NCBI RefSeq assembly: GCF_021502675.1
Contig: NZ_JAKFHA010000011.1
Coordinates: 179,189 to 240,918, forward strand
Direction of reading: 5' to 3'
DNA: 61,730 nucleotides
DNA from: Yinghuangia soli
GTDB lineage: Bacteria > Actinomycetota > Actinomycetes > Streptomycetales > Streptomycetaceae
The notes beneath the pieces are model-generated. The model searched no databases and was not told where the DNA came from. It saw only the letters and a program-made list of their open reading frames with translations. How positions within the stretch are numbered: position 1 is the stretch's first letter; each line of letters opens with the position of its first letter. Of the stretch, positions 1 through 61,730 are shown piece by piece. Made by a program: the position numbers and the translations under genes.

Positions 1-77
1 GGGGGGCGCCGGGCGGGGCGCCGCGGGGGGGGGGCGGGGGGGGCCCCCCCCCCCCCGGGCCCGTCCGGGAGCAGCTG
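1..77. other. GC homopolymer-rich window edge
   Basis: Long runs of G followed by a long run of C, with almost no A or T. No coding pattern is visible. The G-run/C-run pair could fold, so it may be the remains of a terminator for the minus-strand gene ending at 78. Runs like this at a sequence edge are also a common assembly or read artefact, so I give it no function. Confidence 0.5.
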
Positions 78-440
78 TCAGTCCTTCTTGCGGCCGCCGT
101 CCGGGTCGGCGTCCCCGTCGTGCAGCTCGTCCTCGCGGCGCTTGAGGTCGTCCTCCCAGCGCTTGAGCATGTCCTCGTGGTCCTTGTTGCTCTTGCCGAG
201 CGAGGCGAGGAACTCGGGGTCGTCGTCCGGGGCCACGAACCGGCTCCGGGCGGCCGCGCCGCGCTTGGGGCGGCCCGCCGCGAACCAGCCGACGGCGCCG
301 AAGAGCGGGAAGAACAGGATCACGAACACCCACGCGAGCTTGGGGATGCCGCGCACGTCCTGCTCCTCGGTGCCCAGGCAGTCGATGAACGCGTAGACCA
401 CGATCGCGAAGATCACCAGGAATGGCGCGAGCCGCAGCAT
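78..440 (-). CDS. small membrane protein with PLDc_N-type (phospholipase_D-nuclease N-terminal) domain
   Basis: 120 residues. Two hydrophobic segments at about residues 3-20 and 36-54 are separated by a short polar loop, and the second ends in GWFAAGRPKR. This is the usual layout of the PLDc_N family of small actinobacterial membrane proteins. The C-terminal 60 residues are charged and helix-prone (DMLKRWEDDLKRREDEL), probably cytoplasmic. The ATG at 440 is chosen because AGGAG lies about 10 nt upstream; the reading frame stays open further upstream but has no better start. The cellular role is unknown. It is transcribed in the same direction as the DUF4139 pair, with a gap of about 120 bp. 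Confidence 0.8.
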   Translation of the reverse strand: MLRLAPFLVIFAIVVYAFIDCLGTEEQDVRGIPKLAWVFVILFFPLFGAVGWFAAGRPKRGAAARSRFVAPDDDPEFLASLGKSNKDHEDMLKRWEDDLKRREDELHDGDADPDGGRKKD

Positions 441-564
441 CGAAACAGAGCTCCTCTGGGGCTGAGCAGTACTACCGGGCAGGACGACCGGGCAAAGCTT
501 GCGCGGGCGGGGCCTGCGCGGAGAGTCCTCCCAGCCTAACCGCCCCCATGGCCGTGCACCGGTG

Positions 565-2226
565 TCACATGCCCTGCACCTTCCCGGACGCCGACAGTTC
601 GTAGACCAGCGTGATCTCACGCCGCTCACCCGGCGCAAGGGTCAACTCGTACCGCACGATCCCCTCGGCGTCGGCTCCCGCCGCCGGCGCCGGGTCGCAC
701 TCCTCGGGGCGCAGCCGCACCTCGACCGCGGACACCTCGGAGACCGGGATGCGCTCGCGCAGCACCACGGGCACCGCGGGGCCCTCGCCGGCCAGGTGCG
801 ACACGAAGACCTTCACGGTGCGCACGGTGACCGAGCGTCCGGTGAGGGCCTTGGTGGACTTGCGCTCCGAGGTGTGCCGGACCACGCGGAAGGTGTCCTC
901 GCTGCCGAACGGCAGCCGGACCTCCTCGCCCTGGCCGGCGAACTTGAGCCGGCCGCGGCCCACGAACCCGCTGGACCGGACCAGGTCGACCGGCCCCGCC
1001 AGCAGCACGTGCCCGGCCTCGTTGGGGACGTGCACGACCTTGGTGACCAGCGGCGACAGCTCGGGCGTGGCGGCGTTCTCGGTGCGCGCGGCGGCCGTGA
1101 AGGAGGTCAGGTGCACGCGGTGCGGGCGGCCGTCCGACGGCACCGTCACCGGGGTCGGCGCGGCGAGCACCCGCACTTCGCCGCCGTCGTCGACGCCGGG
1201 CAGGTCGGCCGCGTTGTCGGCGACCGCGCCGACCTTGCCGATCTCCTCCTCGCGGATGTCGACCTCGACGGTCTTCTTCTCCTCGTCGCTCTTGTCGCGC
1301 AGCGCCAGCTCGTCGTCCACCAGCGAGGGCGGTGCGGCGGCGAGGGTGGGCCGGGCGGTGGACAGCGCCAGGCGTACGCCGGTCCAGTCCTCGCCGGTGC
1401 GCTGCCACACCATCGCGTCCGCGGCGAGCGTGAGGGACGCGCCGTCTGCGGCCAGCACCGCGCGGTACGCGGGCCGCCACAGCGCGCACGGCACCAGGTG
1501 CACGACGGTCAGCTGCACCGGGCCGGGCTTCTGCGCCTCGACGACCACCTCGATCACCGCGGAAAGGCCCTCCGGCGGCTCCTCGCTCGCGGCCAGCGCG
1601 GCGCGCGCCTCGGACAGCCGGGCGGTGGCGCGCTCCTGCTCGCGGTCGATGCGGTAGAGCTCCTCGTGGCGCTCTTCCGCGGCGGCGTCGACCGCCTCCA
1701 GGCGGCCTGCCCAGTCCACGGTGTCGAAGCGCACCGCCGACGAGTCGCCTTCGATGCCGGCGAACTCGCCGAGCGCCCGCAGCAGTTCCTCGCGCGCCTG
1801 GCGTACGACGGCGAACGCCGCATCGGCGCGCTGCCGGCGCCGGGCGAGCTCGCCCAGCTCCTGCTCGAGGTCGAAGACCAGGGTGCGCAGCTTGGAGGCG
1901 TCCTCGGCGGGGGTGGGCGGTGCGACGACCGCGGCGCGCACCACGCGGGCGTCGACCACGGTCACGCCGAGGTCGCCTACGCCGGACACGTCCACGGCGT
2001 CGGCGCGCAGCGAGCGGTCCACCGCCAGCGCGGTGACCGGGCCGATGCGCAGCCGCTGCACGCCCGCGGCCACCTCGACCGTGCCGGAGCGCTCGACCTG
2101 GGCCCGGTCCTCCAGGCAGGTGACCGACGTGATGGGGAGGGCGAGCGGCGCCTTCTCGGCGGCCTCGCCGCGTTCGCTCGGCCCGCCGGGTGCGCCGGGT
2201 CGGATCGTCGTCTCGGTCACGGTCAT
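565..2226 (-). CDS. DUF4139 (mucoidy-inhibitor MuiA-like) protein, second of pair
   Basis: 553 residues. The N-terminal beta-rich DUF4140-type region (about 30-105) is followed by a long charged helical stretch (about 108-220, probably coiled coil) and a C-terminal DUF4139 domain (about 235-550). The family phrase WQRTGEDWTGVRLALSTARP sits at the start of the C-terminal domain. The start ATG at 2226 overlaps the stop of the upstream paralogue (ATGA), so the two are translationally coupled. No signal peptide is seen, so a cytoplasmic location is likely. The molecular function of the family is not established; the MuiA name comes from a mucoidy phenotype in other bacteria. Side-by-side paralogues suggest a heteromeric complex, which is inference. 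Confidence 0.85.
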   Translation of the reverse strand: MTVTETTIRPGAPGGPSERGEAAEKAPLALPITSVTCLEDRAQVERSGTVEVAAGVQRLRIGPVTALAVDRSLRADAVDVSGVGDLGVTVVDARVVRAAVVAPPTPAEDASKLRTLVFDLEQELGELARRRQRADAAFAVVRQAREELLRALGEFAGIEGDSSAVRFDTVDWAGRLEAVDAAAEERHEELYRIDREQERATARLSEARAALAASEEPPEGLSAVIEVVVEAQKPGPVQLTVVHLVPCALWRPAYRAVLAADGASLTLAADAMVWQRTGEDWTGVRLALSTARPTLAAAPPSLVDDELALRDKSDEEKKTVEVDIREEEIGKVGAVADNAADLPGVDDGGEVRVLAAPTPVTVPSDGRPHRVHLTSFTAAARTENAATPELSPLVTKVVHVPNEAGHVLLAGPVDLVRSSGFVGRGRLKFAGQGEEVRLPFGSEDTFRVVRHTSERKSTKALTGRSVTVRTVKVFVSHLAGEGPAVPVVLRERIPVSEVSAVEVRLRPEECDPAPAAGADAEGIVRYELTLAPGERREITLVYELSASGKVQGM

Positions 2227-4430
2227 GCCCTCCGGTTTCCGCCGACGACGGCCTTGCCCGCGGGGATGCGGATCTCGTAGCGGCCCACCAGGGTGCGGGT
2301 GGAGTTGGCGGGCAGCCGCAGCCGCCATACGCGGGCGCCGCGCACCAGGCGGCCGTCGCGCAGTTCGTCGTCCACGGCCCAGGCGGGTTCGGCGGCGTGC
2401 TCGTCGATCCGGACGTCCTTCTCGTCGCTGACCGGCACGCGTTCGAGCACCTCCACGGCGATCTCGCGGGACAGGTGGTTCGCGAGGTCGATCTCGACGC
2501 GGTGGTCGAGCACCGTGGTGCGGTTGCCGAGGCCTGCGGTCGACTCGCGCATGTGGGTGCGCCGGGCGACCTGGACGCTCTCCACCACGCCGACGCCCAC
2601 CCGCTGGCGTTCGCCCGGGGCGAGGGTCGGCAGCGGCACGGTGGTGAGGAACTCGCCGCCCACGCTGACGTCCGCGGGCCCGGCGAGCAGCGCGTGCGGC
2701 GACGCGTTGGTCACGTGCACGGTGCCGAACACCGACTCGTCGATCGAGGGCACGCACACGAACTGCGGTTCCAGGCCCACCTCGACGGTGCATACGGGAA
2801 CGGTGTGCCAGGCGCCGTCCGCCTCGACGTCGGCCGGTGCGGCGACCTCGAACCGGTAGTCGTACGAGCCGGCCGAGGTGCGCACCAGCACCGCATGCGC
2901 GGGCAGCGGCAGGTAGGACACCGACGCGGCCCGGCGCCGGTACTCCTCGGCGGCCAGGTCCGCGCCGCCCGACGCGCGCAACTTGCCGCGCCCGGCGGGC
3001 TCGTCGGGGCCGGCCAGGACCAGGCCCGCGTAGTCGAGCAGGTCCGCGCCGGGCGTCGGCGGGCCCAGGTCGGGCTCCGGCGCGAAGCCGGCGGACAGTT
3101 CGGCGAGCGGCGGCGCGCCGCCGTAGGCCATGGTGTCCGCTGCCTCGGCCCGGGCTGCGGCGCCGGGGGCGGCCCGGCGGCGGGCCATGCGCGGTGCCGG
3201 GGCCGCTTGCGCGGGCGGCGGGGGCGGTGCGCCGCCGGGCTGCGGCATGGCGGATCCGGGGGCGATGGGCATCGGCGGCATCGCCATCATCGGAGCGGGC
3301 GGCGGGATGGGGCTGCGCTGCTCGTCCTGCCAGTACGCGCCGTCCGGCGGCCCGCCGGGGCCTCCGAAGGCCGGGACCGCCGCGAACGTGCCGGTCCGGT
3401 AGAGGTCTTCGCTGTCCGCGGCGCCGGCCGCGAGCGCGACCCCCGAGTAGCGGGGCGGGCGCTTGGCCGCGGCGGTGTCGTACCCGCCGAACAACTCGTC
3501 GAGGCCGACCGGGGGTTCGCGCCATCCGGACGGGGCGGGGGCGGCCTGGCGGCGGCCGATGCGCAGGGACCGCAGCTCGGGCAGGTCGGTACGCCGGTCG
3601 AGGTCGGCCGTCGACAGTGCGAGGCGCACCGCGGACCAGTCCTCGCCGGTGCGCTGGGCGACGGCGGCGCGCATCACCAGCGTGCCGGAGGTCATCGCGG
3701 TGTCGAGCCGCAGCTGGTACATCGGCACCCAGCAGGCGCCCGGCACCTGGTACTCCAGGTCCACGACCACGTCGGCGGCGTCCTGGACGGCGTCGGGCAG
3801 GTCGAGGGTGAGGACGGCGGCGCCGGTGGTGCGGCTCTGCTCGGTGCGCAGTGCGCCGGACGCCTCCTGGAGCCGGTGCGCGGCGACCTGGGCTTCGTGG
3901 TCGGCTCGGCGGCATTCCTCGTCGAGCGCCTGCAGGCGCCCGTGCAGCACGTCGAGCCGGTCGGCGACGAAGGCGGCGAGGGCGAGGACCGGTTCGACCG
4001 CGGCGGGCCGCGGGTACGGGTCCTCGCGGCGCGGCTTGGCGGGCACCGCGCGCAGGGCGGCGACCGTGTCGATGTCCGCGGCGAGCCGCTTGCGCCGCGC
4101 GGTGAGCTTCGCGGCGGCCTCGAAGGCCTCGTCGCGGATCCGCCGCAGCCGGGGCAGGTCCGCGGCCTCGACCACGACCGCCTCGATCCGCGGCCGCACG
4201 TCGGCGACCCGCAGCCCGGCCGGCCCGGACACGATGCTGCCGCGCAGCGACGGCGCCGAGGCGGACAGCGGCACGTCCCCCACCCGGATCCGCAGCTCGC
4301 CGCGATGCCCGGCAGGCAGCACGAACCGCGCCCGCCGCGTGCACACGGCCCCGCGCGCATAGACGACGACCGCATCGAGAACGGACTCCAGCGCCCGCCC
4401 CGACACGTCCGATTCGACCGCGACGACCAT
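2223..4430 (-). CDS. DUF4139 (mucoidy-inhibitor MuiA-like) protein, first of pair, with low-complexity insert
   Basis: 735 residues. It has the same DUF4140 - helical - DUF4139 plan as the downstream gene, including QRTGEDWSAVRLALSTADL. It is longer because of a Pro/Gly/Met/Ala-rich insertion at about residues 345-445 (PPPAPMMAMPPMPIAPG is typical) that interrupts the C-terminal domain and is probably disordered. The ATG at 4430 is preceded by GGAGG with about 6 nt spacing. It shares a 165-bp divergent region with mqnL. The stop overlaps the start of the next gene, so the two form one operon. The function is unknown. Confidence 0.85.
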   Translation of the reverse strand: MVVAVESDVSGRALESVLDAVVVYARGAVCTRRARFVLPAGHRGELRIRVGDVPLSASAPSLRGSIVSGPAGLRVADVRPRIEAVVVEAADLPRLRRIRDEAFEAAAKLTARRKRLAADIDTVAALRAVPAKPRREDPYPRPAAVEPVLALAAFVADRLDVLHGRLQALDEECRRADHEAQVAAHRLQEASGALRTEQSRTTGAAVLTLDLPDAVQDAADVVVDLEYQVPGACWVPMYQLRLDTAMTSGTLVMRAAVAQRTGEDWSAVRLALSTADLDRRTDLPELRSLRIGRRQAAPAPSGWREPPVGLDELFGGYDTAAAKRPPRYSGVALAAGAADSEDLYRTGTFAAVPAFGGPGGPPDGAYWQDEQRSPIPPPAPMMAMPPMPIAPGSAMPQPGGAPPPPPAQAAPAPRMARRRAAPGAAARAEAADTMAYGGAPPLAELSAGFAPEPDLGPPTPGADLLDYAGLVLAGPDEPAGRGKLRASGGADLAAEEYRRRAASVSYLPLPAHAVLVRTSAGSYDYRFEVAAPADVEADGAWHTVPVCTVEVGLEPQFVCVPSIDESVFGTVHVTNASPHALLAGPADVSVGGEFLTTVPLPTLAPGERQRVGVGVVESVQVARRTHMRESTAGLGNRTTVLDHRVEIDLANHLSREIAVEVLERVPVSDEKDVRIDEHAAEPAWAVDDELRDGRLVRGARVWRLRLPANSTRTLVGRYEIRIPAGKAVVGGNRRA

Positions 4431-4582
4431 GTACGTCCTCCCCGAGGTGTGGCGGTGGCAACCAACGTAGAGGAGTCCGGAGGCCCCCGCTGCTTTCCCA
4501 CGCAGCCCCGCCTCCCGCCTTGCGCGGAGTGCTCGCCGCGCGGCCGGGTGATGCCGCCGCGGTTCGGGGAGCGGGTGTGACC

Positions 4583-4588
4583 GATACT
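4583..4588 (+). promoter_or_regulatory. putative -10 of a leaderless mqnL transcript
   Basis: GATACT lies 7 nt before the mqnL ATG at 4596, and no Shine-Dalgarno sequence is visible in front of that ATG. Transcription starting 7 nt after a -10 box would begin at the A of ATG. The same arrangement recurs at several other genes in this window (see findings). No good -35 is seen. Confidence 0.4.
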
Positions 4589-4595
4589 GGGTCGC

Positions 4596-6047
4596 ATGGC
4601 ATACGGGACCTTGCGCGCTTTCCTCAAGGCTTTGGAGAAGGAGGGCGACCTGCGGCGCATCCGCGTCGAGGTGGACCCGTACCTGGAGGTCGGCGAGATC
4701 ACCGACCGGGTCAACAAGGCCGGCGGGCCCGCGCTGCTGTTCGAGAACGTGCGCGGCAGCTCGATGCCGCTGGCGATGAACGTGTTCGGCACCGACCGGC
4801 GGATGCTCAAGGCGCTCGGCCTCAAGTCGTACGCGGAGATCTCCGACAAGATCGGCGGACTGCTCAAGCCCGAGCTGCCGCAGGGCTTCTCCGGGCTGCG
4901 CGAGGCGTTCGGCAAGCTCGGGTCGGTGGCGCACATCCCGCCCAAGAAGGTGACCGCCGCGCCGTGCCAGGAGGTCGTGCTCAAGGGCGGCGACGTCGAC
5001 CTCGGTGCGATCCCCGCACTGCACACCTGGCCCGAGGACGGCGGCTCGTTCTACAACCTGGGCCTGACGCACACCAAGGACCCGGACACCGGCGTGCGGA
5101 ACCTGGGCCTGTACCGGCTGCAGCGGCACGACGACCGCACGATCGGCATGCACTGGCAGATCCACAAGGACTCGCGCAACCACTACCAGGTGGCCGCGCG
5201 GCGCGGTGAGCGGCTGCCGGTGGCGATCGCGTTCGGCTGCCCGCCCGCGGTGACGTACGCGGCGACCGCGCCGCTGCCCGGCGACATCGACGAGTACCTG
5301 TTCGCCGGCTTCGTGCAGGGCAAGCGGGTGGAGATGGTCGACTGCAAGACCGTCCCGCTGCAGGTGCCGGCCGAGGCCGAGGTGGTGCTTGAGGGCTGGC
5401 TGGAGCCCGGCGAGATGCGCGACGAGGGCCCGTTCGGCGACCACACCGGCTTCTATACGCCGATGGAGCCGTTCCCGGCGCTGACCATCGACTGCGTGAC
5501 GATGCGCAAGGACCCGGTGCTGCAGTCGATCGTGGTGGGCCGGCCGCCGACCGAGGACGGGCCGCTGGGCAAGGCCACCGAGCGGTTCTTCCTGCCGCTC
5601 CTCAAGATCATCGTGCCGGACATCGTGGACTACGACCTCCCCGAGGCCGGCGGCTTCCACAACTGTGCGATCGTCTCGATCGACAAGAAGTACCCGAAGC
5701 ACGCGCAGAAGGTGATGCACGCCATCTGGGGTGCGCACATGATGTCGCTGACCAAGTTGATCGTGGTCGTCGACTCGGACTGCGACGTGCACGACTACCA
5801 CGAGGTCGCGTGGCGGGCGTTCGGCAACGTCGACTACGCGCGCGACCTCAGCATCGTGGAGGGCCCGGTCGACCACCTCGACCACGCGTCGTACCAGCAG
5901 TTCTGGGGCGGCAAGGCGGGCATCGACGCGACCCGCAAGCTGCCCGAGGAGGGCTACACGCGCGACGGCGGATGGCCCGAGATGGTGGCCTCGGACCCGG
6001 CCACGGCCGCACGGGTGACGCAGCGTTGGAAGGAATACGGGCTGTGA
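4596..6047 (+). CDS. mqnL: menaquinone biosynthesis UbiD-type decarboxylase (MqnL)
   Basis: 483 residues, normal for the UbiD family. These enzymes use prenylated FMN to remove the ring carboxylate, here most likely from prenylated 1,4-dihydroxy-6-naphthoate in the futalosine menaquinone pathway. The UbiD signature EMRDEGPFGDHTGFYTP is intact, as is the upstream INKAGGPALLFENVRG-type segment. It overlaps the UbiA prenyltransferase by four bases (GTGA), and the UbiX flavin prenyltransferase that makes its cofactor lies 3 kb downstream. The presence of mqnA, mqnC and mqnE nearby makes menaquinone, not ubiquinone, the product. The protein is cytoplasmic. The start is leaderless-like, as described for 4583-4588. 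Confidence 0.9.
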   Translation: MAYGTLRAFLKALEKEGDLRRIRVEVDPYLEVGEITDRVNKAGGPALLFENVRGSSMPLAMNVFGTDRRMLKALGLKSYAEISDKIGGLLKPELPQGFSGLREAFGKLGSVAHIPPKKVTAAPCQEVVLKGGDVDLGAIPALHTWPEDGGSFYNLGLTHTKDPDTGVRNLGLYRLQRHDDRTIGMHWQIHKDSRNHYQVAARRGERLPVAIAFGCPPAVTYAATAPLPGDIDEYLFAGFVQGKRVEMVDCKTVPLQVPAEAEVVLEGWLEPGEMRDEGPFGDHTGFYTPMEPFPALTIDCVTMRKDPVLQSIVVGRPPTEDGPLGKATERFFLPLLKIIVPDIVDYDLPEAGGFHNCAIVSIDKKYPKHAQKVMHAIWGAHMMSLTKLIVVVDSDCDVHDYHEVAWRAFGNVDYARDLSIVEGPVDHLDHASYQQFWGGKAGIDATRKLPEEGYTRDGGWPEMVASDPATAARVTQRWKEYGL

Positions 6048-6964
6048 GTTCGGCTGCCGCTTTCCCCACCCCGTCGGACGACAGCTCTGCCGACAGCAGA
6101 GTCCGGTCGTTCCTGCGGCTGGTGATGATCGAGCACTCGGTCTTCGCGCTGCCGTTCGCGTACATCGCGGCGCTGACCGCGATGTTCGAGGTGAACGGGC
6201 ATCTGCACTACTGGGAGCTGTTCCTGGTCACCGTCGCGATGGTGGGCCTGCGGACGTTTGCGATGGCGTGCAACCGCATCATCGACCGGGAGATCGACGC
6301 CCGGAACCCGCGGACCGCGACGCGCGAGCTGGTGACCGGCAAGGTGTCGGTGCGCACCGCGTGGACCGGTGCGCTGGTCGCGCTGTTCTTCTACCTGGTC
6401 GCGGCGGCGCTGCTGAACCCGCTGTGCTTCGCGCTCGCGCCGCTGGCCGTCGTGCCGATGGTGGTCTATCCGTACGGCAAGCGGTTCACGAACGTGCCGC
6501 ACGCGATCCTGGGCTTCGCGCAGGCGATCGGGCCGATCGGCGCGTGGATCGCGGTGACCGGCGAGTGGTCGTGGGACGCGGTGGTGCTGGGCCTCGCGGT
6601 GGGCACCTGGATCGGCGGCTTCGACCTGATCTTCGGCTGCCAGGACGTGGCCGCGGACCGCGCCGAGGGCGTGAAGAGCGTGCCGGCCCGCTGGGGCATC
6701 GCGAACGCGCTGTACGCCTCGCGCATCACGCACGTGGTCACCACGGTGCTGTTCATCTGGTTCGGGGTGCTGACCGGGGCCGGGTTCTTCTGGTGGCTGG
6801 GTCTGCTGATCGTGGCCGCGGCGTTCGTCTACGAGCACTCGCTGGTCAAGCCGGACGACCTGTCCAAGCTGAACCGGGCGTTCTTCACCACGAACGGCTT
6901 CATCGGCATCGCGCTGTTCGTGTGCGCGCTGCTCGACCTGGTGGTCCGCGGCCTGCGGCCCTGA
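6044..6964 (+). CDS. mqnP: UbiA-family prenyltransferase for menaquinone (MqnP)
   Basis: 306 residues, polytopic membrane protein. It has both Asp-rich motifs of UbiA enzymes: NRIIDREIDARN (about residues 77-88) and DLIFGCQDVAADR (about 193-205), which bind Mg-diphosphate. It should attach the polyprenyl chain to 1,4-dihydroxy-6-naphthoate, giving the substrate of MqnL. The GTG start at 6044 overlaps the mqnL stop (GTGA), and GGAAGGA lies about 10 nt upstream, so the two are coupled. A strong hairpin follows the gene. The prenyl donor probably comes from the synthase at 60339-61337. Confidence 0.92.
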   Translation: MSSAAAFPTPSDDSSADSRVRSFLRLVMIEHSVFALPFAYIAALTAMFEVNGHLHYWELFLVTVAMVGLRTFAMACNRIIDREIDARNPRTATRELVTGKVSVRTAWTGALVALFFYLVAAALLNPLCFALAPLAVVPMVVYPYGKRFTNVPHAILGFAQAIGPIGAWIAVTGEWSWDAVVLGLAVGTWIGGFDLIFGCQDVAADRAEGVKSVPARWGIANALYASRITHVVTTVLFIWFGVLTGAGFFWWLGLLIVAAAFVYEHSLVKPDDLSKLNRAFFTTNGFIGIALFVCALLDLVVRGLRP

Positions 6965-6980
6965 CCCTGCGTTCCGCACG

Positions 6981-7014
6981 ACGGCCCGCCTCCGGAGCTC
7001 CGGGGGCGGGCCGT
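6981..7014. terminator. strong hairpin terminator after mqnP
   Basis: The arms ACGGCCCGCC and GGCGGGCCGT pair perfectly around an inner palindrome CCGGAGCTCCGG. There is no T tract, as is usual in high-GC actinobacteria. It lies between convergent genes and can serve both strands. Confidence 0.8.
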
Positions 7015-7022
7015 TCGCGTTT

Positions 7023-7085
7023 CCAGGCAGACCAGGCAGACCGGGCAGACCAGGCAGACCGGGCGGGTCAGGCGGGTCAGGCGGC
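7023..7085. repeat. 9-bp tandem repeat, seven copies
   Basis: Seven consecutive 9-bp units, starting as CCAGGCAGA and drifting to CCGGGCGGG and TCAGGCGGG. The array runs over the stop codon (7077-7079) of the minus-strand lipoprotein gene. It therefore lies mostly in that gene's 3' untranslated region and in its last three codons. Confidence 0.8.
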
Positions 7086-8117
7086 TGCGCCGGCGCCCGG
7101 GCCGTCGTCCCCGTCCTCGTAGTCGTCGTAGTCGCCGTCCCCGAAGCCCCCGCCGAAGAAGTCCTCCATGATCGCCTTCATGTCGACGGTCTGCTCCTTC
7201 GGCGGGGCCTTGACGGTGCTGTCCCCGTCGAGGGCCGAATAGCGGGTGTCGATCGACGTGTCGACCTTGCCGTCGTTGTCGTCGTCGGAGGTGAAGCGGA
7301 CCGGCAGCGGGGTGCCGCGGGTGGGGATGTACATGGTCTCCACCCAGCTTTCGCCGTCCTCGTCGTAGCTGCGGATCAGCGGGATGACGTCGATGCCGTC
7401 GATGCGCACGGCGTCGCCGACGGAGAGCTTGACGTCGTCTTCGTCCGCGTATTCGTAGTCGTCGGGCATGTCGCTGCCACCGATGAACGAGCTGCCCAGC
7501 AGCCAGTCGAAGGAGCCGACGCTGAGGCCGGACTCGCCGGCCTTGGACTTGAGGTACTTGCCCTCGGTGAGCTTGCCGAATTCGAGGAACGACTCGCTGC
7601 CTTCGTCGTCGTCCGCGTCGTAGTCGGGCGCCTTCTTGGCGGTCTCGTAGAGCGTCGCGTACGTGCCGTCCTCGAACTTGGTGTACTCGGTCCCGGCGAT
7701 CGTGAGGACGTGGATGTCGCTGCGGTCCAGCGTGAGGGACGCCTCGCTGTCCCCGGAGGCCGTGACCCGGGTCGAACCGGAGACCGGGACGCCGTACATG
7801 TGCCCCTTGAACTCGGTGCGCACGCCGCGGGTCTCGCTGTCCGCCTTGGCGACCCGCTTCATGAGGTCTTCCGCGGATATGCCGGTGTTGGCGTCGCCGG
7901 TGTTGCCGACCGGGGACCGGGCGGCCTGGCGGGCGTCGGCGGCCCAGCCGTTCGCGGCGCCGCCGCATGCGGTGGCCAGGAAGGCGAGCGGCAGCAGGGC
8001 GATCGCGGCGGGCCGCAGCCGGCCGCTGCGTATGCCGGTTCTCGGCGCAGACGGGGACGGCGACGACGACGGGGACGACGGCGCGGGCGAGGAGGACGGG
8101 GCGGGCTGGGCGGGCAA
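7077..8117 (-). CDS. acidic lipoprotein of unknown function (LppX/LprG-like layout possible)
   Basis: 346 residues from a TTG at 8117 preceded by GGAGG with 6 nt spacing. A GTG at 8165 would add 16 residues and overlap the rhomboid stop, but it has no ribosome site. A lipobox FLATAC (Cys about 51) follows a hydrophobic stretch, and an unusually long Ser/Pro-rich segment precedes it. After the Cys come a beta-rich domain (GTEYTKFEDGTYATLYE) and a very acidic tail (GDGDYDDYEDGDDG). It is probably anchored on the outer face of the membrane. Size and fold hints resemble mycobacterial LppX/LprG-type lipid-binding lipoproteins, but I cannot confirm this. It is downstream of and probably co-transcribed with the rhomboid protease. 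Confidence 0.75.
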   Translation of the reverse strand: MPAQPAPSSSPAPSSPSSSPSPSAPRTGIRSGRLRPAAIALLPLAFLATACGGAANGWAADARQAARSPVGNTGDANTGISAEDLMKRVAKADSETRGVRTEFKGHMYGVPVSGSTRVTASGDSEASLTLDRSDIHVLTIAGTEYTKFEDGTYATLYETAKKAPDYDADDDEGSESFLEFGKLTEGKYLKSKAGESGLSVGSFDWLLGSSFIGGSDMPDDYEYADEDDVKLSVGDAVRIDGIDVIPLIRSYDEDGESWVETMYIPTRGTPLPVRFTSDDDNDGKVDTSIDTRYSALDGDSTVKAPPKEQTVDMKAIMEDFFGGGFGDGDYDDYEDGDDGPGAGAAA

Positions 8118-8161
8118 GGACGTCCTCCGGGGAACAGGGCGGGTCGGATGGTTCGGGGCGT

Positions 8162-8836
8162 TCACAGCAGGCCGAGGTCCTTGAGTTCCTCGGACAGCGG
8201 GCGGGGCCCGGCGGCTGCTGCGCGCGGGGTGCCGCCGGACGGCCGGGCTGGCGCGTCCGGGCGGCGGCGGAAGAGGTAGGCGGCGGCGACGCCGCCCGCG
8301 AAGCCGCCGAGGTGGGCCTGCCACGACACGCCGGACGCGGTCGGCAGCGCGCCCCACAGCATGGACCAGCCGAAGATCGCGGTGAGCACGAAGGCGAGCA
8401 GGACGTCCCGGATGCGCCGGTCGAAGAAGCCGCGCACCAGGAGGTAGCCGAAGTAGCCGAACACCAGGCCGCTGGCGCCCACGGTGATCGAGCCGGACGG
8501 CGAGGCCAGCCAGATCCCCAGCCCGCCGACCACCATGATCACCAGGCTGACCCAGGCGAACCGGCCTGCGCCGCGGGTGGCGGCCAGGAAGCCGAGCACG
8601 GCCAGGCCGAGGGTGTTGGCGATCAGGTGCGGGAAGCCGGTGTGCAGGAACTGCGCGGTGAACAGGTCCGGCCACAGCTCGCCCGTATCGCGCGGGGTGA
8701 TGCCGTGCTGCAGGAGCGAATCGCCGGTGGCCAGGTTCCAGAACTGCAGGGCCCACATGACGGCGAGCAGTGCCGCGATCGTGGCGAAGGCGGTCGTCAG
8801 GCCCCGGAACGGGACCGGGGACGGAAGCGGTGACAC
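8162..8836 (-). CDS. rhomboid-family intramembrane serine protease
   Basis: 224 residues with about six membrane segments. It has the rhomboid features HTGFPHLIANTLGL (His/Asn of the oxyanion region), GASGLVFGY with the catalytic Ser at about 122, and AHLGGFAGG with the catalytic His at about 175. It cleaves membrane-protein substrates within the bilayer; the substrate is unknown. GTG at 8836 is chosen because GGAGG sits 5-6 nt upstream. It is followed within 45 bp by the lipoprotein gene on the same strand. Only about 190 bp separate it from the divergent mqnM. Confidence 0.9.
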   Translation of the reverse strand: MSPLPSPVPFRGLTTAFATIAALLAVMWALQFWNLATGDSLLQHGITPRDTGELWPDLFTAQFLHTGFPHLIANTLGLAVLGFLAATRGAGRFAWVSLVIMVVGGLGIWLASPSGSITVGASGLVFGYFGYLLVRGFFDRRIRDVLLAFVLTAIFGWSMLWGALPTASGVSWQAHLGGFAGGVAAAYLFRRRPDAPARPSGGTPRAAAAGPRPLSEELKDLGLL

Positions 8837-9028
8837 CGCGGCCTCCAAGCGGGGGGAGGGGACCGCCCCCCCGGCGGCCCCGTGCCCCCCAGTCCAGCGG
8901 TCCGGGTGGTTTCCGGTCAACAGCCGATCGGCCGCGGGCTGCTTTGCTGTTCCGTTTTGCCGGGGTTTGCTCGGGCGTGTGCCAGGGGGTGGCGGGCGGG
9001 CCCGGGCTGGGGTTGGGAGAATGGCGCC

Positions 9029-9733
9029 ATGCATGCACAGCGCCGACCGTGGATCGTCGGAGTGTCCGGTGCCTCCGGCACCCCGTACGCGGCGGCGGTG
9101 ATCCGCGGCCTGCTCGACGCGGGCGAGGACGTCGACCTGGTGGTGAGCCGCGCCGCGCGGCTGACCATCCTGGACGAGACGGGCATCGGATTCCGCGATG
9201 CGCACTGGCGCGAGGACCTCGCCGCGTGGCTCGGGATGAGCGCCGGCGGCGGCGCCGCGGCCGGTTTCGCGGCGGACGCACTCGACCGGGTGGCCTATTG
9301 GGCGGCGGGCGATCTGGCGGCCGGCCCGTCGAGCGGTTCGTACCCGGCGAAGGGCATGGCGGTGGTGCCGGCCAGCACGGCGTCGGTGGCGGGCATCGCG
9401 CTGGGGCTGTCGAAGGACCTGCTGCAGCGCACCGCCGACGTGACGCTCAAGGAGCGCCGCCCGCTGGTGGTGGTGCCGCGCGAGACGCCGCTGACCGGGA
9501 CGACGCTGCGGCACCTGGTCCGGCTGGACGACGCGGGCGCGGTGGTGCTGCCGGCCTCCCCGGCGTTCTATGCCGGGGCGCAGGACGTGCAGCGGCTGGT
9601 GGACTTCGTGGCCGGGAAGGTGCTGGACGTGCTCGGCGTGCCGCACACGCTCTACCGGCGCTGGTCGGGCGAGCTGGGCGGGGCCCGGCGGGCCGCGGCG
9701 GCGGAGGCGGCGGAGGGCGCGGCGTGCGCGTGA
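9029..9733 (+). CDS. mqnM: UbiX-type flavin prenyltransferase (MqnM)
   Basis: 234 residues. It makes prenylated FMN, the cofactor of the UbiD-type decarboxylase MqnL. The UbiX features are clear: N-terminal GVSGASGTPYAAAV (FMN phosphate binding), VVPASTASVAGIALGLSKDL, RRPLVVVPRETPLT and VLPASPAFY. It carries a 40-residue insertion after the first domain (about 55-95), as other actinobacterial members can. It is soluble. GAGAAT lies exactly 6 nt before the ATG, so a leaderless transcript is possible; GGGAGA in the same place could instead act as a ribosome site. Confidence 0.9.
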   Translation: MHAQRRPWIVGVSGASGTPYAAAVIRGLLDAGEDVDLVVSRAARLTILDETGIGFRDAHWREDLAAWLGMSAGGGAAAGFAADALDRVAYWAAGDLAAGPSSGSYPAKGMAVVPASTASVAGIALGLSKDLLQRTADVTLKERRPLVVVPRETPLTGTTLRHLVRLDDAGAVVLPASPAFYAGAQDVQRLVDFVAGKVLDVLGVPHTLYRRWSGELGGARRAAAAEAAEGAACA

Positions 9734-9935
9734 CCGCGGCCGGCCCCCGGTGCCTGCACCCGTCCGGGTGCTCGTCGCACGCGTCCCGGAGCCTGCCTGG
9801 GAACCCGTCCCGGAATCTGCCGCGGAACCGGCCCCGGAGCCGGCCCCGGAACCAGCAAAGGCCCCCACGGAGGCGGGAGCCTGTGGTGGTCGTACGTGTC
9901 GCCGCGGTCCCGGGCGGGGGACCGGGCCGGCCGGA

Positions 9936-10067
9936 TCAGCGGCCGGTGGCGCGGGCGACGAACTTCTTGACGCGGGTGAGCGTCGGACGCGGTCCGACCG
10001 GGCGCGAGCGCTCGGCCATCTCGTGCAGCTCCTGGATGTGCGCGCGGGCCATCTCAAGGGTGTACAT
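9936..10067 (-). CDS. 43-residue conserved-looking small protein
   Basis: A short reading frame that begins MYTLEMARAHIQELHEMAER and ends KKFVARATGR. The composition is a helical, charged N-terminal half followed by a basic tail. AGGAGTG lies about 10 nt upstream of the ATG. The stop is followed by small inverted repeats. The gene diverges from the Lrp/AsnC regulator across a 140-bp region rich in palindromes. Short proteins of this type with an N-terminal MY..E.AR.H..EL pattern are common in Streptomyces and have no known role. The opposite strand is also open here, but it lacks a ribosome site. Confidence 0.6.
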   Translation of the reverse strand: MYTLEMARAHIQELHEMAERSRPVGPRPTLTRVKKFVARATGR

Positions 10068-10120
10068 CGCGGGTTTCACTCCTATGTATCAGCCTCGTGG
10101 GCTGAATGTTGTATCCACTT

Positions 10121-10176
10121 CGGAGGCTCGTGACCTCCGATGCCTTAGATTCTAAGGGATTGCCGGACAACTGTCC
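10121..10176. promoter_or_regulatory. cluster of three inverted repeats upstream of the Lrp/AsnC regulator
   Basis: Three inverted repeats follow one another: CGGAGG-N7-CCTCCG (10121-10139), the perfect 15-bp palindrome CCTTAGATTCTAAGG (10143-10157), and GGACAACTGTCC (10165-10176). They fill the space between the divergent 43-residue gene and the regulator gene at 10208. Lrp/AsnC proteins usually autoregulate by binding several spaced palindromes, so this is a good candidate operator. Confidence 0.5.
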
Positions 10177-10207
10177 ACTGAATTGCAGGACGATCGAGGA
10201 GACTGAC

Positions 10208-10669
10208 ATGGATGCGGTGGACCGCAAGCTCATCCAGGCGCTGCGGGTCAACGGCCGCGCCTCGTACGCGGAGCTGGGCCGCCTGGTCGGCCTGTCCGGG
10301 CCGAGCGTGACGGACCGCATCAACCGCCTCGAGCAGGCCGGGGTCATCACCGGCTACCGCGCGACGGTCGACCCGGTGACGCTCGGCCTCGGGGTGACCG
10401 CGCTGATCGGCCTCCAGCTGTCCGATGCGGCCGACCACGAGGACGTCAGCCGGCGGCTGCGGGACGTCGAGGAGATCGAGGACTGCTGGTTCATCTCCGG
10501 CGACGACTCGTTCATGCTCAAGGTCCGGGTGCCGGACGTGGCGGGCCTGGAGCACGTGATCCGGCGGCTGTCCGGCACGCGCGGCGTGGCCCGGACCCGC
10601 ACCACGGTGGTGCTCTCCACGAAGTGGGAGTACCGCGCCGCCGATTTGCCGGGCGAGGCGGAGGCGTAG
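10208..10669 (+). CDS. Lrp/AsnC family transcriptional regulator
   Basis: 153 residues, the normal length. The N-terminal winged helix-turn-helix (DRKLIQALRVNGRASYAELG through SGPSVTDRINRLEQAGVITGY) is followed by a RAM-type effector/oligomerisation domain (about 65-145). GAGGAG at 10196-10201 sets the ATG at 10208. It sits 60 bp upstream of mqnE in the same direction, in a menaquinone gene neighbourhood that is conserved in Streptomyces as I recall it. It may control mqnE or the divergent small gene, probably sensing an amino acid or related ligand. The ligand cannot be read from sequence. Confidence 0.9.
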   Translation: MDAVDRKLIQALRVNGRASYAELGRLVGLSGPSVTDRINRLEQAGVITGYRATVDPVTLGLGVTALIGLQLSDAADHEDVSRRLRDVEEIEDCWFISGDDSFMLKVRVPDVAGLEHVIRRLSGTRGVARTRTTVVLSTKWEYRAADLPGEAEA

Positions 10670-10728
10670 GCTCGTCCGCACGGTTCGTCCGGTTCCGACG
10701 GTTGGCCACGGCAAGGAGTAAGTGAGCG

Positions 10729-11892
10729 ATGGACTCGGGTCTGCGCAAGGAGATCGAGGACAAGGTCCTCTCCGGCGAGCGGTTGAGCCGCGAGGACGGC
10801 ATCGCGCTGTACGCGAGCGACGACCTGGCCTGGCTGGGCGGTCTGGCGCACCACGTGCGGACGCAGAAGAACGGCGATCTCGTCCACTTCAACGTCAACC
10901 GGCACCTGAACATGACGAACGTGTGCCAGGCGTCGTGCGCGTACTGCTCGTTCCAGCGCAAGCCGGGCGAGAAGGACGCGTACACGATGCGCATCGAGGA
11001 CGCCGTGCGGCTGGCCAAGGAGATGGAGCCGGACGGCATCACCGAACTGCACATCGTCAACGGCCTGCACCCCACGCTGCCGTGGCGGTACTACCCGCGC
11101 TCGCTCAGCGAGCTGAAGAAGGTCCTGCCGAACGTCTCGCTCAAGGCGTTCACCGCGACCGAGATCCAGCACTTCGAGACCATCTCGGGCCTGTCCGCCT
11201 CGCAGATCCTCGACGAGCTGATGGAGGCCGGCCTGGAGTCGCTGACCGGCGGCGGTGCGGAGATCTTCGACTGGGAGGTCCGGCAGCACATCGTCGACCA
11301 CGACACCCACTGGGAGGACTGGTCGCGGATCCACCGCCTGGCGCACTCCAAGGGCATGAAGACCCCGGCCACCATGCTCTACGGCCACATCGAGGAGCCC
11401 CGGCACCGCGTCGACCACGTCCTGCGCCTGCGTGAACTGCAGGACGAGACGGGCGGCTTCCAGGTCTTCATCCCGCTGCGCTACCAGCACGACTTCCACG
11501 ACAGCCGGGACGGCATCGTCCGCAACCGGCTGCAGGCCCGCACCCAGATGGCCACCGGCGCGGAGGCGCTGAAGGTGTTCGCGGTGTCGCGCCTGCTGTT
11601 CGACAACGTCCCGCACGTGAAGTGCTTCTGGGTCATGCACGGCCTGTCCACCGCGCAGCTCGCGCTGAACCACGGAGCGGACGACCTGGACGGCTCGGTG
11701 GTCGAGTACAAGATCACGCACGATGCGGACGGCTTCGGCACGCCCAACAAGATGACGCGCGACGACCTGCTCGAACTGATCCGCGACGCGGGCTTCCGCC
11801 CGGTGGAGCGGAACACCCGGTACGAGATCGTCCGCGAATACGAGGGCCCGCAGCCGGGCCGCCGCGACACCCCCCAGCCGATGAAGTTCTGA
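10729..11892 (+). CDS. mqnE: aminofutalosine synthase MqnE (radical SAM)
   Basis: 387 residues. The radical SAM motif CX3CX2C is present as CQASCAYC (Cys66, 70, 73). The enzyme joins the MqnA product, 3-[(1-carboxyvinyl)oxy]benzoate, to S-adenosylmethionine, giving 6-amino-6-deoxyfutalosine. The conserved GLHPTLPWRYYPRSL and NHGADDLDGSVVEYKI segments separate it from MqnC and from F420-synthase relatives. AAGGAG precedes the ATG at 10729. TAGGCT overlaps the end of the Lrp gene and could be its own -10. A 14-bp-stem terminator follows immediately, so the transcript probably ends here. Confidence 0.93.
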   Translation: MDSGLRKEIEDKVLSGERLSREDGIALYASDDLAWLGGLAHHVRTQKNGDLVHFNVNRHLNMTNVCQASCAYCSFQRKPGEKDAYTMRIEDAVRLAKEMEPDGITELHIVNGLHPTLPWRYYPRSLSELKKVLPNVSLKAFTATEIQHFETISGLSASQILDELMEAGLESLTGGGAEIFDWEVRQHIVDHDTHWEDWSRIHRLAHSKGMKTPATMLYGHIEEPRHRVDHVLRLRELQDETGGFQVFIPLRYQHDFHDSRDGIVRNRLQARTQMATGAEALKVFAVSRLLFDNVPHVKCFWVMHGLSTAQLALNHGADDLDGSVVEYKITHDADGFGTPNKMTRDDLLELIRDAGFRPVERNTRYEIVREYEGPQPGRRDTPQPMKF

Positions 11893-11907
11893 TCCGGCAG
11901 CGCTTTC

Positions 11908-11939
11908 CCTGTGCCCCCGGCCCGCGCCGGGGGCACAGG
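11908..11939 (+). terminator. strong terminator after mqnE
   Basis: A perfect 14-bp stem: CCTGTGCCCCCGGC (11908-11921) pairs with GCCGGGGGCACAGG (11926-11939) around the 4-nt loop CCGC. It is followed by a short T-containing stretch. Confidence 0.9.
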
Positions 11940-11942
11940 CGT

Positions 11943-12033
11943 TTCACGCTTGCGCTTCACGCTTGCGCTTCACGCTTGCGCTTCACGCTTGCGCTTCACT
12001 CCTGGGCTTCACTCCTGGGCTTCACCCCCGGGC
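11943..12033. repeat. 13-bp tandem repeat, seven copies plus degenerate tail
   Basis: Four identical units of TTCACGCTTGCGC (11943-11994), two of TTCACTCCTGGGC (11995-12020) and one of TTCACCCCCGGGC (12021-12033), all in register. Degenerate copies continue to about 12060. There are no spacers, so this is not a CRISPR array. It lies directly after the mqnE terminator in untranslated DNA. Confidence 0.9.
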
Positions 12034-12213
12034 TTTATTCCTCCGTGTCACTCCTGCGTGCGGAACCCTCCCGCCACCGCCGCCCGTTGTGGCCGCAGGG
12101 GACCCACCCCCTTTGCCTCCACCAGACCTCGCCTTCCACCGCCCGTTGCCCGTGCCCGAAGGCCCTCTCCCGCGGGACCTTTGCCGGATCCGGAGCGGCG
12201 TGTCCCCCGATAG

Positions 12214-12233
12214 CTTGTGAATGCATTCACAAG
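12214..12233. promoter_or_regulatory. perfect Rex-type operator (ROP)
   Basis: CTTGTGAATGCATTCACAAG is a perfect 20-bp palindrome containing TTGTGAA-N4-TTCACAA. That is the published consensus of the NADH/NAD+-sensing repressor Rex of Streptomyces. A -10-like GATAGC (12210-12214) abuts it, so bound Rex would block transcription of the DoxX-like gene starting at 12284. An ATG at 12221 lies inside the palindrome and is not a credible start. Confidence 0.75.
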
Positions 12234-12283
12234 ACCCGCTCCGGCCACCCGCCGGCGCGGCACCGGAAGGGGATTCCGCCGCC

Positions 12284-12880
12284 ATGGCCGCCACCGCCCA
12301 GCGAACCGAGGCAGTCGCCGACATCACGTGGGAGGCCGCCGGCGTCGCCCCGCGCAACGCCCCGACTGCCGCCCCCGATCCGTCCCACGCGACCACGCCG
12401 TTCGCCCGCCGCGCGCTCGCCGCGCTGCGGATCCTCCTCGGCTGGATGTTCCTGTGGCCGTTCCTCGACAAGCTGTTCGGCCTCGGCTTCAGCACCGAAT
12501 CGGCGAAGGCCGTGGTGAACGGCGGCTCGCCGACCGAGGGCTTCCTCAAGTTCGGTACGCAGGGCCCCTTTGCCCACATGTTCGACTCGGTGGCCGGCGC
12601 CTGGTGGCTCGACGCGGTCTTCATGCTCGGCCTGCTCGGCATCGGCGTCGCGCTGATCGCCGGCATCGGCCTCCGCATCGCGGCGGTCTCCTGCACGCTG
12701 ATGATGCTCTTCATGTACCTGGTCACCCTGCAGCCGGCCACCAACCCGATCGTGGACAGCCACTGGCTCATGGCGATCGCCGCGATCGTGGCGGCCGCCA
12801 CCTACGCCGGCAACACCTGGGGCCTGGGCCGCCGGTGGGGCTCGACCGCCCTGGTCCGCCGGTACGCCTGGCTCCGCTGA
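12284..12880 (+). CDS. DoxX-like membrane protein, probably redox regulated
   Basis: 198 residues. A 45-residue hydrophilic N-terminus is followed by four membrane helices (about 45-66, 110-130, 132-150, 160-178). The first helix leads into the DoxX/DoxD-like phrase GWMFLWPFLDKLFGLGF. Members of this family include the small subunit of archaeal thiosulfate:quinone oxidoreductase, but most have no assigned activity. The ATG at 12284 is chosen because AAGGGG lies about 11 nt upstream and because the earlier ATG at 12221 is inside the Rex-type palindrome. The operator suggests that it is expressed when NADH is high, for example during oxygen limitation, and so has a respiratory role. That role is inference. 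Confidence 0.8.
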   Translation: MAATAQRTEAVADITWEAAGVAPRNAPTAAPDPSHATTPFARRALAALRILLGWMFLWPFLDKLFGLGFSTESAKAVVNGGSPTEGFLKFGTQGPFAHMFDSVAGAWWLDAVFMLGLLGIGVALIAGIGLRIAAVSCTLMMLFMYLVTLQPATNPIVDSHWLMAIAAIVAAATYAGNTWGLGRRWGSTALVRRYAWLR

Positions 12881-13206
12881 CCCCGCACCGCCACCTCTGA
12901 GCAGTCGCCCCCCGGGCAGCCACCCTGCGGCAGCACCGCTTGGAGGTCACTCCCCTGGGGCGCTTGGGCAGCCATCCTCCGGCGGCACCAGCTGGCGCCA
13001 CCCCGCCGCGGCCCCCAGCTTGCGGCCCCACTGCGCCCCCGCGGCCCCGCCGCCCCTCGTCCCGGCCCGGCCGGACCCTCCGGCACGGCGGTCCCGCCGG
13101 GCCGCGGCATGAGCGCGCCCCGCCGAGTGCTCTACTGGATGCCGGGCAGTGCGGCCCGCCGCCGTGCCGCCGAGCAGTGTCCGCCGACCGGCCGAAGGAA
13201 CCGAAC
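12881..13206. other. 326-bp intergenic stretch with an imperfect direct repeat
   Basis: No gene is supported here. Two imperfect 24-bp copies of a GGGCAGCCAYCCT-containing unit (12914-12937 and 12966-12989, three differences) lie in C-rich DNA. I see no clear promoter. The last bases hold the AAGGAA ribosome site of the next gene. Confidence 0.6.
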
Positions 13207-13632
13207 GTGTCCACCACGAACTCCGCCCCCCAGTCCGAGTCCCCGTCCGAGTTCCCGTCCGCGTCCGCGCCCGACCGCCTCGGTCCCGCCGAGCCCGCGG
13301 CCGCCCCCGCCGGAGCCTCCACCGGTCACCCCGCGCTGCGCTACACCCTCCTGCGCTTCGGCCTGTTCGCCGTCGTCGGCGCGGTCGTATGGCTGGTCTT
13401 CGTGCTGCTCGACGTGGCCGGCAGCGGCGGCGCGTTCGTGGCCATCGCCGGCATCTCGCTCGCGATCTCCGGCCTGATCAGCTACTTCGCCCTGAACGGC
13501 CAGCGCGACGCGATGTCCGCCGCGCTCGTCGAGCGCGTCGAGCGCGCCAAGGCCCGCATCGACGAGGGCGCCGCCGCCGAGGACCGGGCCGTCGAACTGG
13601 GCAACTCGCCCCGCACCGCCGAGCCTTCCTGA
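13207..13632 (+). CDS. DUF4229 family small membrane protein
   Basis: 141 residues from a GTG at 13207 with AAGGAA just upstream. A Ser/Pro/Ala-rich N-terminus (1-42) precedes two membrane helices (about 49-70 and 77-97), and a charged helical tail follows (LVERVERAKARIDEGAAAED). The order LRFGLF, two helices, then SYFALNGQRDAMS matches the actinobacterial DUF4229 family. The function is unknown. It is transcribed alone; the following 200 bp lead into the leader-peptide promoter. Confidence 0.8.
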   Translation: MSTTNSAPQSESPSEFPSASAPDRLGPAEPAAAPAGASTGHPALRYTLLRFGLFAVVGAVVWLVFVLLDVAGSGGAFVAIAGISLAISGLISYFALNGQRDAMSAALVERVERAKARIDEGAAAEDRAVELGNSPRTAEPS

Positions 13633-13811
13633 CCCCCCGAGCGCGCCGAGCGCGCCCGAGCACCGCGGCCCCGCGACTCCCCCGACCCGCGGTCACCCCC
13701 CGACCCCGCCCCGCCCGCCGTCACCATCCGGAATGACTGCTGCGTACGGCGGGGTTGTGACATGTGCATGAACCACCCACCGTGAGCGATCCGTCCGTTC
13801 CGGTAATGGTT

Positions 13812-13841
13812 TTGTCGTTTTACTGATGGACTGCTTACACT
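13812..13841 (+). promoter_or_regulatory. putative promoter of the leader peptide and symporter
   Basis: TTGTCG (13812-13817) and TACACT (13836-13841) are separated by 18 bp in an unusually AT-rich stretch. The -10 ends 7 nt before the ATG at 13849, so the transcript should begin at or next to that ATG and be leaderless. Confidence 0.6.
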
Positions 13842-13848
13842 CCACCTC

Positions 13849-13971
13849 ATGTTCGGCACAGGCGACACGTATGCGACGCGCACGGCGGTGGGTTTCCCGC
13901 TCGTGGCGCGTCTGCACGTCGACCTGGGCCGATGCGCCACCGCACTGTGTTGCGGCGCCGGCGTCAGCTGA
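13849..13971 (+). CDS. Cys-containing leader peptide upstream of a DAACS symporter
   Basis: 40 residues. The second half contains RLHVDLGRCATALCC, very like the short actinobacterial peptides annotated as putative leader peptide (an R-HVDL-R----A-C pattern) that precede sulfur and cysteine genes. The start appears leaderless, directly behind the promoter at 13812-13841. A 9-bp-stem hairpin starts two bases after the stop, and the symporter begins 230 nt later. In comparable systems ribosome stalling at Cys codons changes the mRNA structure downstream. Here three Cys codons (29, 34, 35) lie close to the end. The regulatory role is inferred. Confidence 0.65.
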   Translation: MFGTGDTYATRTAVGFPLVARLHVDLGRCATALCCGAGVS

Positions 13972-13972
13972 C

Positions 13973-14005
13973 CGGTACGCGAACCACGCACCACCGCGCG
14001 TACCG
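13973..14005 (+). promoter_or_regulatory. candidate attenuator hairpin after the leader peptide
   Basis: CGGTACGCG (13973-13981) pairs with CGCGTACCG (13997-14005) around a 15-nt loop, immediately after the leader-peptide stop codon. Further down, GAAGCGG (near 14131) can pair with CCGCTTC just before the symporter ribosome site AGGAG (near 14193), so a sequestering structure is possible. Confidence 0.5.
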
Positions 14006-14203
14006 CTTCGGCACGCCGCCTCCGACCGCTTCGCGGGCTTGCCGGACCACCGAGCACGACTCGGACTCCGGGCCCCGCACCTGACCGGTGGATGAGCGCA
14101 GTCCCGTTCCCCACATGCCACATCAGGCCTTGAAGCGGTCGCTTCCTCCGTCCCGCATGCCACGGTGCCCGGCACATCCGGCCGGCCGCTTCAGGAGCTC
14201 CCC

Positions 14204-15559
14204 TTGTCTGAAACCACTGCTGTGCGCAGGAAATCCCTGCCCAAGGTCCCCTTCTGGGCCCAGACCTTCATCGGCCTCGGCCTCGGTATCGTTCTCGGCT
14301 TCATCGCCAAGAACGGCAACGTCGAATGGCTCACGACGACGCTGACCGAGGTCGGCTCGATGTTCGTGCGCCTGCTCAAGCTCGCCGTCCCGCCGCTGGT
14401 CTTCACCGCCATCCTCGTCTCGGTGGCGAACCTGCGGAACGTCAACAACGCCGCCGGCCTCGCGCTCCGCACGCTCGGCTGGTTCCTGATCACCTCGCTG
14501 ATCGCGGTCGGCGTCGGCCTCACGCTGGGCCTGCTGACCGACCCGGGCCAGGGGGTCGACAAGGCCGACCTGCCCAAGCCGGAAAAGGGCACCACCAACG
14601 GCGACTGGCTCGACTTCCTCACCGGCATCGTGCCGACCAACATCGTGGACGCGTTCGCCAAGCCGAACGTCCTGCAGATCGTGTTCCTCGCGGTCGTCCT
14701 CGGTGCGGCCATCCTGTCGGTCGGCAAGAAGGCCGAACCGCTCATCAACGGCGCCGAGATCGTCCTCGAGGTCGTCCAGAAGGCGCTGTGGTGGGTCATC
14801 CGCCTCACCCCGATCGGCACCGCCGGCCTCATCGGCTCCAAGGTGGCGACCTACGGCTGGGACTCGCTCAAGCCGCTGAGCACGTTCGCCATCGACATCT
14901 ACGTCGGTTGCGCCATCATCCTGTTCGGCGTCTACCCGCTGCTGCTCGCCACGGTCGGCCGCGTCAACCCGGTGAAGTTCTTCCAGGGCGCCTGGCCCGC
15001 GATCCAGCTGGGCTTCGTGTCCCGCTCCTCGGTCGGCACCATGCCGGTCACGCAGCGCTCGGTCATCGGCCTGGGTGTCCCGAAGGACTACGCGTCGTTC
15101 GCGGTGCCGTTCGGCGCCACCACCAAGATGGACGGCTGCGCCGCGATCTACCCGTCGATCGCCGCGATCTTCGTCGCCCAGTACTACGGGATCGACCTGG
15201 GACCGAAGGAGTACTTCCTCATCGTCCTGGTCTCGGTCATCGGCTCCGCGGCCACCGCGGGTCTGACCGGCGCGATCGTGATGCTCACCCTCACCCTCGA
15301 CACCGTCAACCTCCCGCTGGCCGGCGTCGCCCTGCTCCTCGCCATCGACCCGATCCTCGACATGATCCGCACCGCGACCAACGTCGCCGGCCAGGCGGTC
15401 GTCCCGGTCCTGGTCTCGGCCCGCGAGAAGACGCTCGACCTGGAGAAGTACAACAACCCGAAGAGCATCGACGCCGCGGACGACGACGCGTCCGACGCCG
15501 ATGACACCACCAAGAACGTGCCTGCCCAGACCGACCGTCGGGAGCCGGTCAGCGTCTGA
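14204..15559 (+). CDS. DAACS-family dicarboxylate/amino acid:cation symporter
   Basis: 451 residues from a TTG at 14204 with AGGAG about 7 nt upstream. The Ser-rich hairpin SRSSVGTMPVTQRS, the TKMDGCAAIYPSIAAIFVAQ helix (the NMDGT-type cation/substrate site) and LAIDPILDMIRTATNVAGQAV are all present, so transport is likely to be active. Substrates of this family include glutamate, aspartate, C4-dicarboxylates and, for TcyP-type members, cystine. The Cys-containing leader peptide upstream favours cystine or another sulfur compound, but this is inference. The last 15 codons and the terminator are repeated 1.38 kb downstream. Confidence 0.88.
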   Translation: MSETTAVRRKSLPKVPFWAQTFIGLGLGIVLGFIAKNGNVEWLTTTLTEVGSMFVRLLKLAVPPLVFTAILVSVANLRNVNNAAGLALRTLGWFLITSLIAVGVGLTLGLLTDPGQGVDKADLPKPEKGTTNGDWLDFLTGIVPTNIVDAFAKPNVLQIVFLAVVLGAAILSVGKKAEPLINGAEIVLEVVQKALWWVIRLTPIGTAGLIGSKVATYGWDSLKPLSTFAIDIYVGCAIILFGVYPLLLATVGRVNPVKFFQGAWPAIQLGFVSRSSVGTMPVTQRSVIGLGVPKDYASFAVPFGATTKMDGCAAIYPSIAAIFVAQYYGIDLGPKEYFLIVLVSVIGSAATAGLTGAIVMLTLTLDTVNLPLAGVALLLAIDPILDMIRTATNVAGQAVVPVLVSAREKTLDLEKYNNPKSIDAADDDASDADDTTKNVPAQTDRREPVSV

Positions 15560-15619
15560 GCAAGCACACAGCAAGCGGCCCCGTTCCCCTCCGTGTCGTG
15601 GGGGACCGGGGCCGCTTCA
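15515..15619. repeat. 105-bp direct repeat, copy A (symporter 3' end plus terminator)
   Basis: It is identical to 16896-17001 except for one extra C and one C-to-G change in copy B. It covers the last 14 codons and stop of the symporter plus its terminator. The two copies are in the same orientation and bracket about 1.28 kb with two small membrane-protein genes. Confidence 0.95.
15573..15617 (+). terminator. terminator of the symporter gene (copy A)
   Basis: AAGCGGCCCCG (15573-15583) pairs with CGGGGCCGCTT (15607-15617). The inner TTCCCC/GGGGAC part has one mismatch that copy B lacks. Confidence 0.85.
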
Positions 15620-15636
15620 TTGTTCGGCCGCGCGGC

Positions 15637-16137
15637 TTAGTCGACGGGGTCCGGATCTTCGAGGACGGCCAGGGCGCCCAGCACGACGAAGGGCAGGACA
15701 AGCGCGGCCCAGACGATGACTCCGAAGGCGACGAACGGTCCACCGATACCGGAATCGATGTAAGCGGCCGTCGTCACTCGGTACGCCCACCCCACCGGAA
15801 TGCCGACTGCCGCCGCGCCGACCATGACGAACCACAAGCGGCCGTCGAACCATCCCCGAAGGGCGAGAATCAAGATCGCGACGGAGGCACCGACGAACAG
15901 GGCCGTCCCCGCCAGTCCGAGTATGGCATCAGTGGCGCCTGCCACCAGTGGCTCGAAGACATACCTGCGGGGCAGGTCGTAGGCGGCTGCCGCCGGATCG
16001 TCCTGAACACCGACCTTCCACGCCACGGCTATCGGCAGAAGCAGCGACCACGCGAGAACCGACAGGCCTGGCCCGAAGCGTCGTGTCCTCCGCCAAGGGT
16101 CGATCTGGTGCACCGGTGTGTTGTGCGTCTGGCTCAT
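15637..16137 (-). CDS. four-helix membrane protein of unknown function, inside the repeat-bounded islet
   Basis: 166 residues with four predicted membrane helices (about 23-43, 71-93, 101-119, 134-158) and an acidic C-terminus (LEDPDPVD). I do not recognise a family. ATG at 16137 begins MSQTHNTPVHQIDPW; its ribosome site is weak, and the frame is open further upstream without a better start. It lies on the strand opposite to the symporter and is enclosed between the two 105-bp repeats. This suggests that it arrived with, or was trapped by, the duplication event. Confidence 0.65.
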   Translation of the reverse strand: MSQTHNTPVHQIDPWRRTRRFGPGLSVLAWSLLLPIAVAWKVGVQDDPAAAAYDLPRRYVFEPLVAGATDAILGLAGTALFVGASVAILILALRGWFDGRLWFVMVGAAAVGIPVGWAYRVTTAAYIDSGIGGPFVAFGVIVWAALVLPFVVLGALAVLEDPDPVD

Positions 16138-16454
16138 AGGAGCAGCCTGTCGGCCCGGCCCATCGAAGCCCTGAGCACGAGTACTCAATTCGCTTTGCAG
16201 CCTGGAGGGGTGTTGCGGGCGCTTCATGCGGTGACTGAGGCTCTTGCCCCCGCCCGCCGAAGAACGTGCCCGCCCTGACCGGGTCGCCGTCGGCAGTGCA
16301 CCGCGATCTCGATCACCCCATCGCCTTCCGCTTTGACGACGATGGGCGTGTTGTGGGTCGGAGTTGCTGTGACGCGCGGTGTCCCCGCGCGTTCCGTACA
16401 AACTGAGTAGCAGCGCTCAGGTGAACGGATGGCGTTGTCGGCACGCTTGGCGGC
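16138..16454. other. 317-bp divergent intergenic region inside the islet
   Basis: It lies between the two islet genes. It is less GC-biased than its surroundings around 16320-16400. No clear hairpin or repeat is seen, and no promoter can be assigned with confidence. It presumably holds the promoters of both flanking genes. Confidence 0.4.
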
Positions 16455-16856
16455 ATGCCCACACCGCAGCCGTACCCGACTACGCCGCCGTCGGGCGCGC
16501 CCGCGCCGCTGACCCGGGCTCAGTTGGCGGCGATGCCTCCACCGTCACCGCGTTTGCCGCGGCATCCACCGCCGTCATGGGCGCCCCCGGTCGACGCCCA
16601 TCAGATGGCGGACGACCTCTCGCCGAACGCCTGGTGGTACCTGCCCGGCCTCCTGATGACGCAGGTGACCCTGCCTGCACTCTTCCTACTGGCGTGCGAC
16701 TCGCTATCGGTCGGTTTCGGCAGCGAGCCGCATTTCCGACAGCCCATCCTCGTCTGCGGTTTGGTGGCGTTCGCCGGAACCATCGAGCTTGTGGTCGTCT
16801 TCGTCCTCCGCATCCGCGCGAAGCGACGGGTCACGGTCGCGTGCCACGGGTGGTGA
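16455..16856 (+). CDS. small Pro-rich two-helix membrane protein, inside the repeat-bounded islet
   Basis: 133 residues. The first 45 are rich in Pro (MPTPQPYPTTPPSGAPAP and a later PPPSP/HPPPSW), probably disordered and cytoplasmic. Two membrane helices follow (about 61-82 and 97-118), then a short basic tail (RIRAKRRVTVACHGW). There is no recognised family. The ribosome site is poor. The stop lies 40 bp before copy B of the repeat. It could be an envelope or immunity-type protein, but nothing in the sequence proves that. Confidence 0.55.
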   Translation: MPTPQPYPTTPPSGAPAPLTRAQLAAMPPPSPRLPRHPPPSWAPPVDAHQMADDLSPNAWWYLPGLLMTQVTLPALFLLACDSLSVGFGSEPHFRQPILVCGLVAFAGTIELVVVFVLRIRAKRRVTVACHGW

Positions 16857-16895
16857 GCAGACCCTCCCTTACGCTGCGAGTGACTTTGCCGCAGC

Positions 16896-17001
16896 AACGT
16901 GCCTGCCCAGACCGACCGTCGGGAGCCGGTCAGCGTCTGAGCAAGCACACAGCAAGCGGCCCCGTTCCCCCTCCGTGTCGTGGGGGAGCGGGGCCGCTTC
17001 A
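16896..17001. repeat. 105-bp direct repeat, copy B
   Basis: It repeats 15515-15619 with one inserted C and one C-to-G change, and carries the symporter's last 14 codons and stop (NVPAQTDRREPVSV) with no gene in front of them. Identity ends abruptly on both sides. Confidence 0.95.
16954..16999 (+). terminator. terminator in repeat copy B
   Basis: A continuous 18-bp stem: AAGCGGCCCCGTTCCCCC pairs with GGGGGAGCGGGGCCGCTT with a single G-U pair. It is better paired than copy A, which suggests that copy B keeps the functional form. Confidence 0.8.
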
Positions 17002-17022
17002 GATCCGGATGAGGGAGCGTAC

Positions 17023-17349
17023 GTGCTCGACTACACCCAGGCCCGCGCCATCGTCGAGGCTCACTTGATCGACGAGTTCGGTCCGCGGGAAGGCAACCCG
17101 TTCGTGATCCACCGGGTCGTCCCGCACCGCTGCGGCTGGGAGTTCATGTTCCAGCCGTTGAAGTGGCTGGAGGGCACCAGCACGCACGTGCTCAGGGGCG
17201 CTGCGGTCGGCGTCGGCCACTGCACCGTCACGCGCCACGATGCAAGCATCGAGCACACCGGTGTCGACTGGGACTTCCTCGCATGGCATCGCGCCTACGA
17301 TGCCGCCACGGGTGAAGAACCGTCATGGGGCCGCGACTGCGGCTGCTGA
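17023..17349 (+). CDS. Imm35/YrhB-like small cytoplasmic protein
   Basis: 108 residues from a GTG at 17023 with GAGGGAG 5 nt upstream. The pattern of an N-terminal helix (YTQARAIVEAHLIDEF), a strand, then GWEFMFQPLKWLEG followed by a hydrophobic strand and a C-terminal helix resembles the immunity protein 35/YrhB fold that neutralises polymorphic toxins. There is no signal peptide and no membrane segment. No toxin gene is adjacent, so if it is an immunity protein it is an orphan. It starts 22 bp after repeat copy B. Confidence 0.6.
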   Translation: MLDYTQARAIVEAHLIDEFGPREGNPFVIHRVVPHRCGWEFMFQPLKWLEGTSTHVLRGAAVGVGHCTVTRHDASIEHTGVDWDFLAWHRAYDAATGEEPSWGRDCGC

Positions 17350-17661
17350 CGTACCGGGCGACTCACCTGCCGCCCGGACGCTTCGCATGCGTGATTTCTG
17401 CCGCGACAGTGACGGGTCACCCACCCTCTGTGCGGAGCGCCGGACCGACGGTTGGAAGTGCGTGGACAATCGGCTGCGCGGCCGATACCGTCCCGGTTGC
17501 CTTGAGGCGTCGCGGCGCCGGATGACATGCGCGGCGGGGGTTTCTGCGCATGCCCGGGCGGGACACCGGCTCTCGGCACGCGCCCACCGACGGGCGTCCG
17601 ATTCCACCGGTCCGCACTTCGTCCGAGACCGGGACAGCCAGCCGACTTTCTGGGGGGACCT
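17350..17661. other. 312-bp intergenic region
   Basis: No supported gene, repeat or hairpin is seen. Several short frames cross it on both strands, but none has a ribosome site together with a protein-like composition. It must contain the promoter of the DUF4234 gene; GGGGGG just before 17662 is the ribosome site. Confidence 0.5.
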
Positions 17662-18117
17662 GTGAGTTACCAGCAGCCTATGAACCACCAGCAGCAGCCC
17701 ATGAACTACCCGCAGCCGGGATACCAGCAGCCGATGGGCTACGGGGCGCCGGTCATCGGCAAGACCCGCAGCCCCTGGGGCACTTGGGGCCTCATGCTGG
17801 CCACCCTCGGCATCTACGGCCTGGTCTGGTACTACAAGATCAACCGCGAGATCCGGGACTTCGCCCGCGTCGAGGTCTCCCCGGGCGTGGCGGTCCTGGC
17901 CATGTTCCCCGGCGGCTACATCATCGTCCCGCCGTTCATCTCGCTGGCCAACACCGCGGGGCGCGTACGGCAGGCGCAGGCCGTCGGCGGCCGGCAGCAG
18001 GACTGCGGCGGGGGCATGGTCATCCTGCTCGCGATCCTCATGGCCACCCACATGCCGTACATCCAGCGCCGCCTGAACGACGTCTGGGCGATGTACGGCG
18101 GCGGCCAGCACCACTGA
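17662..18117 (+). CDS. DUF4234 family membrane protein
   Basis: 151 residues from a GTG at 17662. The Gln/Pro/Met-rich N-terminus (PMNHQQQPMNYPQPGYQQPM) is followed by the typical DUF4234 core: RSPWGTWGLMLATLGIYGLV, WYYKINREIRDF, a second hydrophobic segment (about 75-95) and a third one near 115-128, ending in QRRLNDVWAMYG. The function is unknown. It is a single-gene unit with a textbook terminator directly after it. Confidence 0.85.
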   Translation: MSYQQPMNHQQQPMNYPQPGYQQPMGYGAPVIGKTRSPWGTWGLMLATLGIYGLVWYYKINREIRDFARVEVSPGVAVLAMFPGGYIIVPPFISLANTAGRVRQAQAVGGRQQDCGGGMVILLAILMATHMPYIQRRLNDVWAMYGGGQHH

Positions 18118-18151
18118 TCCCCGTACCAAACTGATCCACGTACCAGTCGAG

Positions 18152-18184
18152 AAGCGGGCCGCTGAACCGGCGGCCCGCTTTTTG
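18152..18184 (+). terminator. Rho-independent terminator after the DUF4234 gene
   Basis: AAGCGGGCCGC pairs with GCGGCCCGCTT around a 7-nt loop and is followed by TTTT. This is one of the few canonical T-tailed terminators in the window. Confidence 0.92.
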
Positions 18185-18292
18185 TCGGCCCCCTCCGGTT
18201 CCGCACCGGGTGATCGGCCCTCGAGCCGGCCGTTTCTGCACGGCCGACTGTCTTGTTCCCGTCAGGTGGTACGGCGATACTGCTCCGGACCT

Positions 18293-18306
18293 TAGAACGT
18301 GTTCTA
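18293..18306. promoter_or_regulatory. KstR-type palindrome upstream of the lipase
   Basis: TAGAACGTGTTCTA is a palindrome that matches TNNAACNNGTTNNA, the consensus of the TetR-family lipid/sterol regulator KstR of mycobacteria and rhodococci. A -10-like GATACT lies at 18275-18280, so the site falls near +7 to +20, where a repressor would block transcription. Confidence 0.55.
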
Positions 18307-18333
18307 TCCACGATGCGGGTGGGGGCCGAGCAG

Positions 18334-19746
18334 ATGCGGTCGATCGGCACGGAACGGGTGAGACCGGCAGGGCGCGCGGGCGGCCGGAGCCGGAGGCGGA
18401 GCGTGCGGCGCGTCGCGGTGCTGGCGGCGGTCGGGATCCTGGCGGCGGCCGGCTGCAGCCGCAGCGGGGACGACCGGCGCCCCGAGCGCTACGGGCAGGT
18501 CGCCGCCTCCGCGGCGCCCGCCCCCGCGGCCACGCCGACCACCGGGGCGCCGTCGCCCTCGGCCGGCGTCTCCTCGTCCACGAGCCCTGCCCCGTCCGGC
18601 AGTTCCTCCTCGGCGCCGCCGTCCGGCGACGTACCGGCGGGCGAGGCGTTCTTCGACGCGCCCACCCCGCTGCCCGGCGCCAACCCCGGCGACGTGGTGC
18701 GGCAGCGCCCGGTCGAGGCGAATTCCGAGGCCATCCAGGGCGCCGGCAAGGAACTCCTGGTCATGTACCGGACCACCGGACCGGACGGTCAGCCGGTGGC
18801 CGCCACAGGCACCGTCGCGCTGCCGAACGGCCCGGCGCCCGAAGGCGGCTGGCCGGTCATCGCCTGGGACCACGGCACCACCGGCATCGGGGCCAAGTGC
18901 GCGCCGTCGCGCGGGTTCGGGCCGTACCGGCAGGGCGCCGGCGAGATGCTCGCCGAGTTCGTGAAGCGCGGCTATGCGGTCGTGCAGCCGGACTACGTCG
19001 GCATGGGCGTCAACGGCGTCAAGCACCCGTACCTGAACGGGAAGTCCGCGGCGTACGCGACGTTCGACCTGGTGCGCGCGGCCCGCTCGATCGATCCGGG
19101 CGTCGGCAAGACCTGGTACGTCGCCGGCCACTCGCAGGGCGGCCACGCCGCGCTGTGGAGCGCGACCTACGCCGCCGAGTACGCCTCCGAACTCGACCTC
19201 AAGGGCGCCGTCGCGGTCGCGCCCGGCAACGCGTTCCAGCTGATGCCGGGCCTGGTCGCGAAGCGCGACGCCACCGCCGAGCCGTACATCGGCATCTTCC
19301 TGCTGCTGGTCAACGGCGCCTCCGCGGTGGACCCGTCGGTCAAGCCGGAGGACATCCTCGCGCCGGCCGGGCTGACCGCAGCCGAGGCGGCGTGGACCGG
19401 GTGCGCCGGCGAACAGGAGGCCGCGCTGCCGCCTATCGCGGACATCCTGAAGGCCGACGCCGACCTCGGCCCGATCACCGCGGTACTGGAGGCCAGCGCG
19501 CCGGAGAAAGCCAAGCCGGCCGTGCCGGTCTTCATGCTGCAGGGCGGACAGGACCCGCTCGCGGCCTTGAACCTGCCGATGGCGCAGTCGCTGTGCGCGG
19601 GCGGTGCGCAGATCGAGTACCGGCCGTACCCCGAACTCGCGCACGACCCCACCGAAGTGTCGGTGGCCGGCCTGGACATCGTCGCGTGGGTGGAAGCCCG
19701 GCAGGCCGGAACGGCACCGGAGAACGTCTGCACCTTCGCGTCCTGA
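18334..19746 (+). CDS. secreted lipase-family lipoprotein (alpha/beta hydrolase)
   Basis: 470 residues from ATG 18334; ATG 18313 is possible but has no ribosome site, whereas GGGGG precedes 18334. An Arg-rich leader and hydrophobic segment end in the lipobox LAAAGC (Cys about 41). A Ser/Pro/Ala linker to about 105 precedes the hydrolase domain. The nucleophile elbow is GHSQGG (Ser about 267), the acid is probably in LQGGQDPLAAL and the His in ELAHDPTE. The layout fits secretory (LIP-type) lipases. Substrate lipids are not known. The KstR-type palindrome in front suggests control by a lipid-responsive TetR regulator. A bidirectional hairpin follows. Confidence 0.85.
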   Translation: MRSIGTERVRPAGRAGGRSRRRSVRRVAVLAAVGILAAAGCSRSGDDRRPERYGQVAASAAPAPAATPTTGAPSPSAGVSSSTSPAPSGSSSSAPPSGDVPAGEAFFDAPTPLPGANPGDVVRQRPVEANSEAIQGAGKELLVMYRTTGPDGQPVAATGTVALPNGPAPEGGWPVIAWDHGTTGIGAKCAPSRGFGPYRQGAGEMLAEFVKRGYAVVQPDYVGMGVNGVKHPYLNGKSAAYATFDLVRAARSIDPGVGKTWYVAGHSQGGHAALWSATYAAEYASELDLKGAVAVAPGNAFQLMPGLVAKRDATAEPYIGIFLLLVNGASAVDPSVKPEDILAPAGLTAAEAAWTGCAGEQEAALPPIADILKADADLGPITAVLEASAPEKAKPAVPVFMLQGGQDPLAALNLPMAQSLCAGGAQIEYRPYPELAHDPTEVSVAGLDIVAWVEARQAGTAPENVCTFAS

Positions 19747-19774
19747 CGCGCCGCGCCCCGCGACGCGACACAAC

Positions 19775-19811
19775 GTGGCCCTCGGCCCCGACTACGGGGA
19801 CCGAGGGCCAC
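19775..19811. terminator. bidirectional terminator
   Basis: GTGGCCCTCGG (19775-19785) pairs with CCGAGGGCCAC (19801-19811). It sits between the convergent lipase and membrane-protein genes. Confidence 0.85.
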
Positions 19812-19900
19812 TTGTCGTCGATCACGTCGATCACGTCGTTCAGGGATCGGATCGATCGGTGGTCGTGATCAGGCCGATCTTCCCGAGGTCCCACGCACGT

Positions 19901-21253
19901 TCAGCGCGCCGTACGCCGCTGCCGCAGCACCGCCCCCGCGATCCCCGCGCCCGCCAGCCCCACGAGGCTGATCACCACCACGGTCCACGAGTACGTCACC
20001 AGCGAGTCGGTGAAGACGTCGAACACCGCACCGGTCGCGTCCGAACCCAGGGTCGAGCTCTTGGTGGCCTCGTCGACCACCGGCGAGCGCGCCAGGTTGG
20101 CCGCGATCAGCAGGACGCCGGACGCCACCAGCGTGCCCATCGCGGCGAGCGCGAGCGCGCGCAGCCGGTGCACCGCGACCGCGACGCCGACCACGAGCAG
20201 CGCGATGGCCAGCGCGGGCAGCATCCAGCCCGCGTCGTCGATGCCCTTCAACGAGTCCTGCACGGCGGCTTGTTCGGGGATGTCGGCGAGCGACACCGGG
20301 ATCTCGCGGGGCACCAGGGTGCGGTCGACCTTGACGCCGGCCTTGTTCAATTCCGCGAACAGCGGTTCAAGCGGCGTCTGGACCTTGATGGTCAGGTTGT
20401 CGCCCTGCACGTCGGTGACCGCGGAGTCCTTGCCGAGCAGGGTGGACACCACGATGTCGTGCGCGGTCGCGGCGCCCTGCCTCCAGGCCTGCCGGAACTC
20501 CTCGGTCTCCATCAACTGGCCGACCGCGGTGTCGACCATGCTCCGGGTCTCGGCCGGCAGCCGGGTCTTGACCAGGATCTCGTTGGAGATGCGGCTCCGG
20601 ATCTCGTCGCGGATCGCCGGCTTCTCGATCAACTGGGCCGCGTTGTCGGCGAACCCGGACTCCGAGATCAGCTCTTCCTTCAGCCACGACGCGGTGATCG
20701 CGGGGATGGTCAGCAGCACGGTGAGCAGCAGGCACAGGAACGCCACGACACCGCGCAGCACTCCGTACTGCGGACGCCCGCCCGGCGCCCGCGTGCCGCG
20801 GCCCCCGCCCTGGCCACCCGACCCACCCGGTCCACCCGGTCCACCCGGTCCACCGGGCCCGCCCGCGCGTACCGGTCCCGGGACCCCGCCCGGCGCCGCG
20901 CCGTACTGCGGCTGCGGCGGGTAGCCCGAGTCGGACGAAGCCGGTGCGCCGGCCGGGGAGTACGCCGGTGCCGGGGGCGCCGCGGACCCGGACGGGCCGT
21001 ACGGCGATCCCGAAGGCGTGCTGCCGCTGCCATAGCCGCCGTACGCCTGGGTCGGCGCCTCGTACACGCCCGGCCCCGAACCGCCGCCCTGCCCGCCCTG
21101 CTGCCCGGCCGGCCCGGGCCAGCCCGGCTGCGCCGGCGGCTGCTGCGGAGGCGGCGGGCTGCCGGGCGGCCGGTACCCCGAGCCGTGGTCGGGACCGGAG
21201 CCGCTCCGGGGTGTTCCGCCGTCGCCCGGATAGGACGTGGGACCGGGGTGCAT
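19901..21253 (-). CDS. integral membrane protein with long Pro/Gly/Ser-rich N-terminus
   Basis: 450 residues. About 195 residues of low-complexity Pro/Gly/Ser/Tyr sequence include a collagen-like GGPGGPGGPGG run encoded by a 9-bp repeat near 20817-20860. A membrane helix follows (FLCLLLTVLLTIPAITASW). An external helical domain of about 150 residues (ESGFADNAAQLIEKPAIRDE onward) comes next, then three membrane helices and a short basic tail (RQRRTAR). GGAGG precedes the ATG at 21253. No enzyme motif is seen. It diverges from mqnA. The role is unknown; an envelope scaffold is a guess from the layout. Confidence 0.85.
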   Translation of the reverse strand: MHPGPTSYPGDGGTPRSGSGPDHGSGYRPPGSPPPPQQPPAQPGWPGPAGQQGGQGGGSGPGVYEAPTQAYGGYGSGSTPSGSPYGPSGSAAPPAPAYSPAGAPASSDSGYPPQPQYGAAPGGVPGPVRAGGPGGPGGPGGPGGSGGQGGGRGTRAPGGRPQYGVLRGVVAFLCLLLTVLLTIPAITASWLKEELISESGFADNAAQLIEKPAIRDEIRSRISNEILVKTRLPAETRSMVDTAVGQLMETEEFRQAWRQGAATAHDIVVSTLLGKDSAVTDVQGDNLTIKVQTPLEPLFAELNKAGVKVDRTLVPREIPVSLADIPEQAAVQDSLKGIDDAGWMLPALAIALLVVGVAVAVHRLRALALAAMGTLVASGVLLIAANLARSPVVDEATKSSTLGSDATGAVFDVFTDSLVTYSWTVVVISLVGLAGAGIAGAVLRQRRTAR

Positions 21254-22498
<1,245 letters not shown>

Positions 22499-22520
22499 GA
22501 TGTCGGTCATAAAGGCTTGT

Positions 22521-22544
22521 CCTGGTTGACGCGCGTCAACCAGG
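22521..22544. promoter_or_regulatory. perfect 24-bp palindrome upstream of the PNPOx-like gene
   Basis: The left arm CCTGGTTGACGC (22521-22532) is followed directly by its exact reverse complement GCGTCAACCAGG. It lies between the mqnA stop (22498) and the start at 22555. The GTTGAC/GTCAAC half-sites look like those of MarR- or TetR-type repressors. With no loop, it is a poor terminator and a good operator candidate. Confidence 0.6.
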
Positions 22545-22554
22545 CTGGCCGCCC

Positions 22555-23136
22555 ATGGGCAAGGTTTATCCAGAAGGCATCAGCGGACGGCTGAAGACGT
22601 TCATCCTCGATCAGCCGGTGTACTTCACCGCGACCGCGCCGCTCGACCCCGACGGCCACGTCAACGTGTCGCCGAAGGGCCACGCCGGTTCGTTCGCGGT
22701 GCTCGACGAGTGGACCGTGGCGTACCTGGACTGGACCGGCAGCGGCGCCGAGACGCACGCGCACCTGCGCGAGAACGGCCGCATCACGCTCATGTGGACG
22801 GCGTTCTCCGGCCCGCCCACCGTCGTCCGCCTGCACGGCCGCGGCGAGACGATACGCCCCGACGACGCACGCTGGCCCGGCCTCGCCGAGCACTTCGCGG
22901 ACGCCGACCAGCCGGGCATCCGCGCCATCGTCGTGGTCCACGTCACACGCGTGTCGGACAGCTGCGGCTTCTCCATCCCCTTCATGGACTACGTTGGCGA
23001 GCGGCCGCTGCTGCGCAGCTACTGGGACGGCAAGAGCCCCGACGACGTCGAGGCCTACATGGCGAAGAAGAACCGCGACAGCATCGACGGCCTCCCGGCC
23101 CTGCCCGCGGCACAGGACTGCCCTGCGGCCGGTTAG
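22555..23136 (+). CDS. pyridoxamine 5'-phosphate oxidase-fold (flavin-binding) protein
   Basis: 193 residues. The split beta-barrel PNPOx motif set is visible: FTATAPLDPDGHVNVSPKG, VAYLDWTGSGAETHAHLREN, ITLMWTAFSGPPTVVRLHG. Such proteins bind FMN or F420 and reduce diverse substrates. The C-terminal part (CGFSIPFMDYVGERPLLRSY) is typical of a Streptomyces subgroup of unknown substrate. It is soluble. The perfect palindrome 11 bp upstream of the start suggests dedicated repression. It has no evident role in menaquinone synthesis despite lying between mqnA and mqnC. Confidence 0.85.
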   Translation: MGKVYPEGISGRLKTFILDQPVYFTATAPLDPDGHVNVSPKGHAGSFAVLDEWTVAYLDWTGSGAETHAHLRENGRITLMWTAFSGPPTVVRLHGRGETIRPDDARWPGLAEHFADADQPGIRAIVVVHVTRVSDSCGFSIPFMDYVGERPLLRSYWDGKSPDDVEAYMAKKNRDSIDGLPALPAAQDCPAAG

Positions 23137-23176
23137 GCTCGGAGCCGGTCCGAAGTCGTCCGTGGAGGGTCGTCCC

Positions 23177-24391
23177 GTGAGTGCAGTAGCCCCCGAGTCC
23201 GTAGGGTCCGACCTGCAGCCGGTGCTGGACCGGGCCGCCGCGGGCGGGCGGATCTCGCCCGAGGAGGCGCTGGAGCTCTACGTCCGGGCGCCCCTCCATG
23301 CGCTGGGCCGCGCCGCGGACGAGGCGCGCCGCCGCCGCTACGCGGGCACCGAGCACATCGCCACGTACATCATCGAGCGCAACATCAACTACACGAACGT
23401 GTGCGTCACGGCGTGCAAGTTCTGTGCGTTCTACGCGCCGCCGAAGAGCGACAAGGGCTGGTCGCGCGAGCTCGACGAGATCCTGCGCCGGTGCGCCGAG
23501 ACCGTCGAACTGGGCGGCACCCAGATCATGTTCCAGGGCGGCCACCACCCGGACTACGGCGTCGAGTACTACGAGCGCTCGTTCGCGGCGATCAAGGCGG
23601 AGTTCCCGCAGCTGGTCATCCACTCGCTCGGTGCGTCCGAGGTCGAGCACATGGCCAAGGTGTCGGGCGTCTCGATCGAGGAGGCCATCACCCGCATCAA
23701 GGCGGCCGGCCTCGACTCGTTCGCCGGTGCGGGCGCCGAACTCCTGCCCGCCCGCCCGCGCCAGGTCATCGCGCCGCTCAAGGAGTCCGGCGAGCGCTGG
23801 CTCGAGATCATGGAGACCGCGCACGGGCTCGGCCTGGAGTCGACCTCCACGATGCTGATGGGCACCGGAGAGACCAACGCCGAGCGCATCGAGCACATGC
23901 GCATGATCCGCGACGTGCAGGACCGCACCGGCGGGTTCCGGGCGTTCATCCCGTACACCTACCAGCCGGAGAACAACCACCTGAAGGGCCGCACCCAGGC
24001 GACCCTGCTGGAGTACCTGCGCATCATCGCCGTGGGCCGCCTGTTCTTCGACAACGTGAACCACCTGCAGGGCTCGTGGCTGACGGTGGGCAAGGAGGCC
24101 GGCCAGCTGTCGCTGCACTACGGTGCGGACGACCTGGGGTCGGTCATGCTGGAAGAGAACGTGGTGTCCTCGGCGGGCGCGAAGCACCGGTCGAACCGCA
24201 TGGAGCTGATCCACCTGATCCGCGCCGCGGGCCGTGTGCCGGCGCAGCGCGACACGACGTACAACCACCTTGCGGTGCACGAGGACCCGGCGCAGGACCC
24301 GGTCGACGACCGCGTGGTCTCGCACCTGGCGTCCACCGCACTGGAGGGCGGCACGGCCCACCCGGAGCTGACCATCGTCGAGGCCCGCTGA
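23177..24391 (+). CDS. mqnC: cyclic dehypoxanthine futalosine synthase MqnC (radical SAM)
   Basis: 404 residues from a GTG at 23177 with GGAGGG 7 nt upstream. CVTACKFC (Cys76, 80, 83) binds the [4Fe-4S] cluster. MqnC cyclises dehypoxanthine futalosine, a later step than MqnE. Features shared with characterised enzymes include FYAPPKSDKGW, QGGHHPDYGVEYYE, PYTYQPENNHLKG and LSLHYGADDLGSVMLEENVV. TAGGCT at about 23134 could be its -10. It ends at a strong terminator, so the amidohydrolase that follows needs its own promoter. Confidence 0.93.
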   Translation: MSAVAPESVGSDLQPVLDRAAAGGRISPEEALELYVRAPLHALGRAADEARRRRYAGTEHIATYIIERNINYTNVCVTACKFCAFYAPPKSDKGWSRELDEILRRCAETVELGGTQIMFQGGHHPDYGVEYYERSFAAIKAEFPQLVIHSLGASEVEHMAKVSGVSIEEAITRIKAAGLDSFAGAGAELLPARPRQVIAPLKESGERWLEIMETAHGLGLESTSTMLMGTGETNAERIEHMRMIRDVQDRTGGFRAFIPYTYQPENNHLKGRTQATLLEYLRIIAVGRLFFDNVNHLQGSWLTVGKEAGQLSLHYGADDLGSVMLEENVVSSAGAKHRSNRMELIHLIRAAGRVPAQRDTTYNHLAVHEDPAQDPVDDRVVSHLASTALEGGTAHPELTIVEAR

Positions 24392-24398
24392 CGCATCG

Positions 24399-24428
24399 AC
24401 CGGCGGTGCGGCCGACCGCACCGCCGGT
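24399..24428 (+). terminator. terminator after mqnC
   Basis: A 13-bp perfect stem: ACCGGCGGTGCGG (24399-24411) with CCGCACCGCCGGT (24416-24428), loop CCGA. Confidence 0.88.
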
Positions 24429-24499
24429 GGTCCGGCTGCCGATCCGGTACGTCCGCGGCGGGACTCCCGGACGGCCGCCCGCCCCGGCACACTGAACCC

Positions 24500-25759
24500 A
24501 TGCCGCTCACCCTGCACGCCGCCCCCGTCGTCCTCTCCATGGCCGGCGGGCCGCCGCTGCGCGACGGCGCCGTGCTGGTGGACGGCGACCGGATCGCCGC
24601 CGTCGGCCCGGCCGCCGGACTCGCCGAGCGCTTCCCGGCGGCCCGCGTACGGCAGTGGCGCGGCGTGCTCACGCCTGGCCTCGTCAACGCCCACGCGCAC
24701 CTGCAGTACACCGACTTCGGGCATCTGGCGGAGTCCGGCCTGCCGTTCCCGGAATGGCTCGCGGCCATCAACCGCGAGCGCGCCGGCTACTCCGAGGCCC
24801 GCTGGCAGGAGAGCGCGCGCCGCGGCGTGCACCTGATGCTCAAGTCCGGCACCACCGCGGTCGCCGACATCGTCACCCACCGCTGCGTGCTGGTCCCGGT
24901 GGCCCGCTCCGGCATCCGCGGGATCTCGTACATCGAGGTCATCTCGGACGGCCCGCGCTGGACCGAGAAGCGCCGCGCCCGCCTCTTGGACGCGCTCGCC
25001 ACGCCGCTGTCCCGCACGCTCGGGGTGTCGCCGCACACGCCGTACACGGTCGGCACCGCGGTCTTTGCGGAGTCCGTGGCGATCGCCCGCGAACAGGGCC
25101 TGCGCGTCCACCCACACCTGGCCGAGTCGGCGCACGAGCTGGAGTTCGTCCGGTCCGGCACCGGCCTCTTCGAGACGGTCAACCGCGTCGTCGGCTTCGA
25201 CCACGAACTCCTGGACGGCGGAAGCGGGCTGGCCCCCGCCGCTTACCTCGACTCGCTCGACGTCCTGGGCTCCGACGTGCACGTCGCGCACGGTGTGCAC
25301 CTCGACGCCGCGGACCGCGAGATCCTGCGCAAGCGCCAGACGCCCGTCGCGCTGTGCGTGCGCTCCAACAAGATCCTGCAGGCCGGCGAGGCCCCGGTCG
25401 CCGACTACCTCGCCGAAGGCTCCCCGCTCGCCATCGGCACCGACTCGCTGGCCTCCTCCCCGTCCCTGGACCTCTGGGAAGAGGCAGCGGCAGTAAGGGA
25501 GTTGGCGGTACGCCAGGGCTACACCGCAGCGGACCTCGACCGCCGCCTCGTCGAGGCCGCGACGCTCGGGGGCGCCCAGGCCATGGGCCTTGCCGACGCC
25601 GGCCGCCTCGCCGAGGGCCTCCCCGCCGACTTCGCCGTCTTCGACGTCCCCGCCGACCCCGCCGACCCGGACCTCGACCCGTACGCATCCCTCCTCGCCC
25701 ACGGCGCCGGCGCCTGCATCGGCACATCCCTGAACGGCCGCCTGGTCCACCGCCGCTGA
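24500..25759 (+). CDS. amidohydrolase, candidate aminofutalosine deaminase
   Basis: 419 residues. A metal-dependent amidohydrolase of the imidazolonepropionase/cytosine-deaminase type: [10 protein letters not shown] (His65, His67), [13 protein letters not shown] (barrel His), [10 protein letters not shown] and [13 protein letters not shown] (metal Asp). Relatives next to mqn genes convert 6-amino-6-deoxyfutalosine to futalosine, the step between MqnE and MqnB. Placement right after mqnC supports that reading, but an unrelated deaminase remains possible. CACACT lies 6 nt before the ATG with no ribosome site, so a leaderless transcript is likely. Confidence 0.8.
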
Positions 25760-25896
25760 AGTCCCGCCCGGACCGCGGCCGCAGCCCGTGCGCAGGCCGC
25801 GCGACGGGCCGCGGCGGAGGGTTGCAGGGGCGTCACGCTGCGGCACGCGGGACCCGCGTGTGCGGGCCGAGGCGCCCGACAGGCGAAGATGGTCCG

Positions 25897-26598
25897 GTGA
25901 CCCGAGCCTCCCTGGACAAGAAGCCGCGCGACGTCGCCCAGATGTTCGACGACGTCGCGGAGAAGTACGACCTGACCAACACCGTGCTGTCCCTCGGCCA
26001 GGACCGCTTCTGGCGCAAGGCCGTGACCAGAGCCGTCGACGCCCGCCCCGGCGAGCGCGTCCTGGACCTCGCGGCCGGCACCGGCACCAGCTCGATGCCC
26101 TTCCACGAGGCGGGCGCCACCGTCGTGCCGTGCGACTTCTCCGTCGGCATGCTCCGCGAGGGGAAGCGCCGCCACCCCGAACTCCCGTTCACCGCGGGCG
26201 ACGGCATGCGCCTGCCGTTCGCGGACGGCGTGTTCGACGCGGTCACCATCTCCTTCGGGCTGCGCAACATCGCCGACCCGGGCGTCGGCCTCGCCGAGAT
26301 GCTGCGCGTCACCCGTCCCGGCGGGCGCCTGGTGGTGTGCGAGTTCAGCCACCCCACCTGGAAGCCGTTCCGCACCGTCTACATCGAGTACCTGATGAAG
26401 GCGCTGCCGCCGGTCGCCACCAAGGTCAGCAGCAACCCGGAGGCGTACGTCTACCTCGCCGAGTCGATCCGCGCCTGGCACGACCAGCCCGGGCTCGCCG
26501 CGCTCGTGCGCGACGCGGGCTGGGAGCGCGTGGCCTGGCGTGACCTGTCCGGCGGCATCGTCGCCATGCACCGTGCCTTCAAGCCCCTGGATCGTTAG
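25897..26598 (+). CDS. menG: demethylmenaquinone methyltransferase (MenG/UbiE type)
   Basis: 233 residues from a GTG at 25897, which gives the family N-terminus [20 protein letters not shown] followed by AEKYDLTN. The SAM-binding motif I is [12 protein letters not shown] (about 55-66), and [20 protein letters not shown] is the UbiE signature. It performs the last step of menaquinone synthesis, ring methylation. GAAGAT stands 6 nt before the GTG with no ribosome site, so the gene is another leaderless candidate. A long hairpin follows. No ubiquinone genes are visible, so the MenG reading is preferred over UbiE. Confidence 0.92.
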
Positions 26599-26607
26599 GC
26601 ACGGCAT

Positions 26608-26650
26608 CGGACGCCGCGGCCCGGCCACCGGGGCCGGGCCCGGGCGTCCG
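26608..26650 (+). terminator. terminator after menG
   Basis: The outer stem CGGACGCC with the GGCGTCCG-type arm (26608-26615 with 26642-26650) and the inner stem GGCCCGGCC with GGCCGGGCC are both strong. The hairpin ends two bases before the GAGGAG ribosome site of the next gene, so it could also affect that start. Confidence 0.65.
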
Positions 26651-26664
26651 CCGAGGAGATGCCG

Positions 26665-28209
26665 ATGCGGCCGAAGCGGCCCCTGCGCCGGCCCGCGCTG
26701 CTGGTCGCCGCCGTACTCGCCCTGTCCGGCAGCACCGCCGCCTGCTCCGCGGGAGACGGCCCCGGACCGCACCCGCCCGGCGGCTCGGCGTCCGCACCGG
26801 GCGCCGCAGCCAAGGCCGGCGGGGCCTTCGACGTCGCCGCCGAGAACGCCCGGCCCGGCACCGACGCCTGGAAGACCGGCCTGCGGCTCGACCCGGCCCG
26901 GTCCATCGAGGGGTACGCGGACCGCATCGCGGTCCGGCCGGGCGAGGAGTTCCGGCTGTTCGTCTCGACCACCGCACCCGGCTTCACCGCCACCGCGTAC
27001 CGCATGGGCTGGTACGGCGGCGCCAAGGGCCGCGAGGTGTGGAAGTCCGCCCGGGTGCCCGGCGCCAAGCAGCCCGCGCCCGTCGTCGACGCCGGCGTCA
27101 ACACGGTGCACGCCGACTGGAAGCCGTCCCTTGCCGTGTCCACCGCGGACTGGCCCGAGGGCTCCTACCTGCTGCTCCTCGCCTCCGACGCGGGCTTCTC
27201 CACGTACGTGCCCGTGACGGTCCGCAGCGGCCAGGCCCGCGGCCGCACCGTGCTCCTCAACGCGGTGACCACCTGGCAGGCCTACAACGAGTGGGGCGGC
27301 CACAACCTCTACAACGGGCCCAAGGACTACAGCGACCGGGCCCGCATCGTCAGCTTCGACCGGCCGTACGACAGCAGCGGCGCGTCCGGGTTCCTCAACA
27401 TGGAACTCCCGCTCGTGGCCCTCGCCGAGCGCATGGGCCTGCCCGTCTCGTACGCCACCGACGTCGACCTCGACGCCGATCCGGCGATGTTCGAGGGCGC
27501 CGCCGCGGTCATCACGCTCGGCCACGACGAGTACTGGTCCACCGGGATGCGCGAGCACGCCACCGCACTCCGTGACACCGGCACCAATCTGGCCTTCCTC
27601 GGCGCCAACGCGGTCAACCGGCATATCCGCTTCGGCCGGACCGCGCTCGGCGACCGCCGCCTGGTGGTCTGCTACAAGTCCGCCGCAGAGGACCCGATGC
27701 GCGCCGACGACCCGGCCGAGACCACGCAGGACTGGCGGCTGCCCCCGCACTCGCGTCCCGAGAACGTTCTCACCGGCACCTACTACCAGTGCTTCCCCGG
27801 CAACGCGGCGTTCGTGGTGTGGGACCCGGACGCTTGGATGTTCGCGGGCACCGGCGCGCAGCGCGGCAGTTCGTACAAGGGCCTGGTCGGCGTCGAGTAC
27901 GACCGCGTGGTGCGCGACCCCGCACCGCCGCAGCCCCTCCAGGTGCTCAGCCACTCGCCGGTGGTGTGCGGCGGCAAGAACGACTTCGCCAACGCGTCCT
28001 ACTACACGACCCCGTCCGGCTCCGCGGTCTTCTCGACCGGCACGATGCGCTGGGTGTGCGCGCTGGGCACCGGATGCGGCCAGTACCTCGACGACGCGGC
28101 CCGCCGGTTCGCGACCCAGGTGACCGAGAACGTGCTGCGCGTCTTCGCGGCCGGCCCGGCCGGCAAGGCCCACCCGGCGCGCGCCAACGCCGGGGAACTG
28201 CCCGGCTGA
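26665..28209 (+). CDS. N,N-dimethylformamidase beta-subunit-like lipoprotein
   Basis: 514 residues. ATG 26665 is preferred over 26659 because GAGGAG (26653-26658) directly abuts the earlier ATG. The signal sequence ends in a lipobox-like STAAC. The core TTWQAYNEWGGHNLYNGP, VSYATDVDLDADP, LGHDEYWSTGMREHAT and FLGANAVNRHIRF matches the large-subunit domain of N,N-dimethylformamidase. That domain is widespread in actinobacteria as secreted proteins of unproven activity. The partner small subunit is not encoded nearby. An extracellular hydrolase is likely, with unknown substrate. Confidence 0.82.
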   Translation: MRPKRPLRRPALLVAAVLALSGSTAACSAGDGPGPHPPGGSASAPGAAAKAGGAFDVAAENARPGTDAWKTGLRLDPARSIEGYADRIAVRPGEEFRLFVSTTAPGFTATAYRMGWYGGAKGREVWKSARVPGAKQPAPVVDAGVNTVHADWKPSLAVSTADWPEGSYLLLLASDAGFSTYVPVTVRSGQARGRTVLLNAVTTWQAYNEWGGHNLYNGPKDYSDRARIVSFDRPYDSSGASGFLNMELPLVALAERMGLPVSYATDVDLDADPAMFEGAAAVITLGHDEYWSTGMREHATALRDTGTNLAFLGANAVNRHIRFGRTALGDRRLVVCYKSAAEDPMRADDPAETTQDWRLPPHSRPENVLTGTYYQCFPGNAAFVVWDPDAWMFAGTGAQRGSSYKGLVGVEYDRVVRDPAPPQPLQVLSHSPVVCGGKNDFANASYYTTPSGSAVFSTGTMRWVCALGTGCGQYLDDAARRFATQVTENVLRVFAAGPAGKAHPARANAGELPG

Positions 28210-28288
28210 ACGGACCACGCGGGAAACCCGGGGCGGATCGGCGCCGGGCGCAGCCGAATCCGCTTGTCCCGGTCGGTAGCGTGTCGGC

Positions 28289-28993
28289 ATGCCTGAGCTG
28301 AAGTCCGTCAAGTCCGTCAACATCGGCACCGCCACGCCGACCGAGCACTCCGACATGGCCGTCACCGGCATCGACAAGCGCGCGGTCGACGGACCGGTCC
28401 GGCTCACCGCGCCCGCCGAGGGCAGCGGCGTGGCCGGCGACGCGATCTGTGACCTGCGCCACCACGGCGGTCCCGACCAGGCGGTGTACGCGTTCGCCTG
28501 GGAGGACCTCACCGCGTGGTCCGACCGCATCGAGGCGGAGATCCGCCCCGGCATCTTCGGCGAGAACCTCACCACGGTCGGCATCGACGTCACCGGTGCG
28601 GTGATCGGCGAGCGCTGGCGGGTGGGCAGCGCGCTGCTCGAGGTGTCGGTGCCCCGCATCCCGTGCCGCACCTTCGCCGGGTTCCTCGGCGAGCGCGGCT
28701 GGATCAAGCGCTTCACGCAGGACGCCCGCCCCGGCGCCTACCTGCGCGTCCTCGAACCGGGCGAGGTCCGGGCCGGCGACACCGTGGAGATCGTGCACCG
28801 CCCCGGGCACGGGGTGGACATCGGCACGGTCTTCCGCGCGGTGACCAGCGAGCCCGACCTGCTCGGCAAGCTGGTCGACATCGAGGAACTCCCGCAGAAG
28901 ATCCGGGACAAGGCCCGCAAGCGCACCGACGCGGATTCCGGTGCGGACGGCGCCGACCAGGACATCCCGTCCCGCCTCACCGACGCGGACTGA
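28289..28993 (+). CDS. MOSC-domain protein
   Basis: 234 residues. MOSC hallmarks: DLRHHGGPDQAVYAF near residue 60, GENLTTVGIDV, and the conserved Cys in PRIPCRTFAGFLGE. This Cys carries sulfur in molybdenum-cofactor sulfurases. The YiiM-like layout suggests reductive handling of N-hydroxylated compounds or a related molybdenum function; the exact substrate is unknown. TAGCGT is 6 nt before the ATG, again leaderless-like. The last 30 residues are charged and variable. A terminator follows. Confidence 0.88.
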   Translation: MPELKSVKSVNIGTATPTEHSDMAVTGIDKRAVDGPVRLTAPAEGSGVAGDAICDLRHHGGPDQAVYAFAWEDLTAWSDRIEAEIRPGIFGENLTTVGIDVTGAVIGERWRVGSALLEVSVPRIPCRTFAGFLGERGWIKRFTQDARPGAYLRVLEPGEVRAGDTVEIVHRPGHGVDIGTVFRAVTSEPDLLGKLVDIEELPQKIRDKARKRTDADSGADGADQDIPSRLTDAD

Positions 28994-29001
28994 ACCGCGG
29001 C

Positions 29002-29046
29002 GCGCCCCGGTCCCGCACCCGCCCGCCGGGGCGAGGACCGGGGCGC
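29002..29046 (+). terminator. terminator after the MOSC gene
   Basis: GCGCCCCGGTCC pairs with GGACCGGGGCGC across a 21-nt loop. Confidence 0.7.
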
Positions 29047-29060
29047 ACCTCCGCCCGCCC

Positions 29061-29066
29061 TAGACT
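29061..29066 (+). promoter_or_regulatory. putative -10 of the geranylgeranyl-reductase gene
   Basis: TAGACT just after the upstream terminator. It would give a leader of about 80 nt ending in the AGGAG ribosome site at 29143-29147. Confidence 0.45.
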
Positions 29067-29154
29067 TGGCAGCGCCGCACCGCAGCACGCGCACCACCCC
29101 GCGGCACCCGAAGCACCCCCGAGCCGCCGCCCGGCACACCTCAGGAGAGTCGAG

Positions 29155-30477
29155 TTGACCGAGTCCGTGTCTGCCGAGTCCGCCGCAACCGGTGCCGAGC
29201 GGGCCGATTCCGCGCATGAAGCCGACGTCATCGTCGTCGGCGCCGGCCCCGCAGGGTCCACCACCGCGTACCACCTGGCCAAGGCCGGGCGCAGCGTGCT
29301 GCTGCTGGAGAAGACGTCGTTCCCGCGCGAGAAGGTGTGCGGCGACGGCCTGACGCCGCGGGCCGTCAAGCAGCTCGTGTCGATGGGCATCGACATCTCG
29401 CCGGAGGCCGGCTGGCTGCCGAACCGCGGCCTGCGCATCCTCGGCGGCGGCATGAAGCTGGAGCTCGACTGGCCCGACCTGGCCGCGTTCCCGAACTACG
29501 GCCTGGTCCGCAAGCGCACCGACTTCGACGACATCCTGGCCCGCCAGGCCGCCGCGGCCGGCGCCAAGGTGCACGAACTCACCAACGTGACCGGCCCGGT
29601 GCTCGACGAGCGCACCGGCCGGATCGTCGGGGTCCGGGCCAAGGTCGGCCCGGCCAAGGAGGAGCAGGTCTTCCGCGCCCCGATCGTGGTCGCCGCGGAC
29701 GGCAACTCCACGCGCCTGTCCCTCGCGATGGGCCTGCACCGCCGCGAGGACCGCCCGATGGGCGTCGCGGTGCGCACGTACTTCAAGTCGCCCCGCCACG
29801 AGGACGACTACCTCGAGTCCTGGCTCGAGCTGTGGGACAAGCGCGACGGCCGCAACGACCTCCTGCCGGGCTACGGCTGGATCTTCGGCATGGGCGACGG
29901 CACGTCCAACGTCGGCCTCGGCCTGCTGAACACTTCGGACTCCTTCAAGGACATCGACTACCGCGAGCTGCTCAAGGCGTGGGTCGCGGGCATGCCCGAG
30001 GAGTGGGGCTACACCGAGGAGAACCAGGAAGGCCCGATCCGCGGCGCCGCGCTGCCGATGGGCTTCAACCGCCAGCCGCACTACACCAAGGGCCTGCTGC
30101 TGGTCGGCGACGCGGGCGGCATGGTCAACCCGTTCAACGGCGAAGGCATCGCGTACGCCATGGAGTCCGGCGAGATCGCCGCCACGGTCATCGCGCAGGC
30201 CCTGGCCCGCAAGACCGCCGAGGGCCGCGAGCGGGCGCTGTACGACTACCCGCGCATCCTCAAGCAGACCTACGGCGGCTACTACACGCTGGGCCGGCTC
30301 TTCGTGAAGCTGATCGGCGAGCCCAAGGTCATGAACTTCGCGACCAAGCACGGGCTTCCGCACCCGCTGATGATGAAGTTCGTACTCAAGATGCTGGCCA
30401 ACCTCACCGACCCGCGCGGCGGCGACGCGATGGACCGCATCATCAACGGCATGGTCAAGATCGCCCCGGCGGCCTGA
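29155..30477 (+). CDS. geranylgeranyl reductase-family flavoprotein (probable menaquinone side-chain reductase)
   Basis: 440 residues from a TTG at 29155, set by AGGAG 7 nt upstream. The FAD site is DVIVVGAGPAGSTTAYHLAKAG (Gly29, 31, 34, from about residue 24). It is followed by REKVCGDGLTPRAVKQL and the C-terminal VGDAGGMVNPFNGEGIAYAM. Members saturate isoprenoid double bonds; in actinobacteria one such enzyme (MenJ) reduces the menaquinone chain. Position between menG and the nuo operon matches that role. It is soluble or membrane-associated; no transmembrane helix is obvious. A 15-bp-stem terminator closes the unit. Confidence 0.87.
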   Translation: MTESVSAESAATGAERADSAHEADVIVVGAGPAGSTTAYHLAKAGRSVLLLEKTSFPREKVCGDGLTPRAVKQLVSMGIDISPEAGWLPNRGLRILGGGMKLELDWPDLAAFPNYGLVRKRTDFDDILARQAAAAGAKVHELTNVTGPVLDERTGRIVGVRAKVGPAKEEQVFRAPIVVAADGNSTRLSLAMGLHRREDRPMGVAVRTYFKSPRHEDDYLESWLELWDKRDGRNDLLPGYGWIFGMGDGTSNVGLGLLNTSDSFKDIDYRELLKAWVAGMPEEWGYTEENQEGPIRGAALPMGFNRQPHYTKGLLLVGDAGGMVNPFNGEGIAYAMESGEIAATVIAQALARKTAEGRERALYDYPRILKQTYGGYYTLGRLFVKLIGEPKVMNFATKHGLPHPLMMKFVLKMLANLTDPRGGDAMDRIINGMVKIAPAA

Positions 30478-30493
30478 CCCTCCGCAGACGCAG

Positions 30494-30528
30494 AAGCGGG
30501 CCCTCCGATCCGTTCGGAGGGCCCGCTT
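30494..30528 (+). terminator. terminator after the reductase gene
   Basis: A 15-bp perfect stem: AAGCGGGCCCTCCGA (30494-30508) with TCGGAGGGCCCGCTT (30514-30528). Confidence 0.92.
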
Positions 30529-30533
30529 GCGCT

Positions 30534-30591
30534 TTCACCTCAGGTTGTCCGCAGGCCCCGCCTTCACCTCAGGCTGTCCGCAAGCCCCGCC
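30534..30591. repeat. 29-bp tandem direct repeat, two copies
   Basis: Two adjacent copies of a 29-bp unit beginning TTCACCTCAGG (30534-30562 and 30563-30591) differ at two positions. They lie between the terminator and the end of the convergent glycosyltransferase gene. Confidence 0.85.
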
Positions 30592-30603
30592 CTCGGGCCG
30601 TAC

Positions 30604-31542
30604 TCACGCCGCACTTTCCACCGCGACGCCGGCGTCCACCGGCTCGGCCACCGACGCATCGTCCTCGCGCCGGCTGTGGAAGTACGCCCGTACGCCCGGC
30701 TCGACGGCCGCCATGCCGCACGCGGACCAGCGCAGCACCCGTCCCGGCTCGTCCACCAGATGCTCCGCGGGACGCAGCCCGGACAAGAGGTAGTTCCGGT
30801 CGCCGTACTGCCGCAGCTCCGGCGGCCCGTGCTCCAGTACCTCGACCGTGGTGTCCGCCGCGGCGACACCGCCGTCGCCCAGCCAGGCCCCGGCCCGCGC
30901 GACCCACGCGTCGTACTCCGCGACCAGTTCCGCCGACCACTTCAGGCCCAGGTTGCTGCGGTAGGAATCCAGCCACGGTGTGGACGGTGTGTCGTACCGC
31001 TGCCTTACCGCCCAGCCGAGCACCGAGTCGCCGCCGCCGACGATCGCCCGGTCGAACAGCCCTGGCCCGCCGCCCTCTTCGAACAGCGAACGGCAGGCGC
31101 CCCACACCAGCCCCATCGCACCGCGGCCGCCGGGCACCAGGGCACTGACCCGGGTCATCGACAACTCGTCCCGGGTGTCCCGGTGCCGGACCACCCGGAA
31201 GCCCTGCACCAGCCGCGCCCGCCGCAGCGCGTCCGCGACCGCGGCGGCCCACTCGCGGTGCACGATCACATCGCTGTCCGCCCACACCACATGCGTGTAC
31301 TCGGCCGGCAACTGCCGTACCGCCAAGTTGATCAAGCGTTCCTTGTGCCATAGGAACGGGCATTCGGCATCCCAGAACGCGACCTGGGCGTCCAGCGGGT
31401 GTGTCCCGCCCGCGCCGGCCAGGTAGACGTCCTCGGCCAGGCCGGCCGATCGGTACGCCGCAAGAGTGCGGGACAGCTTCCGCTCATGGGAGCCGTAGCC
31501 CGCGGGGTTGAAATAAGGGATGACGACCGCAAGTCTGACCAT
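30604..31542 (-). CDS. glycosyltransferase-like (GT2-type fold) protein
   Basis: 312 residues. The N-terminal VVIPYFNPAGYGSHERKLSR and a DSD motif in HVVWADSDVIVHREW fit a GT-A nucleotide-sugar transferase. GLVWGACRSLFEEGGGPGLF and DRAIVGGGDSVLGWAV are further conserved segments. No membrane helix is seen. GAGGGGCGG precedes the ATG at 31542. The acceptor is unknown. It is convergent with the reductase and divergent from the macro-domain gene, thus a single-gene unit. Confidence 0.75.
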   Translation of the reverse strand: MVRLAVVIPYFNPAGYGSHERKLSRTLAAYRSAGLAEDVYLAGAGGTHPLDAQVAFWDAECPFLWHKERLINLAVRQLPAEYTHVVWADSDVIVHREWAAAVADALRRARLVQGFRVVRHRDTRDELSMTRVSALVPGGRGAMGLVWGACRSLFEEGGGPGLFDRAIVGGGDSVLGWAVRQRYDTPSTPWLDSYRSNLGLKWSAELVAEYDAWVARAGAWLGDGGVAAADTTVEVLEHGPPELRQYGDRNYLLSGLRPAEHLVDEPGRVLRWSACGMAAVEPGVRAYFHSRREDDASVAEPVDAGVAVESAA

Positions 31543-31942
31543 GCCGAAACCGCCCCTCGCCCGGATTCGTCGCGTGCCGGAACGACCCTCGGCCAAGCCC
31601 TCTGCACAGGCCGACAAAAGCCGCAAAAAGCACACGCGGCCGTCGCCTGCCCCCAGGCATGCCGAACGTCGGGAAACATCGCCTACACGGCGGAATGATC
31701 AACGGAGAAAACGAACATGACCTGCGACGAAACCCCTGGCCAAGGTCCGCCGCAGGTCCATGATGACGCATCGGTCTCGGCCTAGGTAATAGCTTTCACT
31801 CCGGTTATCGCAAAGTCCGCCGCGCACCGATCCGACCCGCCCCCGAACCCACCCCGAACCGGACCGGAACCGACCGGACACGAGCACCCGGACCCCCGCG
31901 AATCCGTTCGCGTGCGGCCCTCCCGAAGGCGAGGATGGGCGC
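31543..31942. other. 400-bp divergent intergenic region
   Basis: It includes an AT-richer stretch at about 31680-31820. A 22-codon frame at 31717-31785 has GGAGAA upstream but no recognisable product. GAGGAT at 31931-31936 is the likely -10 of the macro-domain gene. No strong hairpin or repeat is seen. Confidence 0.5.
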
Positions 31943-32473
31943 ATGGTCCGGATCGAGCTGGTGCAGGGCGACATCACCGACGAGCGCGTCGACGCCATCG
32001 TCAACGCCGCGAACTCCTCGCTGCTCGGCGGCGGGGGAGTGGACGGCGCCATCCACCGCAAGGGCGGCCCCGCGATCCTGGCCGCCTGCCGCGACCTCCG
32101 CGCCTCCCACTACGGCCGCGGCCTCGCCACCGGCCAGGCAGTAGCCACCACAGCGGGCGACCTGGCCGCCCACTGGGTCATTCACACCGTCGGCCCCGTC
32201 TGGTCGAAAGACGAAGACCGCTCCGCCCTCCTGGCCTCCTGCTACCGAGAATCCCTCCGGGCAGCCGACCGACTCGGCGCCCGCACCATCGCCTTCCCGG
32301 CCATCTCGGCCGGGACGTTCGGCTGGCCCCTGGACGATGCGGCACGCATCGCCGTGCAGACCGTCGCCCCGCTGCGCGCTCCCGAAACCGCAGTCGAGCT
32401 GGTGCGGTTCGTCCTGTTCGACGCCGCTGCCTTCGCGTCCTTCACGCAAGCCTGGGAGGACTACTACGGCTGA
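31943..32473 (+). CDS. macro-domain protein (ADP-ribose/O-acetyl-ADP-ribose hydrolase type)
   Basis: 176 residues, the whole of a single macro domain. IELVQGDITDERVDAIVNAA, then SSLLGGGGVDGAIHRKGG and AFPAISAGTFGWPLDDAAR are the adenine, catalytic-loop and phosphate-loop motifs of MacroD-type enzymes. It should remove ADP-ribose or acetyl groups from ADP-ribose derivatives in the cytoplasm. GAGGAT is 6 nt before the ATG with no ribosome site. It is convergent with the lipoprotein at 32501, 28 bp away. Confidence 0.93.
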   Translation: MVRIELVQGDITDERVDAIVNAANSSLLGGGGVDGAIHRKGGPAILAACRDLRASHYGRGLATGQAVATTAGDLAAHWVIHTVGPVWSKDEDRSALLASCYRESLRAADRLGARTIAFPAISAGTFGWPLDDAARIAVQTVAPLRAPETAVELVRFVLFDAAAFASFTQAWEDYYG

Positions 32474-32500
32474 CCGGAACCGGCCCCTCCGAGGGCGGGT

Positions 32501-33391
32501 CTACAGGGCTGCGGCCCGCCGCAGGAGATCATCGCGGCGGGCGCGGACCTCGGCCAGCAGCGGAGCGTTCGCTTCGATCCAGCGCTTCTCGTACGCGATC
32601 GCCACCGCGTTGAAAATACCGACCAGGTTCGTCGCCAACTTGCACTGGGTGTCAGCGCGCGCAGTGGCTCGCTCTTCCTCGCCTACCGGCTCGGAGGGGC
32701 CGTCGCTCCACTTTTCCTGCCGCGAGGCCTCCGCCGGATTCGGGTAGTCGAACCCCTTCTGCTTCATGCACTTGCTCCATGCCGACTCGGCCGCCACCAG
32801 GCGCGGGTCCTCCACAGGAGTCACCGTCTCCAACGTGGGGCTGATGTCGACACCCAGCGCCGACGACGCGTCCGAGCGCACCTTGTCGCAGCCGCCTTCA
32901 GGGACGGGCTTGCCGGCGAACTCGGTGAGGCGCGTGAAGCCGTCGGTGGTACCGCTGGCCAACCGGTCCACGTCATCACGTTCCTTCGGCGGCGGTGGTG
33001 ACGTGACCTCGGGCGGGTAATGCCGTAGTCGAAACCCTTCGTGCCACGTCTCCGACGGATCGAAAATCCCGTAGTCCCCGAACGAATTCGGATGCACATC
33101 CCACGGGCCGGCCTGCCGCGGGGGCTCTGCGGCAGGCGAGTAGTCCACGCCGTAGCTCCGGATGCAGTCCGCGAAGGCCTTGGCCGCCACCTTGCCAAGC
33201 GCGGCTTTCTCGGCCTCGCTCAACTGATAGGCATCCACCGGGTGGACCACTTGGGACGGGTCGGTGATCACGGATATCGGCCCGATTTCCGGCACATCGG
33301 CTTTCTTCTCGGCATCCGCACACCCGGCGGCGCCGACCACCAGGGCACCGATTGCGATAGCCGACCAGACTGATCGAGGCGATATCAACAC
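32501..33391 (-). CDS. lipoprotein of unknown function, paralogue of the neighbour upstream
   Basis: 296 residues from a GTG at 33391 with AGGGGAG upstream. The signal peptide ends in the lipobox GAAGC (Cys24). The mature part shares with the adjacent gene the blocks ITDPSQVVHPVDAY, ADCIRSYGVDYSPA, FAGKPVPEGGCDKV, KCMKQKGFDYPNP and QCKLATNLVG, so four Cys are conserved besides the lipid-bearing one. The C-terminus is helical and charged. No enzyme motif is seen. It follows the paralogue by 28 bp, probably in one transcript. The two most likely arose by tandem duplication and then diverged. Confidence 0.82.
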   Translation of the reverse strand: MLISPRSVWSAIAIGALVVGAAGCADAEKKADVPEIGPISVITDPSQVVHPVDAYQLSEAEKAALGKVAAKAFADCIRSYGVDYSPAAEPPRQAGPWDVHPNSFGDYGIFDPSETWHEGFRLRHYPPEVTSPPPPKERDDVDRLASGTTDGFTRLTEFAGKPVPEGGCDKVRSDASSALGVDISPTLETVTPVEDPRLVAAESAWSKCMKQKGFDYPNPAEASRQEKWSDGPSEPVGEEERATARADTQCKLATNLVGIFNAVAIAYEKRWIEANAPLLAEVRARRDDLLRRAAAL

Positions 33392-33418
33392 GCACTCCCC
33401 TCACATGATGGCGGTCGC

Positions 33419-34318
33419 TCAGACCGCGGGTTTGGCCTGCCGCAGGACTTCGTCCACGCGCTTGCGATAATCGGAGAGTGCCACCGCGTTGCGCTCGATG
33501 TACAGGTTGTCGTACGCGATTGTGACCGCCAGTACGACCCCGACGAGATTGGTCGAGACTTTGCATCCGTTGTCAGCCGCTGCTGTGGCGCGCTGCTCCG
33601 AAGTGATCTCGGCTGTATGCCACTTGTCGTCCAGGTACGCCGCCGAAGGGTCCGGGTATTCGTACCCGTGCTCGCGCATGCAGCCGCGCCACGCATCCAC
33701 AGCCGCCTTGATGCGTGGGTCGTCGGCCGGGACTTTTGGACCTCCAAACGGAAGAACGCCCACGTTCGGGGAGACAGAGATTCCGCCGATCGAGTCCCGC
33801 CCGACCTTGAAGCATCCACCATCGGGAACGGGACGCCCGGCAAATTGGGCAACCTTGGATTGCGTGACGGGGTCCACGCCATTGAACACGCCGGCTTCGG
33901 CCGGGCTCAGCCCCGGCTGCTCCGGCATCGGGCCCGCGGGCCCACTGAGCTCGGCACGAACCCGGTAGCCGTCCATCCAGACCTGCTGCGGATCGAATGC
34001 ACCGAAGACCTCGTCGATGGTGCGGCGTATGTGCTCCGCGTTTTCGAGACCGATGACCTGTGCGGGGGTGAAAGTGATTCCGAAGCTGCGCATGCATTCG
34101 GCCATCGCGTCGTTCGCGGCCTGATTGACCAACTGCGATTCCCAGCCGGTCGGGATGTAGCGGTCGATCGGCCGCAGGATCTGCGCGGGATCGGTGACGG
34201 TCGTAATGCTGCCGATCGGAGGCGCCTGCGGTTCCCGCTCGGCACCGCCGCCGCACCCAGCGACGGCAAAAGCCGTCAAGGTCAGGGTGCAGAGAGATGT
34301 CACAGTCCTTTTGCGCAC
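33419..34318 (-). CDS. lipoprotein of unknown function, paralogue of the gene downstream
   Basis: 299 residues. The GTG at 34318 is supported by AAGGAGG 10 nt upstream; the open frame continues another 38 codons with no start signal. The lipobox is VAGC (Cys22). Paralogous blocks: VTDPAQILRPIDRY, AECMRSFGITFTPA, FAGRPVPDGGCFKV, GCMREHGYEYPDP, GCKVSTNLVG. The same four Cys are kept, suggesting two disulfides. Codon third positions are less GC-biased than in the nuo or mqn genes, which hints at relaxed or acquired DNA. The role is unknown. Confidence 0.82.
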   Translation of the reverse strand: MRKRTVTSLCTLTLTAFAVAGCGGGAEREPQAPPIGSITTVTDPAQILRPIDRYIPTGWESQLVNQAANDAMAECMRSFGITFTPAQVIGLENAEHIRRTIDEVFGAFDPQQVWMDGYRVRAELSGPAGPMPEQPGLSPAEAGVFNGVDPVTQSKVAQFAGRPVPDGGCFKVGRDSIGGISVSPNVGVLPFGGPKVPADDPRIKAAVDAWRGCMREHGYEYPDPSAAYLDDKWHTAEITSEQRATAAADNGCKVSTNLVGVVLAVTIAYDNLYIERNAVALSDYRKRVDEVLRQAKPAV

Positions 34319-34413
34319 GCTTCTTCGACCTCCTTTCGACTGCAGGACCGAGAATCGGGCGTGCGGGTGCACCGCCGCGATTCGCGTCGCGGCGGTGCAC
34401 CCGCACGTCGTAA

Positions 34414-34788
34414 TCAGCAGGGCTGTGTGCATCCACCGCGGCTGTTAATCCACAGCGCGGTCGTCACGGCAGTGTCTGCCGAGTTGGGGTCGTACCACTG
34501 CCCGGGATAGATGTGCGGGCTGTAGTACGAGGACCCGATGTGATACCAGACGAACGCATCCTGCGTTCCGGCAGAGTAGTGCCGGGTACTGGTGTAGTAC
34601 TTTCCGTTCACGCCGCCTGCGCCCTTGTAGCAGATGTCTCCTGCCATGGTCCAGATGCGGAACGGGGTGGTGTCCGATGCAGTGCACCTGGGGTTGGTAA
34701 TCGCCGAAGCCGGTGTCGAAGCGATTACTCCGGCCGTCGCCATGGTGCCTGCGATCGCCACGACCGCGGTCGCCTTGCGCATTCCCAT
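34414..34788 (-). CDS. small secreted Cys/Tyr-rich protein
   Basis: 124 residues. A signal peptide ends at ASTPASA (about residue 29). The mature part, 95 residues, contains four Cys (about 35, 54, 120, 124) and is rich in Tyr, Ser and Gly (YHIGSSYYSPHIYPGQWYD). GGGGGAA precedes the ATG at 34788. It could be a protease inhibitor or a cell-surface protein, but no family is recognised. It is upstream of the lipoprotein pair on the same strand and diverges from the export operon. Confidence 0.75.
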   Translation of the reverse strand: MGMRKATAVVAIAGTMATAGVIASTPASAITNPRCTASDTTPFRIWTMAGDICYKGAGGVNGKYYTSTRHYSAGTQDAFVWYHIGSSYYSPHIYPGQWYDPNSADTAVTTALWINSRGGCTQPC

Positions 34789-35070
34789 AAAGTTCCCCCG
34801 AACTATGGTCTGCAGCGGGCGTCGGAGCCCGCCGATGCAACGGACAGGTTGTCGAGGTGCGCGTGACGGTGTCAAGTGCCTGGAATTCACCGGTGACCAT
34901 CTTGGGAGGCATTCGTCGGGATGGTTGGGGCGGCCCGCAACTACGAGCGTTTGTCCCGGTATCAGCAGCGGCAAACGCTTGCTTCCTGGGTTTGCCGGAG
35001 GCATAATTCGACGCTCTTTGGCGACTGTCCGGATGGATGGTGGCGGCACGATGATCTTCGGGGAGAGATT

Positions 35071-36594
35071 GTGCGTTCATCCGATTCCGCCGGGGTGGCC
35101 GACGTCGGTGAGGATGCCATCGAAGTGAGCGACAGGGAATTCGGAATACCGGACTCCGCTTCACGCATGATCCGGCGCCAGCGGGTGGTCATCGGTATTG
35201 CGGTGGGTGCGGCGGTGCTTTCCCTTGCAGGGCTGGTGGCGTCGACGTTTGTGAAGTCGCCGGCGCAGGCGAAGTCCGAGGCCGGGCCGCCGAAGGCGTC
35301 GGTGCTGACGGCGACGGTCGAACGGCGGTTGCTGACGGACACGTTGGCCGTCCGGGGCAACGTGGTGACGACCGCGCAGATCGAGGTCACGCCGACTGCG
35401 CCGGTCGGGGCTGCTGCGCCGTTGGTGACCGGCACGCGCGCGCAGGCCGGTGCGCGGCTGCAGGGCGGGGACGTGGCCGTGGAGGTGTCCGGGCGGCCGG
35501 TGATCGTGCTGGCCGGTGCGGTTCCGGCGTACCGGGACCTCAAGCCGGGGGGCGAGGGGGCGGATGTCGCCCAGTTGCAAGCTGCGCTCACGGCCATGGG
35601 GCTCGGTGTCGGTGCCGATACGCGCGGGCACTTCGGTCCCGGGACCAAGGCGGCGCTGACCAAGCTGTACGAGCGTCTCGGATACGCGGTCCCGACCACG
35701 GGCGGCTCCGACCCACAGGCCGACCGGAAGGCTCTTCAGGCGGCGCAGACTTCGGTCGACGAGGCGCAGCGGGCGGTCGACAACATGAAGCGGCAGATCG
35801 CGGCGGGTGCGGGTACGCCTTCGGGGGCGCCGAGCCCGGGGGCGCCCGGAGGAACGCCCGGGCCTTCGGGTGACGGCAGTGAGCCTCTGTCCGAGCAACT
35901 GCGCTACCTGCAGAAGGCGTTGACGGCCGCCAAGCAGAATCAGGCGGAGCTGGTCGCCACCACAGGCCCGTATCTCCCGGTCGCCGAAGCGGTGTTCGTT
36001 CCGCAATTTCCGGTGAAGCTGGTGAAGTTGAACGCCAAGGTCGGCGACAAGGTGACCGCACCTCTTCTCACGCTCTCCTCGGGCAGCCTGGAGATCACCT
36101 CGGAACTGCCCCAGGACCAGGTGGGCCTGATCAAGCCCGGCATGGCGGTGCGGATCGACGCCGAGTCGATCGGCGGGCACGCGACCGGGACGGTCGCGCG
36201 CATCGGTGGGGGACAGGCAGCTGCAGGCCAGCATGCCGGGCCGAGCGCGGGCTTCCCGGGTGCCCCGACCGCGGCACCCGCGAACCAGCAGGGCGGCTCC
36301 TCCCGCACCCCGTTCACCGTGGCCCCGGAGAAGGCTCTCGAGCCGAACTGGGACGGCCAGAACGTCCGGCTCACCATCACTCAGGCATCGACGCCCGCTC
36401 CGGTGCTGGTCGTCCCGGTCTCGGCGCTCTCGACAAGTGCCGACGGCCGCACGACCGTCACCAAGCGCGACGCAGCCGGACGTACCGCCCAAGTGGAGGT
36501 CAAGGCCGGGCTGTCGGGCGATGGCTACGTCGAAGTGATCGCGGCGGGACCGGCGCAGCTGGAGGCCGGCGACACTGTCGTGGTCGGCGCATGA
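35071..36594 (+). CDS. membrane-fusion/peptidoglycan-binding adaptor of a MacB-like exporter
   Basis: 507 residues from a GTG at 35071, chosen because GGGGAGAG lies 3-10 nt upstream; the frame is open further upstream without a ribosome site. One membrane helix (about 38-60) is followed by an external part. This has a PG_binding_1 domain (about 154-210: YRDLKPGGEGADVAQLQAAL), a helical hairpin with a Gly/Pro insert, and a C-terminal barrel (LEITSELPQDQVGLIKPGM). This is the usual actinobacterial adaptor that couples an ABC exporter to the cell wall. Its stop overlaps the ATPase start (ATGA). Confidence 0.88.
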   Translation: MRSSDSAGVADVGEDAIEVSDREFGIPDSASRMIRRQRVVIGIAVGAAVLSLAGLVASTFVKSPAQAKSEAGPPKASVLTATVERRLLTDTLAVRGNVVTTAQIEVTPTAPVGAAAPLVTGTRAQAGARLQGGDVAVEVSGRPVIVLAGAVPAYRDLKPGGEGADVAQLQAALTAMGLGVGADTRGHFGPGTKAALTKLYERLGYAVPTTGGSDPQADRKALQAAQTSVDEAQRAVDNMKRQIAAGAGTPSGAPSPGAPGGTPGPSGDGSEPLSEQLRYLQKALTAAKQNQAELVATTGPYLPVAEAVFVPQFPVKLVKLNAKVGDKVTAPLLTLSSGSLEITSELPQDQVGLIKPGMAVRIDAESIGGHATGTVARIGGGQAAAGQHAGPSAGFPGAPTAAPANQQGGSSRTPFTVAPEKALEPNWDGQNVRLTITQASTPAPVLVVPVSALSTSADGRTTVTKRDAAGRTAQVEVKAGLSGDGYVEVIAAGPAQLEAGDTVVVGA

Positions 36595-37388
36595 GCCTGC
36601 TGCGGCGGCGGAACCGGCAGGCGCGGTCTGCCGGAGACGATGCCCTTGGTCGGCCGATGACGGACACCCCGGTCATCCGCTTCGACGGCGTCGGCCTCAC
36701 CTACCCGGGTCCGCCGCCCGTGACCGCGCTGCGCGACTGCCGGATGACCGTCGAGCGCGGCGAGTTCGTCGCTGTCGTCGGCCCTTCCGGCTCGGGCAAG
36801 TCGACGTTCCTCAACCTCGCCGGCCTGCTGGACCGCCCCACCACCGGAACGTACGAGCTCGACGGCATCGACGTCCGCTCGCTGTCCGAGACCGAGCGGA
36901 CCGCGCTTCGCGGACGCCGCCTCGGCTTCGTCTTCCAGGCGTTCCATCTTCTTCCCTACCGCACCGCGCTGGAGAACGTCGCGCTCGCGCAGCTCTACAG
37001 CCGTGTCTCCGCCGCCGACCGCCGCAAGGCCGCCGCCGAGGCATTGCGGCGTGTGGGCCTCGGCCACCGCATGCACGCACTGCCGACGACGCTCTCCGGC
37101 GGTGAGCGCCAACGCGTCGCCATCGCAAGGGCGTTGGTCAACCGTCCCAGTCTCCTCCTGTGCGACGAGCCGACCGGCAGCCTCGACACCTCAACCGCAG
37201 GGACCGTCATGGACCTGCTCGCCGAGCTCAACTCGGCCGGACTCACCATCGTCGTGATCACCCACGACCTGCACGTCGCGGGCCGAGCAGACCGCATCCT
37301 CGCGATCCGGGACGGACGGCTGAGCGCCGACCGACCGTCCGGGCAGGCCGCCTCAGCCCCGCAGGAGCCGCATGCCCACGCCGGATAG
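36591..37388 (+). CDS. ABC transporter ATP-binding protein (MacB/LolD type)
   Basis: 265 residues. Walker A GPSGSGKST (about 64-72), Q-loop FVFQAFHLLP, signature LSGGERQR, Walker B LLLCDEPTGSLD and the switch His in ITHDLHVAG are all intact. ATG 36591 overlaps the adaptor stop; an internal ATG at 36657 would remove a 22-residue non-conserved leader. It powers the permease encoded next. The three-gene set resembles exporters for antimicrobial peptides or envelope proteins; the substrate cannot be read from sequence. Confidence 0.93.
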   Translation: MSLLRRRNRQARSAGDDALGRPMTDTPVIRFDGVGLTYPGPPPVTALRDCRMTVERGEFVAVVGPSGSGKSTFLNLAGLLDRPTTGTYELDGIDVRSLSETERTALRGRRLGFVFQAFHLLPYRTALENVALAQLYSRVSAADRRKAAAEALRRVGLGHRMHALPTTLSGGERQRVAIARALVNRPSLLLCDEPTGSLDTSTAGTVMDLLAELNSAGLTIVVITHDLHVAGRADRILAIRDGRLSADRPSGQAASAPQEPHAHAG

Positions 37389-38631
37389 CCGTCGCGGACG
37401 ACGCGCACGCGGCATCGAACCCTCCGGAATCCGGCGCCGCGACCTGGCCGCCGAAGCGCTCGCCGGGGTTCTGCAGCGACCTGCCCGCTCGGTCCTCACC
37501 ATGCTCGGAACGGTCCTCGGCATCGGGGCCTTCGTGGCCGTCCTCGGCCTGACCGCGACGGCCGGCGGTCAGATCGACAAGCGGTTCGACGAGCTCAGCG
37601 CCACCCAGGTCACCGTCGCCGACGTCGGCACAGGTGTCCCCGACGACCCGACGCTGTCCTTCCCTGCCGACGCGGACCAGCGCATCGGCGCCCTCAACGG
37701 CGTCGTCGCAGGCGGCGTCTTCTGGCCGATCGACCAGGCCCGCCCCAGATTCGCCGCCACCCCCGACGCGGACGCCCCCGGTGCCGGGTACGGAGACGGC
37801 ATCCGGCTCTACGCGGCCAGCCCCGGGGCGCTGGCCGCGATGGAGCCCACCCTGCGCACCGGCCGGACGTACGACCGGTTCGCCGAGAGCCGCCGCGAAC
37901 GCGTCGCCGTGCTCGGCCCCGGGGCCGCCCGCAAACTCGGCATCACCCGGCTCGACGGCAACCCGGCCGTGTTCGTGAACGGCAGCCCCTACACCGTGGT
38001 CGGCATCATCGCGGACACCCGCCGCATGCCGGAGCTGCTGTCCTCGGTCTTCATCCCCGCCGCCACCGCCGTCCAGGGCTTCGGCGAACCCGTCGGCCCG
38101 CGCGCGTCGATGATCGTCCACACCCGTATCGGCGCCGCCCGGCTCATCGCCCGCCAGGCACCCGTGGCCCTGCGCCCCGACGGCCCGCAACTGTTCAGCG
38201 TGACGCCGCCGCCGGACCCCCGCGACCTGCGCGAGGACGTCGGCCGCGCGCTCGACAGCCTCTTCCTTCTTCTTGCCTCGGTCAGCCTCGTCATCGGCGC
38301 GGTCGGCATCGCGAACACCACGCTCGTCGCGGTCCTCGAGCGGACCCCCGAGATCGGCCTGCGCCGCACGCTCGGAGCCCGTCCCCGGCACATCGCGCTG
38401 CAGTTCCTTGCCGAATCCACCGCACTGGGCACCCTCGGCGGCCTCATCGGCACCAGTTGCGGCGTCGCTGTCGTCCTGGCCACTGCGGTCGGCAATGACT
38501 GGACGGCCATCCTCGAACCGTGGGTGGTCGTGCCCGCGCCGCTGATCGGCAGCGCCGTCGGCCTTGTCGCCGGCCTCTATCCCGCACTGCGCGCCGCCCG
38601 CATCGAACCCGCGGACGCCCTCCGCCGCTGA
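37372..38631 (+). CDS. ABC transporter permease (MacB/FtsX family)
   Basis: 419 residues. An N-terminal helix (about 40-62: RPARSVLTMLGTVLGIGAFV) is followed by a MacB-type periplasmic core domain (about 65-295). Three C-terminal helices belong to the FtsX domain, including IGAVGIANTTLVAVLERTPE, then RTLGARPRHIALQFLAES. It overlaps the ATPase gene by 17 bp. The MacB-type architecture points to mechanotransmission (pulling substrate outward through the adaptor), not transport across its own channel. The stop is 11 bp from the convergent acyltransferase. Confidence 0.93.
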   Translation: MPTPDSRRGRRARGIEPSGIRRRDLAAEALAGVLQRPARSVLTMLGTVLGIGAFVAVLGLTATAGGQIDKRFDELSATQVTVADVGTGVPDDPTLSFPADADQRIGALNGVVAGGVFWPIDQARPRFAATPDADAPGAGYGDGIRLYAASPGALAAMEPTLRTGRTYDRFAESRRERVAVLGPGAARKLGITRLDGNPAVFVNGSPYTVVGIIADTRRMPELLSSVFIPAATAVQGFGEPVGPRASMIVHTRIGAARLIARQAPVALRPDGPQLFSVTPPPDPRDLREDVGRALDSLFLLLASVSLVIGAVGIANTTLVAVLERTPEIGLRRTLGARPRHIALQFLAESTALGTLGGLIGTSCGVAVVLATAVGNDWTAILEPWVVVPAPLIGSAVGLVAGLYPALRAARIEPADALRR

Positions 38632-38642
38632 GCTAGTCCTTC

Positions 38643-39884
38643 CTAGTCCTTCGGCATCGTGGCGAAGGCGCGTTTGAGGCCGGTGGAGAGGCGGGGGGCG
38701 ACGCGCTTTTCGACGAGGACGTGGATGAGCCAGGCGACCACGAGGACCCAGAGCATCACCATGAACACGACCAGGTGCGGATTGAAGCGGCCGCGGAGGG
38801 CGATGATGAGCGCCCAGCCTGCCTCGCAGTGGATCAGGTAGACGGGGAACGTCAGGGCGCCGAGGGTGGTGAGCCAGGGGTAGCGGATGCGGTCCAGGTA
38901 GCCCAGCGCGAGGACGGCCATCACGACGTAGAAGAGCGTCACCAGTGCATGCGTCGGCCAGGACGGCATGTTGTGGTGCATCATCCACTCGGTCGACTCC
39001 TGGCGGGCGATCACGCTGTGCTGGGAGAACGCGAAGGCGAAGGCGACGATCCCCCAGAGGAGCAGGGTCGGGCCGTTGCGGCGCATCAGGAAGAAGGCGA
39101 TGCCCGCGATGAAGAAGGGGGCGGACTCCGGGATCAGCAGGATCTCGAGCGTCCTGTTGTCGATGGCCGTGGCGAGCGTCGCCGCGGTCATCCAGAGGGC
39201 GCAGAAGACGATCACCCGCTGGTAGGTGACGCCCCGCCAGACGACGATCGCGAAGAGCAGGTAGAACCTCAGCTCCACCCAGAGTGTCCAGTAGACCGCG
39301 TCGACGGCCGGTGCCCCCAGGGGTTCCTGGAGCATCGTCAGATTGAGCAGCCGGTCCCAGACCGAGACGGCCGAGACGCCCTTGCCCTCGGCGACGGTGT
39401 ACACGATCAGTGTCGTGACGACGATGGCCGCCCAGTAGGCGGGGTAGAGGCGCGTGATGCGGGACGTGACGAACTGCCCGATGCTCCGGCCCCATGAACT
39501 CATGCAGATGACGAAGCCGCTGATGAGGAAGAAGAACTCGACGCCGAGCCAGCCGTAGCCGCTGACCACCACGAGGGTGCTGTCGAAGAGCCGCTGCGGT
39601 TCGCCGATGCCCCACGCGTACGGCGCGATCACGAAGTGGTGCAGCATGACGATGGCCGCTGCTATGAACCGCAGGCCGTCCAGGGCCGCGAGCCGGCCCC
39701 CTGCCGCCCTCGGCGCCGCCGGGGCCGTCGGGGACTTGGGGGTCTCCGGAGCCGATGCTTCCGCCGGTGCCGGCGCATCCGCCGGGGCCGCCGGGGGCGG
39801 CGATATCTGGCGGGAACCAGGGGACTTCAGCCTGGCTTCACGCGACAGCAGCGAAAAGTTCACGGGGGATTTATATCGGGCCAC
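38643..39884 (-). CDS. membrane acyltransferase family 3 (OafA-like) protein
   Basis: About 413 residues, start uncertain (GTG at 39884 or 39896; neither has a good ribosome site). A Pro/Ala-rich N-terminus precedes the acyltransferase-3 core: RLAALDGLRFIAAAIVMLHH with the catalytic His, YGWLGVEFFFLISGFVICMS, and TLWVELRFYLLF. About ten membrane helices follow. Such enzymes O-acylate surface sugars or natural products. It diverges from the large sorbosone-dehydrogenase-like gene with a 255-bp gap, so both may act on cell-surface sugars. That link is inference. Confidence 0.87.
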   Translation of the reverse strand: MARYKSPVNFSLLSREARLKSPGSRQISPPPAAPADAPAPAEASAPETPKSPTAPAAPRAAGGRLAALDGLRFIAAAIVMLHHFVIAPYAWGIGEPQRLFDSTLVVVSGYGWLGVEFFFLISGFVICMSSWGRSIGQFVTSRITRLYPAYWAAIVVTTLIVYTVAEGKGVSAVSVWDRLLNLTMLQEPLGAPAVDAVYWTLWVELRFYLLFAIVVWRGVTYQRVIVFCALWMTAATLATAIDNRTLEILLIPESAPFFIAGIAFFLMRRNGPTLLLWGIVAFAFAFSQHSVIARQESTEWMMHHNMPSWPTHALVTLFYVVMAVLALGYLDRIRYPWLTTLGALTFPVYLIHCEAGWALIIALRGRFNPHLVVFMVMLWVLVVAWLIHVLVEKRVAPRLSTGLKRAFATMPKD

Positions 39885-40139
39885 TAGCGAATCCACAGTG
39901 CATGTCGGAACTGTTACATATCCGAGCTGCGCGGTCGGGGTGCCTCCGGGGTCGGCGGATCGGCTCTGGGAGCGGCATCCCGCAGGTTCGCGGGCTTCCG
40001 GGCGGCGGGACGAGTGTGAGCGGGAACACCCGGCGCCCTGCCCGGGATCGGGGCCGATGCCCCTCTGTCCAGCCGTAAGCAAGTTGAAACCACAAATGCC
40101 TTCTTATTGACCTGCAAGTTGGCTAGCTTCTGATGCCCC

Positions 40140-43100
40140 ATGCTGCTATACGGGCGCATGGTCACAGGGGGTTGTTCCATCAACACGCACAGACGCCCGC
40201 GGTTCCAGTACAGGTCGGCGGGACAGCTGATCACCGCGTTGGGCATCGTTCTCACACTCACCGCAGGCCTGTTCTGGTACACGCTGGCGGAGCGCGGCGA
40301 GGCCGCGCAGACCCTTCCGCCCGGGTTCTCGGTCCGCGAATCGACCACCGGACAGCAGGGCCTGACCACGGACTTCGTGTTCACTCCCGACGGCGGCTAC
40401 ATAACCATCGGCAAATCGGGCCACGTCGCGTACGTGTCCGCCGGCGGCCAGGTCACCCCGCTGAAGGACATACCGGTCGACGACACGCTCGACCTCGGGC
40501 TGACCGGCATGGCGCTCGCACCCGACTTCGCGACCAACCGCACCATGTACACCGCGTACACCACCACGGACGGAAAGCTGCGCCTGAGCCGCTGGAAGGT
40601 CGACGGCCAATCCGCGCCCACCGGGCTCAGCGACGAGTTCGTGATGGTCGAGGCCCCGGCCCGCTTCACCGCCCACGCGATCACCGGCGTCCTCGCCGAC
40701 GCGGACGGCTACGTCTGGCTGAGCATCGGCGACAACGCCGACTTCGTGCCGGTCGACCCGCGGGCGTTGGACGCGCAGAAGCCCGATTCCCCGTACGGCA
40801 AGCTGATGCGCCTGGACAACCAGGGCCGCGGCGTCCCCGGCAACCCGGGCTACAACGCCGCCGCCCCGGACTCGTGGGCCAGCCGCATGTACGCGTCCGG
40901 CTTCCGCAGCCCCTTCCGGCTGTCCCTCGACCCGGTGACCGGCGCCCCGCTGGTCGGCGACGTCGGCTGGGGCACGTGGGAGGAGATCGACCTGGTCCGG
41001 GCCGGCGACAACTACGGATGGCCCTGCTGGGAAGGCGACTTCCCGACCGCCGGCTACACCGACCTGCCGGGCTGCAAGGGCGTCGCGGCCAGCAAGCCGC
41101 TGTACGCCTACAACCACGACGGCAAGGGGGCGAGCGTCACCGGCGGCGTGGTCTACACCGGTATCTCGTACCCGGAGCAGTACCGCAACAGCTACTTCTT
41201 CGGCGACTACTCGCAGCGGATGATCCGCACGATGAAGATCCGCGACGCGCAGGGCGCGCAGCTCGCGAACCCGGTGGCCGAGGTGTTCAGCCACGACCCG
41301 AACACGGACTGGCGGTCGACCAGCACGGGTCCGGCCAAGTTCGCCGCGGCCCCGGGCAACGGCGACATCGTCTACGTCGACCTGTACACCAACTCGGTCA
41401 AGCGCCTGGTCTACGAGGCGGGCAACCGCGCGCCGGTGGCCAAGGCCACCACCACCGTCGACCCCGCGCAGCTGACCGTCACCTTCGACGCGAGCGACTC
41501 GAACGACCTGGACGGCGACCCGCTCACCTACGCCTGGGACTTCGGCGACGGCGAGTCCGGCACCGGCCCGGTGGTGACGCACAAGTACGAGGAGCCGGGC
41601 GACTACGAGGCGACCGTGACGGTCACCGACACCGGCGGCAAGACCGGTACATACAAGGTGAAGGTCGTCCCGGCCAACCACGCGCCGAAGATCGAATGGA
41701 CCGCGCCCGCCGCGGACCGCAAGTTCAAGGTCGGCGAGAAGGTGCGCATCGAGGCGCAGGCCACCGACACCGAGGACGGCGCGCTGAACCTGCGCTGGGA
41801 AGTCGTCATGGCGCACTGCTACGGCGGCACCTGCCACGCGCACAATGACAGCGGCCACGAGGGCGGCACCTTCGACCGGGCGTTCCCGGACCATGGCGAC
41901 GACACGCACATGCAGCTGACCGCGATCGCGACCGACTCCAAGGGCGTGACCACCCAGCGCGTCTACGCGGCCTGGCCCAAGCTGGTGACCCTGACGGTCA
42001 AGGCGGACACCCCGGTGACCGTGACGCTCAACTCGCACCAGGCCGCGAGCGTGCCGGTCGTGGTGGGCTCCAAGGTGACGATGACCGCGCCGGAGACCGC
42101 CACCGACGGTGTGGCCACCTTCGCCCGCTGGGGCGACGACGAGACGGAGCGGGCCCGCGAGGCGGTCATGCCCGACCACGACTGGGAGCTGACGCTCGAC
42201 TACGCGACGCCGATCGACAAGCGGCTCGCCGCCGAGCCCGCGGTGGCCGCCCTGCTGGGCGCCCCGACCGGCCCCGAGGTCGGCGACGCGGACCTGCGCT
42301 CCCGGGAGTTCGCCAAGGGGCGCGCGTACTGGAGCCGGGCGGCCGGCGTGCACGTCATCCGTGGCGAACTGCTCGCGAACTACCTCGCGCAGGGCGGCGC
42401 GGCGAACTTCGGCCCGCCGACCACCGACGAGCTGACCGCCCCGGACGGGGTCGGCAAGTACCACCAGTTCGGTCCGGGGGCCTCCGCGTACTGGAGCCCG
42501 CGCACCGGATCGCACATGGTGTGGGGTGCCATTCACGCCAAGTGGCGGGCGCTCGGCGGCGAAGGCGGTTCGCTGGGGTACCCCGCCACCGACGAGGGCA
42601 ACACCGGCAGGCCCGGCGGCCGGTACAACAACTTCGAGAAGGGCAGCATCACCTGGTCGGCGACGACCGGGGCGCACGCGGTGAGCGGCGCGTTCGGTGC
42701 GAAGTACGCGCAGTACGGCTGGGATGCGGGGATCCTCGGGTTCCCGGTCAGTGACGAGGCGCCTACCGGGCGTCCCGGCGGCCGCTACATCAACTTCCAG
42801 AACGGCGTGATCATCGTGTCCGACGTCGGCGGCGCCCGCGCCGTCTACGGCGGCATCTTCACCAAGTGGGGCCAGACCGGCTGGGACGGCGGCTACTTGG
42901 GCTTCCCGCTGACCGACGAGGCGAACACCGGGCGCCCGGGCGGCAGGTACGCCGTCTTCCAGGGCGGCACCATCTACTGGTCGGCGCAGACCGGCCCGCA
43001 GGTGGTCATGGGGGCGATCGCGCAGAAGTACGCGGAGTACAACTGGGATTCGGGCGGCCTCGGCTTCCCGACCACCAGTGAGGCCTCGACCCGCAACGGC

Positions 43101-43340
43101 GCGGCCCGCTTCAACCACTTCCAGGGCGGCGCCATCTACTGGTCCCCGCAGACGGGCGCGCACGCCATCTACGGCGGCATCCGGGTGCGTTGGGACGCCA
43201 AGGGCGCCGAGACGTCCTACCTCGGCCTGCCGACCAGCGAGGAGTACTCGGTGAACGGCGGCCGGCGGCAGGACTTCCAGTTCGGCTACATCGTCTGGAC
43301 GCCGGCGAACGGCGGGACGCTGACCGACCGGAGGTACTGA
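40140..43340 (+). CDS. surface sugar dehydrogenase-like protein: GSDH propeller, PKD domain, LGFP repeats
   Basis: 1066 residues. A signal anchor at about 29-49 is followed by a glucose/sorbosone dehydrogenase-type beta propeller (about 55-425; LGLTGMALAPDFATNRTMY, YASGFRSPFRLSLDP, GDNYGWPCWEGD). Next come a PKD domain (about 429-514; AWDFGDGESG), an Ig-like domain with two Cys (515-617), a beta domain, and six LGFP-type repeats (about 735-1066; LGYPATDEG, LGFPVSDEA, LGFPLTDEA, LGFPTTSEA and variants). The propeller relatives use PQQ. LGFP repeats bind the cell wall in corynebacterial PS1. The start could be ATG 40140 or 40158; neither has a ribosome site. Confidence 0.88.
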   Translation: MLLYGRMVTGGCSINTHRRPRFQYRSAGQLITALGIVLTLTAGLFWYTLAERGEAAQTLPPGFSVRESTTGQQGLTTDFVFTPDGGYITIGKSGHVAYVSAGGQVTPLKDIPVDDTLDLGLTGMALAPDFATNRTMYTAYTTTDGKLRLSRWKVDGQSAPTGLSDEFVMVEAPARFTAHAITGVLADADGYVWLSIGDNADFVPVDPRALDAQKPDSPYGKLMRLDNQGRGVPGNPGYNAAAPDSWASRMYASGFRSPFRLSLDPVTGAPLVGDVGWGTWEEIDLVRAGDNYGWPCWEGDFPTAGYTDLPGCKGVAASKPLYAYNHDGKGASVTGGVVYTGISYPEQYRNSYFFGDYSQRMIRTMKIRDAQGAQLANPVAEVFSHDPNTDWRSTSTGPAKFAAAPGNGDIVYVDLYTNSVKRLVYEAGNRAPVAKATTTVDPAQLTVTFDASDSNDLDGDPLTYAWDFGDGESGTGPVVTHKYEEPGDYEATVTVTDTGGKTGTYKVKVVPANHAPKIEWTAPAADRKFKVGEKVRIEAQATDTEDGALNLRWEVVMAHCYGGTCHAHNDSGHEGGTFDRAFPDHGDDTHMQLTAIATDSKGVTTQRVYAAWPKLVTLTVKADTPVTVTLNSHQAASVPVVVGSKVTMTAPETATDGVATFARWGDDETERAREAVMPDHDWELTLDYATPIDKRLAAEPAVAALLGAPTGPEVGDADLRSREFAKGRAYWSRAAGVHVIRGELLANYLAQGGAANFGPPTTDELTAPDGVGKYHQFGPGASAYWSPRTGSHMVWGAIHAKWRALGGEGGSLGYPATDEGNTGRPGGRYNNFEKGSITWSATTGAHAVSGAFGAKYAQYGWDAGILGFPVSDEAPTGRPGGRYINFQNGVIIVSDVGGARAVYGGIFTKWGQTGWDGGYLGFPLTDEANTGRPGGRYAVFQGGTIYWSAQTGPQVVMGAIAQKYAEYNWDSGGLGFPTTSEASTRNGAARFNHFQGGAIYWSPQTGAHAIYGGIRVRWDAKGAETSYLGLPTSEEYSVNGGRRQDFQFGYIVWTPANGGTLTDRRY

Positions 43341-43346
43341 CGCGGC

Positions 43347-43374
43347 GGCCGCGTGCGTTCCCGCGCACGCGGCC
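43347..43374 (+). terminator. terminator after the GSDH/LGFP gene
   Basis: An 11-bp stem: GGCCGCGTGCG with CGCACGCGGCC, loop TTCCCG. Confidence 0.82.
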
Positions 43375-43422
43375 TGCCGGAACCGCGGAAGGCGGTCCTG
43401 ACCAGGCAGTCGAGCAGGAAAC

Positions 43423-43462
43423 CGAAGAACCCCCGGGCGGCCCGCCGCCCGGGGGTTCTTCG
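43423..43462. terminator. second, stronger terminator
   Basis: An 18-bp stem: 43423-43440 pairs with 43445-43462 (CGAAGAACCCCCGGGCGG with its exact complement) around the 4-nt loop CCCG. Together with 43347-43374 it insulates the nuo promoter region from upstream transcription. Confidence 0.93.
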
Positions 43463-43505
43463 CGTCCGGGGTGGTGAGGCTCGCCTAACACGTCGTCCGA
43501 TGTTG

Positions 43506-43517
43506 ATCAAATTTGAT
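43506..43517. promoter_or_regulatory. AT-rich palindrome in the nuo upstream region
   Basis: ATCAAATTTGAT, a perfect 12-bp palindrome in an AT-rich patch (43490-43560) of an otherwise GC-rich sequence. A regulator site is possible; no family is assigned. The rest of the 360-bp nuo upstream region (43463-43821) holds TAGGAT at 43724-43729, a candidate -10, and the Rex-like site. Confidence 0.35.
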
Positions 43518-43746
43518 GATCCGCCAAATCCCCTGATATAGGCGCGAGTCAAGCGTTGGTCAAGATCGACATCTAACGGGTTGCTTCCCTAGCACTGTGT
43601 GTCCGAATCCTTGCGGTAGGTCGAAACAAGCTCGGGCGCAATCGTTTCTGATCGATCATCAGGTGGTGAAGATCACACCATGATCGAATTGGGCTCGTGT
43701 CGCAGATCACATCGGAAGAGGCGTAGGATCGGCGCCGTTCCGGGTG

Positions 43747-43774
43747 CTTGTGAACCTGGTCACATGCTCACAAG
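43747..43774. promoter_or_regulatory. Rex-like operator upstream of nuoA
   Basis: TTGTGAACCTGGTCACA (43748-43764) fits the Rex consensus TTGTGAA-N4-TTCACAA apart from one base in the right arm and the last A. A second right half-site TCACAAG at 43768-43774 can also pair with CTTGTGA at 43747-43753. It lies about 60 bp upstream of the nuoA ATG and just downstream of the candidate -10 at 43724, a repressing position. Rex control of nuo has been described in S. coelicolor, as I recall. Confidence 0.65.
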
Positions 43775-43821
43775 CGGGTGGGCGTGACCGGTCCCGATGG
43801 ACGGAAGGGAGCAGTGCGGCA

Positions 43822-44181
43822 ATGAACCTGTACGCGCCGATCCTGGTGCTCGGCGGCATCGCCGCGGCCTTCGGTGTCGTCTCCCTCGTCGCCGGCGCGC
43901 TGACCGGGCCCAAGCGGTACAACCGGGCCAAGTTGGAGGCGTACGAGTGCGGCATCGAGCCGACACCGCAGCCGGCCGGCGGCGGCCGCTTCCCGGTGAA
44001 GTACTACCTGACGGCGATGCTCTTCATCATCTTCGACATCGAGATCGTCTTCCTCTACCCGTGGGCGGTCTACTTCGACGCCCTGGGCATCTTCGGTCTC
44101 GTCGAGATGGCCCTGTTCATCCTCACCGTGTTCGTCGCCTACGCCTACCTGTGGCGGCGCGGCGGCCTCGAGTGGGACTGA
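43822..44181 (+). CDS. nuoA: NADH-quinone oxidoreductase subunit A (NuoA)
   Basis: 119 residues, three membrane helices. The family loop KLEAYECGIEPTPQP with the conserved Cys and the following FPVKYYLTAMLFIIFDIEIVFLYPW are intact. GGAAGGGA precedes the ATG at 43822. First gene of a complete 14-gene operon; behind it lies a 116-bp gap with the short repeat GATCCAGG before nuoB. Confidence 0.96.
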   Translation: MNLYAPILVLGGIAAAFGVVSLVAGALTGPKRYNRAKLEAYECGIEPTPQPAGGGRFPVKYYLTAMLFIIFDIEIVFLYPWAVYFDALGIFGLVEMALFILTVFVAYAYLWRRGGLEWD

Positions 44182-44297
44182 CGGGCGACCGAGCCCAGCG
44201 CACGCACGACAGATCCGCATCCCGCAGGTACTGACGGCAGAGGTCCAGATGTTCCACGTGATCCAGGCGATCCAGGTGCTCCAGGAGAGGCCATCCG

Positions 44298-44882
44298 ATG
44301 GGTATTGAGGAGAAGCTGCCCAGCGGCTTCCTGCTCAGCACGGTCGAAGATCTGGCCGGCTACTTCCGCAAGAGCTCGTTCTGGCCCGCCACCTTCGGCC
44401 TGGCGTGCTGCGCCATCGAGATGATGGCCACCGGGGCCGGCCGGTACGACCTCGCGCGGTTCGGCATGGAGGTCTTCCGGGCATCGCCGCGGCAGGCCGA
44501 CCTGATGATCGTGGCCGGCCGGGTGAGCCAGAAGATGGCGCCGGTCCTGCGCCAGATCTACGACCAGATGGCGGCCCCGAAGTGGGTGCTGTCGATGGGC
44601 GTCTGCGCCTCCTCCGGCGGCATGTTCAACAACTACGCGATCGTCCAGGGTGTCGACCACATCGTGCCCGTGGACATCTACCTCCCCGGCTGCCCGCCGC
44701 GCCCCGAGATGCTGATGGACGCCATCCTCAAGCTCCACGAGCAGGTGCAGCACATGCCGCTCGGGGTGAACCGCGAGCAGGCCGCGCGCGCCGCCGAGCA
44801 GGCCGCACTGACGGCGGTGCCCACCATCGAGATGCTGCCGCTCGTCGAGACGAGCAGCGGGATGAAGGGGCTGCCGCGATGA
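44298..44882 (+). CDS. nuoB: NADH-quinone oxidoreductase subunit B (NuoB)
   Basis: 194 residues. Carries the N2 [4Fe-4S] ligands: tandem Cys in [19 protein letters not shown], Cys in [12 protein letters not shown], and Cys in [15 protein letters not shown]2 hands electrons to menaquinone. The C-terminus is extended by about 30 residues relative to E. coli. GAGAGG precedes the ATG; the stop overlaps nuoC (ATGA). Confidence 0.96.
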
Positions 44883-45646
44883 GCGACGCACCCGGCGCGG
44901 AAAACGCGTCGCCCGGAAGCGGAGTTCCCGTACCGCGCGGTTCGGCGAGCGAGGTGCTGGACGTCCGGCACGGCATGTTCGGCCCGAAGGGCACCGGCGA
45001 CACCTCCGGCTACGGCCGCCTGGTACGCACCGTCGCCCTGCCCGGTGCCGCGGTGCGCCCGTACGGCGGACCGCACGCCGCGGACGGCGACGAAGGCCGC
45101 GCCGAAGGCGAATTCGACGTCGTCGCCGACGAGTTGGAAGGCGCCCTGGCCGAGGCCGGGATCGCCTACGACGACGTCGTCGAGCGCGTGGTCGTGGACC
45201 GCGGCGAAATGACGCTGCACGTACGCCGCGACGGCCTCGTCAAGACGGCGCTGACGCTGCGCGACGACGCCGCACTGCGCTTCGAACTGTGCACCGGCGT
45301 CAGCGGCGTGCACTACCCGACCGACGAGGGCCGCGAGTTCCACGCGGTCTACCACCTGCGGTCGATCACGCACAACCGGCTGGTGCGCCTGGAGGTCGCG
45401 GCCCCGGCCGCGGACCCGCACATGCCCTCGCTCGTGAAGGTGTACCCCACCCTCGACTGGCACGAGCGCGAGACGTACGACATGTTCGGCATCGTCTTCG
45501 ACGGGCACCCGGCGCTCACCCGCATCCTCATGCCGGACGACTGGCCCGGCCACCCGCAGCGGAAGGACTACCCGCTCGGCGGTGTGCCCGTCGAGTACAA
45601 GGGCGCCCAGATCCCGCCGCCCGACCAGCGGAGGTCGTACAGCTGA
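44879..45646 (+). CDS. nuoC: NADH-quinone oxidoreductase subunit C (NuoC)
   Basis: 255 residues. The 30-kDa subunit signature [16 protein letters not shown] and [18 protein letters not shown] is intact. The first 70 residues are a variable, Gly/Ala-rich extension. It starts within the nuoB stop and its own stop overlaps nuoD (TGATG). A peripheral-arm structural subunit next to the quinone site. Confidence 0.95.
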
Positions 45647-47016
45647 TGGCCGAGCAGACCAACACCCACGCCACCGCGCCCGGCGCCGCGGAGACCGAGG
45701 CGGCCGCCGAGGCCAAGGCCCGGGAGACCACCGAGGGCCGGGTCTACACCGTCACCGGCTCCGACTGGGACGAGGTGGTGCAGGCCGCCGCCGACGCGGA
45801 CGAGCGCATCGTCGTCAACATGGGCCCGCAGCACCCGTCCACGCACGGCGTGCTGCGGCTGATCCTGGAGATCGACGGCGAGACGGTCACCGAGGCCCGC
45901 TGCGGCATCGGCTACCTCCACACCGGCATCGAGAAGAACCTCGAGTACCGGACCTGGACCCAGGGCGTCACTTTCGTGACGCGCATGGACTACCTCGCCC
46001 CGCTGCACAACGAGGCGGTCTACTGCCTCGGCGTCGAGAAGCTGCTCGGCATCGCCGACCAGATCCCCGAGCGCGCCGAGATCATCCGGGTGCTCCTCCT
46101 GGAGCTCAACCGCATCTCCTCGCACATGGTCTGCCTGGCCACCGGCGGCATGGAGATCGGCGCGCTGACCGTCATGACGTTCGGCTTCCGGGACCGCGAA
46201 CTCATCCTCGACGTCTTCGAGATGATCACCGGCCTGCGCATGAACCACGCGTACATCCGGCCCGGCGGCCTGGCCCAGGACCTGCCGCCCGGCGCGGTCG
46301 ACAAGATCCGCGAACTGGTCGACGTCCTGCCCGGCCGGATCCGCGAGTACGAGCTGCTGCTCAACGACAACCACATCTTCAAGGGCCGCACCGAGGGCAT
46401 CGGCTACCTGGACCTGGCCGGCTGCATGGCGCTCGGCGTCACGGGCCCGTGCCTGCGCTCCACCGGCCTGCCGCACGACCTGCGCAAGACCCAGCCGTAC
46501 TTCGGCTACCAGAACTACGAGTTCGACATCCCCACCGCGGACACCTGCGACGCCTACGGGCGCTACCTGGTCCGCATCGCGGAGATGAAGGAGTCGCTCA
46601 AGATCGTCGAGCAGTGCCTGGAGCGGCTCAAGCCTGGTCCGGTCATGGTCGAGGACAAGAAGATCGCCTGGCCCGCGCAGCTCGCCCTCGGCCCCGACGG
46701 CCTGGGCAACTCGCTGGACCACATCCGCACCATCATGGGCACCTCCATGGAGTCCCTGATCCACCACTTCAAGCTGGTGACCGAGGGCTTCCGGGTCCCG
46801 CCCGGCCAGGCGTACGCCGCGATCGAGTCGCCCAAGGGCGAACTCGGCGTGCACATGGTCAGCGACGGCGGCACCCGGCCGTACCGCGTCCACTACCGCG
46901 ACCCGTCCTTCACCAATCTGCAGGCCATGGCCGCCATGTGCGAGGGCAGCCAGGTCGCGGACGTGATCGTGGCCGTCGCGAGCATCGACCCCGTCATGGG
47001 AGGTGTCGACCGATGA
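45646..47016 (+). CDS. nuoD: NADH-quinone oxidoreductase subunit D (NuoD)
   Basis: 456 residues. The 49-kDa subunit that with NuoB forms the quinone-binding pocket: [36 protein letters not shown] (with the quinone-site His), and [14 protein letters not shown]. The first 50 residues are a low-complexity Ala/Glu extension. The stop overlaps nuoE (ATGA). Confidence 0.96.
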
Positions 47017-47729
47017 CCGACCTGGGCATGCCCCGCCTGCCCGCGCCGGGCTACCCCGCCGACGTACGCGCCCGGTTGGAGACCGACGCGCGGGAACTCA
47101 TCGGCCGATACCCGCAGTCGCGGTCCGCCCTGCTCCCGCTCCTGCACCTGGTGCAGGCCGAGGAAGGGTACGTCAGTCCCAGCGGCATCGAGTTCTGCGC
47201 CGAGATGCTGGGCCTGACCACCGCGGACGTCACCGGCGTCGCGACCTTCTACACCATGTACCGGCGGCAGAACGGCGGCGACTTCCACGTCGGCGTCTGC
47301 ACCAACACGCTGTGCGCGGTCATGGGCGGCGACGAGATCTTCGCGACCCTCAAGGACCACCTCGGGGTCGGCAACAAGGGCACCACGCCCGACGGTTCGG
47401 TCACCCTCGAACACATCGAGTGCAACGCGGCCTGCGACTACGCCCCGGTGGTGATGGTCAACTGGGAGTTCTTCGACAACGCCACCCCGGCGTCCGCCAA
47501 GGACCTCGTCGACGAACTCCGGGCCGGCAAGCAGGTCAGCCCGACCCGCGGCGCACCGCTGTGCACCTTCAAGGAGACCTCGCGCATCCTGGCCGGTTTT
47601 CCGGACCCGCGCGCCGAGGCGGTCGACCAGGGCGGCGCGGGCGGCACGCCCAGCCTCGTCGGCCTGCGCATCGCCAAGGGCCAGGACCCCGACGCACCCG
47701 CCACCACGCAGACCGGGAAGGGGGCGTGA
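47013..47729 (+). CDS. nuoE: NADH-quinone oxidoreductase subunit E (NuoE)
   Basis: 238 residues. Binds the N1a [2Fe-2S] cluster: [11 protein letters not shown] (CX4C) and CNAACDYAP (CX3C). A C-terminal extension of about 70 residues (from about 170) contains [17 protein letters not shown] and a Gly/Ala-rich tail, common in actinobacterial NuoE. It starts in the nuoD stop. Confidence 0.95.
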
Positions 47730-47734
47730 CCGAC

Positions 47735-49065
<1,331 letters not shown>

Positions 49066-49066
<1 letters not shown>

Positions 49067-51684
49067 TGACCGTCACCACCAACGCTCCGGCGGGCGGCGC
49101 ACCGGCGCCCAAGCCGCAGGAGGACCTCGTCACCATCACGGTCGACGGGATCGAACTCAGCGTGCCCAAGGGCACGCTGGTCATCCGGGCCGCCGAGCTC
49201 CTGGGCATCCAGATCCCCCGGTTCTGCGACCACCCGCTGCTCGACCCGGTCGGCGCCTGCCGCCAGTGCCTGGTCGAGGTCGAGGGCCAGCGCAAGCCGC
49301 TCGCGTCCTGCACCACCACGGTCACCGACGGCATGGTGGTCCGCACCCAGCTGTCCTCGCCGGTCGCCAAGAAGTCCCAGGACGGGGTGATGGAGCTGCT
49401 GCTCATCAACCACCCCCTGGACTGCCCGGTGTGCGACAAGGGCGGCGAGTGCCCGCTGCAGAACCAGGCCATGACCTCCGGGCGTTCGACCTCCCGGTTC
49501 GGCGAGGTCAAGCGCACCTACCCCAAGCCGCTGCCGATCTCCTCCGAGGTGCTCCTCGACCGCGAGCGCTGCGTGCTGTGCGCGCGCTGCACGCGGTTCT
49601 CCGAGCAGATCGCGGGCGACCCGTTCATCGCGCTGATCGAGCGCGGTGCGCTGCAGCAGGTCGGGATCTACGAGAACCAGCCGTTCGAGTCGTACTTCTC
49701 CGGGAACACCATCCAGATCTGCCCGGTCGGGGCGCTCACCTCGGCCGCGTACCGGTTCCGGTCCCGGCCGTTCGACCTGGTGTCCGCCCCGACCGCGTGC
49801 GAGCACTGCGCGTCCGGGTGCTCGCTGCGCGCCGACCACCGGCGCGGCCGCGTCATGCGGCGCCTCGCGGGCGACGACCCCGAGGTCAACGAAGAGTGGA
49901 ACTGCGACAAGGGCCGGTTCGCCTTCCGCTACCCGACGCTCGGCGACCGCATCACCGGGCCGCTGCTGCGCAATGCGGAGACCGGCGAACTGGAGCCCGC
50001 GTCCTGGCCGGAGGCACTCGCCGCCGCGGCGGCCGGCCTGAACGCCGCCCGGGAGCGGGCCGGCGTGCTGGTCGGCGGCCGGGTCACCGTCGAGGACGCC
50101 TACGCGTACGCCAAGTTCGCGCGCGTCGCGCTGGGCACCAACGACATCGACTTCCGGGCCCGCGAACACAGCACCGAGGAAGCCGAGTTCCTGGCCTCCG
50201 AGGTGGCCGGCACCGGCATGGGCGTCACCTACGCCGACCTGGAGCGCGCACCGATCGTGCTGCTCGCCGGGTTCGAGCCGGAGGACGAGTCGCCGATCGT
50301 GTTCCTGCGGCTGCGCAAGGCCGCCCGCAAGGGCACCCTCAAGGTGTTCTCGATCGCCCCGTTCGCCAGCGCCGGCCTGGTCCGCATGGACGGCGCGCTG
50401 CTGCGTGCCGCACCCGGCAGCGAGACCGACTGGCTCGATGCGCTGGCCACCGGCGCCGGACTGGACGAACTCGGCCAGGACGCCGCCGACCTGCTGCGTA
50501 CCGGCGGCGCGGTGATCCTGGTCGGCGAGCGCCTCGCGGGCATCCCGGGCGCGCTCACCGCCGCCCTCGCCCTGGCCGAGGCCACCGGAGCCCGCCTCGC
50601 GTGGGTGCCGCGCCGGGCCGGCGAGCGCGGCGCGCTGGAAGCGGGCGCGCTGTACAACCTGCTGCCCGGCGGCCGGCCGGTCAGCGACCCCGAGGCCCGC
50701 GCCGAGGTCGCGGCCGCCTGGCGGGTGCCCGAACTCCCCGGCGGCTACGGCCTGGACACCGCGGCCATCCTGCGCGCGGCCCGGGACGGCAAGCTCGCCG
50801 CCTTGGTGGTCGGCGGCGTCGAGCCCGGCGACCTGCCGGACCCGGCCGGTGCGCTGGCCGCGCTGGAGGCCGCCCCGTTCGTGGTCAGCCTCGAACTGCG
50901 GCACAGCGAGGTCACCGCGCGCGCGGACGTCGTCTTCCCGGTGGCCGCGGCCGCCGAGAAGGCCGGCACCTTCCTGGACTGGGAGGGCCGCGAGCGGCCG
51001 TTCGCCTCGGTGCTCAAGCACGACCAGGTCGCCGGCGGCACCGGGACCGCGATGCCGGACCTGCGCGTCCTGCACGCCATCGCCGACGAGATGGACCACG
51101 TCCTGGGCCTGCCCGACGTCAACGCCGCCCGGCGCGAACTGCGCGCCCTGGGCGGCTGGGCCGGCGAGCGCGCGGCCGGACCCGAGGCCCGCGAGCGCCG
51201 CCCGGCCCCGCGTCCGGCGGCCGGCGAAGCGGTCCTGGCGTCCTGGCGCCTGCTGCTCGACGACGGCCGCGGCCAGGACGGCGAGTCCGCGCTGGCCGGC
51301 ACCCGGCGCCGCCCGACCGCCCGGCTCAGCGCCGCGACCGCCGCCGGGATCGGCGCCGCGGACGGCACCGAGGTCACCGTCTCGACCCGGCACGGCGGCG
51401 AGATCACGCTGCCGCTCGCGGTCACCGAGATGGCCGACGGCGTGGTGTGGCTGCCCGCCAACTCGCCCGGCTCCGCGGTGCACCGCACGCTCGGCGTGGT
51501 GCCTGGCGAGGTCGTCCGGCTGAAGGCCGCGGTCCTCCCGCAGCAGCGGGCCACCGACGGCGCGGCCGGCCGCACCGAGCTGGGCCCGAACGGGTACGGC
51601 GGCGACGGTCCGCCGAACGGCACCGGGGCCAACGGCGCGACCGCCCGGCAGCCCGGCGAGGGTGACGGCGAGGAGACCCTGTGA
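49066..51684 (+). CDS. nuoG: NADH-quinone oxidoreductase subunit G (NuoG)
   Basis: 872 residues. Order of cluster sites: [2Fe-2S] N1b ([15 protein letters not shown]), His/Cys N5 ([17 protein letters not shown]), N4 ([10 protein letters not shown]), and CEHCASGC-N27-C matching the extra N7 cluster that only some bacteria keep. A molybdopterin-oxidoreductase-like domain follows (about 245-830) without obvious cofactor residues. The C-terminal 50 residues are Gly/Asn-rich. It ends in the start of nuoH (GTGA). Confidence 0.95.
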
Positions 51685-53102
51685 ACGTCCAACTTGCGGC
51701 CGGACCGGTCGGGTTCGGCACCGACCCGTGGTGGCTGGTGGCCTTCAAGGCGCTGCTGGTCTTCGCGTTCTGCGTGGTCATGACGCTCTTCGCCATCTGG
51801 TGGGAGCGCAAGGTCGTGGCCTGGATGCAGATGCGCATCGGCCCCAAGCACGTCGGCCCGCAGGGTCTGCTGCAGTCCCTCGCGGACGGCGTGAAGCTGG
51901 CCTTCAAGGAAGACATCATCGTCAAGGCCGCGGACAAGCCGGTGTACATCCTGGCCCCAGTGGTCGCGATGGTCCCGGCGTTCATGGCCTTCGCCGTCAT
52001 CCCGATGGGCGGCGAGGTGTCGATGTTCGGGCACCAGACGCAGCTGCAGCTCACCGACCTGTCGGTCGGCGTGCTGTACATCCTGGCCACCGCGTCCGTG
52101 GGCATCTACGGCATCGTGCTGGCCGGCTGGTCCTCCGGCTCGACGTACCCGCTGCTCGGCTCGCTGCGCAGCACCGCCCAGATGATCTCGTACGAGGTCG
52201 CGATGGGCCTGTCGTTCGCGGGCGTCTTCCTCTACGCGGGCTCGATGTCCACGTCGGAGATCGTCCTCGCGCAGAGCGACACCTGGTACGCGGCGCTGCT
52301 GCCGGTGTCGTTCGTCATCTACGTCATCGCGATGGTCGGCGAGACCAACCGCGCCCCGTTCGACCTCCCCGAGGCCGAGGGCGAGCTGGTCGGCGGCTTC
52401 CACACCGAGTACTCGTCGCTGAAGTTCGCGCTGTTCTTCCTCGCCGAGTACGTCAACATGGTGGTCGTCTCCTCGCTGGCCACCACGCTGTTCCTGGGCG
52501 GCTACCGGGCGCCCTGGCCGATCACCGAAGTGTGGGCGGGCGCGAACAGCGGCTGGTGGACGCTGCTCTGGTACTTCCTCAAGGTCCAGTTGTTCCTGTT
52601 CTTCTTCATCTGGCTGCGCGGCACGCTGCCCCGGCTGCGCTACGACCAGTTCATGAAGCTCGGCTGGAAGGTCCTCATCCCGACCTCGCTGCTGTGGCTG
52701 ATGCTGGTCGCGACGGTCCGGGCGATGAAGAACGAGGGCTACGAGTACGGGAAGATCCTGCTCGGCATCGCCGGTGCGATCGTCGTCCTCCTCGTGCTCT
52801 CCGTGGTGTGGGACATGATCCGCGGCGCCGAGGACGAAGAAGAGAAAGCCGAGCCGCTGCCCGGTACGCCGGGGGCGAGCGAACCCTTCGACCCGATGGC
52901 CGGCGGCTTCCCCGTACCGCCCTTGCCAGGACAGCAGTTGCCGCCGGTGCCGCGCCGCAATGTGCGGCGCGCGGTGCCGGTCGGCGTGGGCGCCGCCGGT
53001 GCCGCGGACGAATCCGCGGCGGACGCGTCCGCCGAACCGGGCCCGTCCACTCCGGGCGCCGACCCGAACCCGACCCCGAACGCGACGGACAAGGAGGTAT
53101 GA
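51681..53102 (+). CDS. nuoH: NADH-quinone oxidoreductase subunit H (NuoH)
   Basis: 473 residues, eight or nine membrane helices ending at about residue 385. [21 protein letters not shown] and [20 protein letters not shown] are the family motifs close to the quinone tunnel. The last 85 residues are a Pro/Ala-rich cytoplasmic tail ([19 protein letters not shown]), longer than in most bacteria. GTG start in the nuoG stop; AAGGAGG for nuoI lies in its last codons. Confidence 0.95.
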
Positions 53103-53698
53103 CCGTGGGCAACTTCCTGGGACCCGTCGCCGGTTTCGGTGTCACCTTCGCGACGATGTTCAAGAAGGCGAACACCGAGTTCTACCCCTTCGAGAAGAAG
53201 CCGACCGCGCCGCGCTACCACGGGCGGCACCAGCTCAACCGGCATCCGGACGGCCTCGAGAAGTGCGTGGGCTGCGAGCTGTGCGCCTGGGCCTGCCCGG
53301 CCGACGCGATCTTCGTCGAAGGTGCGGACAACACCGAGGAAGAGCGCTTCTCGCCGGGCGAGCGGTACGGGCGCAACTACCAGATCAACTACCTGCGGTG
53401 CATCTTCTGCGGACTGTGCATCGAGGCTTGCCCGACCCGCGCGCTCACCATGACGAACCAGTACGAGCTGGCCGACAGCACCCGGGCCAGCCTCATCTTC
53501 ACCAAGGAGCAGCTCCTCGCTCCGCTGCACGAGGGCATGGTCGCCCCGCCGCACGCGATGTACCCGGGCATGGAGGAGCGCGACTACTACCTCGGCAAGG
53601 TCACCGAGGCCGCGCCGGGCACGGTGACCCAGGGGGCCGCCGCCGGGGACGCGGCGGTCGGGGACGTCCCCGACGAGCATGAAGCGGGTGTCCGATGA
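53099..53698 (+). CDS. nuoI: NADH-quinone oxidoreductase subunit I (NuoI)
   Basis: 199 residues. Two [4Fe-4S] sites, N6a and N6b: [12 protein letters not shown] and [12 protein letters not shown]. The N-terminal amphipathic part ([21 protein letters not shown]) docks to the membrane arm. AAGGAGG is directly upstream of the ATG in the nuoH tail. The stop overlaps nuoJ (ATGA). Confidence 0.96.
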
Positions 53699-54738
53699 GC
53701 ATGGCCAGTGGCGGGTTGTCCGAGGGCGTGGTCCTCGCGGAACAAGTCACCCGCACCTCCACCGGCGAGGCCGTGCAGTTCTGGGTCCTCGCCACCATCG
53801 CGGTGCTCGGCGCGCTGGGCACGGTCTTCCTCAAGAAGGCGGTGCACAGCGCGCTCACGCTGGCCGCGACGATGGTGTGCCTGGCCATCTTCTACATGGC
53901 CCAGGGCGCGGTGTTCCTCGGCATCGTGCAGATCGTCGTCTACACCGGCGCGATCATGATGCTGTTCCTGTTCGTCCTCATGCTGGTCGGCGTCTCCTCG
54001 GCGGACTCGCTCAAGGAGACGCTGCGCGGCCAGCGGGTCGCCGCGGTGCTCTGCGGGCTCGGCTTCGGGATCCTGCTCATCGCGGGCATCGCGAACGCCT
54101 CGCTCGGGGACTTCGCCGGCTACGGCGCCGGCGGCGTCTCGCCGTCCGGTGCGGTGGAGACCGACCAGGAAGCCGTCGCGCTCATCAACCAGGGCGAGAA
54201 CGTCAAGGGCATCGCGCACCTCATCTTCACCCGCTACCTGTGGGCCTTCGAGATCACCAGCGCGCTGCTCATCACCGCGGCGCTGGGCGCGATGGTCCTG
54301 GCGCACCGCGAGCGCCTCACGCCGCGCAAGACGCAGCGTGAGCTGTCCGAGGAGCGGGTGCGGGACAACGTCAACCTCGCGCCGCTGCCCGCGCCGGGCG
54401 TCTACGCCCGGCACAACGCGGTCGACATCCCCGCGCTGCTGCCGGACGGCAGCATCTCGGAGCTGTCCGTCAACGCCACCCTGCGGGCGCGCGGCCAGGT
54501 CCGCGACGTCAGCCGCGAACCGGTGCACCAGGTGGCGGAGTTGGAGGAGAGCGCCGAGGTCTGGATGGAGCAGCGCGGCGACGTCCCGACGGCGCGCCAC
54601 GAGGGCGAGGAAGCGGGCCCCGAGGCGGACGGCACCGGGGAGGGCGCGGCGGACGTGGACCCTGACGAGGCCGGGGCGGAGCGCACCGACGGCGACTCCG
54701 TCGCGGCCGGCGCCGGATCGAAGGAGTCGCGGTCATGA
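53695..54738 (+). CDS. nuoJ: NADH-quinone oxidoreductase subunit J (NuoJ)
   Basis: 347 residues, far longer than the roughly 180-residue E. coli protein. Five helices, with [20 protein letters not shown] (the pi-bulge helix), lie within about the first 210 residues. The remaining 135 are a charged cytoplasmic tail ending in acidic Glu/Asp/Gly/Ala-rich sequence. The tail is typical of actinobacterial NuoJ. The stop overlaps nuoK. Confidence 0.95.
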
Positions 54739-55034
54739 ACCCGGCGAACTATCTGTTCTTGTCGGCCTTGCTGTTCACCATCGGGGCCGCCGGCGTGCTG
54801 CTGCGCCGCAACGCGATCGTGGTGTTCATGTGCGTGGAGCTGATGCTCAACGCGACCAACCTGGCGTTCGTGACGTTCGCCCGCATGCACGGCAACTACG
54901 ACGGCCAGATCATCGCGTTCTTCACGATGGTCGTCGCGGCCGCGGAGGTCGTGGTCGGATTGTCCATCATCATCGCGATCTTCCGGTCCCGCCGGACGGC
55001 CTCGGTGGACGACGCCAACCTGATGAAGTGGTAG
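54735..55034 (+). CDS. nuoK: NADH-quinone oxidoreductase subunit K (NuoK)
   Basis: 99 residues, three helices with the conserved Glu in [18 protein letters not shown] and a second in [16 protein letters not shown], both needed for proton pumping. It starts within the nuoJ stop. AAGGAG precedes it. Confidence 0.96.
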
Positions 55035-55041
55035 GGGACTG

Positions 55042-57033
<1,992 letters not shown>

Positions 57034-57097
57034 TGGCCCGTCGGTTCGGTTGCAGGGCAGGACTCGGCGCAGGACGCGGCGCGGCGGAGGGATTGCG

Positions 57098-58738
57098 ATG
57101 AACGGCGACTTCCCCTGGCTGACCGTGATGGCCGCCCTGCCCTTCGTGGGCGGCCTCGTGGTCGCCGCGCTGCCGGCCGGCAAGCGGGTGCTGGCCAAGA
57201 ACACCGCCCTTGCGGTGACCCTGGCCGAACTCGTGCTGGCCATCATCGTGACGGTGAAGTTCTCGCCGGACGGCGACCGCTTCCAGTTCACCGAGTCGTA
57301 CGCGTGGATCAAGTCGTTCGGCGTGCACTGGTCGCTCGGCGTGGACGGCATCGGCCTGGTGCTGATCCTGCTCACCGCGGCGCTCATGCCGATCCTGGTG
57401 CTGGCCTCGTGGCACGACGCGGACACCCCGCAGGTCTCCGCGTCCGGCGAGGCCCCGTCGGGCAAGGCCGCGCCGCGCTCCACGCACGCGTTCTTCGCGC
57501 TCATGCTGATGGTCGAGGCGATGGTGGTGGTGTCGTTCGCGGCCACCGACATCTTCGTCTTCTACATCTTCTTCGAGGCCATGCTCATCCCGATGTACTT
57601 CCTCATCGGCGGCTTCGGCGGGGCGCAGCGCTCGTACGCGGCAGTGAAGTTCCTGCTCTACAACCTGCTCGGCGGCCTGGTCATGCTGGCCGCGGTGGTG
57701 GCGCTGTACGTGGTCACCGCGAACCACGACCTGGGCGGCACCGGGCAGGGCACCTTCGACCTGGTGCGCATCTCGCAGGCGGTGGCGACCGGCGAGCTGG
57801 ACATGAACCCGACCGCCGAGAAGGCGATGTTCCTCGGCTTCATGTTCGCGTTCGCCATCAAGGCGCCGCTGTGGCCGTTCCACACCTGGCTGCCGGACAC
57901 CATGACCGAGGCCACCCCGGGCGTCGCGGTGCTGGTGACCGCGATGGTCGACAAGGTCGGCACGTTCGCGATGCTGCGGTTCTGCCTGGAGATCTTCCCC
58001 GACGCCTCCAAGACGTTCGCCCCGGTGATCGTCACGCTGGCGGTCATCGGGATCATCTACGGCGCGCTGCTCGCGGTGGGCCAGACCGACATCAAGCGCC
58101 TGATCGCGTACACCTCGATCTCGCACTTCGGCTTCATCATCATGGGCATCTTCGCGATGACCACGCAGGGCCACTCGGGCGCCACGCTCTACATGATCAA
58201 CCACGGGTTCTCGACGGCGGCGCTGCTGCTGATCGCGGGCTTCCTGATCTCGCGGCGGGGCAGCAAGACGATCGCCGACTTCGGCGGCGTGCAGAAGGTC
58301 GCACCGGTGCTGGCCGGGACGTTCCTGGTGGCCGGCCTGGCCACCTTGTCGCTGCCCGGACTGGCGCCGTTCGTCAGCGAGTTCCTGGTGCTGGTCGGCA
58401 CGTACTCGCGCTACGAGGCGGCCGGCCTCTTCGCGACGGTCGGCATCATCCTGGCCGCGCTGTACGTCCTGGTGCTGTACCAACGCACCATGACGGGGCC
58501 GGTCAAGGCCGGGGTCGAGAAGATCCGTGACCTGAACGTCCGCGAACTGGTCGTGGTGGCCCCGCTGATGGCGGTGCTGCTGGTGCTCGGCGTCTACCCG
58601 AAGCCGATCCTGGACGTGGTCAACCCGGCGGTCGAGGAGACCATGAGCCAGGTCGAGCGCACCGACCCGAAGCCCTCGAACCCGATCGTGCCGGCAGCGC
58701 AGCCGCTGGCGGCCGAGACCCACGGAGGCAGCAAGTGA
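57098..58738 (+). CDS. nuoM: NADH-quinone oxidoreductase subunit M (NuoM)
   Basis: 546 residues; antiporter-like proton channel. ATG 57098 follows GGAGGG by 6 nt. The pumping Glu is in FVFYIFFEAMLIPMYFLIGG, the Lys in AFAIKAPLWPFHTWLPDTMT, and QTDIKRLIAYTSISHFGFI is the family segment. The stop overlaps nuoN (GTGA). Confidence 0.95.
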   Translation: MNGDFPWLTVMAALPFVGGLVVAALPAGKRVLAKNTALAVTLAELVLAIIVTVKFSPDGDRFQFTESYAWIKSFGVHWSLGVDGIGLVLILLTAALMPILVLASWHDADTPQVSASGEAPSGKAAPRSTHAFFALMLMVEAMVVVSFAATDIFVFYIFFEAMLIPMYFLIGGFGGAQRSYAAVKFLLYNLLGGLVMLAAVVALYVVTANHDLGGTGQGTFDLVRISQAVATGELDMNPTAEKAMFLGFMFAFAIKAPLWPFHTWLPDTMTEATPGVAVLVTAMVDKVGTFAMLRFCLEIFPDASKTFAPVIVTLAVIGIIYGALLAVGQTDIKRLIAYTSISHFGFIIMGIFAMTTQGHSGATLYMINHGFSTAALLLIAGFLISRRGSKTIADFGGVQKVAPVLAGTFLVAGLATLSLPGLAPFVSEFLVLVGTYSRYEAAGLFATVGIILAALYVLVLYQRTMTGPVKAGVEKIRDLNVRELVVVAPLMAVLLVLGVYPKPILDVVNPAVEETMSQVERTDPKPSNPIVPAAQPLAAETHGGSK

Positions 58739-60294
58739 GCGAGGGTCTTCAGCTCGCCGTCGAGAAGATCGACACACCGACGATCGAGTACGCCGAGCTC
58801 GCGCCGATGCTCATCGTGTTCGGCGTGGCGGTGGCGGGGGTGCTCGTCGAGGCGTTCGTGCCGCGCAAGGCGCGCTACGCCACGCACCTGGTGCTCGCGC
58901 TGGGCGGAATGGCGGCGGCCTTCGCCGCGGTGGTCGCGCTGGCCGGCGAGCAGGAGGTGGCCGCGGTGGGCGCGGTCGCCGTCGACGGCCCGTCGCTGTT
59001 CCTGCAGGGCACGCTGCTGCTGCTCGGCATCGTCTCGGTCATGCTCATCGCGGAGCGCCGCCTGGAGCACGGCGGCGACGCGTTCGCGCCGCAGGCGGCC
59101 GCGGCACCGGGCAGCGAGGCCGAGAAGGAGGCCACCGCGGCCAACCTGCACCAGACCGAGGTCTTCCCGCTGACGATGTTCGCGCTGGGCGGCATGCTGC
59201 TGTTCCCGGCCTCGAACGACCTGCTGACGATGTTCGTGGCCCTCGAGGTCATGTCGCTGCCGCTGTACCTGCTGTGCGGCCTGGCCCGGCGCCGCCGGAT
59301 GCTGTCCCAGGAAGCCGCCCTCAAGTACTTCCTGCTGGGTGCCTTCTCGTCGGCGTTCTTCCTGTTCGGCGTGGCCATGCTGTACGGCTACTCGGGCAGC
59401 CTGAAGCTGGACCGGATCGCGGTCGCCACGGGCGGCGCGATGGACAACGACGCGCTGCTGCTGATCGGCATGGCGATGGTTGCGGTCGGCCTGCTCTTCA
59501 AGGTCGGCGCGGTGCCGTTCCACTCGTGGACCCCGGACGTGTACCAGGGCGCGCCGACCCCGATCACCGGCTTCATGGCGGCGGCCACCAAGGTCGCGGC
59601 GTTCGGTGCGCTCCTGCGGTTCTTCTACGTGGCGATGCCAGGCATGAAGTGGGACTGGCGTCCGGTGATGGTCGGCGTCGCCATCGTCACCATGATCGCC
59701 GGTGCGGTCATCGCGATCACCCAGACGGACGTCAAACGCATGCTCGCGTACTCGTCGGTCGCGCACGCCGGGTTCATCCTGACCGGCATGCTGGCCGCGA
59801 ACGAGGCCGGCGCGTCGTCCACGCTGTTCTATTTGGTCGCGTACGGATTCGTCACTCTCGGTGCTTTTGCGGTGGTCACCCTGGTCCGCGACGCGGGCGG
59901 CGAAGCCACGCATTTGTCCCGCTGGGCGGGCCTGGGACGGCGTTCCCCGCTCCTCGCGGGCGTCTTCGCCCTGTTCCTTCTCGCCTTCGCCGGAATCCCC
60001 CTGACCAGCGGTTTCACCGGAAAGTTCGCGGTGTTCCAGGCGGCCGCGGATGGCGGCGCAGGATCGCTTGTGATCGTGGGTGTGCTGTGTTCTGCCATCG
60101 CCGCGTTCTTCTATGTCCGGGTCATCGTTTTGATGTTCTTCTCGGAGCCGCGCGCCGACGGACCGACCGTGGTCGTGCCGAGTGTCCTGACCACCGCTGC
60201 CATCGCGTTGGGGGTAGCGGTTACGGTGGTCCTTGGCATCCTGCCGCAGCCGGTCCTTGACCTCGCGGACAAGGCCAGCCTGTTCGTCCATTAG
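58735..60294 (+). CDS. nuoN: NADH-quinone oxidoreductase subunit N (NuoN)
   Basis: 519 residues; third antiporter-like channel and last gene of the operon. LTMFVALEVMSLPLYLLCGL, FKVGAVPFHSWTPDVYQGAP and QTDVKRMLAYSSVAHAGFIL are conserved. Codon third positions become slightly less GC-biased after about 59820. A small hairpin follows at 60301-60317. Confidence 0.95.
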   Translation: MSEGLQLAVEKIDTPTIEYAELAPMLIVFGVAVAGVLVEAFVPRKARYATHLVLALGGMAAAFAAVVALAGEQEVAAVGAVAVDGPSLFLQGTLLLLGIVSVMLIAERRLEHGGDAFAPQAAAAPGSEAEKEATAANLHQTEVFPLTMFALGGMLLFPASNDLLTMFVALEVMSLPLYLLCGLARRRRMLSQEAALKYFLLGAFSSAFFLFGVAMLYGYSGSLKLDRIAVATGGAMDNDALLLIGMAMVAVGLLFKVGAVPFHSWTPDVYQGAPTPITGFMAAATKVAAFGALLRFFYVAMPGMKWDWRPVMVGVAIVTMIAGAVIAITQTDVKRMLAYSSVAHAGFILTGMLAANEAGASSTLFYLVAYGFVTLGAFAVVTLVRDAGGEATHLSRWAGLGRRSPLLAGVFALFLLAFAGIPLTSGFTGKFAVFQAAADGGAGSLVIVGVLCSAIAAFFYVRVIVLMFFSEPRADGPTVVVPSVLTTAAIALGVAVTVVLGILPQPVLDLADKASLFVH

Positions 60295-60300
60295 CAGCAG

Positions 60301-60317
60301 GCGCAGTGACACTGCGC
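60301..60317. promoter_or_regulatory. small hairpin between nuoN and the polyprenyl synthase gene
   Basis: GCGCAGT-GAC-ACTGCGC, a 7-bp stem with a 3-nt loop, 6 bp after the nuoN stop. It is too short to be a confident terminator; a processing site or partial terminator is possible. Confidence 0.4.
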
Positions 60318-60338
60318 GATCATGAGGAGAGCACCGGC

Positions 60339-61337
60339 ATGACGATCGTGGGGCCCTTCGGGCTGAGCGTCCATGACGGTGAGCTCGATGCGGAGATCCG
60401 CGCCGGGATGGCGGCGGTGGAGCAGGAGCTCCTCGCCGCCACCAAGAGCGAGTTCCCGTACCTGACCCAGACATCGCGCCACCTGGTGGAGGCGGGCGGG
60501 AAGCGCTTCCGCCCGCTCCTCACCCTTTTGGCCGCGCAATTCGGCGACCCGCAGGCCCCCGGCGTGGTGCCGGCCGCCGTCGTCTGCGAGCTGACCCACC
60601 TGGCCACGCTCTACCACGACGACGTCATGGACGAGGCCGCCCTGCGCCGCGGCGCCCCCAGCGCGAACGCCCGCTGGGACAACTCGGTGGCGATCCTCAC
60701 CGGCGACTTCCTGTTCGCCAAGGCCTCCGAGATCGTCGCCGACCTCGGCGACGAGGCGGTCCGCATCCAGGCCCGCGCCTTCGCCCGCCTGGTCACCGGC
60801 CAGATCCGCGAGACGGTCGGCCCGAACCCCGGCGACGACCCGGTCCAGCACTATCTCTCGGTCATCGCCGACAAGACCGGCTCGCTGATCGCCACGTCCG
60901 GCCAGTTCGGCGCCATGTTCGCCGGGGCCGACGAGCACGTCGTCGAGATCCTCACCCGCTACGGCGAGCGCATCGGCGTCGCCTTCCAGCTCGCCGACGA
61001 CGTCCTCGACATCGCCAGCGACTCCACCGAGTCCGGCAAGACCCCCGGCACCGACCTCCGCGAAGGCGTCCCGACCCTCCCGGTCCTCCACCTCCGCGCG
61101 GCCGCCCAGCCCGAGGACGCCCACCTCCTGGACCTCCTCTCCGCCCCCCTCACCGACGACGACCGGCACGCCGAGGCCCTCCGCCTCCTCCGCGCCCACC
61201 CGGCCCTGGAGAAGGCCCGCCAGGACACCCGCCGCTACGCCGAAGAGGCCCGCGACGTCCTGACCCCCCTCCCCGACGGCCCGGCCAAGACCGCCCTCGC
61301 CTCCCTCTGCGAACTCGTCGTCGAACGCAGCTGCTGA
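60339..61337 (+). CDS. trans-polyprenyl diphosphate synthase (menaquinone side chain)
   Basis: 332 residues from ATG 60339, 9 nt after GAGGAG; an earlier ATG at 60306 lacks a ribosome site and sits in the hairpin. The two Asp-rich motifs are DDVMD (94-98) and DDVLD (about 220-224), with GGKRFRP between the N-terminal helices. Small residues before the first motif (HLATLYHDD) fit long-chain products (hepta- to nonaprenyl). It most likely supplies the chain that MqnP attaches. It may be partly co-transcribed with nuo, given the 45-bp gap. Confidence 0.92.
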   Translation: MTIVGPFGLSVHDGELDAEIRAGMAAVEQELLAATKSEFPYLTQTSRHLVEAGGKRFRPLLTLLAAQFGDPQAPGVVPAAVVCELTHLATLYHDDVMDEAALRRGAPSANARWDNSVAILTGDFLFAKASEIVADLGDEAVRIQARAFARLVTGQIRETVGPNPGDDPVQHYLSVIADKTGSLIATSGQFGAMFAGADEHVVEILTRYGERIGVAFQLADDVLDIASDSTESGKTPGTDLREGVPTLPVLHLRAAAQPEDAHLLDLLSAPLTDDDRHAEALRLLRAHPALEKARQDTRRYAEEARDVLTPLPDGPAKTALASLCELVVERSC

Positions 61338-61383
61338 CAGCCTCCGCCCGCAGGCCGCAGAGCGGCGACAAGGACACACGACA

Positions 61384-61413
61384 AGCGCCGCCGCCCACCC
61401 GGGCGGCGGCGCT
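61384..61413 (+). terminator. terminator after the polyprenyl synthase gene
   Basis: A 13-bp stem: AGCGCCGCCGCCC with GGGCGGCGGCGCT, loop ACCC. Confidence 0.9.
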
Positions 61414-61730
61414 GTCCCGTGTGGGCGGGCCAAGGCCGGAGGAAGGCTTAAGGCGGCCCCAGAGGCCATGCTCCACCGGAAGCGACACCCCGAGGACCGC
61501 ACGGCCGCCCGCCTGCGCAAGGAATCCCGAGACGGTCTCAGCCAGGGGTCGGGGTCGATGACCATGCGGCGACGCCCGCGAAACGCGGGCGCGGCCGCAC
61601 GTACCCCCGCGTGCTGACCGTGCCTGGGATCAAGGCCAGGGGATGTCGCTGCGCCCGCCTGAGGGGCGCAGCGACATCAGAGCTCCAGAGGGCGTACGTC
61701 CTGTGCCACCCCGCGTCAGATGAGTTGAGG
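61414..61730. other. 317-bp right edge, no supported gene
   Basis: No gene with a start signal is visible. GCCCGCGAAACGCGGGC (near 61576) is a small hairpin, and a strong hairpin lies at 61642-61678. The last bases could read as the C-terminal end of a minus-strand gene entering from outside, but too little is present to tell. Confidence 0.5.
61642..61678 (-). terminator. terminator, probably for a minus-strand gene beyond the window
   Basis: A 15-bp stem: GATGTCGCTGCGCCC (61642-61656) with GGGCGCAGCGACATC (61664-61678). The synthase already has its own terminator 230 bp upstream, so this one more likely serves a gene from the right. The strand is a guess. Confidence 0.7.

Follow-up and report, generated by a model that had tools for sequence, protein, structure and literature searches.

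A conserved cysteine-codon leader frame ahead of a TcyP-like symporter in Streptomyces and its relatives, a candidate cysteine sensor with a fixed UGU codon

The symporter gene at the centre of this analysis, found in Yinghuangia soli and assigned to a TcyP-like clade, is preceded by a short frame that probably works as a leaderless cysteine-sensing upstream open reading frame, on which ribosomes would stall when charged tRNA-Cys is short and thereby allow more symporter to be made. This reading, to which we give a probability of roughly 0.72, is built on the comparison of sequences. The observation beneath it is confirmed as real and above chance, as the frame, its Cys codons and its distance from the promoter are all conserved when set against paralogue and shuffle controls.

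The leader was read directly on the forward strand of the window, that is, the whole stretch of 61,730 nucleotides that was analysed. It starts with an ATG at 13849, ends with the stop codon TGA at 13969-13971 and encodes the peptide MFGTGDTYATRTAVGFPLVARLHVDLGRCATALCCGAGVS. Three Cys codons are present, at 13933 (TGC), 13948 (TGT) and 13951 (TGC), the last two of which form an adjacent TGT TGC pair near the end of the leader (13948-13953). Direct reading bears out the claim of the sequence-only reading that a frame of 40 codons begins exactly 7 nt after the -10 box TACACT (13836-13841), and its estimate of about 230 nt ahead of the symporter TTG holds as well, with 232 nt separating the leader stop from the symporter start at 14204. 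The closeness to an actinobacterial leader-peptide pattern that had been proposed was recovered with the NCBIfam model NF042934 ('putative leader peptide'), which the leader matches with an E value of 6.9e-5 and 22.4 bits, below the curated cut-off of 27 bits. The alignment runs over profile positions 3-19 with the core RxHVDLxR....C; in the form R-x-[HA]-[VI]-D-[LF]-x-R with a Cys at +11, this core is present in the window peptide as RLHVDLGRCATALC. Because a generic sigma-70 promoter scan returned no site at the leader promoter, the hexamer TTGTCG can be read only tentatively as a -35-like element. A search of the window against Rfam at gathering thresholds returned 0 matches. The coordinates are collected in Table 1. 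Further upstream, DoxX-like and DUF4229 proteins are encoded between an MqnC-like gene and the leader (window 12221-13632), and a tandem array of about 7 copies of a 13-nt unit directly follows the MqnC-like gene (window 11939-12035).

Table 1. Features of the leader and symporter region in window coordinates.
Feature	Position	Strand	Basis
Weak -35-like hexamer TTGTCG	13812..13817	+	18 nt before the -10 box; read from sequence
-10 box TACACT	13836..13841	+	Read from sequence; TANNNT 6 or 7 nt ahead of the leader start in 99/110 orthologue upstreams, window included
Cys-containing leader ORF (40 codons and the stop TGA), probably leaderless	13849..13971	+	NF042934-like core RLHVDLGRCATALCC; conservation
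UGU (TGT) codon of the conserved Cys, +11 relative to the H of HVDL	13948..13950	+	TGT in 86/86 distinct leaders with a Cys there
Hairpin, 9-bp perfect stem, 15-nt loop	13973..14005	+	Read from sequence; kept in L123, 1/6 close relatives
Symporter Shine-Dalgarno AGGAG	14193..14197	+	Read from sequence; CAGGAG in 7/7 aligned (window and six relatives)
SDF (DAACS) symporter, TcyP-like clade, TTG start	14204..15559	+	PF00375, E 1.2e-106; tree and signature

Conservation was followed in 110 orthologue upstreams, made up of the best 80 relatives from a scan of genome contigs and 30 loci from a family-wide draw. The latter covered 61 genomes and gave 34 high-identity orthologues (identity of at least 65%), 30 of which became the loci used. 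The set contains same-species doubles (e.g. L002/L123 and L065/L150; Lnnn are the locus labels of this analysis, with L121 being the window itself), and its genomes are not independent samples. Two derived sets, of 111 upstreams and of 81 leaders, each count the window twice (L121 and WINDOW). A motif-blind anchored scan (TANNNT, 6-8 nt, ATG or GTG, 18-80 codons, at least 2 Cys codons, within 520 nt) was positive in 99 of the 110 upstreams, window included, corresponding to 86 distinct peptides, as compared with 0/40 paralogous symporters and 25/1100 two-base-block shuffles. The gap from the -10 box to the leader start is 7 nt in 94 of these upstreams and 6 nt in five. The comparison among relatives that had been proposed from the sequence alone thus came out in favour of the leader, with frame, Cys codons and -10 spacing conserved in orthologues and no such leader at the 40 paralogues. 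These same counts lead us to reject the view of the leader as a frame that arose by chance before an ordinary C4-dicarboxylate symporter, an explanation that could appeal to the DctA models being the top NCBIfam matches of the symporter, far under their cut-off, and to the leader's own match to NF042934 being below threshold as well, and that we hold to be extremely improbable.

Other searches extend this picture. A strict motif search found the leader in 63 of the best 80 relatives, and a leader HMM built on those 63 loci adds L004, L023, L041 and L057. The HMM also matches 16/30 family-wide orthologues (15/29 without the window), some of whose species overlap the training set, and 0/40 paralogous symporters of the same draw on either strand. 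Four loci (L041, L042, L056 and L122) are outside the 99 positives of the anchored scan, yet a leader was found there by other searches. Among the 11 loci without an anchored-scan leader, L130 borders the end of its contig. L055, with a single HMM match at E 0.12, and L075 gave no leader, and none was seen by eye at the more distant orthologue L115. L062, L065, L142 and L150 (L065 and L150 with like readings) are without a leader; here a -10 box of the same type stands 7 nt ahead of the symporter start codon, and a similar promoter seems to drive the symporter directly, as a leaderless gene. The loss of the leader from these four loci means that expression of the symporter is possible in its absence. 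A natural experiment is offered by sister lineages that differ in having the leader and share the kind of promoter.

The most striking regularity concerns a single codon. Indeed, in all of the 86 distinct leaders counted, the codon for the Cys at +11, numbered from the H of HVDL, is TGT. They comprise 42 symporter leaders and 44 other leaders of the NF042934 type, the latter obtained from 46 loci in the window's own genome and in draws across the class and the phylum; in both groups, identical 36-nt stretches were counted once. At other leader positions the Cys codons are 39 TGT vs 111 TGC. When the symporter genes are read over their first 1.1 to 1.2 kb, TGT accounts for 2/76 Cys codons in 30 orthologues (L130 read off register) and for 6/77 in the 40 paralogues, giving 8/153 for both sets. 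Fisher's test of +11 against the other leader positions gives 5e-34, a figure that, because the leaders share ancestry, says just that chance is no explanation. The leaders were chosen on the protein level, and such a choice cannot favour one Cys codon over the other; the count requires the motif with a Cys at +11. Left out were, therefore, L092 (no Cys at +11) and L223 and L224 (no pattern match), along with L208, L215 and L221 (no clean frame) and L219, with TGT at +11 and missed by the stricter pattern. Three symporter loci are also outside the pattern, namely L023 and L041 (TGT at +11 by eye) and L057 (+11 Cys lost, by eye). The poly-Cys leader L193 has TGT at +11. When the distinct peptides of the anchored scan are considered, at least one TGT is present in 85/86, the exception being L057, whose frame has neither the +11 Cys nor any TGT.

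The meaning of the UGU codon is likely to be found in decoding: it is rare, is read by wobble, and would stand at the point at which the ribosome has to pause. Such wobble reading requires a tRNA with the anticodon GCA that serves UGU and UGC alike. Alternatively, the +11 UGU could belong to an RNA or DNA element, through pairing or as a protein site. In the alignment of Streptomyces leaders, a predicted leader hairpin joins the final U of UGU to the A of the Asp codon in 38/38 cases, as such an element would have it. This hairpin is not general, however, and leaders that do not have the partner bases (e.g. L083) keep UGU when inspected by eye, and we regard this alternative as rather doubtful. 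The decoding reading can be taken one step further, to a hidden rule of the whole leader class that we propose tentatively and at less than even odds: the last Cys of the motif would be a rare UGU, wobble-read at the end of an arrest-like nascent peptide, and it would be that codon that senses charged tRNA-Cys. If true, a silent change from UGU to UGC would weaken or remove the response throughout the cysteine regulon, and with it that of a TcyP-like branch for cystine uptake which the curated leader model misses. The codon-level rule concerns a widespread leader class and can be tested by one silent mutation.

The peptide itself is also under constraint. In motif-bearing leaders the residues around the motif are conserved and the synonymous codons vary, so that selection seems to act on both the peptide and the Cys codon. 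Such conservation, which would be unneeded for plain amino-acid attenuation, affects a stretch lying about 6-13 residues ahead of the Cys and is what one would expect if the leader were a nascent-peptide arrest sequence responding to the redox state or to another sulfur compound, with RxHVDLxR as the sensor and Cys as the trigger in place of charged tRNA-Cys. We consider this unlikely, as the silent preference for UGU at +11 points to decoding or RNA and not to the side chain alone, and a group of diverged frames argues in the same direction. Indeed, at 17 Kitasatospora-type loci (9 of the best-80 set, seven titled Kitasatospora and two Streptomyces, and 8 similar ones of the family-wide draw) the RLHVDL motif is gone, with most of the conserved stretch, but a frame at the same spacing holds 2 to 5 Cys codons, with TGT as the final one in 17/17 (example MTTADAARQDGTSTPLVSRCPRLPGAVDGPCRCRSGGCMRAARR). 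These frames are taken as diverged leaders, and the Cys codons thus appear to outlast the peptide motif.

The link of the leader to cysteine and sulfur is further illustrated by its counterparts elsewhere in the genome. A search of the window's own genome with NF042934 at E values up to 10 gave 19 matches, 13 of which look like leaders, that of the symporter included; the weakest of these are L092, without the +11 Cys, and L095 (E 0.75), and L094 and L096-L100 were judged by eye to be chance matches within genes. Downstream of the other twelve leaders are a rhodanese, ThiS, an NMT1-type binding protein, a nitrite/sulfite reductase (NIR_SIR), three luciferase-like monooxygenases, two glutathione-S-transferase-like proteins, an SBP_bac_5 protein, a winged-helix regulator and an AAA protein. 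The frame that follows ThiS reads as a cysteine synthase. Seven of the twelve belong, as we take it, to families with a part in sulfur or sulfonate assimilation; a thiol link is presumed for two, and for three no such connection is evident. All of these are broad families. Leaders of the NF042934 type were found in 33/40 genomes drawn across the class (E up to 0.001) and in 6/119 genomes across the phylum (E up to 1e-4), both draws including the window's own genome and all six of the latter belonging to the same class. In one place of that genome (G000, contig C20, 60775-61173; L091/L093), two divergent leaders stand about 290 nt apart, one facing a glutathione-S-transferase-like gene and the other a luciferase-like monooxygenase gene. 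Of the cysteine- or sulfur-dependent attenuation suggested by the sequence-only reading, the cysteine and sulfur side is well supported by these comparisons (Cys codons, spacing, 0/40 paralogues and 7/12 sulfur-type neighbours), and the part given to a hairpin as the attenuator did not stand.

The hairpin itself is present where it had been described. Its perfect stem CGGTACGCG/CGCGTACCG occupies 13973-13981 and 13997-14005 around the 15-nt loop, the first base being the second after the leader stop. A perfect stem of at least 9 bp arises in 9/300 shuffles of the whole 232-nt stretch and in 4/1000 shuffles of its first 60 nt. The hairpin was rejected as evidence, since among the six close relatives aligned L123 alone keeps it; the attenuator role is also disfavoured by the count of 0 terminator-like sites between 13600 and 14300, where no intrinsic terminator was found, and by the lack of covariation in the Streptomyces pairing. 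A helix seen by eye in the window that would block the Shine-Dalgarno sequence (GAAGCGGTC/GGCCGCTTC) was also discarded, as it is kept in L123 with nothing comparable, by eye, in the Embleya-like L124-L127. For the duplex between leader tail and spacer, 81 leaders compared with 100 shuffles each gave a mean z of 0.06, with 5/81 at or under 5 of 100 and thus no excess over the shuffles. Post-stop folding had a mean z of -0.51, with 13/81 below -2 and no general excess. In Streptomyces, a conserved block that follows the leader stop is complementary to the Cys-Arg-Cys codons, and pairing is frequent. Across 38 Streptomyces-type loci chosen from 63, 90.4% of cells are paired vs a shuffled mean of 91.4, with 0 double-change pairs; given the missing covariation and a value below the shuffled mean, this pairing is not claimed. 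Among the predicted pairs of the same 38 loci, 2/20 show a double change, both in a short post-stop helix. As regards a classical attenuator of the trp/his type, neither an intrinsic terminator with a U run nor mutually exclusive helices with covariation were found. Overall, the window scan and the comparative analysis of folding and pairing demonstrated no conserved terminator or Shine-Dalgarno-blocking structure before the symporter.

A further element may act on the promoter in many relatives. The palindrome CTTTG...CAAAG is present in 76/111 upstreams (window counted twice), in L005-L081 and others, and is absent from the window. In the cases read, it covers or adjoins the -35 region, some 23-39 nt ahead of the leader start. 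The exact palindrome occurs at one place each in two Kitasatospora-like genomes of the 6 searched, both times upstream of the symporter leader; as a possible regulon mark, it is absent from the other four, the window's genome among them. It may be an operator for a regulator.

The symporter protein is the sole SDF match in the 9.7-Mb genome. A tree was built from its clade, from actinobacterial relatives and from the E. coli proteins TcyP, GltP, DctA and SstT. In it, the window clade is united with TcyP and the TcyP-like L112 (local support 1.0) at a node that also holds one long-branch protein, L113. In particular, 11/11 members of the window clade compared read GATTKMDGCAAIYP, sharing with TcyP (YdjN) the GCA.YP signature that is one residue longer; the shorter form, mostly the DctA-type GYSFNLDG, is found in 40/40 paralogues, with GCA.YP in none. 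The motif [DE]P[IL][IL]DM.RT is likewise shared with TcyP, from which the window symporter differs in being about 31% identical to the E. coli protein, in having KMDG instead of GQNG and in an HP2 loop one residue shorter. The best NCBIfam models are those of DctA, at 210 vs 513 bits and hence far under the cut-offs, and with GATTKMDGCAAIYP in place of GYSFNLDG the protein does not come out as a DctA member. Pairwise BLAST gives E. coli GltP 172 bits, slightly above the 154 bits of TcyP; the closest proteins by sequence that have a solved structure transport aspartate, and the annotation of E. coli TcyP itself is that of a cystine/sulfocysteine symporter. These three points would fit a leader that responds to cysteine ahead of a symporter for something else, for instance aspartate/glutamate or a sulfonated amino acid (cysteate or sulfocysteine), an arrangement that we see as a genuine if less than probable possibility when set against the placement of the clade with TcyP in the tree and against the GCA.YP signature, common to TcyP proteins and found in 0/40 paralogues. 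As tree and signature are weighed against the GltP score and the aspartate-transporter structures, a cystine-like substrate is moderately favoured. The proposal of a cystine-type and not a C4-dicarboxylate transporter is sustained as far as the TcyP grouping, the GCA.YP signature and the missing DctA signature go, with the substrate supported indirectly. At the end of the gene, about 105 nt comprising the last symporter codons and a downstream hairpin (15515-15619) have a near-identical copy 1.38 kb on, at 16896-17001, with 75 nt at 100% identity, and C-terminal symporter fragments are also found in the relatives G060 and G095.

In the reading preferred here, that of a leaderless cysteine-sensing frame, the symporter mRNA would begin with the AUG of the leader, a start with which the gap of 7 or 6 nt in the 99 upstreams is compatible. 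A ribosome would start on the leader at once and run, towards the end of the frame, into at least two Cys codons, of which UGU is presumably the decisive one; it would slow down or stop there when charged tRNA-Cys is short. Stalling is probably helped by the conserved nascent R-x-H-V-D-L-x-R, which by then lies some 6 to 13 residues further along the exit tunnel, and would raise the expression of the symporter, which could then import cystine or a related sulfur amino acid. For the step downstream of stalling, both control of translation start and Rho-type termination remain. Should this scheme hold, a symporter family best-named as C4-dicarboxylate would move into the cysteine nutrition of Streptomyces-like bacteria, in which cystine uptake is expected to bear on precursors and redox balance.

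Related systems have been described over the years. Cys-rich leaders without terminators ahead of cys operons were noted in 2005 (PMC1262725), and Cys leader frames were proposed again as attenuators in 2015 (PMC4633059). In M. smegmatis, leaderless Cys frames are reported to act in a cysteine-responsive manner (Canestrari 2020, as cited in PMC9031893, PMC13236596 and PMC9094748), and such mycobacterial frames are described in PMC13236596 as translation attenuation. These polycysteine leaderless sORFs resemble the window leader in being short frames of the leaderless type, with Cys codons near the end and a sulfur setting; the window-type leader differs in that it precedes a symporter and occurs in Streptomyces and relatives as well as in the Streptosporangium-titled L054 and the Spongiactinospora-titled L056. 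The leader frames of S. lividans listed in Table 4 of PMC8079986 are likewise described as leaderless, and several have no clear Rho-independent terminator. The table assigns eight leaders to Leu, Trp, Ala, Ile, Met and Thr and calls none of them a Cys leader, and the text of that paper is without the word 'symporter', in which respects it differs from the present case. The likeness extends to metL, assigned to methionine in that table, which holds three Cys (RCMCRRMCAF); with these residues near its end and its position before metNIQ, it may be a further cysteine leader. As for codon choice, a cysS leader of Rhodobacterales uses mostly UGC, with UGU also present (PMC8632094), and it has been argued that attenuation varies in sensitivity with the synonymous codon that serves for regulation (PMC1183508). 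Among the literature matches listed (titles and abstract openings), no description of the symporter leader or of an actinobacterial UGU rule was found, and Canestrari 2020 may contain a UGU rule. A further counterpart is NF042934 (cis_reg_atten), whose core RxHVDLxR....C is shared by the symporter leader. The difference lies in the scores: 8/8 symporter leaders of relatives that were tested are under the cut-off or unmatched, one Kitasatospora leader being without a match, and the symporter-leader branch thus seems to escape the curated model. Cysteine leader frames are, in sum, already known; the comparison of sequences adds to them the branch ahead of the TcyP-like symporter, with the fixed UGU codon as a surprising general feature.
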